From the NCBI GenBank assembly GCA_947650285.1, contig CANTFL010000608.1:248001-312000 (forward strand): a DNA stretch of 64,000 nt, given 5' to 3'. This DNA is from Hyaloperonospora brassicae (lineage: Eukaryota > Oomycota > Peronosporomycetes > Peronosporales > Peronosporaceae). The notes below the pieces were generated by a model. The model was not told where the DNA came from and did no database searches. It saw only the letters and a list, made by a program, of their open reading frames with translations. Of the stretch, positions 1 to 64,000 are shown piece by piece (position 1 is the first letter of the stretch; each line of letters begins with the position of its first letter). The translations under genes were made by a program, and so were the position numbers.

Positions 1-690
1 AGTTCTAGACATGCTGATTGGACTCGAGACGTTGCTCTGTCGGTACCTGGTCCAGTAGCTGACCACAATGAAATAAGTACCAGGTTTGGGTCGTCACGTA
101 ATGTTGTGCGTGTACGTTAGCCGAAAAGATTTTATTCGTTCCCGGGTAAGCGCAAGAGACCGCGACCAGCGAAATCATTGCGGTCATTGAGCTGTCATAG
201 CTTCAATTTGACGAATCTATTTCTGCTGTAAAGTTGAACTGTGATGCAGCCCGTAACCTTTCAGACGGATAGGACGAATAGAAGACAAAGCTTCGCAAAT
301 TTTTATTACGACTACCAAAAACGAGTCAATGACTGACAAGAAGCTATGGGCAGCGGATGAAGAGTCTATATGTCCGACTGATCGAGACCTATAAAGGCGC
401 GTAAGCCTAAGCCTCACCAGCGGGGTATCAGCAGAGATGTGATCAACAAAGCATTTCCAATTCTACAGCGAAACTTTGGCGTACTGTTGTGGAGTATCGA
501 CAATTATAGCAGCAAATTAAGAAGGAAAGTCTTTTTGGTAGCAATCATATTCTTCAGGCGCGACGTCACGACGATTGTACGCTCAGGTGTTGACAAAATT
601 TAAGAAAACACTATCTTTTATCGACGTGGAAAGACTATATAAGGTCGAATAGGCCTCAAAATAGGCGGGTGATGTGACGGCTGGGAGGGT
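1..690. other. Intergenic, no recognisable gene
   Basis: Only short open frames without family motifs are visible. The segment lies just upstream of a LINE relic and may be older decayed transposon sequence, but nothing in it proves this. Confidence 0.5.
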
Positions 691-693
691 ATT

Positions 694-1790
694 ATGACTC
701 ATTCCCATGCGACAACATCATTTCTTTCCAGAGACACCCCTCCATACCAGGCTGATGACGTTATCGTGACGTCGGCCATTTCTCCCGACGATGTGAGTGC
801 ACCTTTAAAGCGGCTCAAACGTGTAAAAGCCGCGGGACCGGACGAAATCAACAACAAGTATTTGAGAGATTACACAGACGCGCTCGCGCCTGTTCTCGCT
901 GCATTGAAAGCAGATAGCTTAAGTGCAGCGTGTTCCCGTCGTCATTCGACGAAGCGAATATTTAGTGTTTAAAGAAATATGCGGCCTCCGCCTTGCCTCT
1001 TGACCAGCGCCCGATCGCGCTACTCAATAGCGACTAAAACTTATTTAACGAGATTCTATCGTTTCGGGTGCGATCGATGCTGTCACATCTCGTTTTGACA
1101 GCTAAAGTTGAATTTGTTCCGAAGCGGTCCATCCATCATATTCTTGATATTTTCACGGAGTTAAACGAAGCAACAACCTTGTCTCAGCGATCTATATGCA
1201 GCCATTGCTCTCCCTATCTATGTTGCCGAAGAATTCGCCACGTAAAAACGTCCATGTTTACTCATGGCGCTGATATGACTTAGTTTAAGTCCCTCTTCGT
1301 ATCAGTCGGGGCGCCCTTACGCCGTCACACGACTTAAAGTTTTCTCGTGTATGGATGTCGCTCAAGTTAACGCGATGTTAATTGTGGCTTTCGGCACAGG
1401 TTCCCTTCTGCTCTCCTTCTCTTTATTCTCGTCCTCGATAGTGTCTGTCGGGTGATCCAAGCGAGTGAGGACAGTCGCGGGGGATCTATCACAGCTGGAA
1501 GGCGTACTACTTAGCTCAAAGTTTAGGGATAAGCTGACGATACTGCAATAACCCTTGCGATTGGTTGTAACAATTCTCGATGATTTCGCTAACGTGTCGG
1601 GTCTCTTGACCAATCGGACAAAATCAATGTTTATTGAGCTATACCCTTGCGGATTCGCACTGCCTATCGATGCACGCGGTATTACTTTGCAGTCTTCCAG
1701 AGACTCTTGTCGGTATCTTAGTGTTCTGGTGCGACAACAGGATGCGGTGACTAATAAGTGAAACAAGTGCATTCGTTATATCTGAAGCTG
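694..1790 (+). pseudogene. Decayed LINE (non-LTR) reverse transcriptase relic
   Basis: Three pieces on the plus strand, in the right order, match landmarks of LINE reverse transcriptases. At 694-972 there is a KAAGPDEINN segment followed by a DALAPVLAAL-like stretch, as at the start of the domain. At 1068-1283 there is FVPKRSIHHILDIF, resembling the Q-GFVPxRSI motif. At 1555-1761 there is VSGLLTNRTKS followed by a degenerate YLSVLV, as found just after the catalytic core. The central region with the YADD box cannot be read, and stops and frame changes separate the pieces. The copy is therefore dead. The RNase H relic 1.6 kb downstream may come from the same element or from another one; this cannot be decided here. 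Confidence 0.7.
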
Positions 1791-1799
1791 ACTTGATCT

Positions 1800-3440
1800 A
1801 GCTCGAGAAAATACGAACACCGTTACAACGTGCTAAACTATCCAGTGCCATCGCGTTTCCAAAAATAACCTTCTTATCACGGCACTGTTGGCCTCCCCTC
1901 TCCGTACTTACCCGTTTACACAACATAAGTATGGACCTTGTATGGGACGTACATGACGACAATAGATGTCGAACTTAGTTCCTTTCCGAGATGGCTGCAC
2001 TATCGACCGAGCAGATTGTTTTTGCAGTGCCTTGTATTCAAATGGAACTGATGTATGTGATGGCGACAGCAATTGGACAGTAAGTAGCTACTGTATCGTT
2101 GCAATACATACTCGTTAGTGACTATTTATGGGGATATGGAGAGTCGGGTCCGACCTACATCATGCCTTGTTAGATGGACGATAAGCAACCTCTATATCAA
2201 GTGACTATATGGATAACCTGTTCCAAAATTATTGGAATTTCAGCGACTCGACATGCTCGTCAAGGTGAGGTCAAGGAGGTATTCCGACGAGCCATCTCAT
2301 ATACTTCAAAAACCGAGGTCGACTATAATGGCGACGGTAGTGTCATAATTGATGTATGCGTGATAATTGATGACAAAATGCGTGCTGGGATAAGAGCAGA
2401 AGTAGCGGCATCGGGAGATATGACCACGGGTGGCTGGTTCGCGCCACTCAAAGGATATACCGTGACTGCGGTATCGACGTGGTCAGGCTTATACGTTGGA
2501 GGGGGTAAGTTTGCGAGAAGACAGACGCACCTTGGCGACACAGTGTCTTACGCGACCAATTATAGTGGTATTGTCTTCTTTTCGCCCACGCGTGACATTT
2601 TAAATTCACTCTATGGCGAAGCGGCGGCATTTTGGGTCCTTTTGACTCGCCCTTCTTCACATTAATCCCCCTCTGGTATATCGGGCACTTGAAACGGGAT
2701 CACTGGTTGAGTACTCGACGAAGGTGCATCAGTTTCACAATCGGCTCTTCAATGGTGACGGTATATCGATGACACATTTCGGTACGGGCATGAAATGTGG
2801 GGTGAAATTCGTATCGTCGACGTCGGCATGCAATATAGCCACGTATACAGCCATTAAGACACCTGTACACTTTAGCGCGTATCTGGAACTCACGCGCGTT
2901 ATACAAATTTGAACTGTGCGTCGACGATGGCGGCCCACCCGAAGAAAGCAGAAATATCCCGGCGGCGTCGTGCTGAAGGAACTAGACTTCTCGATGAACG
3001 TGTGGCAAATAAGGACTTTCAAGCGATTTTGAAAGGTACACCGTTGATCACATGGAGAGAGATATGACGAATACGAGCTACCTTCCGACCAACGCTCAGA
3101 ATATGTATCTTCATAGCAACAGATTTCCGCTCTGGAATTGAGCTACTCAAGATCCGTTGCCCCGTACCCGATTGTGCGGCGGATACTCCATCAATGGCAA
3201 GCCATGTATGTTAGAAGCGCCCTAAATTGCGCGTTGCCACTGGGAGTATCCACCTGATCGGTGTCGATGGCTCGGCTCGTTCACGGCGGCTGACTTAAAC
3301 GTCTGTTGCTTGGCCTGGACATCCCGGGGATCCCTTAACATGCCTATGATGTTGTAGGGCACTCCTTTAAAAAAGGCTATATTTCGTCGAAAGCTCAGGC
3401 TGCGGTCTTCCTAGCAACTTGAGGAATATGGGGTTTTGTC
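1800..3440. other. Intergenic between LINE and RNase H relics
   Basis: The longest open frame is at 2174-2665 (+), 163 codons with an ATG start, but I recognise no domain in it. The rest has only short frames on both strands. It may be the decayed middle of a non-LTR element or unrelated debris. Confidence 0.4.
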
Positions 3441-3944
3441 GTGTCTACGACACTGCATGACATATGGGTTGAGCGCCTCCGCCGCATGGACGACTCATCT
3501 TTGTCACAGGAGTTGCACACAGCCAGAACCAAGGTTCTCTTTCGACGATCGGCTGGACGGTTTCGTGGGCCAAAATACCAGCCTAAGGTGGGAAAAGATG
3601 GGAAACCCTTTGCACAAGCAATGTCAGCATTGTCTGATACTCTCATGTGCCTAAATCTGCCTTCATCTCTGCACGTGCTGTCTATTGAAAGGTACCCGGG
3701 AAAGACTTACCTCCTGTTTTTTTACGGAGCATCCCACGGAATTCGATGTCCGAGAGCAGCTGAATCCGTCACTGTGCGACTCCACATTCAGACGCACGCC
3801 GCTTGCGTCATGTGGGTATCAAGCAAGGGTTATGGTTTCGCCTATAACACGAACAATACAGCGGAATCTTGTTGTATCATACACGGTCTTCGGCAAGCGA
3901 AAGCACGTGGCTATTTATCTGTGGATGTCATTGAGAACAGTGTA
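3441..3944 (+). pseudogene. RNase H-like domain, 5' part, interrupted by gypsy insertion
   Basis: The frame carries the layout of an RNase H domain of the kind found in some non-LTR elements. LLFFYGASHG stands where FxDGASRGN is usual, then comes YGFAYNTNNTAE, then GLRQAKARGY, then VDVIENS where a GDS motif is usual. The first catalytic Asp is Tyr and the later GDS is ENS, so the copy was already defective or is highly diverged. The frame runs directly into the 5' LTR of the gypsy element at 3945. The C-terminal part of the domain resumes after the element at 11951. The upstream 90 codons of the open frame have no motif I recognise. Confidence 0.7.
3940..3944. repeat. Target-site duplication, left copy
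   Basis: GTGTA immediately precedes the 5' LTR and is repeated exactly at 11951-11955 after the 3' LTR. A 5-base duplication is the normal product of a Ty3/gypsy integrase. Confidence 0.9.
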
Positions 3945-4336
3945 TGTAACGGGGCAGCCCTTTACATGGAATTGTCACTTTAAAAGAAAGTGACAACAAA
4001 GAATATTAAGTGAATATTATTTGAACAATATCACCGATAATGGTGATATTGGTGAAGCGACCAAAGGGTCTGCTCATTGGTTGATATCTTGATGATGTCA
4101 ACCCACCAATCGCCGCAGGACGCGCGCAATGAGTGGTGACGAGACGTCACCATACACTCAGTTATATTAACATAAGTAAGTCAGGTTAAACAGAGAGACA
4201 GTAGCAAAAAGACTTAATTATATTAATACAACAGTTTTGCTTTTCCCCTATCTACGCTTCCTCGTTTGCCTCGTGTACGTCTGTCGGGGCACCTAAACCC
4301 TTGTGTTTTGTTCACGCAAGGGTGTGCCCCGTTACA
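3945..4336 (+). repeat. 5' LTR of the gypsy element
   Basis: It begins TGTAACGGGGCA and ends TGCCCCGTTACA, so it has 12-base terminal inverted repeats around the usual TG...CA. It is 392 bases, the same length as the 3' LTR. It contains several perfect hairpins, for example arms 3972-3981/3987-3996 and 4026-4035/4042-4051. Confidence 0.95.
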
Positions 4337-4338
4337 CC

Positions 4339-4351
4339 TGGTAGCACTTTG
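4339..4351 (+). other. Putative primer-binding site
   Basis: TGGTAGCACTTTG starts two bases after the 5' LTR. The opening TGG is what a tRNA 3' CCA end would pair with, and the position is right. I cannot name the tRNA; a Met tRNA is possible. Confidence 0.45.
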
Positions 4352-4380
4352 TAGTCCTTCCAAGGACCACAGCATCCAAC

Positions 4381-5538
4381 ATGAACATGTTGGATGATGA
4401 AGAAACCTTTCACGCCACGTGTGAAGGGTTTAACCATTTGAGTGACATCGAATGGAGTGCGGTAGAACGAATGAGTTCTACCGTAGGCGAGTTCTCCATT
4501 AGCGCCATGTTGGAGTCTCTATACAGAGACCAACAACATGCCGCTACAGCCAAGTTCATCCAAAGCGAAGTTGTCGCCGAAAGGGAGAAAGTAGCCTTGC
4601 TTCACCAGCAAGGCTCTCAACAGGCCGAGCAGTTGAGAGAACTCGGTGCTCAACGGACAGAGCTGTTGAGACAGCAGCAATTCCATGCTGCTGTGGGCGG
4701 GACGGAACATGTGTGTCGTCCCGAGGTCATGAATGTTGACATCTCCAAGTACAGTGGAGTCCCGGAGGACTCCCTGTTACTGTGGTTTGTCGAACTCGAC
4801 AGAGCCCTAACGGCTCGTCGCGTTGAATATGAGCAAATGAAACTCACATTTGCTCAAACCCACTTGGCAGGACGTGCCAAAACTTGGCCCCTGGGGCTCG
4901 AGAGTAGCGACCCAAATGTGTTTAGGTCGCTAGATGACTTCAAGTCCCGGCTCAGACAACCAGTTTGAGCCGCCACGAGCTGAGTTCAGGGCTCGTTCTG
5001 AGCTCCTGAAACTCAAGCAGGGTAAGCGTGATGTGCACGCTTACGCTCAACATATACGACTCCTTGCGAGTAGTTTAACTGCTAACCCAGTTCATGAACA
5101 CACGTTGATTACGGTGTTCATGCAAAAGGGCTCGCAGAAGGGCCCGCCAGGAGCCACCTGTTCCGCCTTGAGCTGAATACGCTTGAAGAAGCGATATCAG
5201 CCGCGGAACAGGAAGACTTTAGCATGAGACAGGCTCATGCTAGCTCAAACTCTTATAGTCCACCGAGACGACAAGAGACCGGAGGTCCAGAACCAATGGG
5301 CCTCTGCTATGTTGAGATCGAGAGACCTCGCTCTTCAAACAACAAGCGATTGATGAAGTGCAATCGCTGTCAGAAGTTAGGGCACTTCGCCCATGAGTGT
5401 AGTGCCCCACGCCCAGTACCAAGCAGTACTGAGCGAAATGGACGACTATTCGCCAAGAAGGGCAATAAGCGTGGGTCCAGCGCTGTTGCGAAGCCGCAAC
5501 AGCAAATCGGACCATCAAAAAATGGTCGGGGTCAATAG
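4381..5538 (+). pseudogene. gag: gag of the gypsy element (frame-disrupted)
   Basis: The first 195 codons run from an ATG at 4381 and are Gln/Glu-rich with probable coiled coil, then a capsid-like stretch. The reading moves to another frame near 4940 (stop at 4966-4968) and returns to the first frame after about 5176. A CCHC zinc knuckle, CNRCQKLGHFAHEC, lies at 5359-5400 and is followed by a basic tail ending at 5538. The order coiled coil, capsid, CCHC is typical of Ty3/gypsy Gag. Two frame changes mean this copy does not make an intact protein. Confidence 0.85.
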
Positions 5539-5588
5539 GGGCGGAGCGCCCTACTGATCCAGCAACCTCAAGAGAATTTGCAAATCTC

Positions 5589-6146
5589 TTGACGAAAGTT
5601 GCTCCAAATACACAATCATTGTGTGTCTGTGCACCTGGTGATGACGTTTCGCTCATCACCTTGAAGTTGGAAGCGACAAATGATTTGTCGCTTCGTGCCC
5701 TAGTAGACTGTGGGGCGTCGAACAACTTTGTTTGTCGCCAGTCACTAGAGGGTCGTAGGCTCAAGTTCGTTGAGCGCGACATTCCCCTCACGAGGATGAC
5801 GGTGCGCCTTGCAACAGGCGCATCGATTACCGTTGAGAAACGTGTAGTAGGAATCCACTACACGTTGGAGGGCGAACAGTACGATGATGACTTCATCGTA
5901 CTGGATCTGGATGACAAATTTGATGTCATCCTGGGATTACCTTGGCTTAAAAAGTACGAGCCAAGGGTGAGCTGGCAGCATCGATCCGTGAAGATGCCAG
6001 CCGCTTGTTCATCAGATATCCATCTGATGAACGTCATGGAGCGTCCACAAGCGTGTGGATGTTCTGCAAGTGAGTGCTATGGCCTCACTTGCGGAACGAT
6101 CGTTAGCACGACTGCACAAGATCACAGTGTATTGATCACAGTGTAG
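5589..6146 (+). CDS. Retrotransposon aspartic protease region
   Basis: The open frame has the retropepsin-type active site context LVDCGASNNFV at about 5700-5730, where family members usually have D-S/T-G-A. A second hydrophobic block (FIVLDLDDKFDVILGLPWLKKY) follows about 70 residues later, as expected for the flap and the I-L-G segment. It is in a different frame from the following pol segment. The Ser/Thr to Cys change next to the catalytic Asp is seen in other Ty3/gypsy proteases and need not inactivate it. Confidence 0.8.
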   Translation: MTKVAPNTQSLCVCAPGDDVSLITLKLEATNDLSLRALVDCGASNNFVCRQSLEGRRLKFVERDIPLTRMTVRLATGASITVEKRVVGIHYTLEGEQYDDDFIVLDLDDKFDVILGLPWLKKYEPRVSWQHRSVKMPAACSSDIHLMNVMERPQACGCSASECYGLTCGTIVSTTAQDHSVLITV

Positions 6147-6160
6147 TTGATCACTACACT

Positions 6161-8446
6161 GTGGAGCAAGCTCCCGGCGGCTGTACAGAAGTACAGGCTG
6201 CGCCGAAGGTCCACCACTCGAAGAAGTCGAGTGGACTTGGACGTGGATGTACGCCTAGCGGGCGACATCTTAGCAAGAGTAAACCGTTTGCCCAAAAGCG
6301 GCAACACGGATATCCTAGGTCGACTGCAGAGTCGACCGTAGAGGATCGGTTCCTGACTGTGGTTGCACAGCCACAGTCAGAAGACGTCGAGGGAATAAGT
6401 CCCCACGTACTTGAGGAAGGAATTCCTCAAGAGTCACTTGCTGAAGGATTAGGCCTTCAGCAACCTATGGAAGCAAGTTCCCAGGAAGAAACCGAGACGT
6501 TGAACGTCTTGGTTAATGACGGATCAAGCGTAGGCGCTTATACGCTTGATCTGAATGTGCCTCCAAAGTTAACTTCGGAGATAACTCAGTTGCCAACGTT
6601 AGAACCGAAACGGTTCTTGGGTGATCTGCGTCGTGGCAAAGTCAAGCAGATCTGCATACTTGTCACAGAGGATGAGTTTGTGGCCGATATTCGGTCGGCA
6701 ACAGTATTTGCTGAGAACGGACGGGTTCTCAGCAGCTCATCGATGAATGAAAGTGTCCTCGATGAGAAGACTCGGATTGAGCGATACACGTCTCAATCCT
6801 GGGAGTCACTTCAGGCAAATCCTTTGTATAAGGATTTGATCGAATTCGGGGACGTCTTCCCTGAATCCGTACCTTGCGAGTTGCCTAAGGACAAATGCAC
6901 TTGACAAGAGATCGAGCTAAAACCGGGCTCAAAATATTGTGTCATGAAGCAGTGGCCACTGCCTCGTGAATAAGGACGAGCGATCGACAAGTTCTTTGCC
7001 GATCGCTTAGCAGCGGGCCATGTGAGGGAATCAACATCCCCTCACAGCTCTCCGACCTTCTGTGTGCGAAAGGCCACAGGAGGATGGCGGATAGTGCACG
7101 TGTTCAACAAGTTGAACGCTGCAACGGTACCGTCTCAGACGCCGATACCGAGGAAGGACGTAATCATAGATGGTATGTCAAAGAGTACCATCTTTTCGTC
7201 CATGGATCTGATGGATGGATTCTATCAGATCCTCATGCGTGAACGGGACATCCCGTACACGGCAGTGAGCACCCCCAGCGGGATGTTGTGGGAGTGGCTA
7301 GTGATGCCACAGGGGCTGAGTAATGCCCCTGCTACCTTCAACAGATGTGTTACAAATCTGTTGAGACCGGTGCGAGACTTCGCACCGAGTTACTTCGACG
7401 ATGTGTTCGTCCATAGTAGGGCTATGGACGGAAAGACGGACGTTGAAGCTCACAGAACTCACGTTCGTCAAGTCATTCAACTTATGCGCAAGCATAAGTT
7501 GTACGCCAACTTCAAGAAGTGTACATTTGCGGCAAGCGAAATACCACTTCTTGGGTGCATCGTGGGTAAACACGGCGTACGCCCTGATCCCGAAAATATC
7601 AAGGCGTTTACCGACTGGCCAGTGCCAGTCGATGTCAAGGGACTAAGGAAGTTCCTTGAAATAGCGGCGTCCTTGCACAAGTACTCTCGCAACTACGCCG
7701 AGATGACGGTACATCTTTCTTGGTTACTCACGAAAGATGTCAAGTGGTCATGGAACGCTGAGTGCCAGCGTTCATTTGAAGGTATCAAGCGGAGCTTGAT
7801 GCAGTCGCCGATATTGACGATTGCAGATCAGGACAGACCATTTCATGTGGTCTGTGACGCCAGCGATTTTGCGATCGGCTGTGCGTTAATGCAATTTGAT
7901 ACAGATGGTGCGGAGCGCGTCATCTTTTATTAGTCGCGTCAGCTGCAGGCAGCTGAGCGCAATTACCCAGTACATGACAAGGAACTCCTTGCCATGAAGT
8001 ACGCACTGGCTAAGTTTCGCGTCTATCTCTTGGGAGATAGACCGTTTGTTGTCTATACGGACCATGCGTCATTACGCACGGCCGTAAACAGCCCACACCT
8101 CTCGCAAAAGATGGCGAGGTGGCTGTCTTTCTTCGCGGAGTATAACTTCTCCGTGGAGTATAAGCCAGGACGACTTAATGTAGTCGCTGATGCGCTTTCG
8201 CGCCGGCCCGATTTCGAGCCGGACGCACAATCCAACAGTGAGTATAAGCCCACTGTTGCGACACTGAGAGCCAGGGTTCCGTCGTCAAGCTTACTTGACG
8301 ACGTACGAAAGGCATCCGCAGAAGATAAGGTTCTTCTGCGATTAATGGATCATCTGGTGAATCCATCCAGTAAATCATTGAAAGATTTACCGGCTTTGTA
8401 CCGATCCTCATCGGATCGGTACACAACGCGTAACGGACTGTTGTAA
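6161..8446 (+). pseudogene. pol: pol: reverse transcriptase and RNase H (nonsense codons)
   Basis: One reading frame runs from 6161 through the reverse transcriptase and RNase H but is broken by single stops at 6902, 6970 and 7931 and ends at 8444. The reverse transcriptase has FCVRKATGGWRIVHVFNKLN, SSMDLMDGFYQI, PQGLSNAPATFNR and the catalytic YFDD at 7391-7402. The Ty3-type RNase H follows with YPVHDKELLAMKYALAKFR, YTDHASL and ADALSRRP up to about 8210. Because the stops fall between conserved motifs in the same frame, they look like point mutations rather than frameshifts. The stretch before the reverse transcriptase (6161-6900) is an acidic linker with no clear domain. Confidence 0.9.
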
Positions 8447-8449
8447 TAT

Positions 8450-9466
8450 ACAGCCGTTGACGGCGACACGCCTCGTGTCGTCGTCCCCACTCATAATGAT
8501 TTGCGATTACGCATCATGTATGAGTGTCACGATGCCCCAACAGGTGGTCATCGTGGGAGAGAAAAGACTTACCTCACGGTGAGTCGTGACTTTTACTGGA
8601 CCCGCCAGTATCAGTTTGTACGCAATTACATACGTGCTTGCGAGGTTTGTCAACGGGTGAAGCCTAGTCCTTCATCCCATGCACCATTACAGCCTCTACC
8701 GGTCCCGGCAGAGTTCTGGCAGTCCGTTTCAATGGACTTCGTCTTCGGGAAATCCGAAGACGCTCACAAGAATAATGGTATTCTTGTGTTCGTTGATCGG
8801 TTCAGCAAGATGGTGCATCTTGCTGCAGTGCCCGAGTCCATCACGTCACCCGGTTGTGCTCGTGTCTTTCTTGACACGATCTTCCGACTCCACGGGTTGC
8901 CCCGTGAACTCGTATCCGACCGTGACCCTCGTTTCACGGCGGAATTTTGGCAAACCGTGTTCCGTTCTCTCGGAACACGATTGAAGATGTCTACCTCTGA
9001 CCATCCGGAAACAGATGGTCAGACGGAACGTGCAAACCGTGTCCTCGAAGAGATCCTTCGAGGATACGTCCACTCGTTTTCGAGTTGGAGCGAATCCCTT
9101 CCAATGGTGGAATTCGCCATCAATAATTCGGTGTATGCTTCAACACAGCACACACCGTTTTACGTGAATGGCTTACGCTATCCACGTGTTCCCGCCCTTC
9201 TAGAGTATGACTCTTGGATAAGGGGGGAGGGACTCGCTCGAGCAAAAACCGTTTTGGCTCTTGCTCATCACGTGTCGACGCTAACGTCGTCACGTATGAT
9301 GCTGATGTCGACAATGTCGACATCGATGAAGAAGATCACCTCAATAATAGCGATGACGCTATTATTGACTCGGATGATGATGACGATGCTGGTATATTCA
9401 GCATCGTCAACGATTATTCCAGCGAGGAAGAAGACAACCTCGCTGAAGAAGAGAACAATCTCTTAG
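8450..9466 (+). CDS. Retrotransposon integrase core
   Basis: It continues the pol frame after the stop at 8444. The zinc-binding HHCC module is visible as ECHDAPTGGHRG then CEVCQRVK. The DDE core follows: SMDFVFG near 8731, LVSDRDPRFTAEFW, and DGQTERANR. The frame then leaves the coding path near 9280, and an acidic stretch continues in another frame (9214-9525). The core looks intact residue by residue, but it sits downstream of several stops in this copy. Confidence 0.9.
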   Translation, partial: TAVDGDTPRVVVPTHNDLRLRIMYECHDAPTGGHRGREKTYLTVSRDFYWTRQYQFVRNYIRACEVCQRVKPSPSSHAPLQPLPVPAEFWQSVSMDFVFGKSEDAHKNNGILVFVDRFSKMVHLAAVPESITSPGCARVFLDTIFRLHGLPRELVSDRDPRFTAEFWQTVFRSLGTRLKMSTSDHPETDGQTERANRVLEEILRGYVHSFSSWSESLPMVEFAINNSVYASTQHTPFYVNGLRYPRVPALLEYDSWIRGEGLARAKTVLALAHHVSTLTSSRMMLMSTMSTSMKKITSIIAMTLLLTRMMMTMLVYSASSTIIPARKKTTSLKKRTIS

Positions 9467-9572
9467 CAGTGCGCACGAAGCGCACTGAAAGACAAACAAC
9501 GAGTCAGCAGAGAACTTCCTGCTGACTCGAGAGGCGGTAGTCCGTTTCGTTCAGGACTCCATCGCAAATGCG

Positions 9573-10469
9573 GTGGACCGACAGAAACGGAACGCAGACA
9601 AGAATGGAAGAGCAAATGTTCTTTCATTTAAGGTTAACGACCTAGTACTACTGTCTACGGTAAACTTACCTGGACATGCAGTCACTAGTGTCGGCAGTAG
9701 TAAACTACTGCCGAAGTACATTGGGCCATTTCGAGTGTTGCATCGCAAGGGCAATGCATACACGATCGAATTGCCACGTAAGATGCGCACGCATCCTACG
9801 TTTTACGTGGGGAGGCTCAGGCCGTACTGTAAGTACGAGCCTTCTTCTTCCGATGAAGATAGCCCCCACGTTCAAGAACATCCATCAAGTTCTTGCGTTC
9901 GCGCTCCAGACGATCCGTCTGGTCGCGCAGATATGATACCTCGGAACTCAACCGAGATACCTCCCCGCGAGCTGTCGCCAGCTCGCTGTAAAGGGATCGG
10001 ACATCCCGCTCGACCTGAAGCTGCGCTGTGGCGTAATCGGCGCGGTCTCTCGCCCGATCAGCCTCGCGATCCTTGCGGTTCTTCCGCACGGTATCGGTCA
10101 AAGCGTAGCGCCGGTCGCGCTCGTGCTTCAAGTCATCGCGCAATTCATCGATTGCGCGATCCATCTCGTAAGGGTCGAGATGGTGAGCAGAATCATCTGG
10201 AGGAGGTCTTTCCTCCTCCACCACATCCTTTAGTGAATTCTCACGGTGGTCAACGCTTTCCATTGGAGCGTATCTTGAACCACCGTGACGATTCAGGATC
10301 AAGGACGAGCTACCTCGTCCAGTGGCGGGGGTGTCCACCCTCTTGGAACAGCTGGGAGCCCCGCTCTCAGCTGTTGATGGACGTTGAAGGTCTCGTCCGC
10401 CAGTATGACGAGACTCATCCGATTGAGTCCTGTGGCCCATCGGTAAACACGCGCTTTTGGCGCTTGTAG
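9573..10469 (+). CDS. Integrase C-terminal part and chromodomain
   Basis: The start of this frame has the integrase C-terminal signature [20 protein letters not shown] followed by [12 protein letters not shown]. After a Pro/Ser/Arg-rich linker there is a chromodomain at about 10255-10420 with [32 protein letters not shown] and VRQYDETH. Chromodomains at this place direct chromovirus integration to chromatin in other species. The linker overlaps a long antisense frame (9817-10497), so both strands are open over about 650 bases. Confidence 0.85.
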
Positions 10470-10497
10470 ACGGATTGCAAGTTTTCAATCGCGTCAC
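9817..10497 (-). CDS. Antisense open frame B in the gypsy element, coiled-coil rich
   Basis: 226 codons on the strand opposite to pol. The N-terminal part is Pro/Ser/Arg-rich. From about residue 115 there is a long, strongly charged stretch ([20 protein letters not shown] onward, then [20 protein letters not shown]) with heptad-like hydrophobic spacing that would form a coiled coil. It overlaps the sense linker and chromodomain, so part of this pattern could be a by-product of sense codons. It overlaps antisense frame A by 83 bases in another register, so A and B may have been one protein before a frameshift. No homology is recognised. Confidence 0.4.
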
Positions 10498-11422
10498 GCA
10501 TCTCAGCCGAGATGTGTGCCCTTCCCCAGGGCGAACTTAGGGAATACACGTCCCTATTTGCACGCTGCGAGTTGTCAGCAGAACTCGCACAAGGGTATCC
10601 CCAAGTGAGGCATGGAATGCCGGCCTCACTTGATAAACAATGCAACCGGTACCTGGCACCGGTTGGCGTTCGCTTTTCGAACCTGAGGCGTACTGCCTCA
10701 AGCTTCTTGAGCCACCCTTCTCGTCCAAAATTCTTTACGATTTGGACGAACGCGTTCCACGCAGCCAAAAGCGAGGCTTTGTCACGCTTTTGGTTGCTAT
10801 TGTACCATCGATGTCTAAGGAAGACATCGAGATAAAAGTCTTCCTCAGCGCGAAAGTTGCTCGCGCTGGGATCCAAGCCGTGAAGCTCAGTCGCATCGGA
10901 TAAGGGTATTCGATGGTGTTGGCTTGTCTCGTGAGACAAGCCATTGATGAGCCGTTCAGGCAAACGCCACGGCTTCAGCTCATCACGCGTCACAGTGGTA
11001 CCCTTGTCGGTACCACGGTTGTCAGTATGACGATGGCTTGCACCATCGTCAAGTCGCTCGTGCGAAGGAGCACGAGCTGATCTCGGTGATGAGCAAACAT
11101 ACTCATCATCAGATTCGTCGTCACTGCCGAACAGACTGTGTTGCAACTCACGAGTCCGTTCGTTCGGAAGTGGCCTTGGCGAATACTGAGGCGTCGCCGG
11201 TGATCGAGACGTCTCTGCAACATTGCCCGAGTCATACACGTCTGAATCGCCAGAGTAGATGACCTCAATGTCGGGGTCATCATGCGCACGCGGTGCTGTA
11301 CCGCGTGCACCTGCAGCACCTCTTGCTGCAGGCGAAGAACGAGCAGCAGACGACGAATCGTCTGCCGCAGAAGCTGGCACAGGCACAGACTCTGTGTGCC
11401 TTGAGTCACCCCGCATAGACAT
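10415..11422 (-). CDS. Antisense open frame A in the gypsy element
   Basis: 335 codons with an ATG, lying between the chromodomain and the 3' LTR where the sense strand has no long frame. The N-terminal half is Ser/Ala/Asp-rich and looks disordered. The C-terminal half looks folded, with [40 protein letters not shown] and [13 protein letters not shown]. It reads convergently toward pol, and its start is about 140 bases from the 3' LTR. Antisense genes at this place are known in some plant Ty3/gypsy and other LTR elements. A regulatory or accessory role is inference only. I do not recognise the protein. Confidence 0.55.
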
Positions 11423-11543
11423 GTTAACTATGCGAGGTCAGGTTGAGTTATGAACGGAACTGACCCAATTAGTGCTCCCTGTCCCAATGGCGCCCAAAGG
11501 GTGGCCGCCAAAATTTTCGATAGTCACACAGTGACTATCAGCT
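11423..11543. other. 3' untranslated region of the gypsy element
   Basis: A short stretch between the start of antisense frame A and the polypurine tract. It contains another inverted repeat (TAGTCACACAGTGACTA) and could hold a promoter for the antisense frame, but no defined motif is seen. Confidence 0.4.
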
Positions 11544-11555
11544 AGAGGGGGGGGG
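11544..11555 (+). promoter_or_regulatory. Polypurine tract of the gypsy element
   Basis: AGAGGGGGGGGG ends three bases before the 3' LTR. This is the expected place and composition for the plus-strand primer of an LTR retrotransposon. Confidence 0.85.
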
Positions 11556-11558
11556 TGA

Positions 11559-11950
11559 TGCAACGGGGCAGCCCGTTACATGGAATTGTCACTTTAAAAG
11601 AAAGTGACAACAAAGAATATTAAGTGAATATTATTTGAACAATATCACCGATAATGGTGATATTGGTGAAGCGACCAAAGGGTCTGCTCATTGGTTGATA
11701 TCTTGATGATGTCAACCCACCAATCGCCGCAGGACGCACGTAATGAGTGGTGACGAGACGTCACCATACACTCAGTTATATTAACATAAGTAAGTCAGGT
11801 TAAACAGAGAGACAGTAGCAAAAAGACTTAATTATATTAATACAACAGTTTTGCTTTTCCCCTATCTACGCTTCCTCGTTTACCTCGTGTACGTCTGTCG
11901 GGGCACCTCAACCCTTGCGTTAAGTTCACGCAAGGGTGTGCCCCGTTACA
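11559..11950 (+). repeat. 3' LTR of the gypsy element
   Basis: 392 bases, starting TGCAACGGGGCA and ending TGCCCCGTTACA. It differs from the 5' LTR at nine positions by hand alignment, including the third base of the 5' terminal repeat (C instead of T). The hairpin near its 3' end (ACCCTTGCG...CGCAAGGGT) is perfect here and imperfect in the 5' LTR. Confidence 0.95.
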
Positions 11951-12127
11951 GTGTACTAGTAGTTTTGCGACTTTGATCTCCACAATCTCCTTGTGAGCCA
12001 CACTTGGTGCGTTTAGTCCGAGAAGCACACGCCGTCTCTAACGATATCGATATCGCCAAATGAGGATATCATTATCGCACATGCAACAAAACGGCGGATC
12101 GAATGGCGAATATCGTTATGGACGCGT
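11951..12127 (+). pseudogene. RNase H-like domain, 3' part, after the gypsy insertion
   Basis: Starting with the right copy of the GTGTA duplication, the frame interrupted at 3944 continues. After a hydrophobic strand it reads HLVRLVREAHAV, then a stop, then YHYRTCNKTADRMANIVMD at about 12062-12120. That is the expected C-terminal RNase H helix and H-R-N-ADxxAN motif. Stops near 11970 and 12060 show the host copy is also decayed. The continuity of frame across the duplication shows that the gypsy element landed inside this domain. Confidence 0.75.
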
Positions 12128-13072
12128 AAGCTTCTATTTATGCCCATACTTCTTCCGGCCACGGTGTTGTCAAGGAGATCAGTCTTTCCTCGAAAATGAT
12201 GTCGCACACGTATATAGGCTTCTCACACAGAACAACATGTAAAACAGAGAGAAAAGGCTTAGCGCAAATTTGGGTACGCGTACGACCCGTTATCCGGGTT
12301 TGTTAGCCACTCCCCGGCAAAGTGTAATCGTACCGCACTTGCACGGGTATCTATCCGCGTACCTCCCGGTACCAGTGCCAGTGATTTTCCACTCGCAGAC
12401 CGGGGTCGATCACAACCTTTAACATGTTTTACAGGGCCCGGAGCTGACACCGAGGAACCTGATCATCTCAAGACAAGAGTATACTCGTAGGCGCTCTGCT
12501 GTACAAGGACTTGTGTCACCAAGTCTATAAAGTAGTCGCCGCTGAGGTAACTTAGTTGCCCAGCGACAGGATATAGTGGGTCGTACGCGTACCTACATTT
12601 TCCTTCACCTCCTCACCTCAGCACGGACTTCAGTTTACCGATTGTGAGTAGGCACGATACGATCGTGTATTGTTACCGTAAATACTGCACCTCATTGATA
12701 TGGGTGTATTGTGAAGCATGGACCTTTCCTGATACAATCTACCAAATCATCCGTGATCCCACTCACTAACTCGTAATTTTGGCGACAATCCTTGGTGTGC
12801 ACGGTGTTTGTCAAAAAAATAGAAACGGACAGCCGTATTCATTATTTAAAATCGAGACAACGATTTATTTGCAGGCTGTGAATTTCTCACGGTACGGCGC
12901 TAGTGGAAACTTGTTGCTTTTTACTCCGTGATCTTGTAGCGGAAATGGTGCTGTCGCGCATCGTTGCGAGCTTCGACAAACGCGTCGTCGGGTAACTATA
13001 TGCACATTATATAAGGGTAGTTACAAGCTTTGCATATGGGTGGGTCAATTCTATTATCCTCGCGGTGGGAGG
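12128..13072. other. Intergenic, possibly internal remnant of a second LTR element
   Basis: No coding motif is visible. The purine run GGTGGGAGG at 13064-13072 directly precedes an LTR-like sequence. This suggests the tail of a truncated element, but no gag or pol motif was found upstream. Confidence 0.35.
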
Positions 13073-13439
13073 TGTAACGAAGCCAGGTCCCGTTACTTTA
13101 CACACACTACAGGTCTTACGAGGAAGCGTAAGAAACACGCTTTCGCTAGCGTGTGTGTTTAGGATCAAATTCAACACCGGTTTATATGTTATCGTACATT
13201 AGCCTAAGTACGAGTGGTTCCCAAACGCCTAAGAGCCACTCACATAAAGATCATATCCTGCTGCCTTATAATGGGTCTCGAACCCGCTTACCAGCGTAGT
13301 CGGAATGTGACGCGTTGTGACCGCTATCTCGGTCACAACGTATACTACTTATGTACTTTGTTTACTTGGCTAGGACTGATTATGTGAGGGCCTGCAATGT
13401 ATCATATAGCAGGACGTGTAACATTGACGCCCCGTTACA
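13073..13439 (+). repeat. Probable 3' LTR remnant of a second gypsy-like family
   Basis: It begins TGTAACGAAGCC and ends CGCCCCGTTACA, the same kind of TGTAACG/CGTTACA ends as the intact element, but the body is different. A purine-rich tract lies immediately upstream, as before a 3' LTR. No 5-base duplication is seen at the ends, so it is probably a fragment left after deletion rather than a clean solo LTR. Confidence 0.45.
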
Positions 13440-13559
13440 AAGGATAGATGTACACGAAATACTATGTGCTGAATGATCGCATAGAGAATGAGCTGTAAGA
13501 CGATACATGTTCTGTAATTCTATTGCGATACGTAGTCTTTTCTTGTAATTGAGACAGTA

Positions 13560-13685
13560 TGATAATTGAGCCCGACCCATTCTGGTCACCAGAACAGCTC
13601 GACTCAATAACGAAACAGCCCGATCCATTCTGAATACCAGAATAGCTCGACCCATTATCAGAACAGCTCGAACTGTTGTGTTGAT
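13560..13685. repeat. Diverged short tandem repeat
   Basis: Variants of an AGCTCGACCCATTCTG-ACCAGAAC unit recur about four times with different spacing. On the minus strand they encode repeated SCSDNGSS/SGIQNGSG-like peptides in a short open frame, probably by chance. Confidence 0.5.
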
Positions 13686-14508
13686 TCCATTCATATCCGA
13701 CCCTTTCTGTCCAAGTTGTCGAAAACCAACTACCCATCATACGGGTTCTATCAACACAATATCAGAGGCCTGCTTATGACAACAAACACATAAAAGCAAA
13801 CCCTCACATCGGCATACACCGCTTCTCTACAGCGATTGGCACCTTTTACGCAGTTTTTTTCATGCCTTGATTCGGGTGATGACCAAAACGACCATAAATA
13901 CCGGTTGTGCAGTCCCCGTTTGAGCCGAATGTGGTATCGCTGATTGCTAATCAGTCACATGGCGAACCTTGTCCAAGAATGTGGCACCCGCCAAGTAAGA
14001 CATCGTCCTGGCAAGGTGCCTAGAATTTGATCCGCATCCTAGCGAAGCTTTTATATCATTGTGTGAGCAATTGACGAGACAACGTTCGTACCTCGTTTAC
14101 ATGACGTCGTAAGATGTCTGCTGTTTTACATTGCTGCGTGACACACAATGAATGTAAAAAGCACATGGTGCTCACTACTACTTCGCTACGCAATGATACA
14201 TGTCAGACGAGAAAGGTGACGGGCGCACGGCATTGGGACGAGGCCTCGTTCAAAGTCAAGATAAACGATCGATGGGACCAACGGGCGCACATGAAAAGCT
14301 TAGGCACACCATTGGAAGAAAGTAAACAAGAGAACAAACCTCAAAGACGTGTTCCTGCTGCTATTGTTGCTGCTGTCGTCGCTGTAGATCATAACCACTT
14401 GCAGTCTCGAGTCCTTGCTCCGCTTTGGCGAACGAGTGGCGAGCACACCAAGAAGGAAAATTCTTGCGGTCGAATAGAACTTGCGCTTTGTCGCTGGAAA
14501 TCTCATAC
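13686..14508. other. Intergenic upstream of the first RING protein
   Basis: Frames here are short and without motifs. A plus-strand open frame at 14114-14587 overlaps the start of the RING protein in another register and has no family features. The missing N-terminal part of the first RING copy, if it ever existed here, is not readable. Confidence 0.4.
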
Positions 14509-15003
14509 ATGGCTCGGTGTCGCGCAAAACTGGTCCAGCGTGTCATCTGCGACAGTTGCGCAGTACGGAACTACGAGGATGTGGTGAGAGCTGCGCCGTG
14601 TGGTCATTTATACTGCCAGCCGTGTATTGTACGGATGTGCCGTTTGGCGTTAAGTGACCGTGCACTTGTACCGCTTCGTTGCTGCAAGAAAGAGATGCCC
14701 GAAGACTACGTGCGGGAAGCACTGACGCGGCCTGGAGATTATACTAAGTACCAAACGCTCGTCAAGGAGAGAAACTGGAAGGTATCAGATCTTGAATCGG
14801 ATACAGAGTATACGGCAACAGTAGTTGCCGTAGGAGCCAAACAGTGCCCTGGGTGTGGCATTGGCGTACAGCGTGACTTCGGATGTGTTCACATGACGTG
14901 CCCCAACGGTCATCAATTTTGCTACACGTGCCTACGGCGTTGGGGATCCTGTCACTGCCCTCTGATCCCGGATGCTGAGCTGCGAGAGATTCTTGGCGAG
15001 TGA
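14509..15003 (+). CDS. RING plus RING2/IBR-like zinc protein, short copy
   Basis: The first ATG in frame is at 14509, giving 164 residues. A RING-type module opens almost at once (CDSC, then APCGHLYCQPCI, then RCCKKEMP). After about 60 residues a second zinc module follows: QCPGCGIGVQRDFGCVHMTC then NGHQFCYTC. The second module is like the RING2/IBR part of RBR ubiquitin ligases, where the Cys in a GC-xHMxC context is the catalytic one. A complete RBR has RING1-IBR-RING2; here only two modules are visible. The protein is a close relative of 16272-17114 but lacks the first ~150 acidic residues, so it may be a 5'-truncated duplicate. Ubiquitin ligase activity is an inference from the motifs. 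Confidence 0.75.
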   Translation: MARCRAKLVQRVICDSCAVRNYEDVVRAAPCGHLYCQPCIVRMCRLALSDRALVPLRCCKKEMPEDYVREALTRPGDYTKYQTLVKERNWKVSDLESDTEYTATVVAVGAKQCPGCGIGVQRDFGCVHMTCPNGHQFCYTCLRRWGSCHCPLIPDAELREILGE

Positions 15004-16271
15004 AGGCACTCGGGTGTGTACTCTGAGAATCCTCGCCACTTATTCGGCCATGTCGATACTATTCGACTCGATCCAGTTGAAGCAGTGGGTAAGAGAATAA
15101 GTGCCTTGTTCGGGATCATCTGTCTTTGACGTCTGTTTTGATGTTCAACAAAGAGTGCCTGCGTTCTGCTGCTGACGAGATTTGCATCGCACACACGGCT
15201 GCGAACGCGTGGGCATGAACATGCAACATGACCATGACTGGCCTGCAAGTTGTGAGCACGATGGTGCAATCCAGACAACGCTATAGGAGCAGCTACCAAC
15301 CTTGACTTCGTGAAGATTAAGGCCGCTAGCTATGATCCTGTTGCGTACTGTAACAAGGGACTCGGCACATGTCTCGTGAAGATAAAAGCCGCGGTTTGCG
15401 TAATGTAGAGTGCGAAGGATGCGACTCGGAGCGCTCGAGACAATGGCTGTGCAATAGAGCAAGCGCCTATTCCTCCATGGACGTAGGAGCCGAAGAGCAA
15501 TTATGTGCCTGAGGCTGCTTGGTGCCATGCGCTCTGTCGAGCGGTGAAAGTAGCATCAGTAGATAGCTCGACATGAGCCGGTATACCATACCGATCAGTT
15601 GTTTCAACCAGCATCATGGCATGCCAGATCATGTGGGAACAAAGGTGCACGACCACAGCGGAACGCATGCAAGGGGTATACAGAGCTTGCAGAAAGAAGT
15701 GCCCACGCAGAGTTAGTCGACTGGCGAAAGAAATATACCATGCCGCGATAAAGGAGAGAGGAGATAGGCCATAGAGGAGATAGAATGCTCTCAACACGTA
15801 GATGGCCTCGCCTTGAACATTCGCAGAGATGACCAGATGATACATGTCTACCACAACTCGAGCAGAACTCAGTTGAGCTTGTCCAACGCACGAAAACACG
15901 GATCAAGTCATTTGTAGTGGCTAATTTGACACCAGTGGTGTAAACGTTTCTATCGGACTACCAACAGAACGGCGCTATGTGTGTGTAGTCGATATCACGT
16001 CGTGCATGTGTTTGGGCGCAGCTATCGATTGCTCCATCCGCCACAAGTGGCTGATAGCTGCCTGTGTCGTTACAGCACAAGCGATGGTAACAACTGGAAT
16101 ACAACGCGATGGCAGTATTGCCATGTTCGTTCAGTGTTTCGGGACCGCGTGATGGGTTTCGATTGCAGCGGAGTGTCGAACAAGAGCCTTGAGTCCTTCA
16201 GTTGAGCCGAGCAAGTAAAATTGCCAGCTTTTGCTTACAGTTGACAACCACATTATTTACTGGGAAAAGCC
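15004..16271. other. Gap between the two RING genes
   Basis: Minus-strand frames at 15501-15899 and 15604-15906 are open for 100-132 codons, and one is hydrophobic. None has a motif I can name. They may be fragments of a decayed gene or chance. Confidence 0.35.
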
Positions 16272-17114
16272 ATGGCAGGCTGGACGAAGAACGTATCAAT
16301 AGCAGTTCTCAATCTCTCGCTTCGTGTCGATACCCCTACCGTTTCTCGTCCAAGGGGGACCATGGAATTGCTTCCGAATGTCGAACAGCTTAGAGAGCTT
16401 GTGTTCGCAGGTCACTGTGAGTACGTCATGGATCGCGAGGCCGACACAATTGACAATCCTGACGGAGAAACGGACGAAGGTCAACTCGCTGAAGTGTATG
16501 CACTAGAAGTGTACCGCGAAGAAATTCGGCGAGCCGAGCAGCTCATGTTAGATGAGGCGGTTGCTATGAGTTTCCATGCAAAGGATGAGCACAGGCTATT
16601 GAACCCCACTATTATCGAGCTGGACACTGACAGTGACGACGATGTGATTGTGCTTGTCGCTCAAGACGAGGAGGAAGCGAAACGACCGCCGAATTGCACG
16701 TGCTGCTGTGCGCCTCTCACGAACGAAAGCACTCGCCGCATGTTATCCTGCGGTCATCTATACTGCACAAAGTGTATTGCGACGCGCTGTCGCATGGGCG
16801 TTCGCGATCGCTCGATGGTGCCTGCCCACTGTTGTCAACGAGAGTTCCCGTCCGACTATGTTGCAGAAGTATTGAGCGCTGCCGAGTTGACTACCTACGA
16901 GCGCTTTTTGAAAGAAAAGCCGTGGCGCTCACTAGACCTCGAGTCGGATCGCGAGTACGCCAATATGGTGCAGCTGAACCATGCAGTGCAGTGTCCTGGC
17001 TGTGGCGTGGGTGTGCAAAAGGTTTCGGGATGCAATCACATGACGTGCTTGAACGGCCATCAGTTTTGCTTCTTGTGTACCAAGCAGTGGAAGACGTGTG
17101 ATTGCTACACTTAG
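16272..17114 (+). CDS. RING plus RING2/IBR-like protein, full-length copy
   Basis: 280 residues from the ATG at 16272; an alternative ATG lies at 16362. The N-terminal 140 residues are acidic, with helix-like EEIRRAEQLMLDEAVAMSFH and an ELDTDSDDDVIVLV stretch that resembles a SUMO-interacting motif (hydrophobic VIVLV beside acidic residues). The RING-like module is CTCC, then LSCGHLYCTKCI, then AHCCQREFP. The C-terminal module is QCPGCGVGVQKVSGCNHMTC then NGHQFCFLC. The protein aligns end to end with the shorter copy 1.3 kb upstream, so the pair is a tandem duplication. It is likely an E3 ubiquitin ligase related to RBR enzymes but without a separate IBR. No introns are needed. Confidence 0.8.
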   Translation: MAGWTKNVSIAVLNLSLRVDTPTVSRPRGTMELLPNVEQLRELVFAGHCEYVMDREADTIDNPDGETDEGQLAEVYALEVYREEIRRAEQLMLDEAVAMSFHAKDEHRLLNPTIIELDTDSDDDVIVLVAQDEEEAKRPPNCTCCCAPLTNESTRRMLSCGHLYCTKCIATRCRMGVRDRSMVPAHCCQREFPSDYVAEVLSAAELTTYERFLKEKPWRSLDLESDREYANMVQLNHAVQCPGCGVGVQKVSGCNHMTCLNGHQFCFLCTKQWKTCDCYT

Positions 17115-18132
17115 TGGCCGTCATCGTTCGGATTGGGTTGTTGTTGTGCGCGTCGTGAAGTGTTTCCGCAGTTTGCTTAGTTCCTTCAACGTGGTCGTTC
17201 GTTTTTCTCTAACTTTTGACCATAAGGCGTTACGTGCGAGTTTCCCTCTTGAACACTACTGATTTGCTTTGATGTCGGAAAGCTGGTCGTGCTTAGCAGG
17301 AGGTCGTGCTTAGCTGACTCATGGTGCTACTAGATTGAGACTGTCGAGATGGCAGGTCAGGATGTCGTTGCGTCCGTGCTATTGTTGTAGGAGAGAGATG
17401 AGAAGAAAGAACTTCGTAGCATCATGACATTGACAAGATCTGCCAAGTAGTTGGTGGGGCATCAGTCGATCTTCGCTTGCACTGGCACATGGTAAGAGTG
17501 GGGTCCTTAACGTGATGAAGAGCTCACTGCTGCTCTTCTCGTGACGATATGGTGGGCCCACGCGATTTTATGCACTATGGCAAGCACGTTCGTCGGTCGT
17601 GCCGCAAGAAGACGCCAACATCGTAGCGATGTAATGCAAGTTGATCCAAAAGTGCTATATAGTCTCCTGTCCGAGCGTAGCGACTGCCGCACTTTGGCAA
17701 AAGATACTGTCATAGTATACGAGGCATGTCGGCCAGAGACGTCGTCGATCTCAATGAAAGTGGTCATCTCGATGGCAGTGATCAGACACCGGTCGCGCTT
17801 TGACGTACAGGTGCGCAAAGATACTACTTCTCGGATGTACTCGTGAGCGAAAGCGTACTGAAATAAAACCCTTTTCAGTGAATAGCAAAACAGCACACAA
17901 AAGCTAGGTCGCAGAAACGAGCTGCAGAAGAAAGCGGCGAAAAAAGCACTTTAATCTGCCACGAATGTCATCATCCTGTCCACAAGCAGCACAAAGAAAG
18001 GAAAACACACTTTAAGCGCGACAGGCGTCGAGGCAAAACTAATGTGATGGACTTTATTTAACGATACGAAGGATGCCAAAACGACGATAGAAAAAAGCAG
18101 TGCAATAGAAATCCTGGACGAACAACCGCCAC
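17115..18132. other. Intergenic before the Wee1-like gene
   Basis: There is an open frame of 101 codons at 17541-17846 (+) without recognised motifs. The region should include the promoter and 5' leader of the kinase gene, but no core promoter element stands out. Confidence 0.4.
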
Positions 18133-20763
18133 GTGACTGTGTCGCGCAGCTCCTTCCTTGATGCAATATTTCCCAAACCCGCCAGCGTCCCCAGTGCATT
18201 GTTGTCGAAAAAGGCGGGAAAAAGGTCGCCGAGCATGCCCCCGAAAGCCCGTGCGCCAGGCAGCGGCTCGTCTCACCGCCACGCGACGACGCAGCGGTCC
18301 ATTTCCGACTTTTTCGCGCAGCCACACGTCCCAACGGCGCAGAGGGGCCGCACGCTGCGCAAAACGCGGCGGTCGCTCGAAGCGTCGGCCAAAAGCACGC
18401 ACCAGTTTCGACCCGCCGGCGTCATGAACGACGTTCTGAGCCGCACGGCGACGATTGGCCGCCCCCAGTCGCACCTTCGCGTCCCTGCGACGACGAGCGC
18501 TGGCAGTACGACTGCCGAAAATGGTGTGCGCCACCTTAGGACGGCCGTCAAGCAGGACAGAAGTCGTCGTGTTCGCACGCCCACGCGCGAGACCCACTGG
18601 TGCTCCTACAAGAAGGACAAGAAGGACGGGACAGACGAGACGGACGAGTGCCTGCCGAAGCGCATCGACTATGACGACGTGGGCGATGACGACGACGACA
18701 GCAGCGACGGCACGTTGAGCCGCGCGATACGCGACCGCACGCCTTTGACCAGTGCTTTGTGTCGTGGCACGTGCAGTCAGCGCAGCACAGAGCCGGACGT
18801 TGAGCCCACGACCGTTCGCACGCCCGTGCGGGCCACGAGTCGCAACAGCTTTCAGACGCCGCTGCAGCTGTCCCATCGGTACCAATTGCTGTCGCAGCAG
18901 TCGCAGTCCTATGCGCTGCATCATGTGCCGTCGACGTGCAGTCAGGACGAACTCGACTTCCTCACGCCCCGAGATCAGCCCGTGATCCCCTTGTCGAACC
19001 CCACGACGCCGTCGCCCATGAAGAAACGCGCGCGGCTCGAGAGTCCGGTTGAGTTGATCCCCGAAGAACACGTGCAGAACTTGACGCAGGACTTGACGCA
19101 CATGGACGTGCGACAAGCAGCGCGAGGGCCGCCGTCGTTTTTCTCGAGTCAGTCGTCGATGGACGTACACGGGTCGTCGCCCCTGACGAAGAAAGACGGG
19201 CATGTTGTCGTGCGTGCTAAGCGAGGACGGGAGACAGGGTGAGACAGACGCTGGACGTGCAGGAGGAGAAGAGGGAGTGAAAGCTGGTGCTCATATGTTG
19301 TTGTTGTTGTTGTTGTGTCTCTTTGTGTGTGGTGTGTGTCGTGTTGTGTGGACGTTTGTGGACTGTAGAGAACACACGACGTCGCTCTTGTCTGCCGAGA
19401 GTTACGTGAACCCGTTTGCGCCCGAACCCACGACCGAGTCGGGTAAAAAGAGGAAAAGCTTGAGACGCAAACGACGGTCTTTCCCGTCAACGTGGGTGGG
19501 CGAACAGAACCGATCGTCGCCTCTTGCCAAGTACTTGTCGGATTTCTCGGAACTCGGGGTACGTTGCTGCTGCCGCTGCTGGTGGCGATAGAGGACTGAA
19601 GGCACCGATGAGTAACCTGTGCTGAGCACGTGTGTGTACGGCAGTTGATTGGATCAGGGTCGTTTTCCAAAGTGTACAAGTGTATCAAAAAGATTGACGG
19701 GTGGGAGTACGCCGTAAAGAAGAACAAGCGCCACTTTCGTGGGAAGGCAGATACGTACGTAGCGTCGGGTGATGTGTACTATTCTGCTCGAGCTCAAGCG
19801 ATTGTCCTGTTGTCTTTGATGTCGGCAGCGAACGAGCGTTACGAGAAGTGCAGGCACTGGCAGCACTGAGCAGTAGTAACCACGTTGTGCGGTATTTCGA
19901 CGCGTGGGTCGAAGACGACTTGCTCTACATCCAGCTGGAACGGTTAGAGGGCTGCTCGCTAGGCAGCATTGTCGACAAGTACGCGCCACAAAAGGTGCCA
20001 GAGGAAGTGCTGTGCAAGTTGTTGTGCCACATTGCACAGGTGAGCACGCTCAGTCGTTGCAAACATGATGGTGGAATACGTCGGCTAACTCGTCATCGCC
20101 AGGCCCTGTACGACATGCACAGCAAGAAGATGGTGCACATGGACGTCAAGTTGCAAAACGTTTTGGTTGGTCCAGGAGAAGTCTATAAGGTGTGTGAGTG
20201 TGTCGCTCTCTCTCACGTGTGACAAGTCTGTTCCGAGATGGTGTCAGTAACCGCATTTCTCTTCATATGCAGCTTGGCGACTTGGGGACTGTCGCGCACT
20301 TGGACGGCAGCATGGAGATCACAGAGGGCGACAATCGGTATCTCAGTCGGTACGTGCTGTGTGTCGTGCACTTTGTCAAGAGGCCTCGCGGCGCAATCAC
20401 TCACGCGCTCACTTGTTCTTCGACGCAGAGAGCTCCTCGAAGGCAACCGCAACAACTTGCGCGCCGGCGATATCTTTGCTCTAGGAGCCACGATCTACGA
20501 GCTCGCGCTCGGCACGACTCTGGCTAGTGGTGGGGAAGAGTGGCAGAAGATCCGCGACGGAGACCTCGTGATGTTTCGGTGCGCTCGTGTGACTCTGATG
20601 TTGGTCGCAAGCTCCGCGTTGCTCACACCTCTTGTGTTCGTGGTCCAGCCAATACTCCAACTCGCTGCAGCATCTGATCGCCAGTATGATGCATCCCGAC
20701 GCGCTCCAGCGGCCACTCGCCGAAGACATTTTACAGCACGAGGTGGTGCTACCCTTTCGTTAA
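18133..20763 (+). CDS. Wee1-like protein kinase (8 exons)
   Basis: Exons read by frame and splice signals: 18133-19238, 19369-19558, 19645-19754, 19829-20039, 20103-20189, 20273-20349, 20429-20578, 20649-20763; 681 residues. The N-terminal ~430 residues are low-complexity and basic or Ser-rich. They include QRSISDFF at residues 54-61, a textbook PCNA-interacting (PIP) box. The kinase domain has LIGSGSFSKVYK, YAVKK (ATP Lys), the catalytic loop HMDVKLQN, and GDLG in place of DFG. EGDNRYLSRELLEG follows, then IFALGATIYELAL and MMHPDALQRP. GDLG and EGDxRYL are marks of the Wee1/Myt1 group, which phosphorylates CDK1 to hold mitosis. There is no membrane segment, so Wee1 is preferred over Myt1. 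The last intron needs the donor at 20579. An upstream exon or a later Met (18235) as start cannot be excluded. Confidence 0.85.
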
Positions 20764-21221
20764 GCAGGTGTCAAGTAAACGTACTTGCCATGTCGATATC
20801 ATCAATCGATCAATCGGTCCGTCCGTGTCCAGTCCGACACACAACCAATGGGTCATACTGGAGGAGAGATGACGGCGATAGCGACGACGGCAATAGGTCT
20901 ACTGCAACTGTTGCTGCTGGTGCCAATGTGCGACGATCGACCGCCCGATCCCAAACCCGTCCGCTGACTGGTGGACGTCCCGAACCATATGACGTCAGCT
21001 GCTGCCGGCGAACTCGGCGGTTCACCATCCGCCGCCGTGTGCCGCGTGGGTCCGTTCGGTCGGTTGGTGGCTCCGCTCGCTCGGTCTCCGCCCGTATCTT
21101 TCGCGTCCCCGCAATCGATCGATCGATCGACCGATCCACTTCCTGTCGCCACGCGTCCCGCACGCGCCCCACTTCCGCTTTTGATCCATCGCATCACGTC
21201 GTATCACGTCGTCCGCTGTCG
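20764..21221. other. Short intergenic gap with GATC-type repeat
   Basis: The desaturase frame is open upstream of its ATG almost to 20238, but this part is kinase exons, intron and GC-rich leader. A short GATC tandem run lies at about 21114-21136. Confidence 0.6.
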
Positions 21222-22298
21222 ATGGCGGCCCCGTCCCCCGTCGCGTTCCCGAGTCTAACAGACATCAAGCGGTCGCTCCCGCGCGAGTGCTTCGAGTCGT
21301 CGGCGCCGCTGTCGCTCTACTACGCGCTGCGGTCGCTCGTGCTCGCCACGTCGCTGGCCGTCGGCCTCACGTACGCCCTCGCGCAGCCGCTCGTCCAGAG
21401 CCTGTGGCCGCTCCGCGCCGCGCTCTGCACGGCCTACGTGCTGCTCCAGGGACTGCTCTTCTGGGGCTTCTTCACGGTCGGCCACGACGCCGGCCACGGC
21501 GCCTTCTCGCGCTACCAGCTGCTCAACTTTGCCGTCGGGACGCTCCTGCACGCGCTCATCCTCACGCCGTTCGAGTCGTGGAAGCTCACGCACCGCCACC
21601 ACCACAAGAACACGGGCAACATCGACCGCGACGAGATCTTTTACCCCCAACGCGCGCCCGACGAGCACCCGGTGGCCCGCCACCTGACGTTCGCGCTCGG
21701 CGCGGCGTGGGCCGCGTACCTCGTCGAGGGCTTTCCGCCCCGCAAAGTGAACCACTTGAACCCGTTCGAGCCGCTGTTTGTGCGGCAAGTGGCGGCTGTG
21801 ACCGTCTCGCTCGCGGCCCAAGCGGCCGTCGCCAGCCTCTCGCTCTACGGCTGCTGGCAACTCGGCCTCCGCACGGTCGCACTGTACTACTACGCGCCGC
21901 TCTTTGTCTTTGCTTCACTGCTCGTGGTCACGACGTTCCTGCACCACAACGACGAGGAGACGCCGTGGTACGGAGACGCCCAGTGGTCGTACGTGAAGGG
22001 CAATCTCTCGTCCGTTGACCGCTCGTACGGCGCGTTCATTGACAACCTGAGCCACGACATTGGCACGCACCAAGTGCACCACCTGTTCCCGATCATTCCC
22101 CACTATAAGCTCAAGACTGCGACCGCTGCGTTCCGTCGGGCGTTCCCGGCGCTCGTGCGCCAGAGCGACGAACCCATTCTGCAGGCGTTCTACCGCATTG
22201 CCCGACTCTATGCCAAGTACGGCGTTGTCGACGCAACGGCCACGTCGTTTACGCTCAAGGAAGCGCAGGCGGCCGCGAGGGGCGTAAAGGCTGCGTAA
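21222..22298 (+). CDS. Delta-17/omega-3-type fatty acid desaturase
   Basis: 358 residues, no intron, start at ATG 21222 (MAAPSPVAFPSLTDIKRS). It is a membrane di-iron desaturase with three His boxes: HDAGHGAFSR, HRHHHKNTGN and HQVHHLFP, separated by hydrophobic membrane spans. The motifs GFFTVGHD, TPFESWKLTHRHHH, NDEETPWYGD and LSSVDRSYGAF match the oomycete delta-17 (omega-3) desaturases. Those enzymes convert arachidonic to eicosapentaenoic acid and have about 358 residues. Acyl substrate choice cannot be read from sequence alone; a delta-12 or delta-15 activity is less likely. It would act in the endoplasmic reticulum with cytochrome b5. Third codon positions are almost all G or C (37 of the first 40 codons), unlike the chromatin genes nearby. 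Confidence 0.9.
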   Translation: MAAPSPVAFPSLTDIKRSLPRECFESSAPLSLYYALRSLVLATSLAVGLTYALAQPLVQSLWPLRAALCTAYVLLQGLLFWGFFTVGHDAGHGAFSRYQLLNFAVGTLLHALILTPFESWKLTHRHHHKNTGNIDRDEIFYPQRAPDEHPVARHLTFALGAAWAAYLVEGFPPRKVNHLNPFEPLFVRQVAAVTVSLAAQAAVASLSLYGCWQLGLRTVALYYYAPLFVFASLLVVTTFLHHNDEETPWYGDAQWSYVKGNLSSVDRSYGAFIDNLSHDIGTHQVHHLFPIIPHYKLKTATAAFRRAFPALVRQSDEPILQAFYRIARLYAKYGVVDATATSFTLKEAQAAARGVKAA

Positions 22299-23220
22299 GG
22301 GAACTCGCGGACGAGGGAGTGATCCATTGACGATCGAGTGGACTGTTTGCTGCTTTTGCTGCCGGTGTGGAAGAGATCGTGAGGTCTCGTGGTATCTCTT
22401 ATAACGTCGGCAGACGAATACACTGCCACAACACACTCACTCACTCACTCACTCACTCACTCACTCACTCACTTGCTCACTCACTCACTTGCTCACTTGC
22501 TCACTTGCTCACTCGTTGGGCACATGTCTCTCGATTCCTTGCAGAGACATTCTCCTCAGACCCAGAGACATGTCGTGTTGATGGTCGTTACTGATGATAC
22601 CTTGTCGAACCTGTAGCTGGCTCTTGGCTGACGCTTGGCTGGCTCTCGGCTGCTTGGGTTCCCCGTCGGTGGTATATCGCTGGCACAAACCCACGCACGA
22701 GTAGCGTCTCGTCGTAATCGATGGCTATGCTGTCTTTACATACAGGCTAGCAACGGAACGCGCACATACACACTGTCGTACTACTCACATAGCCACACAC
22801 TCACTCACTCACGCAACGCAACACTGCAACGTCTAATCAACATAATTAGCACACATAGATGCTGAAACCCGCCGAGCTAGCTCGCGTGCAGTTTACTATG
22901 ACGGCAATGCGTAGATAACGGTCGTGAACCCAACCGTAGAAGAGCGGAGAGCCACTATTCACATGTGCATCTAACTCTCCCCGCTTTCCCCGACACCACG
23001 GCCACCTTCGGCACCGCACCCTTTCGTCTGCTCTCTCTCGCTCGCTCGCTCGTTCGCCCTCTCTCTCTCTCTTTCCCTCTCGTCTCCCCTGTACCGCGCC
23101 TGGTATTTGTGTTCGCAACCGACGCATGCCCATCGTCAAAAAAGTTTGCCCAGTCACTGTAGTCTCCTCTGTCTGCGTGGAGAGTTCTCGTCTCGATTTT
23201 CCGCCGTCTTGCCCATAAAC
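22299..23220. other. Intergenic between convergent genes, with simple repeats
   Basis: It contains an (ACTC)n run, a shorter CACT run near 22795-22812 and CT-rich stretches at about 23030-23090. No gene is seen. It separates the 3' ends of the desaturase and the minus-strand membrane-protein gene. Confidence 0.6.
22433..22513. repeat. (ACTC)n microsatellite
   Basis: About 80 bases of four-base repeats, with TTGC interruptions toward the right end. Confidence 0.95.
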
Positions 23221-24375
23221 TTACAGCAGCAGCACACTTTCCTTTGGAGTCATACCGCCGCCCCCACCGCCGCCCCCGTTGTTATAGGCTTCTGCAACAG
23301 CATCCGGCGTTGCCAAATCGGCCTCTTTGCCCTTTTTCAGCAGCCGAGCACCAGCTGCAATAGCGACGACGGCCAAGCAGCCCACGACAATAGCAATGAT
23401 GGACCCGAGACCGAGGCCGCCGCCTGTCGACGACTTCGACGACTTGGAACTATCGCTGAGAATCGATCCGGGATTGAACTGAGCCTGTTGGTTGGCAGAG
23501 CTACTGGCGGGTGAAATCGTATACGACCCAGAGCCCGAGTCGGATGGCCGCGACCGGGACGTACTGTTCGCGGCATTGTCGTTGCTCGTGGAGTTGCCAC
23601 TGTCCGAAGCATCGCTCTTGTCATCTGCAAAAGCAAAAGAGCGAAAAAAAAACACGAAGACAGACAGCGTCAGTAACGTGCCAGCAAACCAAAGCAAACC
23701 AAACCAAACGGCGTCTGCTAATAATGACAGTCACAATAGCTGCAACATCAAAAGAGCCGTACCATCCCAGCTGCCGGGCATCGACTGCGAGCCTGAACTT
23801 GCGTTGCTGTCGCTGGAGCTGTTTGCAGACGACCGCGAGTTACTCGACGAGCCAATTCTGCTGGTGTTGTTATGGCTTTCCATTCTGCTATTGCTGCCGC
23901 TGCTGCTGCGACTCGGTGCGAGTGTCACGTCCACGATGATAGTACCTGAGAGTGTCACCGACCTGCCGCCTTTTGTCAACGTGCCGTCGGCGTTCACGTA
24001 AATGAGGTCCGGACGACCTGCAGCAGCACAGCCCATGATCGGCGTAAGCGGCAGCAAAGCACAGCTCGAGCCCGTGGGACATGCCCCCACGCCCTGAGAC
24101 AATCCAGTTGTGTAGTACGTGCCGGAACATGGCACAGCTGTCGTGCACTGCACGCCCGGGACGTCCAATACGCTGACAGTGTACGGACAATCTAGACACA
24201 CGATTCATAGCCATACGTCGATCAGTAAGTGCGGCTCAACGGTACCCATTGGCGACTGCTCTCGGCACGAGCAGCAGATACACAGACAGACACACAACGT
24301 ACCACTTTGAGCAGCTCCGCCCTCTATTAAGAGCACGAAAAGTGCGGCCGCTACGACTGCAAACTTAAGCGGCAT
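23221..24375 (-). CDS. Ser-rich secreted/type I membrane protein (3 exons)
   Basis: Exons on the minus strand: 24375-24303, 24191-23763, 23624-23221; 301 residues. All joins keep phase 1 and GT-AG. The N-terminus MPLKFAVVAAALFVLLIEGG followed by AAQS is a clear signal peptide. The luminal part has about eight Cys (CPYTVSVLDVPGVQC, VPC, GACPTGSSCALLP, MGC). It is followed by a long Ser/Asn/Gly-rich spacer likely to be O-glycosylated. A single membrane helix lies near the C-terminus (LGSIIAIVVGCLAVVAIAAG) with a basic stop-transfer KKGK and a short Gly-rich tail. The layout suggests a cell-surface sensor or wall-linked protein. I do not recognise a named family. A longer in-frame N-terminus exists up to 24477 but would bury the signal peptide. 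Confidence 0.75.
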
Positions 24376-27300
24376 CACCACGCGCGACTCGCTCCTTCTG
24401 CTTCTCCTTCTCCTTCTTCTCCTTCTTCTTCTGCTTCGTCCGCTCGCAACGTACGCGTCCGTCGTGACCGCTTCCACCCCAACCAGTCGCTTCGAGTCGC
24501 CTTTTGCCTCTTGTTTTTTCCTCTTCTTTCGTCCACTCCGTCAGTCGTGAGACAGTCTGTGCGAGTCAATAAATTTCGCCTGTGAAGCTGAGCGAGAGAG
24601 AGAGAGCGCCACGCAGTGGGTACCGAGGAAACCACTTGCTCACTGTCGGTCGTTCTCCAGTCGGTGAGAGCGTTTCCCGAGGAAAACCTGAGAGTGAACG
24701 CGCGACTTGCAGCAGCAGCAGCAGCCGCAGGAGGCGACCGACCGAGCGAGAGAGAGAGTCAGCCATCGAGCGATCGTCCTGTTGCCTGTCGCGAGGCGAC
24801 GCTCCGGGCTCGTCATTGGCTGAAACGCTGAAACCCTGGCCCTCGTCGGTGGTAGACTGGGGCCGCGGCGACCGGCTGGTGGCCACTGCAATAAGTGCGC
24901 CATGCCGCACGTTTATGTGTGCAACATGCTTTTTTCTTGCTCGTAACCCGCTTTGGCGACCCCTCTCGCTCGCTCTCTCTTTTGTTTCACTCACTCTCTG
25001 TATGGAATTGTTCAGCTTCTCTGCTGCTGCTGCTGCTTCTCCGCATTCGACTTCCAATGGACACGGCACGTGACGTTTTGCATCCGTGCGCGGCGTAGTG
25101 AACGACAGAACCAGTGACGGTCGTTACACTTGACGGGCCATACAAACACACACTCACGAGAGCGCAAAGTCGAAAGTCGAGTGTGATGCACTCGGGAGTC
25201 GCGCTTTTTGAAGAGAGCAGGTGCTTACTTGATGATTACCAGTTGCGACGACTAGAGCTTTTAAAAGGGCCTGCGTGAATGCACGGGCTCACGTAGTTGA
25301 CGTGCGACCACGTGCTGGGTGGGCACTACTTGTTCGCGTTGAGTCAGTCGACTCGAGTGTGATTGACCGACTTGTGCGTGCTCGACGCAGTCGTCTTAAA
25401 GCGGTCGCGACGAAGCGATTGCAGCAAAAAGCCGACACGTGTTGCTCTTGTGTCTCGCTGCTGTAGTTGAACAACCGCCGTAGGGTATCTGTAAACGACC
25501 GTGTCATGATCGACGGTACTCACGCACTTTCAACACTCTTTTGCGACGCGTTACGTCAGTTGCATGACGCGACAAAGAACACTCATTTATTAAGTTAACG
25601 CTTTGGTGCTCTCGCTGCGACAGTTCATTGCCGATAGAGGAACGAAACGGCCTGCTAGTCGACGACATAAAAGACGGGCCGGAAGACGCGATGCGCTGCT
25701 TGAACGCTCTTGACTCGCGCGGGCATTGAGGTGTGGTGACAACTCTGCATACGGTCATCTACTGGTTATGACCGGGAACGGACGTGCTCGCATGAAGTCG
25801 CTGGCCAGCGGCATACCGTGCACTATGCAGCTTTATTATTGTGCTCGCGCGTTGCTCATAACGTCACCAGAGCGCCAAAACGGTTGCAGACCGTTTGCAT
25901 GAAGTTTGCCATGGCCCAAAGCGTACGTTCCTTTTGTTCTGGACCGATAGCTTGATGTTTGCTCCATAAAGTCAGTGCGACTTGGTATGGATACCATGCG
26001 GCACAGCTAAACCTGCACCACTTTACTGCTATAGAAACACATACTTCGTTTTTTTCTCCGAGTGGTAAGGAACAGCTCCGATTGCTTTCGTGACCAACTG
26101 TTTCTCCACAGAGAAGTCAAGCGAAGCGAGCGTTGCAGCCAGCAGTAATAATAGCACCATTGTCTTATCGCGCACATGTTGCAGCCGACCCATTCGTGAA
26201 CAATGATACTACAGCTGAACGGTCGGTCATCAGCGAACGAGCATGAATAGTACCCGATGATCGCACGAAGCTCGTCCAAATATGGGCAAAGGCCAATTGA
26301 AGGCACCGATTGTAGAGCACTTGCTGACCTGCGCGAAAAAGACCACGGATCGTCTTTATTGATTTGACACAAACGCATGTGTTAAGAGAGAGAAATGCAG
26401 TGTATCCTGTTATTGGCATCTCTTGATGACGATTGGACCATGAGGAATTCCTGCTTAGATGACGCCTTCCTACTGCACCCACGTAACCGACGAGTGTCTG
26501 CATTTATATCAGCAGTGTACCCCTCAACGCCCGCCCCGCATCCTATCACGGAAATGCACAATACTGACCAAGCCATCACACATCCACCACCACTATCCAG
26601 TATCGTTCGTCTAGACGCGACTATGCTGAGTCGCACAATGACTCGAGCAGTTCGCAGAGCACATGCTGCCGACATCCTTTTCAGAAAGAGACGACCATTA
26701 TGATGAGCATAGGCGAGCCATGTCCCACTTTCGATTGAAGTGCGGGACGTCAGGCACAGCCGTTTCGGTGCTGCAGAGGCCTCTGTGCAAACTGCCCGCC
26801 AGATGCGAAGACTGCTGCCCCGCATAGAGTCGGAATCCACCGTAGACGTATCAGCGGATATTGTCCGCGTTATGCTTCGTGTTTGACCTGCGTGCGTAGT
26901 AACCCGACAGTCTCTGTTTGCAGCTGGTCTGCCACGCATCACAAAGGAAAGTACACGCATTGCTGAGCACGGATTGGCATTCAACAGCTCATCTCAGATG
27001 CACAAAGATCGCATTATCGCGAAGCAAGAAGTCTGCAGTGATCTTCATCTGCCCGCGGAGCTCTTCGGCATCTGCAAGTGTTGACATCACTGACACGTTA
27101 TACAGCAGAGGGACCCACTGGTCTGGAAAGAGGAGGAAAGAGCTTCGTTCATTGTCCTTGAAACGCAAAAGAGTCTAGGATAGAAAGTAGACGAGATGAA
27201 TGTAAGGGACTGTGTATTGCAAGGTGTCCACGTGCGTTTATGCTCTTTCAACTCTCTGCTGACCACACCTACGCGGGCGGGAGTGTTGTGACATACGTAG

Positions 27301-28994
27301 TAAAACCCAGTAAGCCTGCTGTAGATATTGATGGATACATACCTCCTCTTGACAAACCGTCATGAGTGCTCGCACTCCCTCACGTCGCACCTACGCCTTC
27401 ACGGCACGGAAGTAGATTTGATGGGGCCTCGTCACACGATAGCTGCTACAGGCAGCAACTATCATGTGCCCTGAGCAGCAAGAAGTGACGGTGATCGTTC
27501 GAATTAGACGCCATGCTTCCGGTCTCCGCATTGAGTTGGCTCCATAAATGCTTTCTCCGAAGTAAGCTCGTGAGCCTTGCAGTCCGGCATCATCAGGTGG
27601 TAAGGTTGAGATATTGTTCTGTTTAGAATGGGACGAGTGTTGTTGCTGTTGTCAATAGTTTCCAGATATTGTCAGGACTCTGTCTCGAACAAACGTCGAT
27701 GTGCTTCGTCGAAATTACGCCGCCATCCGATGAAGTGCGCGAGCAGGCTCGACTACGGATACGTGTCCAAGTTCTCGGACCCTCGTGGGGATCACTTCGC
27801 TTGTGCCGAGGTGAAGTGAAGTTGCAGCCGAAAGACTGAGATCAGAAAGGAGTCTCCAGTGTGATGTACCCGACGATACCAAGTACACACAAAAACGATG
27901 GCTGCAAAAAGGCAGTCAAAGTAGACGCCGCCCATCGTCAAGTGACACAACGCACTTTACTAGAGCGGGCTCCATGTTACCAAGTGCTATAGTGCTTATG
28001 CGTTCGTGAAATCATTCGTGCCTCCAAAGTTCCGGTTTGCGTTCTAAGTTCGGGCCTGTATCTGCTCGATCGAGCCCGCATGATATCACGAGTTTCGCTA
28101 TGGATTCGAGAAACGCTGCAGCGCAGCCGTCTAGGTCAAACGATTAACTTCGCTCGGTCACTTGTTGATACAAGTTACGGACCAGAGGTACTTGTTCAAC
28201 AACAAGTCTGCAAGCAATGTATACGGTTGTGCTTGCACGTCGGGACGTGGTGACAGAGCTAGCTGTCAGCGATAACAACAAGCACCGGGAATGTAGCATT
28301 GTACTCTGGAGGCTATTCTCGAGTATTGGCTAGCGTACGCATCATGACACCCAAAGTGCACCCATCCACCTAAAGTGGCAGCAAGCACTCTTTGTGACTC
28401 AGCCTCATCAAAATGAGAATACTCTTGCCATTGTCTCGGCTACCGTAGTGTATCAAAGCAGCTGCCGGAGGGTACTGACGCAACCTGAGGGCTTGGCGCA
28501 ACGACGACCTGTCCTTCTTGGAGCAATAATGCAAGAGAGTTCGCTCGAAACTGCTTTGTTCTATTCAGGCGTTTGACGTCTCAAGAACAAAAGATTGCCT
28601 GATCGCTGCCAGGCAAGACAAGCCGCTGTCAGCGGGAAGGTCATCCCTTCCTCATACTCTATCTTACATTGCGTGACAAACTTCTTGTTTTCGCGAAGTG
28701 GTTGCTTGGATACGATCCAAATGTCTGCAGAAGGCGGTACTTCGATTAGATTGTGCCAGATCAAGCTGTTCGTGGCACAAGAAAGATCGTGGAGTGCTTC
28801 ATCCACCGAAATACCTCAGTACGGTGCGAGCTTACCACAAAGGAACGACTGCCTTCTGCAGATTATGCATTGAAAACGATAACGCGGTAGTGATGCACAA
28901 AGCACGCAGCATGATAAAATCAGTCCTTACGCCAAAGAAACAGTGAAGCTGTAAACATAGCACTCTCGCTCCCGTCATTCGAACCAAGTACATT

Positions 28995-29016
28995 GTCATG
29001 TCATGTCATGTCATGT
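28995..29016. repeat. (GTCAT)n short tandem repeat
   Basis: About four copies of a five-base GTCAT unit. Confidence 0.8.
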
Positions 29017-31611
29017 GATGCATCAAAGCAGGAGATGTCCAGTGGCATGTGATACGTGAAATGCAGGATCAGGTGCAACATGATTATGAGCCGGTTTTCG
29101 CACGCTATCGTGAACTCATGCGATGTTGCGCGTGTTTTCGTTGGAGATTGTGATTGCATAAGCGAGGAGGACAGCATGTTTGTGCTATGGTCAACGCTGT
29201 CGATTACCTGCGATTCCCCCAATACGTCCATCTTGCTCAATCAGTTGCAAATGTATTGAGGATGAAGGAAGCTACTGATAGGTTAGCAGGCGGGTAACAA
29301 GCGACAGAAGTACATCACGGCTGTGTGATCTCTTGGCTGCCCCTTCGGGTGCATCATAGATAGACGTGAATGGTACACACACCTCCGTCTTCTGTATGTT
29401 GGGAATCTGGCCATATGTTGAATAATGAATGCACGCAATTGAATCAGTCTCCTAACTGTTGCAGCTAAGCAACACGTACACCGAGCTCACAGTCAACAAA
29501 TTTTAGCAGTACACTAGCGCGCTGACATAGGCCATCATCTTGACTACCCGTATCAATGTGTATGAGATCGAGTGTATCGGACAGGCGACTCGATTACTAG
29601 AAGTGGCTGGCTGGATCATTGTTGGCGGATATATGCGCGAACGGCAAGACCATTGTCTGGCTCTGTTGGTGGCCAAAAACTCTCATGGTAACTGAGGTGA
29701 ATGTTGTAGCTCTATCCTGCGTTAGCTTTTGACAGCGTAAACGGTCATGTCGACTGCTTAGACGTCAAGTGACAACTTAGCCGACCATCGGACTTCCTTA
29801 CGGTGTGCGGACTTGCAGATCACGACCATGCGCATAGAGAACCTATCGCTTGGCGAAAGGCACCACCGACTGGTCGCCCCGTCGCTAGTCAAGTGGAAGA
29901 ACGTGTGGCTGACATGCGCAAGTATGGCCGAATGGGGCCAACAGCTGCAGCCCCTCTTTTCAACGTGGCCATCGACATGTGCGTCGTAGCACGTAGAGAC
30001 GACCAGATATGCCGTAAAACGATCTATCGCAAGCGAGTAGGGCGGGTATTCCACTCGGCAAGAGTTGCTTCATCAACGAATGCGTAGCAGGAGACACAGC
30101 TTGTTGCCACTTCGTCGGTACGTCACTCTCGAAAGTCCTGCGTCCCTCTTGACGCGCTCTCTATCGCACGCTAATGTTGACACGTGAGGGCGGTCTGGAC
30201 AACACCATACGTTGGATGTACATGGAGGTAGCGCTCGGATCAGACTTGGCATCGCCTGACGTGCCGTTGTTCAAGAAGCATTCGTGAGTCACTTCCACCC
30301 TGTGGGCCAATGCGGAGTACGTCATGACGGCATAGGGAGCGAGAGGGATGCGGGCCGTATCGACGTAAGATGTTGGCATGATACGAGCACAGGACGGTCT
30401 TCTGGGTCTTTTGCTTCATTAGCTATCACAAGTTATCGACATGTGCGCTAGTCGAACGTGGCGGTGTGCCAAAACAAGAGATGTGAAGTAGTTTCTCATA
30501 GTCTCCACATGTCGTGTCCTTTTATCGCTGTTGCACCAATGTGCTTCCATGGATAGCGTGTTCATGCGCGTACAGTGTCTGGATGGTCTTTGTGTCAGCA
30601 ATGCACAATACCGATAGCCGCGCAGGGCTCTGGAGTCTTATTGTCGAGCAGAGGTACCGACTAGTCGAAGCAGGACGATGGCATGTCGACGACCCTTTGT
30701 CTTCTTTGCTAGAATGTCAGTTATCAACGCCGCGATTGCCGCCTGGTTGTTACGATTGTAAGCTCATCCTGACAGTGTTCGCGCTGGTAGCTGTCGGGAG
30801 GCGGCTGACTCGGTCAACTTGCAACTTTTATGAGATGTGGCACTGTGTCGATGCCAACAAGCCAATGCTCTCGCACGTTGGGATCCGACCCAGTGCTTCT
30901 AGATGAAGCCCAAATGGTGACCTTGCCTTGATACGCAAAGGTTTGCCGGTCAGTCCTTTGGCATCTCGGCACGGCATCAAACGATAGGTAGAGCTGCGTA
31001 TGTATCATGCCTTGCTTTAGCCGGGATCGTCGCTTGATCTCCCCTCACACTCTGGCCTGACATCATCGAATACTCCTTCACCCGTGTGCACTCAAGTCAT
31101 GTTTGCACTAGTCCATGCGAGCAACGTACGCAGCGAAAACGGGGCTTTATGCTCTAGAAGATGTTGTTCTGGTGACCGATGGATGACGACAAGGGCGTAG
31201 CAACACCAGAAGCTTCTGCTCCCACTGACAAGTCTAGTAAGCGTGACTAGTAACGGAAGATGCTGTCTGCCACATCGAGAAAGGCATTCTTCTAGTGACG
31301 ACTGGAACACGCAGGACACTCGTCCAAGCGCTGGAGATAAATCATTAGTCGCGCTCTGCGAAGTCGCCAGTCTCGTGAGAGAGAGAGTGGTGCACTCTGC
31401 AGAAGCTACTTGTAGCGCTAGAGGTGACGATGTTATGGTGCGGTGATGAGCGAAAGGTTTTGCTCCCCTGTGCAAAGACTGACACGAAGAGGGGTGACCA
31501 GACCAGAATGTGTCCGGAAGAAAAGGCTGTCGTAACTGGCGATCAATAGCGATACCTCAAGAATATCGATTTGAATATGCTGTCGAGACAAAAGACGCCA
31601 TCCAAGAAGAC

Positions 31612-31659
31612 AAGGCAGCATGAGAGTAAGGCAGCATGAGAGTAAGGCAACATGAGAGT
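31612..31659. repeat. 16-base tandem repeat, three copies
   Basis: AAGGCAGCATGAGAGT is repeated at 31612, 31628 and 31644; the third copy has one A for G change. A degenerate start of a fourth copy follows. Confidence 0.9.
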
Positions 31660-34104
31660 ACGGCATTACGGCACTAATGAACTTGTCCTTGGTGCCGGTC
31701 GGGGTAAACGCAGTTGTTCTACTGAGCGCAGAAGAAATTGACTTGTTGTGCTGGGTCGAGAGAAGTCAAGTGCTACTTGCTATGTGAAAACGTGGCTAAA
31801 ATGTGCATGTTGTACGTGTCTTGAACTATCGTAACAGCGTCACCGTCACATGTGCATCCCGTGCTCTGCGTGGTCTCATGCTACACGCTGAGTTTAGTGA
31901 GACGGTGTTTGTCATCTCCATGTCGCAATCGTTGCCACGTGCTCGCTCGCCACATCCGTGCGCGATCGAACCCTGACGTGAACTGCTTTCTCGCACTCGC
32001 GTGTCGTATAAACCCAATGCTCGTTTGTGGACCTGTGGATACCGCACGGTGTACAACGCGTATCTGCGTTTATCGAGAGCGTGTTTGTCGGTACCAGTTT
32101 GCACACGTATGCCGCTTACTACGTCGTCGACAGCATGACCCAAGTAAGCCGGTCACGCGGTATCAACTTCATCAGCCATCTACAAGCTCTTCCGTCTTTT
32201 TGCGTGGTCAACGACACACACCAATGGATCATGCAGGACATGCGGACCCACAATGTGCTGAAGAACGGAAGCGCTGGAAGTTTACGCCCGTCGACAGCTC
32301 TAGTCATCCGATCAGCGGACGTGTGTGACGCAACGATCTCATCGCGAGAAGGATCAAAGCAGAAGCTTCATGTCAAAAGCGCGCTTAGAATCAGCAGATA
32401 CCGTCAGCGAGCGATAGTTCCATGGGCTGCTGCGTGGCTGTGAGAAGCCACAGCGCATCGTGGTAGCTGCAAAGTCTGTCCACACAATTGACTACGTGGC
32501 ACTTACGTCGTCCGTCTAACGCATGCAGTGCCATAAGATGGCGGCCTCGGCATCCCCGCTGCTCTCAGTCGATCCACCGCTCAGTTATGCTATCACACGT
32601 GCGACAGAAGCCAGGAAGATGCCATCCCCGTAGTGCCCCCTCCGACCATTCAAATGTGATCCCACAACAGTCGCACTGTGTCCATTCGTACCTCCAACAC
32701 TCAGTCACTGGACGAGTCGGTCCGTTCACAAAGTGCGTTCGTTGCTTGGCCAGTCACAACTTTGTTGAGGCTTTTCAATCGCCGCACTTGGTGCCTCCAC
32801 GTCGACTGTGGTCATCAGAATTGACGGCCGATTCCTGGCAACGTTGAGCAAACGTACTGGCGATGACGTGGTCGAGCGGGGCCTAGCACATCCGCTACTT
32901 CATCACGTTGCCAGAACTTGCAACAGGTACCTTCTAGCAGCCTTAACCTGCATCGGCGCTGAGGTACCGCCCTTCATCCACGCTTTAAATACGTGAGACA
33001 TCGACACATTTACGAGCCAGATCAGCACCGTACAATCGCAGAACTTCTTGGTCGTGACGCGACGCGGCTCGTCAGCGGTGACGACCACCAACTAGTTCAG
33101 GCAGTAGTTCCATGACCGTCGCAGATCGCTTCAATGGCTGCTGCTGCTACCCTGCTCAGAACAAGTCTAACTGCTCCTCCACCGAGACTAGACGTTCACT
33201 GCACAGCGATCGCGTTACATGCCACATCCCAATGGATGTCAAATTGAGCGAGTCCTTGTTGCGCGCTCGTGCTTCCAGGTAAAGCTCTTCCTGCGAGGCT
33301 ATCCACAGCCTCTTGGCTCAAGTCCACGAACGAAGCGAGCGTTGCGCAGCACCAAAATTTGCTCGCTCGCTTGCGCCTGTCGCTCGTGACATCCAGGCCA
33401 CCATCCCCGTTCTCGGACCACTTGGTGGCGTTAGTTGTTGTTGTTGGGAACCGTTTGTCACTCGCTCGATCGATCTGGGTTTGGCGATCCAGTTGCCGGC
33501 CGACGGGATGGATTTGCAACGATCGATCGAGACGACGACGTATACAAGCGTCTGGTCATGGTTCGTTCATCTCTGTGCCAGTCTCATACGGTCTGTTTTC
33601 GCGGCGCATCGGAGACACTGAGCGCTCCTCACACGAACACACGCGCTCGGAACTGGCACTAGCTGATGCTCATGCTTCCAATCCTGATTTCCATCAACAC
33701 ACACTAAAGCATCCATTGATGCAGCAGCACCCATTGTAGGGCGTCAACATTAGCTCTGTACAGTCCACGAGACCGGATGCTTGCTGCGCTCCTCGTCGCT
33801 CTTGCTGTTGCATGCAACGATCTTGGCTCGCGGCCCTGATCGAGCCCTGCAGGTCTGCAGAACGACTTCGCCTCCTGGATTTGACGCTGGTCGCCACCCT
33901 TTCTCGTGCGCGTGTCCTTGTGGCACGTCCCCCCCCCTCTGTCGACGAATCTCAAGTGTCGGGCGCGCGCTTGGAAATACTATCAGCATTCCTCAGGCAC
34001 CTGGAAAGGCCCGACGGCGACCACTCCCCGCAGCAGAAGGTCGACAGGTGGTGGCGGCTGTCCACGCCCGTTGTTTGCCACTCCCACTTGCCGTCGATCG
34101 GACG

Positions 34105-34543
34105 ATGGCAAGTGGCTGTACGAGTGACTGTGTGAGTGGGTCTCCAACTCCGCTCGGCGGCAGTTGTTTGACGTACGATCGATCGTCTGGTGGGCAGCTC
34201 GAAAAAGTGTGTCCCCAGTGCATTGACGCTGCAATGGGACTTTGGTGTCCGTGCCCGACGGCGTGTATTAGCCGTGAAAAGTTCAGGTTGGGCATGTTGC
34301 CCACGTGTAAGTAGATGGGGCCCGTGCTACTCTCCGAGCCGTCACGCAGACGCGTCTTGTCTGGGCACGTCATATCGTGGGGTCGTCACGTGAAAGACGT
34401 CGGCGAAACGCAGCGCTTGCGTCGATCGACCCACAGCTCTCGGCGACGGCATTGAGGTGCACGACGACTATGCTGCCGTTTCGACTGTGGCTTTCTCGAC
34501 AGTGCGGAGCTGCAACATGCAATGGACAGGAGGGAGTGAGTGA
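34105..34543 (+). CDS. Small Cys-rich protein, two exons, unknown
   Basis: Exon 34105-34306 ends at a consensus GTAAGT donor. Exon 34437-34543 begins after CAG and stays in frame (phase 1) to a TGA. This gives 102 residues from the ATG at 34105. The first exon is Cys-rich (GCTSDCVSGSPTPLGGSC, VCPQCIDAAMGLWCPCPTAC). The second reads GIEVHDDYAAVSTVAFSTVR then SCNMQWTGG. The frame is also open upstream to 33781, so the true start may lie earlier or in another exon; no signal peptide is visible from the chosen start. It is convergent with the zinc-finger gene 150 bases away. I recognise no family. Confidence 0.4.
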
Positions 34544-34694
34544 TTGATAGTATTACATTGTGCTCGCACGGCCTTCGTAGGCAGACAGACCCTTTCTAGT
34601 CTAAACGTCGCGCGTCCGTATCGCATACCCTTTGACACAGTGCCGTCGACGCGATAGATCGCGTTTCGCCGCACGTCTTGTCACACGCAACCGA

Positions 34695-35756
34695 TTACCA
34701 CCGCGAGACACGTCGCTTTAATGGCTGTTGTGGCGGCTGTTGCTGTTGCTGCTGCTTGCCGTGTTTGATGCAAAAGCCGCCACTGCGAGCCGCGTGGGTA
34801 CAGCCCGCCGTGCCGCACCGCTTGCCCCCTCCGTGCGAGTAGCAGATACCCCCCGACTGGGCGCTCTTTGCGCAGTTGGCCACTGCACAGCGACGGCCGC
34901 CGCCGTGGGAGATGCAGAACCCCCCGCGGTGGGCGCACTTCTGGCATCCCGTCATCTTGCAAAAGTGGCGGCCGCCGTGTTCCATGCACAGGCCTTTGCG
35001 CCGCGCGTCTTTATGGCAGCCCTCCCGACGGCACTGCGTGATGGGTCGGTAGCTGCCCATGCCAGCGGTCGACAAGGCAGGACTTGCCACGACGCGGGGT
35101 CGCTTGGTCACGGGAGCCGACAAGTAGGTCGTTTGCTCGGCAAACATTGGCGACCGTTTCGTGGGCGGCGGCGCTGGGGTAGGCGTGTACAGGGGGCTGC
35201 TGTAGCTCGGGTACCCCGACACGCCGAGGGACGGACGGCCTTGCGGTGCTACTTGCGTCTGCGTGGGTACAACCGTTTGCAGCGCCGGTAGGTACGGCAA
35301 CTGCGTCGTCCCTGGCGACGGAAGGCCGAGGCCCGGAAGGTGCTGGTGCGGGTTCGTGTTGGGTGGCACGAACGACGTCTGGTTCGAGTGGGGAGCGGGT
35401 TGACCGTGGATATGGTCGTGGCAGTACCCCTGCATTTTGCTGAAGTTGGCACAGCCGCGGAAGCTGCAGTACTCGAGTTTGAGCGGGTTCAGGACGTTGG
35501 GCGTCCTCAAGACGGGAAACCGGGCGGTCGTTGTCGTGTTGGCGGGACTGATGTTGCCCAGCGATGGCAAACACGGCGACGTTGCAATGGTTGTCGACGT
35601 GTGGGACCGGACGACCGCCGGACTGCAACTGCTCTGGAGCTGCCGCTTCCTCCAGTCGCTCGTCTGCTCTGCCAGCAGCACAGAGTTCGCTTGCGTCGTG
35701 GGCCACGCGTGAGGAGGTGTCATCAGAGCGATCACCATGTGGTGGACACAGTGCAC
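34695..35756 (-). CDS. Zinc-finger repeat protein (WRKY19-like type)
   Basis: 353 residues on the minus strand. One diverged unit lies at about residues 95-118 (YCSFRGCANFSKMQGYCHDH). Four tandem units follow near the C-terminus, each of the form C-x4-C-x8-9-C-x2-HGG (CRREGCHKDARRKGLCMEHG, CKMTGCQKCAHRGGFCISHG, CAVANCAKSAQSGGICYSHG, CGTAGCTHAARSGGFCIKHG). This repeat is common in oomycete proteins labelled WRKY transcription factor 19-like, although no WRKY box is present. The middle is Pro/Gln/Thr-rich like an activation domain, and the C-terminus has a poly-Gln run. A nuclear, nucleic-acid-binding role is likely but unproven. The start is the first ATG; a shorter N-terminus or an upstream exon is possible. 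Confidence 0.75.
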   Translation of the reverse strand: MHCVHHMVIALMTPPHAWPTTQANSVLLAEQTSDWRKRQLQSSCSPAVVRSHTSTTIATSPCLPSLGNISPANTTTTARFPVLRTPNVLNPLKLEYCSFRGCANFSKMQGYCHDHIHGQPAPHSNQTSFVPPNTNPHQHLPGLGLPSPGTTQLPYLPALQTVVPTQTQVAPQGRPSLGVSGYPSYSSPLYTPTPAPPPTKRSPMFAEQTTYLSAPVTKRPRVVASPALSTAGMGSYRPITQCRREGCHKDARRKGLCMEHGGRHFCKMTGCQKCAHRGGFCISHGGGRRCAVANCAKSAQSGGICYSHGGGKRCGTAGCTHAARSGGFCIKHGKQQQQQQPPQQPLKRRVSRW

Positions 35757-37992
35757 GCGCGCGTCCGAGTGAACGAACAGCTACAGGTCTCGTCAAGCGA
35801 AAGAGCAGCTTCAACTTGCCACCGACACTCTCTTCCCGCGAGCTTGAGTCGCTCTGGTCAAATTCGCAAATGACCGATCGCAGAGCAGCTCGCCAAACGG
35901 ACGGACGGACGGACGGACAGTCAGTCAGTCAGTCGGTCCATCGAGCGAGTTACGTCGCCCGTGCGCCGCAAGGTTTTTTACGGTCGCCTTTTGCCGCCGA
36001 GATTCGTCACGGCGCTGTGTGGTCGCTCAGGGGATTTGGTAGGGCTCGGCGCCGAGCTTTCTCCGGCTCGGGCTTTCTGCCCGCGGCTGGTTTTTCTTCT
36101 TAGTCCATTTTCTTCGACCAGTGGCACACGCACCTGTGGGTGTGCTGCGGCGCTCGGGTCAGTCGGATCCACAAAGTCGTTCGCCCTTTCACTCGACGTT
36201 AACGGCTTGGCGAGACGACGGACTGGGCCGCGTCCAGAGGCACTGACTTTTTTCGCGAGCCCAAAGAGCTGTTCATGGCCGTCGCGGCACTGGACGCACT
36301 AAGGAGCGCCCCACAACAGTTGGCGCTGCTAGTGGACCATTCGTCGATCGATGAGCTTTGCCAGCGGCACATCTGTCTGCGTGGCCATGTGCGCCACGGC
36401 TGGAGGTGTAACTGTCGGTGGTTTACATCCAACAGCACGTCGCACTTGCAGGTTGTAGGAGGCTTTGGACAGCGGTGCTGCCTGGTGATGATCATGACGA
36501 CGACGACGATGACGATGATGATGATGATGATCGTTGTTAGTGTTACTATTGTTATTGACCTGCCCACTGTTGTCCCGCCACGTTCATCACGCCACGGCCG
36601 CTTTAGGATGTTTGAACTGCAACTCGCATACCGATGGAGCTGTAGCTGTTGGCCGTGGCGTACGCAGCGCTTGCGAGCTCCAGAGCTGCCAAAAGCCATT
36701 GCATCGACCGGCGCTCTGGTTTTCACACGGACGTTGTTGCCGTGTCGAGCGGCTGCACCGCACCCTGAAACATGCGCGAAAACAGATCGTTCGTTGCGCG
36801 ATCTAGTGCTTCAGCTGCGTTGGCCACGCCTGGGCATCGCGCATGCCTATCGCCGCGCGAGCACCGTATAGATTGGCCGTCGCTGGTAAAAACGCGGGGC
36901 TGGTCGAGAGTCCTACGACGGCAGGCGAGGTAGCAGCCCTTCGTGCACGATGGGCATCGTCACGAACAACGACTTCGTCGGACACGAAGATTAGAAGAGC
37001 GGCTCCACCGCACGGGCGCAGTGGGTGTCCCGGGGTCCCGTCTCGACTGAGCAGGTAGCACCGACAGGATATGTGCCATGGGGCACTCGGTGCGGTGATG
37101 ACAAGTTGTGTCGCGGTCGGCTCTTGAGCTGCCGGCGCCAGGACACGATCGATCGACAGCGTTTGCAGTGCAGCGGACGGACGGACTTTTCCATCAGGTT
37201 GTGTTGCCATACCCGCACGTTGCGAAGCGCTTGTTTACTGTCTCTTGCTCCGTTGGCGACGTCGGCAGACCAGCGCTTTGATCGCGCAACGATCACGTCG
37301 TGGACGGACTGAACCCGATGCGTAGATCGCTGCCGAAGCAGCACGGATCATTCTGAGTGACGAGACGGCCACGACTCGCGCATGTACCGATTGCCGGTGC
37401 AAAGGCTGCACGCATAGCCCTACGAGACGCTGTGGACGAAGGATCGCTCGAGAGACGTGTGGCTAAGTGTAACGCTCTTTGGCACGAGGAAGAGTTCCCA
37501 CGACAAGTACGAGTGCACGGCCAATGGATCTCAGTGCGTATCAACCTCATACATCGGTACGGAGCCTATCGACTGCGTTAGCTAAAGCCAACGAGAACGC
37601 GAGAGGACGCTGCTGTCTTGCGGTCCTACAGCAGCGCGTGTCCCTCTTTCTCGCCGTAGCTAATGCTGTAATCCCAGCGCTTACTCTGCAGCAATTCGGT
37701 CGCACTCGAACGTCTCGTGCCGGACGTGGTTGTCATGATCCCCACCCGCTTCATCAGATACGGTCCGTACACATACTGTCGTATTGACGACAGTGTCAGT
37801 CTGCGCATCTCTCCTGACAGAAGAGCGCAGGGCTCGCACGAGCTTTGCTCGAGCCTTGTCACATGAATGGAAACCCTACGAGCCTCGTGCACGCTCGCTC
37901 AGCTGGCCGCAGCCTGACACGAACGCCGACTTCCCAGCTGGTGAGCCCCCCCCCGACCCGTTCCTGCAACGCGATAGACTCGCCGACGACAG

Positions 37993-38253
37993 ATGAGGCG
38001 TCCGCAGCTGTTTGTCTTGCGACCAGAGGCGTGTGGCTCCGGTGCCTCGACGTCGTGTCTCGTGTTGACCACCGAGTTCTGCGCTCTTCTGGTCTCTCGA
38101 CCGGAGCAGAGCGTTTCGCTTCTTCGGGCAGACCGTGAAGCCATCAATTACTACCGCAGGGACAGGCCCGTCACGAAGGCAGCTGCAGCGGCGCGCACGA
38201 CAGCACCAATCTCGCTTCGCGGGGCCATCTTGACTATCCACGACGATCAGTAG
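37993..38253 (+). CDS. Possible small hypothetical protein
   Basis: 86 codons from an ATG with GC-leaning third positions and no motif. The opposite strand is also open here, so the support is weak. It may be an exon of a larger gene or chance. Confidence 0.2.
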   Translation: MRRPQLFVLRPEACGSGASTSCLVLTTEFCALLVSRPEQSVSLLRADREAINYYRRDRPVTKAAAAARTTAPISLRGAILTIHDDQ

Positions 38254-38819
38254 CCGTTGTGTGCACTGGCGAAGAACGGCGAGATGATTGTTGACGCCCG
38301 TCGCCGCCATCGGCTTGGAAAGGCGGGCAAACGATGGCCGTCGCCGGTGTTCAGAAGCGAGAGACGCGACTGAGTGTCAACGCCCCGATGGCGTCTCGAC
38401 GATCGATGTCGCTCGCGGCCACAGCATCTCCGTCCACACCGCTGCACGTCAATGCTACACGTGTGTAGCACGCAGCCGCTCACTGTTGTTGGCGGTGGTG
38501 TCGTCTGTCGGTACGGACACTGGACGTGAGACGACAAGGAGCGGTCGGAATGTTACACGGCATCCCGCGAGGCTCTCGACCAGGTCTTTCGCTCTCTCTC
38601 TCTCTCTCGCTGCGGTACTTCGCCTGGGACACTATTGTGCCCGTTCCCGTCTCCTTACGTGGGTTCAAACCCACAATCACGCGACGGCGAAGCACAAGCA
38701 CGAGCCAAAGCGGAACCACTCCACGTCGCACCGCCGCCCGAAGCATTACAACGTCGCGGCTGCTGAAAAAAGTGGTCTCGCAACGGGCCGTCGACGCAGA
38801 CCGCACGTCGCGCCCACTT

Positions 38820-38869
38820 GTCGTGCCTTTGTAGTACAACATATATATGTTATACTACAAAGGCACGAC
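38820..38869. repeat. Near-perfect 50-base palindrome
   Basis: Two 25-base arms meet with no spacer (centre ATAT/ATAT) and pair at all but one position (38837 with 38852). The arm begins GTCGTGCCTTTGTAGTA. It could be a pair of terminal inverted repeats left from a small DNA transposon, or a hairpin in the 5' region of the gene at 39090. Confidence 0.9.
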
Positions 38870-39089
38870 CCACGGCCCTCCTCGTCTGCTCGAGTCCCGC
38901 GTCGGTCCTGTAGTAGGTGTGGGCCAACTACCACTGTATGTCGCCTCTCTCCTGCTTCTTTTTGTACCAATCAGCAAGTAGCAACCCCCCCCCACCCACC
39001 CCTTATCCCTCAGATAGGCCTCGGTAGTCATATTCCTTCCACTCGGCGAGCCTTTTTCCGGCCGTCCCCCTTCTTATCTATTACTCGCC

Positions 39090-39743
39090 ATGAGCTCCTC
39101 CTCGGAAGAAATGCTCACGAGCGTCTTAGTGCTCCAGCTCGAGGCCATCAAAGCCCTCGTGACCGAGTACCACCAGCAGACCGAAGCGTTCGTCCAGCAA
39201 TTCGGCCACCTGCCGCTGTCGAACGAACCCGTCGACGCGGCCCACGACGCGCGCATTGCGCTGCGGCCGCTGCCGTCTCTGGCCGAAGGGTGCGTTGTCT
39301 CGGAGGTGATTCTGGCCGCCACGAAGAGCCATTGCAGCCAGACGATGTGTGCCACGTCAACTGCCGACCTCGAAGCGTTTCTAGGTAGTGCTCGAAAACA
39401 CGTCAAAACAGTGGACGACCGCGTGCACGCGCTGTTTGTGCTGGACGCGAGTCTCGCCCACGCCGAGCTCCGGCAGGAGATGCAGGCCACGTTTGAAGGC
39501 AAACAGGGCTACGCGCTGCTCGTCGAGTGGCTCGCGCTGAGTTGTAGTTACAAGGACGAGACGTCGAGGGCGTTCACCGAGTTGTTGCTGCTCGTGCTGA
39601 AGAAGAAGATGCCCGCCATGTTGTTCACGATAAAGACAGTGGTCAAGAACTTGACGCAGTATAAAAAAGTGATCAAGGGGAAGCACAACAAGGGGCTGTT
39701 GCAGGACGTGGTGGATCAGTACCGCAAGAAGATAAAGGTGTAG
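39090..39743 (+). CDS. Hypothetical protein, all-helical
   Basis: 217 residues from ATG 39090, no intron. It is predicted to be mostly helical: an N-terminal helix with TSVLVLQLEAIKALVTEYHQ, a middle region with few charged motifs, and a basic C-terminal segment (NLTQYKKVIKGKHNKGLLQD). The arrangement of short amphipathic helices (LVEWLALSC, AFTELLLLVLKKKM) is slightly reminiscent of TFIIS N-terminal (LW)-like helical bundles, but I would not assign it. Codon use is GC-rich at third positions as in real genes here, and the frame is clean. It is very likely a real gene of unknown function. Confidence 0.7.
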   Translation: MSSSSEEMLTSVLVLQLEAIKALVTEYHQQTEAFVQQFGHLPLSNEPVDAAHDARIALRPLPSLAEGCVVSEVILAATKSHCSQTMCATSTADLEAFLGSARKHVKTVDDRVHALFVLDASLAHAELRQEMQATFEGKQGYALLVEWLALSCSYKDETSRAFTELLLLVLKKKMPAMLFTIKTVVKNLTQYKKVIKGKHNKGLLQDVVDQYRKKIKV

Positions 39744-42700
39744 TCGACGGTCCGTTTGTGGGGCGTCTTAGCTCAAGACGTTGCATGTCTTTTTTTTTCT
39801 TCTTGATTCGATCACAGTGCGTGTGTGTGTGTGTGTGTGTATGTGTATGTCAATGATGAACCTACTCGAATGAACATACTCGAAAGAAAAGCACAGTGTG
39901 TGCCGGCACCACGTGGAAAGTGTATTGCTACTTTGTTGCAAGCAATGAAGTGCACCTGTCGACATGAAGGGGTCGCTCGCTGTCAGGTGCTTCGATCCAA
40001 GAGCGCTTTTTGTGCATGAAGTCATTGGGTGGGGGATGAAAACCACGAGACGATGCAATGTCAAGGCGAGCTCCGTTCGGGAACACCGTAGACAACAGCA
40101 CAACATCAAGTGCGATGCGTCGACGAAGAAAAGTCACCGCGACGGCATTGCAGGCACGTCGTCGATCACAAATGTCTGGAAATCTGACGACGTCTTCTGG
40201 GCCAGCCACGGGTGCCACAAAACTCGATAGTTTCTGCAGCTACCACAATTCATCTAAGCCACACACACGGGATCCTTCGCAAGCCGCACGCACTCGTGAA
40301 TCATCTGACAGCCTTGACAACATTTACATGCACGAGAATGTCCCAGCGAAAACGAGAAAGACGTGGAAGCCTCGATTCTAGAGCGTGTGCGTCTACTGAT
40401 GCATCGCGCGCTGACAGCTGCACGTGTGGGCAGCATTGATTGATAGTGAAGACAGGTCGTTGCTGACACTACACATTGCGGTGCGCACGACCTCAACAGA
40501 GCTGCGAAAGCTGAACGGTATATGCGACTCGTTACTGCTTTCGGCATGCAAAAGACGAGGCCAATTGTGTGCCGATATCAAGGACAGTAAAGTTGTAGGT
40601 ACGCCCATCCGTGTCACGAAAAGACTGAGAGCTAGCTGTGCTTACGAGTCGATCCCCGCCTTTTCGACCCGAGCAGTGGCGCTTGCACGTTGCTTGCAAC
40701 CTCGCTTGACTACATCATGCAAGAACGACTTTACCACTATACACCTACTACTTAGCTCAGGGGCTGCTTGCGTTAAAACCCACTATGACGGATGCACTAG
40801 GGAGTTGCTAGTTACTACTTTGCCGGCCGGAGCAGCTTTGCATTCGCACGCTTGTGATTGTGAAGACGCGTTCTACCCCACCTCTTTGTATGATAGACCA
40901 ACGACCCTTCTGACACGCAAACGAAGACTCGCGCTTGCTAAAGACGGCAGTGTCATTTTGGTCAACACCTTTCGCGATCTTGTTACAATGTCATTGTGTG
41001 GAGAGTAGAGTTTGAAGCGGCCAAAGTATTTCGACCTCCAGGTTGTGTTTGGTCCCGTGCTTTGTCAACGTCCTGTCGTTAACGGTTACATAAGATGACT
41101 CAGCGGCTGCGTCGAAGTTCGGATCGTCGATCATGATGGATCGACGCAGCACTCTCGTTGAGCTATCTAGCGTCAATGCTGAGCTCAGCAAAGTGCTCGC
41201 TCCGATGCATTGTCTTCTACTGAGTCTTAACCGAACTTCGGTATGTTTCTGCGTCGAGGGAGACCGACCTCGTTCGATGGCCGCTGACTTACAGCATGAA
41301 TAGATTATACAACTCGTTCCGGTGAAGATTCGTTGGCTTGTAGCCTGACAAGGTACGTCTGTAACACTACCATCAGTGCTAGTTTGCTTCGTCCGTAGTC
41401 ATCCCAATTTTGTACCACAAGACACGGATGGAGTGGCGCTGTGTGCGTTGCAAAATCAGCCCACAGTTTGGTAGACATCTGTAAAGTGACCCAGTGACTT
41501 TTTGGGATATATCGATCAGGGAAGAGACACCACGTAAGACGTTGATCGTTTCGGTACATGTAGACCTTTTTGTGATAGTGATCCAAATTTCGAACGCATC
41601 CATCATTTGTCTTGCCCTCCTCTGACTAGCAGTGATTCACAAGATCTTGTCTCGGCCAGCTCCAGCTGACGGGTCGTATCCTTTTCGATAGGAGCAATGG
41701 TCTTCAAATGCGCATGAGATTTCACACACGCAGCTGGTTGAGATTACATCGTTATATCTCTGCTTCAGTTTATTCGAGGCTTCGCAGTCTCCTTTCGGGT
41801 AACCGTTGTTTCTCTGCGTATCCATAATAGTTTGAGAGATAGGCGTGTTGCAAGCAGATCCCCTGTGAGGCTACATACGTAGCACATAGCAGCAGGCGGG
41901 TTGTAATGACCCGCCTACCGACCAGCGCGTGAAAGAGTCGGTAGACAACGTAGATGTTTTCAACCTTCCCACGCTTGTCACAATCGACTGCATTCTGATC
42001 AGTGTTTCGACGCTACAGCCGCTCAACACGCGATGCTGTCTGCATCCAACGGCTACGTCTTTCTTGGCCGTCGTATTTGCTGGTAAAGGCTGAGCTTTGG
42101 TACTTGTAAGCTCCAGGTCATCCATGATCTGTGACGGTGGCTTGTGGAGATGGAGACACTTTTCAGCTCTTGTTCCAGTCAAGTGTTGACTTCAGCACAG
42201 AACATTTGCTATAAACTTGTCCGGAAGCTTTAGAGGTGAAGTGAGGTGTCAACGCTCTGAAGATCCGTAGCCTTTGACGTAGGATCCCGTCCGGTGTTTC
42301 GGGCGTTGTCGCGTGATCATGTTCCTTTTGTTGCTACGGTCTGCTTGTGATTTACGAAATTGATCCGCCGTGTGCAAAGAACCACAACAGTCCGATAAGT
42401 AACACCTTCGCCAGGTGATTCCCTATCCGCCGGATCCACAACGTATCGGAGGAAGTACCGTGACACCCATGCGCGTTTTCGCATGTTGCCAACCAGCTGC
42501 TGCATACGAAGCGCTGGATACACAACCGTGTACGTAACGTAGCACAAGGACATGAAGGGCTGAACGCCTATCGTTACCACTCCCCGATCCGGTTCCTTAC
42601 AGGGTATTTTGCTGGATGTTGCGCCTCACAGTACCTTACCTTCTACAACAACAACAACCAGATTCCGCTGGCTATAGTCTGCGCGAGTCATTGGTAGCAG

Positions 42701-43239
42701 CCGCATTGCAGAATATCGTCGCGAACGGAGACGTCACGCAAGTGCGATCGATTCCTGCGAGTAAGTAGGACGCCAATTTCGCACCGTTACGAGGAAACGT
42801 CTCGAAAAAAAAACAGTCGGCTTCACACGCCACACAAATTCGACAGTTTGTATGCGACCGCAGAATGCAAGCGATCCGAACGCGTCGTTCTGGTCTTGTT
42901 GCTGATCCAGGGACTGCTGCTTTTGTTCAGGATGAAGCAAATGAGCGACGACCGTTTCATTGTAAACCCGCAGTCGAAAGTTACATGCACGGGGCAAACA
43001 CACACCATCTACCGACGACAGTACCTTTCTTCGGGTTTCTCAGGTGTTGTCCATTACACTCACTCATACATACGTACATACCTCCCGTCCCTCATCTCTA
43101 TTTCTATACAACCCAACAACCGCTTCTCTAGGTCGGACTACAAGTCAGCGACAGCAGCCTTTTTGGGTTCTTGGTCACATCGTTGCGCATCAAAGCAACA
43201 GGTGACCGCAACGATCCACTTTTGAGCAGATCAGTCCAT
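39744..43239. other. Intergenic, no supported gene
   Basis: A TG microsatellite lies at about 39818-39850. The longest frame, 40424-41008 (+), is open for 194 codons but has no ATG until its last residues, so it is not a gene by itself. Other frames are short. The segment 42600-43239 is the 3' flank of the SET-domain gene. Confidence 0.45.
39818..39850. repeat. (TG)n microsatellite
   Basis: A run of GT/TG dinucleotides with an ATG interruption near its right end, 75 bases after the stop of the 39090 gene. Confidence 0.9.
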
Positions 43240-45435
43240 TTAATTCAGTCTATTTTCTTCCTTCGCGTCGATCAAAGCTATTTCGGCGTCATCGCCCGCT
43301 TTCGTCGACGCATCACTCTTACTGGACCCGATGCGTGCTTGGCTCCAGTCAGGAACAACACCACTATATCCGTAGTCAAAGAATAATTCGTCTCCAGCTG
43401 CAATATCTTCCTTCGCATAAATACCAATACGATGATCTCCATTGACAAACATAATTCGGGCAAAACACTTCGGCCGCGTCGAGTCGTGGTTAGCAAACTT
43501 GCTTTTGTTGCCCTTGCGCGTAGCATCCACGACGGAATCTTCCGTCAAATCAAAGAGAAAACTGATCGTCGTCTTGTCGTATACGTTGCCTCGCCGTTCT
43601 GCTTCGTCTTGGGACAACAACGAGCCAGTGTACTCATACATGAACTCACCCTTCTCCACGTTCTCTAGCGCGTATGCTCCCCATCCATGGGTTTCTGACG
43701 CTGAGATCCCGATTTTGCTCATCTTGCCGCGCAAAATGTTCACGTTTCCGCAGATTCGGAGCTGTGCTGCAGTCTTGTCTTTGCTTTCGTCGTCAAACAC
43801 GACAACTGGAAGCTCGCTCGCTCCGCACGAAGTACAAACGTCTGGATCGCACTCCCTCCCCGCAAAATAGCATGGACAGTCGAAAGCCCGACACTGGCCC
43901 GCTTCGCAATGACATCCAGGAAAACGATTGGAGCAATCGACGGAGCACCCGCACGACTTTTCGCAGTAGTGGTCGCGACGCATGCACGAGCATTGTGCCG
44001 AGTCGCAAGAGCCGCCGTCATGGTTGCAAGGAATATACTCGTGATTCGCACCGCGATCCTTCATTCGCTGGGCACGCGTGCGGCGAAGGTGCTCGTAACT
44101 GTTGCCAAAAGCTCCATTACTCCTTTCTCGGTTCCGCCCATAGACATCATTTCGCAATACGCCAAGTTCGTAGCGATCATCTCGCGCTTGTCGGTTTCGT
44201 TCTTGTATGAAATGGGCAACATCGATGCAGCTTCGTGAGTGAAGCAACGCAGCTAAGGCGCACGCGCTAAAACCGATACAACTCTCGAGTTTGTTCAGCA
44301 ATGCAACTTCTGAGTCTTTCCACGGCTTTTCTTCCACTGTGCCACGAAAACCACGGGCTTCTTCGCACGAAGCAGTATCTGCTGCTGGCTTCGAGCAATA
44401 AGCACCGCATCGATATTCGGTAGACAATAATTCCAGCTTTCTATCTTGCGTGATTGCTTGGTACGTGCCATCAAGTCCTAAGTATTCTGACACGTCTGTA
44501 GTTCTGCAACGCACCATCTTTTTTGTCGGAACACGACCTGCATTCAGAATCGATGATGCTTTCGTACTAGCAGCCGTTCGAGCACGCATCGATCGCTGCG
44601 GAAAGTCACCTCCAGCAGCACTTGCTGTATTACTTGTTACATCATTTTCTGCTTTAATGGGGGAAACATGAGGCGCCGGCTCGGACACCGGCTCATCAGA
44701 TGCAAAATTCTCTTCATCGTCCATTTCTACATCAATGTTTTCGGCCAAACGCAGCTGCTCTTTCTCCACGCGTCGCCACAATATCGAAGAAGCCTTCACC
44801 AGGGGATAGCGTGGGTCGACGCGCATGACCGGAACAGGCTGATGGCGACCGTGATTTCGGCAGCTGTACACGCAGCAGCGGCGGCAGAAAAATTCTTGAT
44901 ACTTGGTCGCTAGTTCACGATATTGCTGAGATGGAGCGCTCCGCATACCTAGATCTTCTGCGGGCTGCAAGCATTTCAATATCAGTGGCGCTGGTACCGG
45001 TTGCAATGCGCGGCACGTGTCGAGAATAGCAGCAATCGCACGTTTCTTGGGACCAGAAATGTCGCCGTTGTTCAGACGCGCTTCCAGTTCGTGCAAATGT
45101 CGCTTCCACAATTGATTTTGCATCCCACGGGCGAGAATATCAGAGTAGTTTGCCAACGGTTGCGAAAATGCACCAATTCGTTTGAGCGCCTCAAAAGCGT
45201 CTTGGCCGCTCCCACAAGTATGCACAGCATACCGTAAGACGAACTCCTTTATCTCGTCATCCATACCCACAAGTGTATCCTTGCACTGCTCAAAAGAGCT
45301 GATATGGGGCTCCCTCGCCTTGTTGTCGCTACCTTCATCACCAAAGTACGGCACAAACCGAATGATTGGATCGTCCTCGACTCGGTGCGTGCCGCGCACC
45401 AACATGCAAGCTGTTGAGCGTGGGGCAGCCGCCAT
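43240..45435 (-). CDS. E(z)/EZH-type histone H3K27 methyltransferase
   Basis: The ATG at 45435 (MAAAPRST) gives 731 residues. The frame is open 87 codons further upstream, but that part overlaps the end of the preceding gene. The C-terminal third has the full EZH layout. A pre-SET CXC domain is Cys-rich (CNHDGGSCDSAQCSC, CGCSVDCSNRFPGCHC, CRAFDCPCYFAGREC). The SET domain follows with KIGISASETHGWGAYA, YTGSLLSQDEAERRG, DATRKGNKSKFANH, VNGDHRIGIYAKEDI and the closing FFDYGYSG. DATRKGN and NGDHRIGI are typical of Enhancer of zeste rather than other SET groups. It would be the catalytic subunit of Polycomb complex PRC2, silencing genes in the nucleus. One extra Asp is inserted within the NHS motif (FANHDSTRPKC). 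Confidence 0.92.
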   Translation of the reverse strand: MAAAPRSTACMLVRGTHRVEDDPIIRFVPYFGDEGSDNKAREPHISSFEQCKDTLVGMDDEIKEFVLRYAVHTCGSGQDAFEALKRIGAFSQPLANYSDILARGMQNQLWKRHLHELEARLNNGDISGPKKRAIAAILDTCRALQPVPAPLILKCLQPAEDLGMRSAPSQQYRELATKYQEFFCRRCCVYSCRNHGRHQPVPVMRVDPRYPLVKASSILWRRVEKEQLRLAENIDVEMDDEENFASDEPVSEPAPHVSPIKAENDVTSNTASAAGGDFPQRSMRARTAASTKASSILNAGRVPTKKMVRCRTTDVSEYLGLDGTYQAITQDRKLELLSTEYRCGAYCSKPAADTASCEEARGFRGTVEEKPWKDSEVALLNKLESCIGFSACALAALLHSRSCIDVAHFIQERNRQARDDRYELGVLRNDVYGRNRERSNGAFGNSYEHLRRTRAQRMKDRGANHEYIPCNHDGGSCDSAQCSCMRRDHYCEKSCGCSVDCSNRFPGCHCEAGQCRAFDCPCYFAGRECDPDVCTSCGASELPVVVFDDESKDKTAAQLRICGNVNILRGKMSKIGISASETHGWGAYALENVEKGEFMYEYTGSLLSQDEAERRGNVYDKTTISFLFDLTEDSVVDATRKGNKSKFANHDSTRPKCFARIMFVNGDHRIGIYAKEDIAAGDELFFDYGYSGVVPDWSQARIGSSKSDASTKAGDDAEIALIDAKEENRLN

Positions 45436-45637
45436 TTTGCTGAGATGCGTCACTGTGATAGGATGCAGCTCAGTACTGTAGCCAGACTCACTCCGTCCCA
45501 CCGAGTACGACGGTCGTTCCTCATCGCCCAGCAAACCCTCTGCAGTCCGGAGCAGTGCTCTTGTAGCAACTTTTTCCAGCCTCGTGATCCGAAGCGAACG
45601 TCCTGTCGACGAATATAGCAAACATACACAATGTCCA

Positions 45638-46615
45638 TCAGACCGAGATTGTGCAAGCTTCTCCCCTCGCTCCTTCTTCAAAGACTTTACCAACAATCGA
45701 CGCCATTATCTTGGCACGCACAACAGGTCGATCTTCCAAGTACGCTGCAATCTGCTGCCGCGTATGGCCAATAATCGTCTTGACCCTTGCCGCATGACTT
45801 GCTCGGACCAGTACCGTCGCTTCGTCAATCACCTTTTGCACTCGATCGTCCATCTGCTCACGGTCACGAGCCTGCAAGCAAGCCACGAAAAACAAAGCCA
45901 CCAAGGCACAACGCGCATCAGCTCCATCACTCTCGCCCTCAATCGTCTCGAGCCCACGCGTTGTCACCTCGGCCAACGTCCCCGACATCACACTCAACGG
46001 CTTCGGCTGCCAAAAGTCCGTCGACAAGCGACACGCGCTCTTCACGTGCGCGTCAAACTCGTCCAGCGCAACGTCCAGCTCCCACGCGAACGGCCGCAAC
46101 AGACCGTCTCGATCCGGCAACACGTTCACGGGCGCAGCTTCGACCTTTACGTTCCGCCACGCAGTCGAGTGCAGCGTCACGTCCAAGAGGCCGTGTGTCG
46201 ACGACCCCTTGCGATGCGGGCGCAGACAGGCGGCCCCGCTGCTGTCCCCCAGACCAGAGGCCTCCCAGCCAAGCTCGCTGCCTCGACTCCCTCGCTCGAG
46301 TGACATGGGCCCACCACCGTCGGCGACCGGCGCACTTAACGGGCGCCGCAGCTTCTGCCGCGCCGATCGCCGCTCTTCCGCGCGCTTCTGCTTCGACCGC
46401 TTGGCCGGCGATCCGCCCCGTTCGCCCGTGCGCAGCTGCTGGTACCGACTCTTCGCGTAGGTCAGGCGCTCCATCTCGCGCTCCTGCGCCATCACGTCGG
46501 CGAACAGCACGCGGCCTGTGGTGCGCCGGAGAGTGCGTCGCGGCTCCCCGTCGGGCGACTCGCGGCGGCGCTTGGGGCGCTCGTCCGTCACGTCGATCAC
46601 TTCGGTGCGCTCCAT
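45638..46615 (-). CDS. Hypothetical protein, charged N-terminus
   Basis: 325 residues from an ATG at 46615. The first 130 residues are basic and Ser/Arg-rich and look disordered. The C-terminal 190 residues look folded, with RPFAWELDVALDEFDAHVKS, DARCALVALFFVACLQARDR and RVQKVIDEATVLVRASHAAR. It lies head-to-tail with the EZH gene, about 200 bases between stop and next ATG, and head-to-head with the PP2C gene. I recognise no family. A nuclear role would fit the basic N-terminus but is a guess. Confidence 0.7.
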   Translation of the reverse strand: MERTEVIDVTDERPKRRRESPDGEPRRTLRRTTGRVLFADVMAQEREMERLTYAKSRYQQLRTGERGGSPAKRSKQKRAEERRSARQKLRRPLSAPVADGGGPMSLERGSRGSELGWEASGLGDSSGAACLRPHRKGSSTHGLLDVTLHSTAWRNVKVEAAPVNVLPDRDGLLRPFAWELDVALDEFDAHVKSACRLSTDFWQPKPLSVMSGTLAEVTTRGLETIEGESDGADARCALVALFFVACLQARDREQMDDRVQKVIDEATVLVRASHAARVKTIIGHTRQQIAAYLEDRPVVRAKIMASIVGKVFEEGARGEACTISV

Positions 46616-46954
46616 CGCGCGCGCGTCGGTCTGCGTGTGGGTCAGTATCGCCTTTGGATTCGTTTAGAGAGGGAGGCGACAAAGGCTGGCGGGCGTGGAC
46701 CCTGCGAGATCGAATGGGCGACGGCGGCGATCGCTTTGGAGAGGGACGCAGCGACGCGCGGTCGGGTTTTATACCACCGTAAGTGGTGGTTTCGTTGTTG
46801 TTTTTGTTGTTGTTGTTTTTGTTGTTGTTGTTTTTTTGGTTTCGTTGCTGTTGGTTTCGTTGGTGGGTTGGTGTTGGTTTGGTTGGTTGTTGGTTTGGTT
46901 GTTAAATTCAATGCCGAAACCGGTGTTTTAAACCGCGACACGGTTTGACACAAT
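46616..46954. promoter_or_regulatory. Divergent promoter region with (TTG)n tract
   Basis: The 339 bases between two divergent start codons must hold both promoters. About 100 bases (46790-46896) are a T/G-rich run made of TTG and GGTTTG units. No initiator motif could be placed with confidence. Confidence 0.5.
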
Positions 46955-48449
46955 ATGACGGCACTGCTACCGCTGCTTCGACGGCGCTGCTCGGGCGGTC
47001 ACACTGCGGGTGCGTTGTTGGCTCGGGCTGCACGTGGACGCAGCGCGAGACGCGGCTTTCGTGCGCACGGACAGCGGTCGGCGGCGCTGCGACTCGACTC
47101 GGGCGCGTGTGGACTGCCGCACCCGCAGAAACGGGCCACGGGCGGAGAAGACGCGTGGTTCATATGCGACAATACGGTCGGCGTGGCGGACGGCGTGGGC
47201 GGCTGGGCCCGTAAAGTACGGACTGTCGTATTGCAATACAACGCGAGACAGAGCGGTTCGATGGTTTCGGTCGTGGTACTGTTTTAGTGACATTACTATC
47301 TGGTTGGGGTTTTTTGTGTGCCTTGTGTCTTGTGTCTGTGTGTGGGGGGGGGTAGGGGATCGACTCGGGCGAGTATTCCCGGACACTGATGGCGTCGGCC
47401 GAGCATATGGTGACAGTAGCCACGGAGAGGCCGACGCCATTGCAAGTGCTGACGGAAGCGCATCAGAACGCACAGGTTTCGCGAGATGGATACAGGATCT
47501 CAAGTGTGGAAATCTCGAAGCTCACATGACATTTGTTGTTGTTGTTATTGTTGTTGTTATTGCGTTGTTATCGTGTTGTTGTTGTTGCTGTTGTTGTTGT
47601 TATTGTGTTGTTGTTGTTGTTGTGGTTGTTGTTGTTGTGTTTGTTGCATGGTCCGATAGTGTCTGGGCAGCTCAACGGCGTGTATCGTGCAGCTGGACGG
47701 TGAGGTGCTGCTTAATGAGGTGGCTGTGGGGAAGTGAATGTCGATCGAACGTGTGCGTTGGCATTGTCGTGCAGACGCGATGCTGCGCGCAATCAATTTG
47801 GGCGACTCGGGCTTTTTGCTCTGTCGATTGCATCCGGACGAAGACGCGCGCGGTGCGCGAAAATGGCAGATTGTGCACGAGACGCTGCACCAGTGCCATT
47901 ACTTTAACTGTCCGTACCAGCTGGGCTACGGTGCGAACGGCGACACGGTGTGTATTGCTTGCGCTGGCTGATGTGAAACGGAATGGAACGATGTGACGTC
48001 TGTTGTCGCTTGTGTTGGACCAAGCCTGAGATGGGCGAAGTGTACGAGTTAAAAGCGCAGGAAGGTGACGTGATCGTGCTGGGCACCGACGGACTGTACG
48101 TTTGTGTGCCTCTTTTGACGATGACTTGTTTGGTGGGTTGTAGACTGAAAGATGATGTGCTTGGACCATCTCTTTATGTTGTCGTAGCTTTGACAATCTG
48201 TATTCAGAGCAGATTGCAAGTCTGTTGGACACAGTGTTACCATCCACGCAAGAGGAGCATAACCAGCTTAGCATGGACAAGATTGCGTCGTGCATTGCCC
48301 ACACGGCGCACGAGGTTGCAAAAGGTACCAAGACGAAGACGCCGTTTGCAGTAGCAGCACAGCAAGCAGGCTACGAGTATCTCGGTGGAAAAATGGACGA
48401 CATCACAGTCGTTACGAGTCTGGTGACGGGCGATTGGGCACAGAAATGA
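46955..48449 (+). CDS. PTC7-like mitochondrial PP2C phosphatase (6 exons)
   Basis: Exons: 46955-47215, 47356-47505, 47660-47699, 47775-47947, 48025-48095, 48188-48449; 318 residues. The N-terminus is Arg-rich and lacks acids for about 45 residues, like a mitochondrial targeting signal. Then come [48 protein letters not shown] and DDITVV. These are the metal-binding Asp motifs and order of the PTC7/PPTC7 branch of PP2C. In yeast and animals that branch dephosphorylates mitochondrial proteins and supports coenzyme Q synthesis. The exon 5 donor at 48096 is chosen because it restores DGLFDN. The second intron holds a long (TTG)n repeat. Confidence 0.88.
47534..47648. repeat. (TTG)n repeat in a PP2C intron
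   Basis: GTT/TTG triplets with occasional ATT interruptions fill most of the second intron of the phosphatase gene. Confidence 0.9.
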
Positions 48450-50425
48450 AGCGAGTTGTAAACCAGGCGGGGTCAACTACCTCGGTCGACTTTACATTGC
48501 GTTGGCAAGTTTCTCGCGTGACGCTATTGCGAAGGCTGGATCTCTAGTGTGCTGAGCTCCGAATCGTTGGACACAGGACATGCTTTGCTATGCTCGCGTC
48601 AAAAAGTGCTTTTTTGCCGACAATCTTGCTGCGGCGGGATTGTTCGGGTGCATGTCGATAGCTTCCGATTCTTTTTGGATTGCATTCGTTTCGGGTGCTG
48701 CGTCAAGGCAAATGCGGCCAGGAAATGAGATTGTGAAGGACATAATGCAGGGTTCAACATTTGACAAATAAAACGCAAAATCGCATCGGTATTGCAAAGT
48801 GCTTTTTTCGCCCATGCCAAAAACAAACGGCTTTACAGTCTCGAAAAAGTCCGGAAGAAAAAGCGTCTTTCTCGGTGCTTTTTTTGCGAGTCAAGCAACA
48901 CCATTGTGACTTTTGCAACATGCCACTTTTCCGCGTGACGTCTTTGACAGGTCTATTTGGATAGAGCGTTACAGGAGAAGTAACGTACGTTGACGTGTCT
49001 GATGCAGTAAGGATCACATACACACTTTTCGCTCTCTATAGGCAGATTACTTGTTGATGGAGTAGAGTTGGGCCTGTACAAGATTCGTCGTTTGCTGTAC
49101 ACTATCCATTGCAGCAATTAATGTTGTACCAGTTTCCGTCACTCAATATGGACACGATCCGTTCGACATCAAAAACCTGCTCGAGACGAAGTGGCAAAGA
49201 CAGATCATGCCAGGGGTATATGCAATTGGATTGTGAGCTCTACATGCCGCAGAGAGTTGCGGTAAGAAAAATGCGATGATCGTATCGCGAAAGCTCTTCA
49301 GGATTTTGTTGCAATCTGCATCTGGTCCTTCGGGTTCAGTAACAAAGGCATGAGAGCTGCTCTAGATATGTAAAAGAGTATAGCAAGCTCGTGGGATATT
49401 GGAAGCGTATCGCTCTTGTGATCATGTCTATACTTCTTCATTTGGTCGACTTAGCTGACGAGTGGTAACAAGAATCTCGTCTGTCGTCATCTGAGCAAAA
49501 TCGATGGTGAATTGCCCTAAAGTTGTCTTTTCAAGGTGATAGCGTCACGTAGATTACCAGATTGATGTGTAGCAATTGACGCTCAGCGGAGATTTCAGGC
49601 TTCTGGTATCTTGGCTGCATCATGTTTTGGCAAAGAATCGACCTGCTCAAATGCTGATCAACCTGCCGCTCTTAGTTCATCTCCATTCGTCTTGACGGCT
49701 CGCGATCGAGGCTGATTGACGATTTCGGAACATAGCACAACGCATGTCAACATGCCCGTACCGAGCAAGTGTGTGCTATGCGGCTTGTAGTGGGCGATAA
49801 GTATCGAAGCCCGTGCCGGCAAAACCCGTGTCTCGTGTTTTGCTCAAAGCACTTGTTTTCCAAACAAGTATCTCGAGTTTGTTCATCAGCTCTTGCAAAT
49901 AGCATTTAGTCGTGCCGAGCGCATGCTAGAAATCGAAACAATGTCGGTGGAATCAGACAATTTTGTGCTACTCGTATATTTTGCCAGCCTTGTTCAAGTT
50001 TGGCTGTTTGTGATTCTAAAAGCCCAGGTTAGCAACTACGAAAGCAATCAAGAGCAGGAGTACCTAGGTCTCATTAAAACTAGGTATCTTCTCTAGATGT
50101 GGGGCCATCGACGCAGACGCGTTTGGCATCGAAACAATACGACATACGACAGCTATGCGAATGCACACCAAACGCCAGATCCAGCAAATCGGATGCAAAA
50201 GGCACCTACGCTTCAGTGTCCTTACGACGACAATCAAGTTGAGCAGCATGCTCTACAGCAATTTGGTCGGACTTCTTCACTCGCAACTCAACGATTCATC
50301 CACGAAAATGAGGCACTACGACCGCAAAGTCGTGGCACTCCACACGCTAAAACCAGCCCGCTACATTATCAAAGAGACTGCCCCGTGCAGACTGCTACGT
50401 GGACAGCTTAAAACCTCTGCTAAAT
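48450..50425. other. Intergenic, about 2 kb
   Basis: Only short frames are present (for example 48580-48771 and 49893-50096, both plus), with no motif. The short string GTGCTTTTTT recurs at about 48605, 48798 and 48877. The rest holds nothing I can name. Confidence 0.5.
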
Positions 50426-53400
50426 CTAACTACGCTTCCTATGCGTTCGGTGCTTCTGGCAAAATGCTTGCAGTTGTCCCCCTTCTTTCATAAACATATC
50501 GTAAGTCCCTCTCGATTCACGGCCACATTGCGGGTGGAAGTACGTCGAGCATGAACTTCGCATGCATTTGATACAGCCACCTTTCTTCCCGCACAAAGCG
50601 CAAGTCGTGTTTTTCATCTCCTCAACAGCAGCTGCAACGTTTCTGACTCCGTTCATGCGCTCCACATCCGAAAATTGAACACCGGGCGCCCACAGGGCGC
50701 ACACCACATGTACCCATTTGCCTTCGCATGTCTTTTTGAACGCACTTTTAGGGCGCTTTAGAGGACATAACTCGCACGGCTGGAACACGAACAAGTGTCA
50801 ACATCGCATCATCAAACCGTCATAAAAGAGCTGCAAAGAGTTCCGTACCGCATCTGCAGTAGAATCCGTCCGCTCAGCACAATAGTCGCAGAACCATGGC
50901 TCGTCCCCTTCAGGCACTGATTTGATTCCATAACAGTACTGGAAGAGAGAGTGTAAGCTCAAACATACTCGGGTGACGGCAGCTGATCTAGAACTCGTAC
51001 CTGATGAACAGCGACAGAACACTTCTCACACTGCACGATGGGATCGTCAAGATAGCCTTGGTCGCTGAAGCATACTCGGCACCACATGTCTTCGTCCTCT
51101 TGCGGGTCAACGTCTTCTCTAACAGCTTTTCGAGATTTGCCACCAGCTTTTGCTTTGGGTTTATGCAGACGACTCCTGGTAGCCTCCTTCGCCGTCTCTT
51201 CCTCTTCTTCATCATAAGCATCTTCTTCTTCCTCCTCTTCTTCCTCCTCTTCCTCCTCCTCTTCCTCTTCCTCTTCCTCTTCTTCTTCTTCCTCCTCTTC
51301 CTCCTCTTCTTCCTCTTCCTCCTCTTCCTCTTCCCTATGTTCTTGTACCTCTTGCTCCTCCTCGGAACCGCTTGCACGTTCTTCGGTCGTATCTCCAACA
51401 ACGGTCAGTCGGAGTTGATCAGCATGCTTATTGTTGACGAATGCAGATGGTAAGTCCGTCTCTCTTGACGATTTACTGAGCTTCGTCTGTACCTTTCGGA
51501 TCTTGCTTGCCACTTTTACAAGACTGTAGCTTCCGCTGCTTTTGGACGCCTTCAGCTTAATACGAATACCGCTCAATGCACAACCGCTGGGTGATGAAAC
51601 TCGCGTATTCTTACTACCGGACGCTTGGCGGGCTGCTTTCTTGCGCTTCGGTGGGCCAATTTCATCATTACCGAACTCGCCCTTACGCTTGTGGCCCTTC
51701 CGGTCTTTCTTTCTATCGGCCTGTGGACTCCGCTTGCGACGGGCACCACCTTTTTTTACTTTCAGCGGCTGCTCTTTTGGTCCATCGAGGAACTCAATAT
51801 ACATCAACTCGCCCCCGACGTCTTGGCTACGCCGACGTTTGGGACGCTCAATCACCTGTAGCCACTCGGTGGCAACCTCTCGGACGTTCACGACTCCCTT
51901 AATAACGCGACCAGTGACCTTCAATTCAATCAAGATCGAGAGCACTTGGTCAGCGTCTGCTAATGACTTGCCTCGTTGTCGCTCCTTGACAACTGCACGA
52001 GCCAATTCGCGCAGCTGCGAGAGAAATGCTCTGACATCATCTTGTGAAGCCGTTTTAAGCCAGCCTTCTTGAACTTTCGTCATAAGCACTTGCACAGGCT
52101 TAGGGCCAAGAACCTTCTCCCAGAACTTCTCGTCGTTGAAGTCGATTGTGGAGTCTGCCGATTCCGACGTGAAGGATGCCTTCGAGAACGAAAGTGCGGT
52201 GGTCTGAGAAACCGGCGCGGATCTAGAATTACCGTCGTCACCTCCACTAGTCCCATCGTTCCCGTCAGCTTTCTCCCCACTCTTTGTAGGGTCGTACCGG
52301 ATTGTTCGACTGTTCGACAGCAGGTGGTCGATATCCAGCTCGTTGATTGCACGGTTCTCGGGATCCAGCTCGTCGTCTTCACCCATGATAGCATAAGCTC
52401 CGTACCTGATCATCATCTCAACCTTGTCGCGGTCCAATGACATCAATGACATCATGTTACCACTACTGTCATCTTCACCATCAAACTCGTTGCGAACCCC
52501 ACCGGTCTCAAACACGGCGTGATGCATTCCAAGCTTCTTTGACGCAATCTCAAACATCTGAGCTTCGTATGTCTTTTTCGTCACTAGACGATAAATATTC
52601 ACTGACTGTGTTTGGCCGATGCGGTGACAGCGCGCCACCGCTTGAAGATCATTTTGAGGGTTCCAATCACTGTCAAATAAGATCACAACCGACGCCGCAA
52701 TAAGGTTGATACCCACCCCACCTGCACGAGTACTTAGGAGGAAGGCAAATGTGTCGGAATTCGGGCTATTGAAACGGTCGATTGCTGCTTGACGCAAGTT
52801 GCCGCGAACAGATCCATCAAGACGCTCCATGCTATAGCCTCGTAACTGGCACATGTCTTCGATAATGTCCAACATGATCTTAAACTGCGAAAAAATGAGC
52901 ACCTTCTTCTTTTCCTGTCGAAACTTGGTGAGCAGCTTGTCGAGCAGTACAGTCTTACCGCTTGCTTGTATCAGCACTTTCATTCGAAGTTGGTCGTCGA
53001 AGCCCATACACTCCTTGTCTTCGACACCTCGAATCAAAAACGGGTGATTGCAGCATTTCCGTAACTCCATCTCAACGTTGACTAAATTGGCAACGGTGCC
53101 AGATGCTCCCATGTTCAAAAACTGGCGGTTGCGTTCAAATATAGCACGGTAATATTTTTTCTGCAACGTTGTCAATTCCACATCTACAATCGTCTCTTCT
53201 TTTGGTGGAATACTCTTCTCCACGTCCTCTTTCACTCGTCGGAGCATGTACGGTCTCAACTGTTCATGCAATTGAGCAACCTGTTCAGCCGTATTTAGAT
53301 CACCAAACTCATCATAGAACTCTTGCTGGCTCGGAAATTTTTCAGGCTCGATGAAGTTCAGCAGACACCAGAGCTCGAACACGCCGTTCTGCAGTGGCGT

Positions 53401-56400
53401 GCCTGTCATCAACAGGCATGAATCCCACGTGAAGCCATGAAGCACCTGAAGCAACTTCGCTTCGCGGTTTTTCAGCTTATGGGCTTCATCGATTACAATG
53501 TACCGCCAATGGATGGGCTCTAGGAATTCTGCATCCATCATGAGGGTCTGGTATGACGTAACCAAAACGTTGAACTTGTAAATACCTCGCTTGCGGTGAG
53601 CTTCACTCGCATAATAGAACTCTTGTTCACGGATAAAACCGCGAATATCAGAACCTCCTTCCGAGTCGTGGTACACCACGCAGTTCATAGAAGTCCATGT
53701 TTCAATCTCTCGCTTCCAGTTTCCCAATGTTGCAAGCGGAGCAACAACCAGAAACGGACCTCGGATAAACTCCTGCTGACGCAAATGCTCTAGGATCGAA
53801 GTGGCTTGAACGGTCTTACCTAGACCCATTTCATCCGCGAGAATGCAATTGCGACGGTTGTACCAGCAAAAGGTTAGCCAGTTCAGACCTTCGAGCTGGT
53901 AAGACCGCAACGTGTTCTGGTTATTGTATGCCGGAGATTCTTGGTACTTCGCCCACGTTGACGGCTCTGGTCGAATATCTGCATATGTTGCAGGGTGAGC
54001 ACCATTGATAACAGGGGGGTGATTAAATCGATGGTAAGCAGCAATTTTACGGTCATCTGTGATCTCGTCTTCCCATTCCCACGTGCTATCGACATAGCTC
54101 ATGTCGCGCCACTTCACAAGATACTTGACACCTCTCTTCTTCGGCACCTTTGGTCGGTCTCCAAATTCGCTAGCATCTTTTTCCATGCGATGAACAAGGT
54201 ACGGGTTTGCCTCCTCGGACTCCTCAACCTCCTTTGCGTTCAACACACGGTCCACTTCGATGAACGAGACGCTGAAATAATTGCTAAGATCCTTCTCGTC
54301 GCCAACAACGACCGTCTCTCGTGCTTCCTCTACCAAGCGACTGTTCTTCTGAAGGAAACGTTTCATGCGCTGGATGGCGTGCTGGCCAAACTCCTCGATT
54401 TCTCTTACAGAGAGCCAGTTAACGTGGAGATACGACGTGTCCTTCCACTTGATCAGAAATTCCATGGACACTTCACTATCGTTCCGGTTCTGTCTATGGA
54501 ATCGTACGCTAACAATTGTATCGATCTGTGGGCCCCTCGACGCTTTCTTCTGCTCGGGTTTCGCGGACTTTTCTTCGTCGCTCAGCTCGAAGTTGAGCTT
54601 TTCTTCCACATATTTCTTCTTTGCTTTGCCGGCATTACGCCCTGATCGACGCGCAGGTTGTTCATCCTTCAACACCTTCGAAGCTGAGATGCCATTGTCG
54701 GATTCGCTTTCATCTTCATCCTCGTCTGAAAACTTCTTCTTCCCGCGACCTCGTTTGACTTTCTTCTTTTTAGCTGGCTTTCCAGAAGCACCTGATGCAA
54801 AGCTCTTCTTTTTGCTCCTGCTCGCATTAGGCTGAATGTAATTCAAAGCCATTGTCTTCAACGCGCGGCTCAAAATCTCGTTCGGTATGTTGCCCCCGGT
54901 CGATGTAAACTTGAATACCATAATCTGTGCACGCAATTGCTCCTTTTGCTCCACTGTAAAGGCAGCGCGAAGGGGCGGCCGTCGACGCTGCACTGGCTGC
55001 ATGTCGCGAACATTCGAGGTCGTAACGGGAATACTCGAGTTTGCACCGTTGCCTGCAGGGTTCATGAACTGGACAGCTCCATTGCCGTACGTTTGGTGGA
55101 TGTACTGATTGTACGTCATTGCTGCTTCCTTTTCGGTAGAAAATACGCCTAGTCGTCGAATACCGCCGCCATCCACATGCAACTCTGCGGCCCACTGCGT
55201 AGGCGAAATATACCTTACACCCATATGCCACATCCCAGTCGTAAATAGTTGCAAATTGTCCAACCCAACCGCCGACGTCTGTTGCCCTTTGCGGTAATAC
55301 GGGTTATCATGATAACGGCTACTCACCAAACCAATACCACCAGGCCGTCGGAATCGCAATAACACTGGACGCAGCGACTTCAGACGTGATACGACCCGTG
55401 CAAAGTCTGCCTGGGATTGAACGAGAAAGCCGTCCACTGCAATCAAATCATCGCCGATCGCTATCATACCGGAAGCTTCAGCTGGTCCCATCATTGTTTC
55501 CTCTGGACGGCGAAAGCTCGTCACCGTGACGGAGCCCAAGCGGACACTCATGTTCATACACAGTCCAATCGATCCTTTTTGAAGCAGGACTTCATACTCG
55601 TCGCCGGGAAACGGATTCTTCCATCCGTGAGCTCTCGTCTTTTCTGCGCCTAGTGATGCGCGTAGTACGTCTACAGCAAGAGCACCGGCCTGAGCCGGGG
55701 TGGACACGTTTTTTGCGTATGCACCCAGCCGAGTCAGTCTTGCACGATCCAGTGCATATGAGATCTCATCCAAGCGCTGAGGCACGAGAGAATTAGCAGC
55801 AAACGCGGCAGGATTCAATCCCGGATCACTGCTGCCTTGGCGCTGCACGCAAAGTAAAAACACGGCACAACTTCGTTACTAACATCACAATCGTACAACA
55901 AAGTAACGGATGCCATGCGTACATTTGGCCTGGCAGGTGGACTTTTTGTCGTCGGGGTTTCTTGCGCGACTGGCATGTTCCAACTCGAGTTGCTCGGGGT
56001 ATTTGTGGTCAATGTACTCGATTGTCCTTGCTCCATCCGTGCAGGTCCGACTGCCGGGCCGTCCTGTGGCGCAGTGTAAAACGACGGCGCATTGGTCTGG
56101 TGGTAGAACATTTGAGACTGCGACACCGCGCCACTACTCGAAGAACTGGTGCGGACACTGGTAGTATCGTTTCGCACATCAAAAGAAGACGCGCCACTTG
56201 CGCTGCTTGGCGCAGTATGGTTGTTAGCCACACTACGTTCATGCGGCTGCGACTGTGGTTTTACTGCACGTGGATCGCCACCCAGCGGCCGAATAGGCGT
56301 CGGTGACGAGGCCAAGAAGGTCGATGGAGCATACGGAAAGTGCATCTCGCGACTGCCATTTGGCTGCGTCTGTGCCTGTGTGTCAACACTCAGTGGCATG

Positions 56401-57179
56401 TCACCAGTACACTGCTGCTCGTCTCTCAGTTGCTGCATTGCAGCAATAGCACCTGTCTCATAGTCCCTCGGTCTTCCAGCTGAGACAACGTCCGTCGGCT
56501 CCTCACTCTTGTGCGCCAGCTGCTTTTCACTCTTGTGCGCCAGCTGCTTTTCACTCTTGTGCGTCTGCGGCTCTTCACTCTTGTGCGTCTGCGACTCTTC
56601 ACTCTTGTGCGTCTGCGGCTTGTCCCTCTCGTGTGTCTGCTGCTCGTCCCTCTTGCGTGCCCGCAGCGCTCCACCCTTATCTGCCTCGTCCTTCATCTGC
56701 TGCTCCTCGTCTCCAGCTTCTTGCCGCGACCCATCAGCTCCTGTTGCCTCCACTTCCTTCTTCACACCTCGTGCTCCACCAAGTGCTTCCCTCGACCCTC
56801 CACATTCGTCCGCATCGCGTTTCAAGTCCTTTTTTGCCTCTGTTTCACCTGCAGTTGTCCCATCCGCCTTCGCCACGCGCTCGTGCCGCCCAGCGCCAGT
56901 CTCTCTGCTCGCGTCCGTCTCGGCAGCTGTCGCCACCGTCTCCAGAGCCTCCGGCCTCGTCTCTATCGCCTCGTCCGCCTCTCGCCCGCCTCTCGGCTCC
57001 GTGTCGTCCTGCGCCTCTTCCTCCGGACCCGTAGCAACAGCCACAACTCGTCTACGCGCTGCAGCAGACTCCTCGGCACGCGGCGGCGGCTCCTCAACGC
57101 GCTTCTCCGCCCGCTGCGCCGCCGCCGCTTCCTCTTCCGCCGTCTGCTCCTGACGTGGCGCAGCGCTCACGACGTCCAT
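50426..57179 (-). CDS. Giant CHD-like chromatin remodeller with PDZ, AP2, QLQ, chromo, SNF2 and PHD domains
   Basis: Exons on the minus strand: 57179-55923, 55842-51001, 50938-50849, 50779-50426; 2180 residues, all joins in phase 0. The first ~420 residues are acidic/Ala-rich with an octapeptide repeat (QTHKSEEP-like). Approximate domains follow. PDZ 501-586 (KGSIGLCMNMSVR, GDDLIAVDGFLV). AP2-like 621-680 (MGVRYISPTQWAAELHV, RLGVFSTEKEAAMTYNQY). QLQ 711-749 (FTVEQKEQLRAQIMVFKF). Tandem chromodomains 859-919 and 946-1024 (FLIKWKDTSYLHVNW, YLVKWRDMSYVDSTWEWE). SNF2 ATPase from 1062 with DEMGLGKT and IDEAHKLKN, then the helicase C part with CHRIGQTQSVN. A Glu-rich tract lies at ~1915-1975. A PHD finger spans exons 2-3 (CRVCFSDQG, QCEKCSVAVHQYCYGI, PWFCDYC), then an extended PHD (PCELCPLK, WVHVVCALW, CALCGKKGGCIKC). 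It would move nucleosomes using ATP and read histone marks. Confidence 0.9.
51215..51345 (-). repeat. Poly-Glu coding tract
   Basis: CTC/CTT triplets on the plus strand encode about 40 nearly uninterrupted Glu residues between the helicase and PHD parts of the remodeller. All three plus frames are also open here because of the simple composition. Confidence 0.9.
56507..56650 (-). repeat. 24-base coding repeat (HKSE octapeptide)
   Basis: Six copies of a unit encoding QTHKSEEP-like octapeptides (variants ERDKP, KSEES, KSEKQ, with LAHKSEKQ twice) in the N-terminal exon of the remodeller. Confidence 0.9.
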
Positions 57180-60029
57180 TGGGAACGCAGCGCACGCACG
57201 TTGCACGGATCGTCGACGGACGCGTCCCGCGGCTTGCGACACGCCCTGACGGCTGCTCGGACGTGACGGGACGAGGCGCGCAAGATCTGGAGAGCGAGTG
57301 CGCTCCTTTCCTTTCGCTTCTTCCGCTTCTCCGCATTGAGCGCGGCGGAGCGCTTGGGCGAGGAAAAAACCCCGTCGTGTTTGTATGGTCGATAGCGCGC
57401 CGAAAAACCTCGCGGTAGCGCCAAGTGGGACACTTGACTCGCTGCGCGCTGTCCCGTGCCAAACGACCCCCAAAAAGGCCACTTCAATTGTCAAGCGGCT
57501 TGCGCAGGTTGAACCCATTTGCTCAGTCTCGAATTGCCAGTGACAGAAGCTGTAGCCAGCTACACCCCCTCCGTGGTGCATCAACCGATCAGTTGTGTGT
57601 GTGTGTGTGTGTGTGCTGGTGCATAATGCGCTCAGGAGCAGCGCAGACGACTGGCGACTCGTCTGTCGCGTGCAGTGGTAAGTGAACGCGACAAGTCGGC
57701 GACAACTATGGGCAAGTGGGGCCCCCTTTCTACTCGGCGGACACTCTCCGACCCATGTGCACGTCGGCAGCGGTGTAGCCATCAAATCACATCTCGTCAG
57801 CTGCGAAACGCTCAGGTTACGGGCAGAATGGGAAGCGACACGCGGTGTCGCATTCGTCGATCGGCTGTTGGGCAGGAGTCGCCTGTCGACGTCTGGCGGA
57901 CCAACGAACGAACGTGCGTCGCTCGCGTTCGTCTACAGTAAGTGGGACCTGCTGTTGGTTCTGGACAGAGCGTATCAGAGTCTCACCAAGTGATGGACGG
58001 AAGTCCCGCCCCCCTCCCACACACTTGAGCTACGAGCAGTCGGTGCAAGATCCGGATACCGCATGGGCACGAACGAACGATACGATCACCAAAAGGTCAC
58101 CATCACCAAAAGGTCATCGTCATGTCCCGTGGAAGGGCTGTGTCGGGTCGTATCACCGCAGCTTTTCACCAATGAAAGCGCATGGGTTCACACAAACTCA
58201 CCTTCGGAACGAGGTCCCTGCAAGTCTTTGCCACTGCTGGGCGCGTTGCTTACCGTCTCAACGATTGCTGCTGTCGCGGAACAAGGGAATGGCCGTTGAG
58301 AGCGCGATGGACGAGTTCCTCAATAGTCGTGGAAATGGGCTGACCGGTGTGCCTTTGTTTCGGTCCAGCGACGTGTTTCTGGGCTCACCGCAAACGCACC
58401 TTCAGCCCATGCGGACACTATGACGCTGACGAATCGATCCGTGGCCATGAATGCAATGCCATCCTCCGTGTGCCCATCCTACTGCCCATTTCAATTACAA
58501 ATCACATGTCGGTCGGTTCCCCGATCGTTCGCGTCGACTTTCGAAGAGTACCCCAAGTCGCTGGACATTTGCGGGGGTGACGCCTTTCGATAGTCGTGTC
58601 GAATGTCTTTCGCACGTACGTGCAGGTCGACTGACTGGAAGGCTGCGATCTGACCCACTACGAGCATCTGCAGCAAAATGGTTGCACGTTTCTTCGTTCC
58701 ATCCCCGCGCGATTCGTGTTGCCGATTCCTTTGCTTGGCCCCTCACGCGGTCTGCTTTTGTCGGCCTGCCACGAGAGTTCCAGTCACTGGCTATCGTAGC
58801 AGAGCAGTGCGCAGTAAAAAGGCGACCATCGACCGCTGGCTTGACGCCCAATCTTTGCTAGATTTGCACTCCTGACATGTGGCCAAGAGCTGCGTCATGA
58901 CGATCGAGCGGCACCGGTCAGTACGTACGTATGCAGACAAGTGCGTTGCTTTGAGCTGAGAACACGAGTCGCCGCACCGACACTCGATCGCTACGCTTCA
59001 GTGTCGTCTCCAACTCGCACGCAGGTGTACTGCTGCGACTACGGCGAACATCCGATATGCAGCAAGCGCTTCAATCGTCTTCCGGACAAATCCTCGAGGC
59101 AAACGTGTGCCTACTTTGTGCCGGACAATGTGTGTGCCTCTCAACTACCACTTTTTTCTCTTGCTATCGCCCATGTTGACCTGTCGTTATCGTTTGCTGC
59201 ATCAGCGTTACTCTTCACCACGTGACATTGCATGGCAAGTCGCGATCGATGCGTTCTTCGTGTATGCTCTCAAGCTCCTTTACAACAGTCTCATCCTCAC
59301 AAGTACATTGCAGGTTTGTCAGCAAGACCAGTTGTAGCGCACTTATGCTGCTCACCCCACTCGTGTCAATCGAAGCTGATGTTCTCAAACTGCATTACAA
59401 TGGAACGCAGAGACCCCGTTCCTGGCTCCAGCCGACGTTCTTGTGCCCGTAACATGAACCTGTATCTGTTTCTGTACTTGTGACGGCACATGTTTCGGGC
59501 AAAAACATGCGAGTCGTTTGTCTGCTCCTGATCTTTTGAAGTCACTGGAGCTCCAATGACATTCGAGGCACAAGTAGCTCTTCATCTCATTAGCGTTCTA
59601 TGACTCCTCGCATGCAAACGTTTGCTGACTTTGCTGTCGATGCACGCAAATAGCGACGTGAACATTGTTGTCGTATGCTTTTTCGTTGCAGTACAAAAAG
59701 ATTCGCAGAACCGGTGGACGCGCTAGATCTGCTGTCTGATGATTGCAGATGTATGGCCACGCCGATTCGAACACGGTGCCCATGCTCGTATTCCGCCAGA
59801 TGTAAATGTTGCCAGGCATGTTTACTTATCCGTTTTCTCGTGTACTCTTGTTCATGCGGGTTCGGAACTGGTCGGTCACATGTCGTAATAGTGCTACTGA
59901 AGAGGTCAACGCTGCTATCACTCGAGCACGTCGTACCGGAACTCGCGCGCTGTTGCACAATGAGCAAGAGAAACGATACTTGTTATCGGTCGCATAACGA
60001 GCGTCACGTGCGATCTATGACATGCTGAA
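57180..60029. other. Promoter of the remodeller and gene-poor stretch
   Basis: 57180-57600 should include the 5' leader and promoter of the minus-strand remodeller. A (TG)n run lies at about 57594-57616. From 57.6 to 60.0 kb there are several frames of 70-190 codons (for example 57845-58423, plus) and a few consensus GTAAGT donors, but no motif and no consistent exon chain. It may contain a decayed gene. Confidence 0.4.
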
Positions 60030-61379
60030 TTACGCATTCGAAGAGACGCCATCCTTGTACTGAGGCTTCAGCTCGTAGCAGCTCTTGTTGGGGCCCTTGC
60101 GGTGGTAGATGCAAATCTCCTTGAGGACCTCTTTCAAAAACGACTGCAGCAGAAAAACAGGCAAAGCAGAAAATGCATCAATATCAACAACACCAGAGTA
60201 CAGTAGTGCCCGTCAAGTCAACAGTGGTATACCTCGGGTTGGCGGCAATGAAAATTGAGCTCCTTCAGTGGCCAGTACTCGCGCTCCTCAAAGTGGTGGA
60301 ACACGAGGTTCTTGAGCTCATCCTGCATCGCCCAGACCAACGACAGATACAATCAGAATCGCAATCTATTGCAACGACCCACCAGCTTGACCGGACCTTG
60401 CTCATCTTGATCTTTTTGTCCAATTTGTCCTGTAGTTTCGCATCGGCGTCATCCTGCAACAAGAAAGCATCGCACAACAGTGAGCAACAAGAACACAGAC
60501 GTTGCGCCGATCGACAAAGCGCACCTCATCGGCGTCGGGATCAGGCTTCTCAATCGTAAACTGGATTCGAGCCTTCTTCACGCGTGGCAAGTCTTCCAGT
60601 GGCTGGACAATCCTGTAAAAAATGTAGAGCACACGTCACCATGTAGCAGCTTTCTGGCGTCTCAGCAAAGTGTTCTCAACTCGTAGTACCTCGTCTTGAC
60701 CATCGACTTGATCAGTCGTTGCTTGCACATTTTGCTATACTGGTCATTCCGTTGGGCCATGATGGTACAGCTGTTCTTCACGGTGCCTTCCACGGCCATA
60801 CGACCAGAGCCGTCTAATGAGAACACCTTGAGCTTCAGGGGCGTCTCGCTGATCTCTACGCGATACTCGGTCGGAATATCGTCTTCCAGCGTACTCGGAT
60901 TCACCGTCAGCATTCCCTGACCACATACACCACCACTTAGTGTCGTAGAACATAGCCGAACGATCAGCACATAGTCCACTGCTGACCTTGCGACGTCCCA
61001 GGACGCTCTTCTTCTCCAGCTTGATGGACCCCAACATGAGCTCACTCTCTGCCCCACGAGCAACCAACACCCACAAGGTCAATGCCCACTCATCGTGACA
61101 CTCAGTATAAAATCAAAGCACAGGTCTTCGTACCTTGCACATTCTTCCACGCCGCTCCAAGCGCCGTCTATTCAGTAGGACCATCATCACAAAACCGCCG
61201 GATCCACACAAAAGTAGTCACTACCAGCAGTACGCTCTGCACCGAGAAGAGCCGACTACGCAGTGCACAACCGAACGCGCATGTACAACGTAGGGACGCA
61301 CCGGGATCTTGGCAAGGTACACCTCGCGGTCCTCCAGCTCCAAGTGCAATGGCTCCACAACTTCGTCCGACTCGGCCAT
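60030..61379 (-). CDS. TFIIF beta subunit (RAP30 homologue), 8 exons
   Basis: Exons on the minus strand: 61379-61302, 61167-61134, 61048-60987, 60916-60690, 60612-60525, 60453-60397, 60322-60233, 60143-60030; 249 residues, the same length as the human subunit. The N-terminal part reads EDREVYLAKIP then TALGAAWKNVQ, as in KVPxYLxxxW. The dimerisation barrel region has GSIKLEKKSV, FSLDGSGRMAVEGTV and RLIKSMVKTR. The C-terminal winged helix has HHFEEREYWPLKELN, SFLKEVLKEICIYHRKGPNK and CYELKPQYKD, matching the human FLKEILKEI...WELKPEY arrangement. TFIIF escorts RNA polymerase II to promoters. All eight joins are in phase with GT-AG. It is divergently transcribed from the heme gene 130 bases away. 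Confidence 0.9.
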
Positions 61380-61509
61380 CGCACCAGATGTGTGGGCGAC
61401 TGCTGTCCCGAATTGGGTGAACCACTACCTGTGAAAACGCATACCCGAAAAGTGCGGCCCGTCAATCACCTGTGTTCTTTTATACCGCGCACAAGCACAG
61501 CCGCGACAC
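61380..61509. promoter_or_regulatory. Short divergent promoter between TFIIF beta and HEM4 genes
   Basis: Only 130 bases separate the two start codons, so the promoters must overlap or share elements. A TTTTATA stretch lies at about 61477-61485, upstream of the heme gene, but I cannot assign it as a functional element. Confidence 0.5.
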
Positions 61510-62394
61510 ATGTCGGTGCTGCTGCTCAAAGCACCGGACGACAAGTACCGACGTGCGCTCGAGCGACGCGCCGGCTCCAGTCCGTCGCATCAGAGCGTAC
61601 GAGTATACTTCACCGAAGTGCTGACCTTTGCGTACGTCAATACGCCGCAGCTCGTGGACGTCTTGACGCACGTGGAGCGGTACAGTGGCCTTCTCGTCAC
61701 GAGTCCCCGCAGTGCGCTCGCCGTCGCGACGGCCGTCAACGGACTCGACGCTGAGCACCAGCGGCTCGTGCTAACGGCTCTGCAGTCCGTACCTGTGTTT
61801 TCAGTCGGTGCGGCGACGTCAAGAGCGCTGTTGCCACTCGGAGTGGTCTGCAAAGGCGACGCCGCTGGCTCAGCAGACGCGCTGGCCGCGTCATTGCATC
61901 GAGACGGTGGCCTCCCTGCGACGTGCACCGAGAGGCCGATGGTGTTTCTATGCGGCGACAAACGCCGGAATGTCCTGCCCGACAGCTTTCGCTCGCGAGG
62001 CCTTCCGCTCGAAGAGCTAATAGTGTACGAGACTTGTGCCGTGTCGAACGTTGCGCTCCCTGTCGAGTGTCAAGTGCCGCAGTGGATCGTGTTCTTTAGC
62101 CCGAGCGGAGTGGACGTGGCCAAGGACCGCCTGCCTCTGCCTTGGCAATCGATCCGCAAGGCAGCGATAGGTACGCCGAGTGCGGTTTTTGGTCGTGCGT
62201 AGAACCCTCGATGGACGTCCCGATAACAGTTGTTGCACCGTTTGGAAATAGGCACGACAACTGCCGCTGCTCTCCACGAGCATGCCGTCGCGACAGGACA
62301 GCCGTGTTGGGAAGCAGACGTGACGGCATTGAAACCCACGCCCGAGGCGCTCGCGAGTGCGATTTGCGCCTTTGAGAGCGAGCACAAGTCGTGA
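61510..62394 (+). CDS. Uroporphyrinogen-III synthase (2 exons)
   Basis: Exons 61510-62170 and 62252-62394; 267 residues. The enzyme closes hydroxymethylbilane into uroporphyrinogen III with inversion of ring D, a step of heme synthesis in the cytosol. Visible family features are GLLVTSPRSALAVA near the first domain hinge, VFSVGAATSRAL, FLCGDKRRNVLPDSFRSRGL, the ELIVYETC strand, WIVFFSPSGVDVA, and AIGTTTAAALHEHA followed by KPTPEALASAI. The last two are the usual C-terminal signature (IGxxTAxAL, PTPExL) and appear only after splicing at GTACGC/ATAG. Sequence identity in this family is always low, but the order of motifs is complete. Confidence 0.9.
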
Positions 62395-62587
62395 GAAAGA
62401 AGCTACACAGACAGCACGTTGCCACAAACAGCACACGGGACACGGGCAATACAGCACTCGTTACATTGCTCGTCTTCAAAGCTGCAATGTCGTCTTTGCA
62501 TCACGGGTGCGCAGTGTCCCTACTGTTGTGTCCCGGGGGTTCGTCTCCTTCTCTCACTGGGCACAAAAGTGCTCGGGCGGCCACGTT

Positions 62588-62829
62588 TTACGCGTCTTCT
62601 TCCTCCGTTTTGCGCGACTGCAGCGCGAGCTTTAGCGCCTAAAACAAAGGGCAGCACGTCCACCGCACACGATTACAACACGGCATGACCACCAGCTGCG
62701 ATACGGCATCGACAGACAAACCTCAGCGCCTTCTTTTCGCGCGTTCCAGTCGGCAATCGGCCCCGTGATGGTCTGCATCGTGGCCAAGACGATGCCGCTC
62801 GTGAGCAAATAGCGCGCGACTCCGTTCAT
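62588..62829 (-). CDS. 52-residue single-pass membrane protein (2 exons)
   Basis: Exons 62829-62722 and 62638-62588, phase 0, GT-AG. The protein begins MNGVARYLLTSGIVLATMQT, has one membrane-like segment and an ADWNARKEGAE turn, and ends in a charged tail (LQSRKTEEEDA). The size, N-terminal helix and hydrophilic tail recall small mitochondrial inner-membrane subunits, but no family is assigned. The frame is open upstream to 62991 without a better start. It is convergent with the heme gene, whose stop lies about 190 bases away. Confidence 0.5.
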
Positions 62830-64000
62830 CTTTTCGAGACGAGTTGGGCGTTTGAGGCTGTCGCGTGGTCTTGAATACCGAGGAATACCGGTGATGATCA
62901 TTGCCACAAAGACGGTATGTCCTGACTTCTTTCCGGCATCGTTCTGTGTCGTCATATCGTCGCATTCCACCGCGAGTAGCGCTTTATGCATCAGAACTGT
63001 TCTGAGTCATAACACAAAACCGCCTGATACAGTACCAATCCCAACAAGCTTTCTTGACGCGAAATGTCGCAGGCATTGATGGGGATCCACTCGTGACTCA
63101 TCCGGTTGGTACACGCCCGCACGCGTTGCGGCCGCCAGATAGCTACAAATTGTCGCTCTCGCTCGCGCGTGGCTCAAGTGCCACATACCTTATCCGATTT
63201 CGTAACAAGTTGACAACCACCCGGTGTTCGACCATCATCTGCTAAGTGCACCGTTTGCACATCCGGAGGTAAGTTTCTTCGCTATGCGAGCTTGCGTTCA
63301 CGTCGCTGTATGGAGGAGGCCATGCTTCTGCACTTATCTCAGCCAAGAGGCGTTGCTCGTTCGTTTCCGTGTTTCCGGTTGTACCACTGCGACAATTTTT
63401 ATAAAGGTCTTGGCTTAGTCATCGAAAAAGTGGAGTCGGGATTGCATCAAGACTAAGTCGTTCGACTGCAAGCGCCAGATACTTTTCACCCGCAAAGCGT
63501 ATCGTTTGCGTATGACTTGCAAAGAGCGTTGTAGCATTACTTTTCATGTCTGCTACCAAAAAATTTCGCAACACTAGATGTCTTTCTCGCTTTAGTATTT
63601 GCCGATCTAATATAGTTAGTAGGCTGCTACCCCACGACCTGCTCCCTCGTACTTCATAGTCGATATACAACATTCGGATCGCTGTGCCAGCGTTATTGCG
63701 TTATGCACTCGACACAACGATAAAAGTTGCCAACACGGTGGACGTGGAATGCATGTTACAACATGCATCTGATTGCCTTTTCTACAATTTGTCGCGGGTC
63801 ACGCCCATATTGCGCAGCAGGTGCCGTAGCAAAGAATATGGTAGGTTGGACACTGTTTGCGCGCGTTTGCATAACGCGCGCAACCAGTGTTATCGTGTAG
63901 TGAGTTTCGAATCGGATGATGTGCAATCAGCGGGTTGCAAATCATGAAGCACTTTTGCGCTTATCGCTCACATATGCCACATTCGCATGGTTTTGCTAGT
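62830..64000. other. Right-hand end, no supported gene
   Basis: The start includes the promoter of the small membrane-protein gene. Beyond it only short frames without motifs occur (for example minus 63419-63673, plus 63684-63947). A gene continuing beyond the window cannot be excluded. Confidence 0.45.

What the first reader, a model, noticed from the sequence alone, without database searches (positions are those of the whole stretch)
3945..11950. The whole gypsy element is an array of short perfect hairpins
Examples read directly (arm/arm): 3972-3981/3987-3996, 4026-4035/4042-4051, 4460-4468/4475-4483, 4594-4601/4607-4614, 4671-4679/4686-4694, 4698-4704/4717-4723, 4756-4762/4767-4773, 4830-4839/4847-4856, 4905-4912/4925-4932, 4948-4954/4966-4972, 5022-5030/5036-5044, 5093-5101/5114-5122, 7339-7346/7356-7363, 7368-7375/7380-7387, 7479-7487/7492-7500, 10566-10573/10582-10589, 10602-10611/10623-10632, 10721-10729/10741-10749. 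In 4455-5125 at least ten perfect stems of 7 or more occur. With equal base use and about 13 loop lengths one expects roughly 0.5 (670 x 13 / 4^7). Arm coordinate sums modulo 3 take all values, so pairing ignores the codon register, and the array covers LTRs and the non-coding 3' part. Neighbouring host genes did not show it on inspection. Possible causes are selection for structured genomic RNA (packaging, translation, small-RNA evasion or production) or template-switch mutation during reverse transcription that writes inverted copies. I know of no described LTR element with this property.
Basis: partly seen in the sequence, partly recalled or inferred. Interest (0 to 1): 0.88.

Follow-up and report, generated by a model that had tools for sequence, protein, structure and literature searches.

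The report
Retrotransposon built as a hairpin array
A family of jumping genes carries about a hundred tiny, exact, evolutionarily guarded hairpins along its length, some twenty times more than chance, and a related family carries a smaller-sized version, which hints at an unknown whole-element folding rule.

Summary
Confirmed and extended. All 18 listed hairpins are exact. The Ty3/gypsy element at 3944-11857 has 106 perfect stems of 7+ bp (loop 3-15) against 5.1±2.3 in dinucleotide shuffles; the rest of the window is near shuffle level, and the array stops at the LTR ends. Codon-preserving shuffles do not explain it (63 vs 5.2 in pol of copy L025). All 20 copies fetched show it. Related families have it too: F2 and F3 more weakly; F0 in a smaller size, mostly 5-bp arms spanning 13-16 nt. 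Two other LTR elements show little or none; two non-LTR elements show a mild excess of small units. Between copies, inherited variants avoid stem interiors but not loops, beyond a matched chance-complementarity control; some exact two-sided changes occur. Between families most hairpins turn over: density and size persist. Wobble (G-U) is not spared relative to A-C, so plain selection on one RNA strand does not fit fully; clustered template-switch mutations were not found. Best reading: selected whole-element local folding, perhaps dispersed binding hairpins; function unproven. Literature and protein databases could not be searched.

The parts
3944..4243 (+). 5' LTR, 300 bp, itself carrying hairpins (3 stems vs 0.21 in shuffles)
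   Evidence: direct repeat with 11558-11857; 98.7% alike; hairpins
4345..4965 (+). gag region, open for 207 aa in this copy (396-aa frame with one CCHC knuckle in young copies such as L019)
   Evidence: no Pfam match for the window's fragment
5589..10469 (+). pol: aspartyl protease, RT, RNase H, integrase, SH3/Tf2-like, chromodomain; split over several frames in this copy (one 1666-aa frame in L019)
   Evidence: Pfam; frames
10415..11422 (-). 335-aa part of an antisense frame between pol and 3' LTR (540 aa in young copies)
   Evidence: antisense frames at the same place in F2, F3 and F0
11558..11857 (+). 3' LTR
3944..11857 (.). hairpin array: 106 perfect stems of 7-12 bp, loop 3-15, about one per 75 nt, mostly not overlapping (2 overlapping neighbours among 104 with loop 3-14)
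3972..3996 (.). LTR hairpin 10 bp, loop 5; other copies show an exact two-sided change
4026..4051 (.). LTR hairpin 10 bp, loop 6
6438..6463 (.). hairpin 10 bp, loop 6; pair 6445/6456 is A-T here and G-C in 13 other copies
9341..9368 (.). longest stem, 12 bp, loop 4; pair 9344/9365 changed on both sides in 3 copies
10602..10632 (.). hairpin 10 bp in the 3' part without a long sense frame

Best explanation
A group of related Ty3/gypsy elements (the window's one bears a chromodomain) is under selection to fold locally, as a string of short exact hairpins along the whole element, with a hairpin size characteristic of each family. SHOWN: the array exists far beyond chance and coding constraint, it is family-wide in the copies seen, its size differs by family, and inherited mutations in stem interiors are purged or, at times, matched on the other arm. 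INFERRED: the hairpins act in cis in the element's single-stranded form (genomic RNA, possibly also cDNA), as dispersed interchangeable units, most simply as binding or condensation sites for Gag or another element protein with a hairpin-size preference. Individual hairpins can then be lost and gained as long as the number stays high. Folding would also hide the RNA from antisense RNA and small RNAs.
For: Enrichment over dinucleotide and codon-preserving shuffles; 20 of 20 fetched copies at 12.5-15.7 stems/kb of locus. Inherited variants (>=3 copies) at 1.7-2.5% of stem columns vs 5.6-7.0% at chance-complementary 7-mers 100-400 nt apart and 9.5-11.5% in loops, for 6 of 21 references. All 21 references: OR vs non-stem 0.25-0.44, p<=7.5e-7; vs the chance control OR 0.34-0.68, p<0.05 in 20 of 21. 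Holds at third codon positions of pol (3.1% and 2.2% in stems vs 9.8% and 9.9% outside hairpins, refs L027 and L010) and in the 3' part. Variants concentrate at stem ends (5.9%) against 1.4-2.1% inside. Two-sided exact pairs 7 of 1198 vs 2 of 1416 control pairs, although control pairs vary more. Neighbouring hairpins overlap 6 times vs 35.7±3.9 at random placement (L023). Hairpin span differs by family: F1 mostly 20-28, F2 19-23 among 7+ bp stems, F0 peak at 13 (83 vs 6.2) among 5+ bp stems. F2 and F3 share base preferences in stems (purine at the 7th base from the outer end in 50/60 and 34/37) although only 8 of 45 pol hairpins coincide. MFED 40-49% in F1 vs 0-2% in two host stretches.
Against: G-U is not preferred to A-C among inherited stem variants (22 vs 25-26 pairs) or among near-perfect helices (49 vs 43 in F1, 12 vs 12 in F2, 9 vs 8 in F3; in F0 neither exceeds shuffles). 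Folding energy is about equal on both strands and z is slightly stronger with DNA parameters. So the folding strand is not identified, and classical RNA-structure selection would predict a G-U bias. Strand marks are weak. Single-copy variants are near neutral in stems even in W, L013 and L015, whose LTRs are 98.7-99.7% alike. Two-sided changes are not in excess in every comparison: L036/L037 against L019 give 12 vs 9 in controls over four directed comparisons, and F2 against F3 19 vs 22. Between the two F3 copies the stems perfect in L035 are changed more often in L038 than other sites (2.8% vs 1.7%), the reverse direction less (0.5% vs 2.0%). No binding, probing or expression data.
Confidence: 0.5

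Rival explanations
1. Template-switch generator: the element's reverse transcriptase often folds back and copies a short stretch of its own product, writing exact inverted copies and re-matching mismatched arms. Size and sequence preference are properties of each family's enzyme; no function is needed.
For: Arms are exact and wobble is not spared; in F0 perfect 5-bp units are 144 vs 14.7 while one-mismatch forms do not exceed shuffles; size is family-specific with narrow modes; strand-symmetric; two-sided changes exist.
Against: Clusters of >=3 nearby changes create hairpins no more often than direct repeats: 21 vs 22 of 639 examined (247 of 886 events dropped for length or gaps). Re-matching should leave about half of the corrected changes as two-sided pairs (my reasoning); about 99 one-sided changes are missing but 7 two-sided pairs are seen.
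Confidence: 0.22
2. Escape from RNA silencing: the element has long frames on both strands, so sense and antisense RNA may meet. Local hairpins on both strands hinder annealing into long double-stranded RNA and keep small-RNA targets closed, while stems stay too short to be diced.
For: Antisense frames of 465-540 aa between pol and 3' LTR in F0-F3, F2 and F3 clearly homologous; the stem signal is strand-symmetric, as expected if both strands must fold; with loops of 3-20 nt stems do not exceed 12 bp in this copy.
Against: Does not explain family-specific sizes, the shared base preferences or F0's tiny 5-bp hairpins, which would hinder annealing little. No transcript or small-RNA data. The link with the antisense frame rests on one clade.
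Confidence: 0.18
3. Selection acts on DNA: short dyads matter in double-stranded or single-stranded element DNA (cDNA folding, dimeric protein binding, chromatin).
For: Exact dyads, no wobble tolerance, strand symmetry, slightly stronger z under DNA parameters; F0 includes dyads with 0-2 central bases.
Against: 8-10 bp arms with 3-10 nt centres are not expected to extrude from duplex DNA (general knowledge); arms match each other also at positions without any consensus, unlike dimer sites.
Confidence: 0.08
4. Chance, base composition or coding artefact.
For: None found.
Confidence: 0.01

Closest known systems
Genome-scale ordered RNA structure (GORS) of some positive-strand RNA viruses (recalled; no paper could be opened)
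   Same: Excess folding energy along the whole genome, coding and non-coding, with individual structures not strictly conserved between relatives.
   Different: Here discrete perfect hairpins of family-specific size dominate, wobble is not favoured, MFED reaches 40-49% against roughly 5-15% as I recall for such viruses, and the bearer is an LTR retrotransposon.
Dispersed packaging-signal hairpins of small RNA viruses such as MS2 or satellite tobacco necrosis virus (recalled)
   Same: Many degenerate hairpins of a preferred size spread over the genome.
   Different: Far more hairpins (106 here), no clear loop consensus, binding by Gag untested.
Short template-switch (quasi-palindrome) mutation (recalled)
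   Same: Creates exact short inverted repeats with short loops, strand-symmetric.
   Different: The mutation clusters expected were not found.
Ty3/gypsy chromoviruses; plant Tat-lineage elements with an antisense frame (recalled)
   Same: Gene order, chromodomain, and an antisense frame before the 3' LTR.
   Different: I recall no report of a hairpin array in them; the literature could not be searched here.

Membership tests
Ty3/gypsy LTR retrotransposon (chromodomain-bearing) | two LTRs; gag; PR-RT-RH-IN order | tested here: met
   LTRs; PR, RT, RH, IN; gag frame with CCHC in L019, and Pfam gag and Ty3 capsid in the F2 relative L029 (the window's own gag fragment has no Pfam match)
Ty3/gypsy LTR retrotransposon (chromodomain-bearing) | chromodomain at the integrase C-terminus | tested here: met
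   PF00385 E 9.9e-12 in the 9573-10469 frame; not tested in F0, F2, F3
Ty3/gypsy LTR retrotransposon (chromodomain-bearing) | tRNA primer site and polypurine tract | not tested
   not examined
GORS | folding energy well above order-shuffled controls across the whole genome | tested here: met
   MFED 40.4% (window copy) and 48.8% (L023); all 22 of 22 fragments of each above 23%
GORS | structure in the genomic strand, with G-U pairs used | tested here: inconclusive
   strand-symmetric; G-U not preferred
GORS | folded state shown by hybridisation or probing | not testable with these tools
   -
Dispersed packaging signals | many hairpins of common geometry | tested here: met
Dispersed packaging signals | shared loop motif | tested here: inconclusive
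   only weak loop bias; stem-end preferences in F0, F2, F3
Dispersed packaging signals | bound by the capsid protein | not testable with these tools
   -
Template-switch mutation product | clustered changes that write an inverted copy | tested here: not met
   21 inverted vs 22 direct of 639 events
Known structured RNA family | Rfam match | tested here: not met
   0 matches at gathering threshold in 3900-11900

The most novel reading that the evidence does not exclude
A clade of LTR retrotransposons has evolved a whole-genome nucleic-acid architecture: an array of some 40-180 interchangeable, exact, size-locked hairpins whose size is a family trait that shifts between relatives (about 13 nt in F0, about 19-28 nt in F1-F3), maintained by selection without regard to codon register or wobble. 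It would be a new layer of information in mobile elements, read by a hairpin-measuring protein.
Probability: 0.35. Interest if true: 0.93.

Novelty: new variant of a known kind. Interest (0 to 1): 0.82.

Why it matters
It shows, by sequence alone, an element in which roughly a quarter of all bases lie in exact hairpin stems (23-27% in two F1 copies), on top of coding for proteins. That gives a naturally replicated test of what genome-wide structure does in a retroelement: related families in one genome differ in hairpin size and density, and two other LTR elements lack it. It could connect retrotransposon packaging, silencing escape and genome-scale RNA structure, which are usually studied in viruses.

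Tried and rejected
Chance, composition and codon use: rejected. Repeats as the source: direct 7-mers at 7-60 nt are not in excess in the element (29, against about 76 expected from the density in the rest of the window). Known RNA families: none. Template-switch clusters: not found. A G-U preference as the mark of sense-RNA selection: not found. A first impression of a G-U bias in F2 (8 vs 1) vanished with a fixed geometry (12 vs 12). A first reading that F0 (L030) lacks hairpins was wrong: it has smaller ones. LTR identity as a clock was dropped: LTR and private divergence disagree in several copies. Position conservation between families: 4 of 63 F1 and 8 of 45 F2 hairpins in register (control means 0.37 and 0.19, maxima 5 and 2), so mostly turnover. 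Relatives in viral contigs and genome contigs: none confirmed. The host is probably an oomycete, judged from recalled gene types; no call tested it.
Full report
WHAT WAS CHECKED. Counted as perfect stems of at least 7 bp with loops of 3-15 nt, the element at 3944-11857 has 106, against 5.11±2.27 in 200 dinucleotide shuffles. The 5' LTR (3 vs 0.21), gag-pol (79 vs 3.7) and the 3' part without a long sense frame (20 vs 0.70) each show it. The left flank (3 vs 2.5) and 52 kb on the right (46 vs 36.9±6.9) do not, and the array begins and ends at the LTRs. Loops peak at 4-6 nt; for loops of 3-20 nt stems peak at 8-9 bp and end at 12. In the loop histogram the excess fades beyond about 15 nt.

NOT CODING. 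Reshuffling synonymous codons while keeping the protein and codon use gives 5.2±2.2 stems in the 1339-aa pol frame of copy L025, where 63 are found. The same control gives F2 (L029) 45 vs 6.8, F3 (L035) 28 vs 5.9, F0 (L030) 8 vs 4.7; four other elements L031, L032, L033, L034 give 8, 7, 9 and 1 vs 3.1, 4.5, 3.7 and 3.8 (L031 and L033 lie 2.6-2.8 sd above, so not all are at shuffle level); 12 open frames of the window outside the element together give 15 vs 20.9.

A FAMILY TRAIT. The search of the window's own genome (100.6 Mb) with a 1.5-kb pol piece scored 40 of 2162 candidates and listed 41 matches, 40 of them over nearly the whole query. I fetched 20 of these copies: all 20 have 12.5-15.7 stems per kb of fetched locus, at 90.7-99.9% pairwise identity among 21. 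L019 has open frames for gag (396 aa), pol (1666 aa) and an antisense frame of 540 aa that overlaps the end of pol; in the window copy gag and pol are broken.

RELATED FAMILIES. L029/L039 (F2) have 9.0 and 8.7, a 5.5-kb piece of a 93% relative (L040) 7.3, and L035/L038 (F3) 6.1 and 5.4 stems per kb. L030 (F0) looked normal by the 7-bp criterion, but a table by stem, loop and span showed an array of smaller units: 83 units of span 13 vs 6.2 expected with stems >=5 bp, 160 units of span 12-15 spread over the element (both LTRs counted), and 116 vs 24.1±4.9 in pol under the codon shuffle for span 12-16. The span differs by family: among 7+ bp stems F1 mostly 20-28 and F2 19-23, F3 broader; with stems >=5 bp F1 also has an excess at 14-18. 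In the table the total excess is 240 (F1), 139.5 (F2), 68.7 and 66.2 (F3), 217.9 (F0), against 3.2 and 2.4 for the LTR elements L031 and L034 and 5.8, -8.5 and -7.7 for three host stretches. Two elements without LTRs in the fetched piece lie between: L032 32.4 and L033, a LINE by Pfam, 38.3; per kb L033 is not far below F3 in this measure, and it also exceeds the codon shuffle for small units (38 vs 18.0±4.2; L032 19 vs 22.3). So the strong form is seen in the four related families (RT proteins 63-65% identical to the window's), with geometry that changes between them; whether the LINE excess is a related matter is open.

STABILITY. In 350-nt fragments the excess of folding energy over shuffles (MFED) is 40.4% in the window copy and 48.8% in L023, 16.3% in F2, 11.6% in F3, 17.1% in F0, 2.3% and 0.1% in two host stretches, and -0.6% and -1.2% in L034 and L031. 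In copy L019, 27% of bases lie in perfect stems, in the window copy 23%. In 50-nt windows both strands agree, with RNA and with DNA parameters.

MAINTENANCE. I take variants shared by at least 3 copies as having passed through replication, and variants seen once as mostly later or last-cycle changes. In stems (6 of 21 copies used as reference) shared variants hit 1.7-2.5% of columns, in loops 9.5-11.5%, elsewhere about 7%; single-copy variants hit 10.8-12.9%, 15.0-17.8% and 13.6-15.0%. Because stems are chosen for being perfect in the reference, I built a control with the same bias: complementary 7-mers 100-400 nt apart. These have 5.6-7.0% shared variants. With all 21 copies as reference in turn (not independent), the shared-to-single ratio in stems has OR 0.25-0.44 against non-stem (p<=7.5e-7 in all 21) and 0.34-0.68 against the control (p<0.05 in 20 of 21; L024 p=0.076). 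A more inclusive definition (pair present in >=5 copies) gives 3.3% vs 7.8%. The effect is present at pol third positions and in the 3' part, and grows from stem end to interior (5.9% to 1.4-2.1%). Single-copy variants taken copy by copy show no clear stem avoidance (one of 21 copies, L017, p=0.026), as expected if most are unselected.

TWO-SIDED CHANGES. Among 1198 hairpin pairs, 92 vary on one side and 7 exchange one exact pair for another; among 1416 control pairs 226 and 2. One of the seven (columns 2402/2406) also shows unpaired states. With the window copy alone, 42 cells are two-sided exact against 2-32 when partners are slid by 1-3, 50 or 100 bases. In the diverged 3' part of L017 four directed comparisons give 3, 3, 3 and 4 two-sided pairs vs 0, 0, 1 and 0 in controls; in L036 and L037 against L019 they give 5, 4, 1, 2 vs 4, 2, 3, 0, so no clear excess there, although one-sided changes are much rarer than in controls when stems are taken from L036 or L037. 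F2 against L040: 3 vs 0 one way, 0 vs 0 the other; the two F3 copies: 0. In F0, one 2-kb piece of a relative at 90.2% identity (L041) shows stem change 3.7-5.1% vs 7.3-11.4% in chance controls and 11% elsewhere, with 3 two-sided pairs (in two hairpins) of 223 counted in one direction and 0 of 190 in the other, against 1 of 303 in four control sets.

TURNOVER. In codon alignments F1 and F2 share 4 of 63 hairpins in register (control mean 0.37, maximum 5), F2 and F3 8 of 45 (control 0.19, maximum 2). At that distance third positions in stems differ 0-7 points less often than outside and two-sided changes between F2 and F3 show no excess. So density and geometry persist, individual hairpins mostly do not.

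WHAT DOES NOT FIT A SIMPLE RNA STORY. If only the sense RNA mattered, G-U should be spared. It is not: shared stem variants give 22 G-U and 25-26 A-C pairs; near-perfect helices 49 and 43 in F1, 12 and 12 in F2, 9 and 8 in F3; in F0 perfect units are 144 vs 14.7 while all one-mismatch classes lie below the shuffle mean. Weak strand marks exist: A as first loop base in 40/92 F1 hairpins against T as last in 20/92, and A just 3' of the hairpin in 41 of 104 F0 hairpins against T just 5' in 26 of 105, but they come from many comparisons. Stem-end base preferences that differ by family (F2 and F3: G outermost, purines near the loop; F0: G outermost, pyrimidine at the loop; F1: little) suggest that something reads size and ends.

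MECHANISM. I judge selection on local folding of the single-stranded element, by dispersed and interchangeable hairpins with a family-specific size, the best account; binding or condensation by Gag is my most likely function but is inferred only (F1-F3 Gag carries one CCHC knuckle). A reverse-transcriptase fold-back generator explains exactness, size and strand symmetry, but not the lack of clustered rewrites or the low number of two-sided changes. A mixed model (generator supplies, selection keeps) is not excluded. Silencing escape is a good alternative because the families have long frames on both strands.

LIMITS. One genome only; F0 rests on one full copy and one 2-kb piece, F3 on two nearly identical copies (98.1%). 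Paper search and reading failed in every attempt and the protein database was off, so novelty rests on recall.

Noticed in passing
window 10415-11422 (-); L029 6237-7631 (-); L035 6301-7815 (-); L030 745-2160 (+): Antisense frames of 465-540 aa (335 aa in the window copy) lie between pol and 3' LTR in all four hairpin-bearing families; F2 and F3 proteins are homologous (34.5% over 478 columns), F1 to F3 only weakly (E 2e-5, without composition correction), F0 without a clear match; weak zipper-like matches near the C-terminus in F1 and F2.
   Followed up: partly
L033 (and L032): A LINE (endonuclease and RT) has about twice the expected number of small palindromes of span 12-16 in its frame (38 vs 18.0±4.2); L032 shows a mild excess in the dinucleotide table only.
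   Followed up: no
L029 pol codon-alignment columns 200-227; same columns in L035 and L030: An 8-9-bp hairpin with 10-nt loop over the peptide PVGAGRP near the start of pol is shared by F2, F3 and F0, close to the gag-pol frame change; it may be a recoding signal.
   Followed up: no
L014, L015, W: LTR divergence and private divergence disagree: L014 has LTRs 90% alike but few private changes, while W and L015 have LTRs 98.7-99.7% alike and about 2% private changes; recombination between subfamilies is one possible cause.
   Followed up: partly
L030 LTR, element coordinates 299-434: A dense run of eight 13-15-nt mini-hairpins with starts 14-23 nt apart in the F0 LTR, partly an internal 46-bp duplication.
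   Followed up: no
L015: Of 27 private variants at interior stem pairs of L015, 22 give mismatches other than G-U or A-C, an odd spectrum compared with other copies.
   Followed up: no
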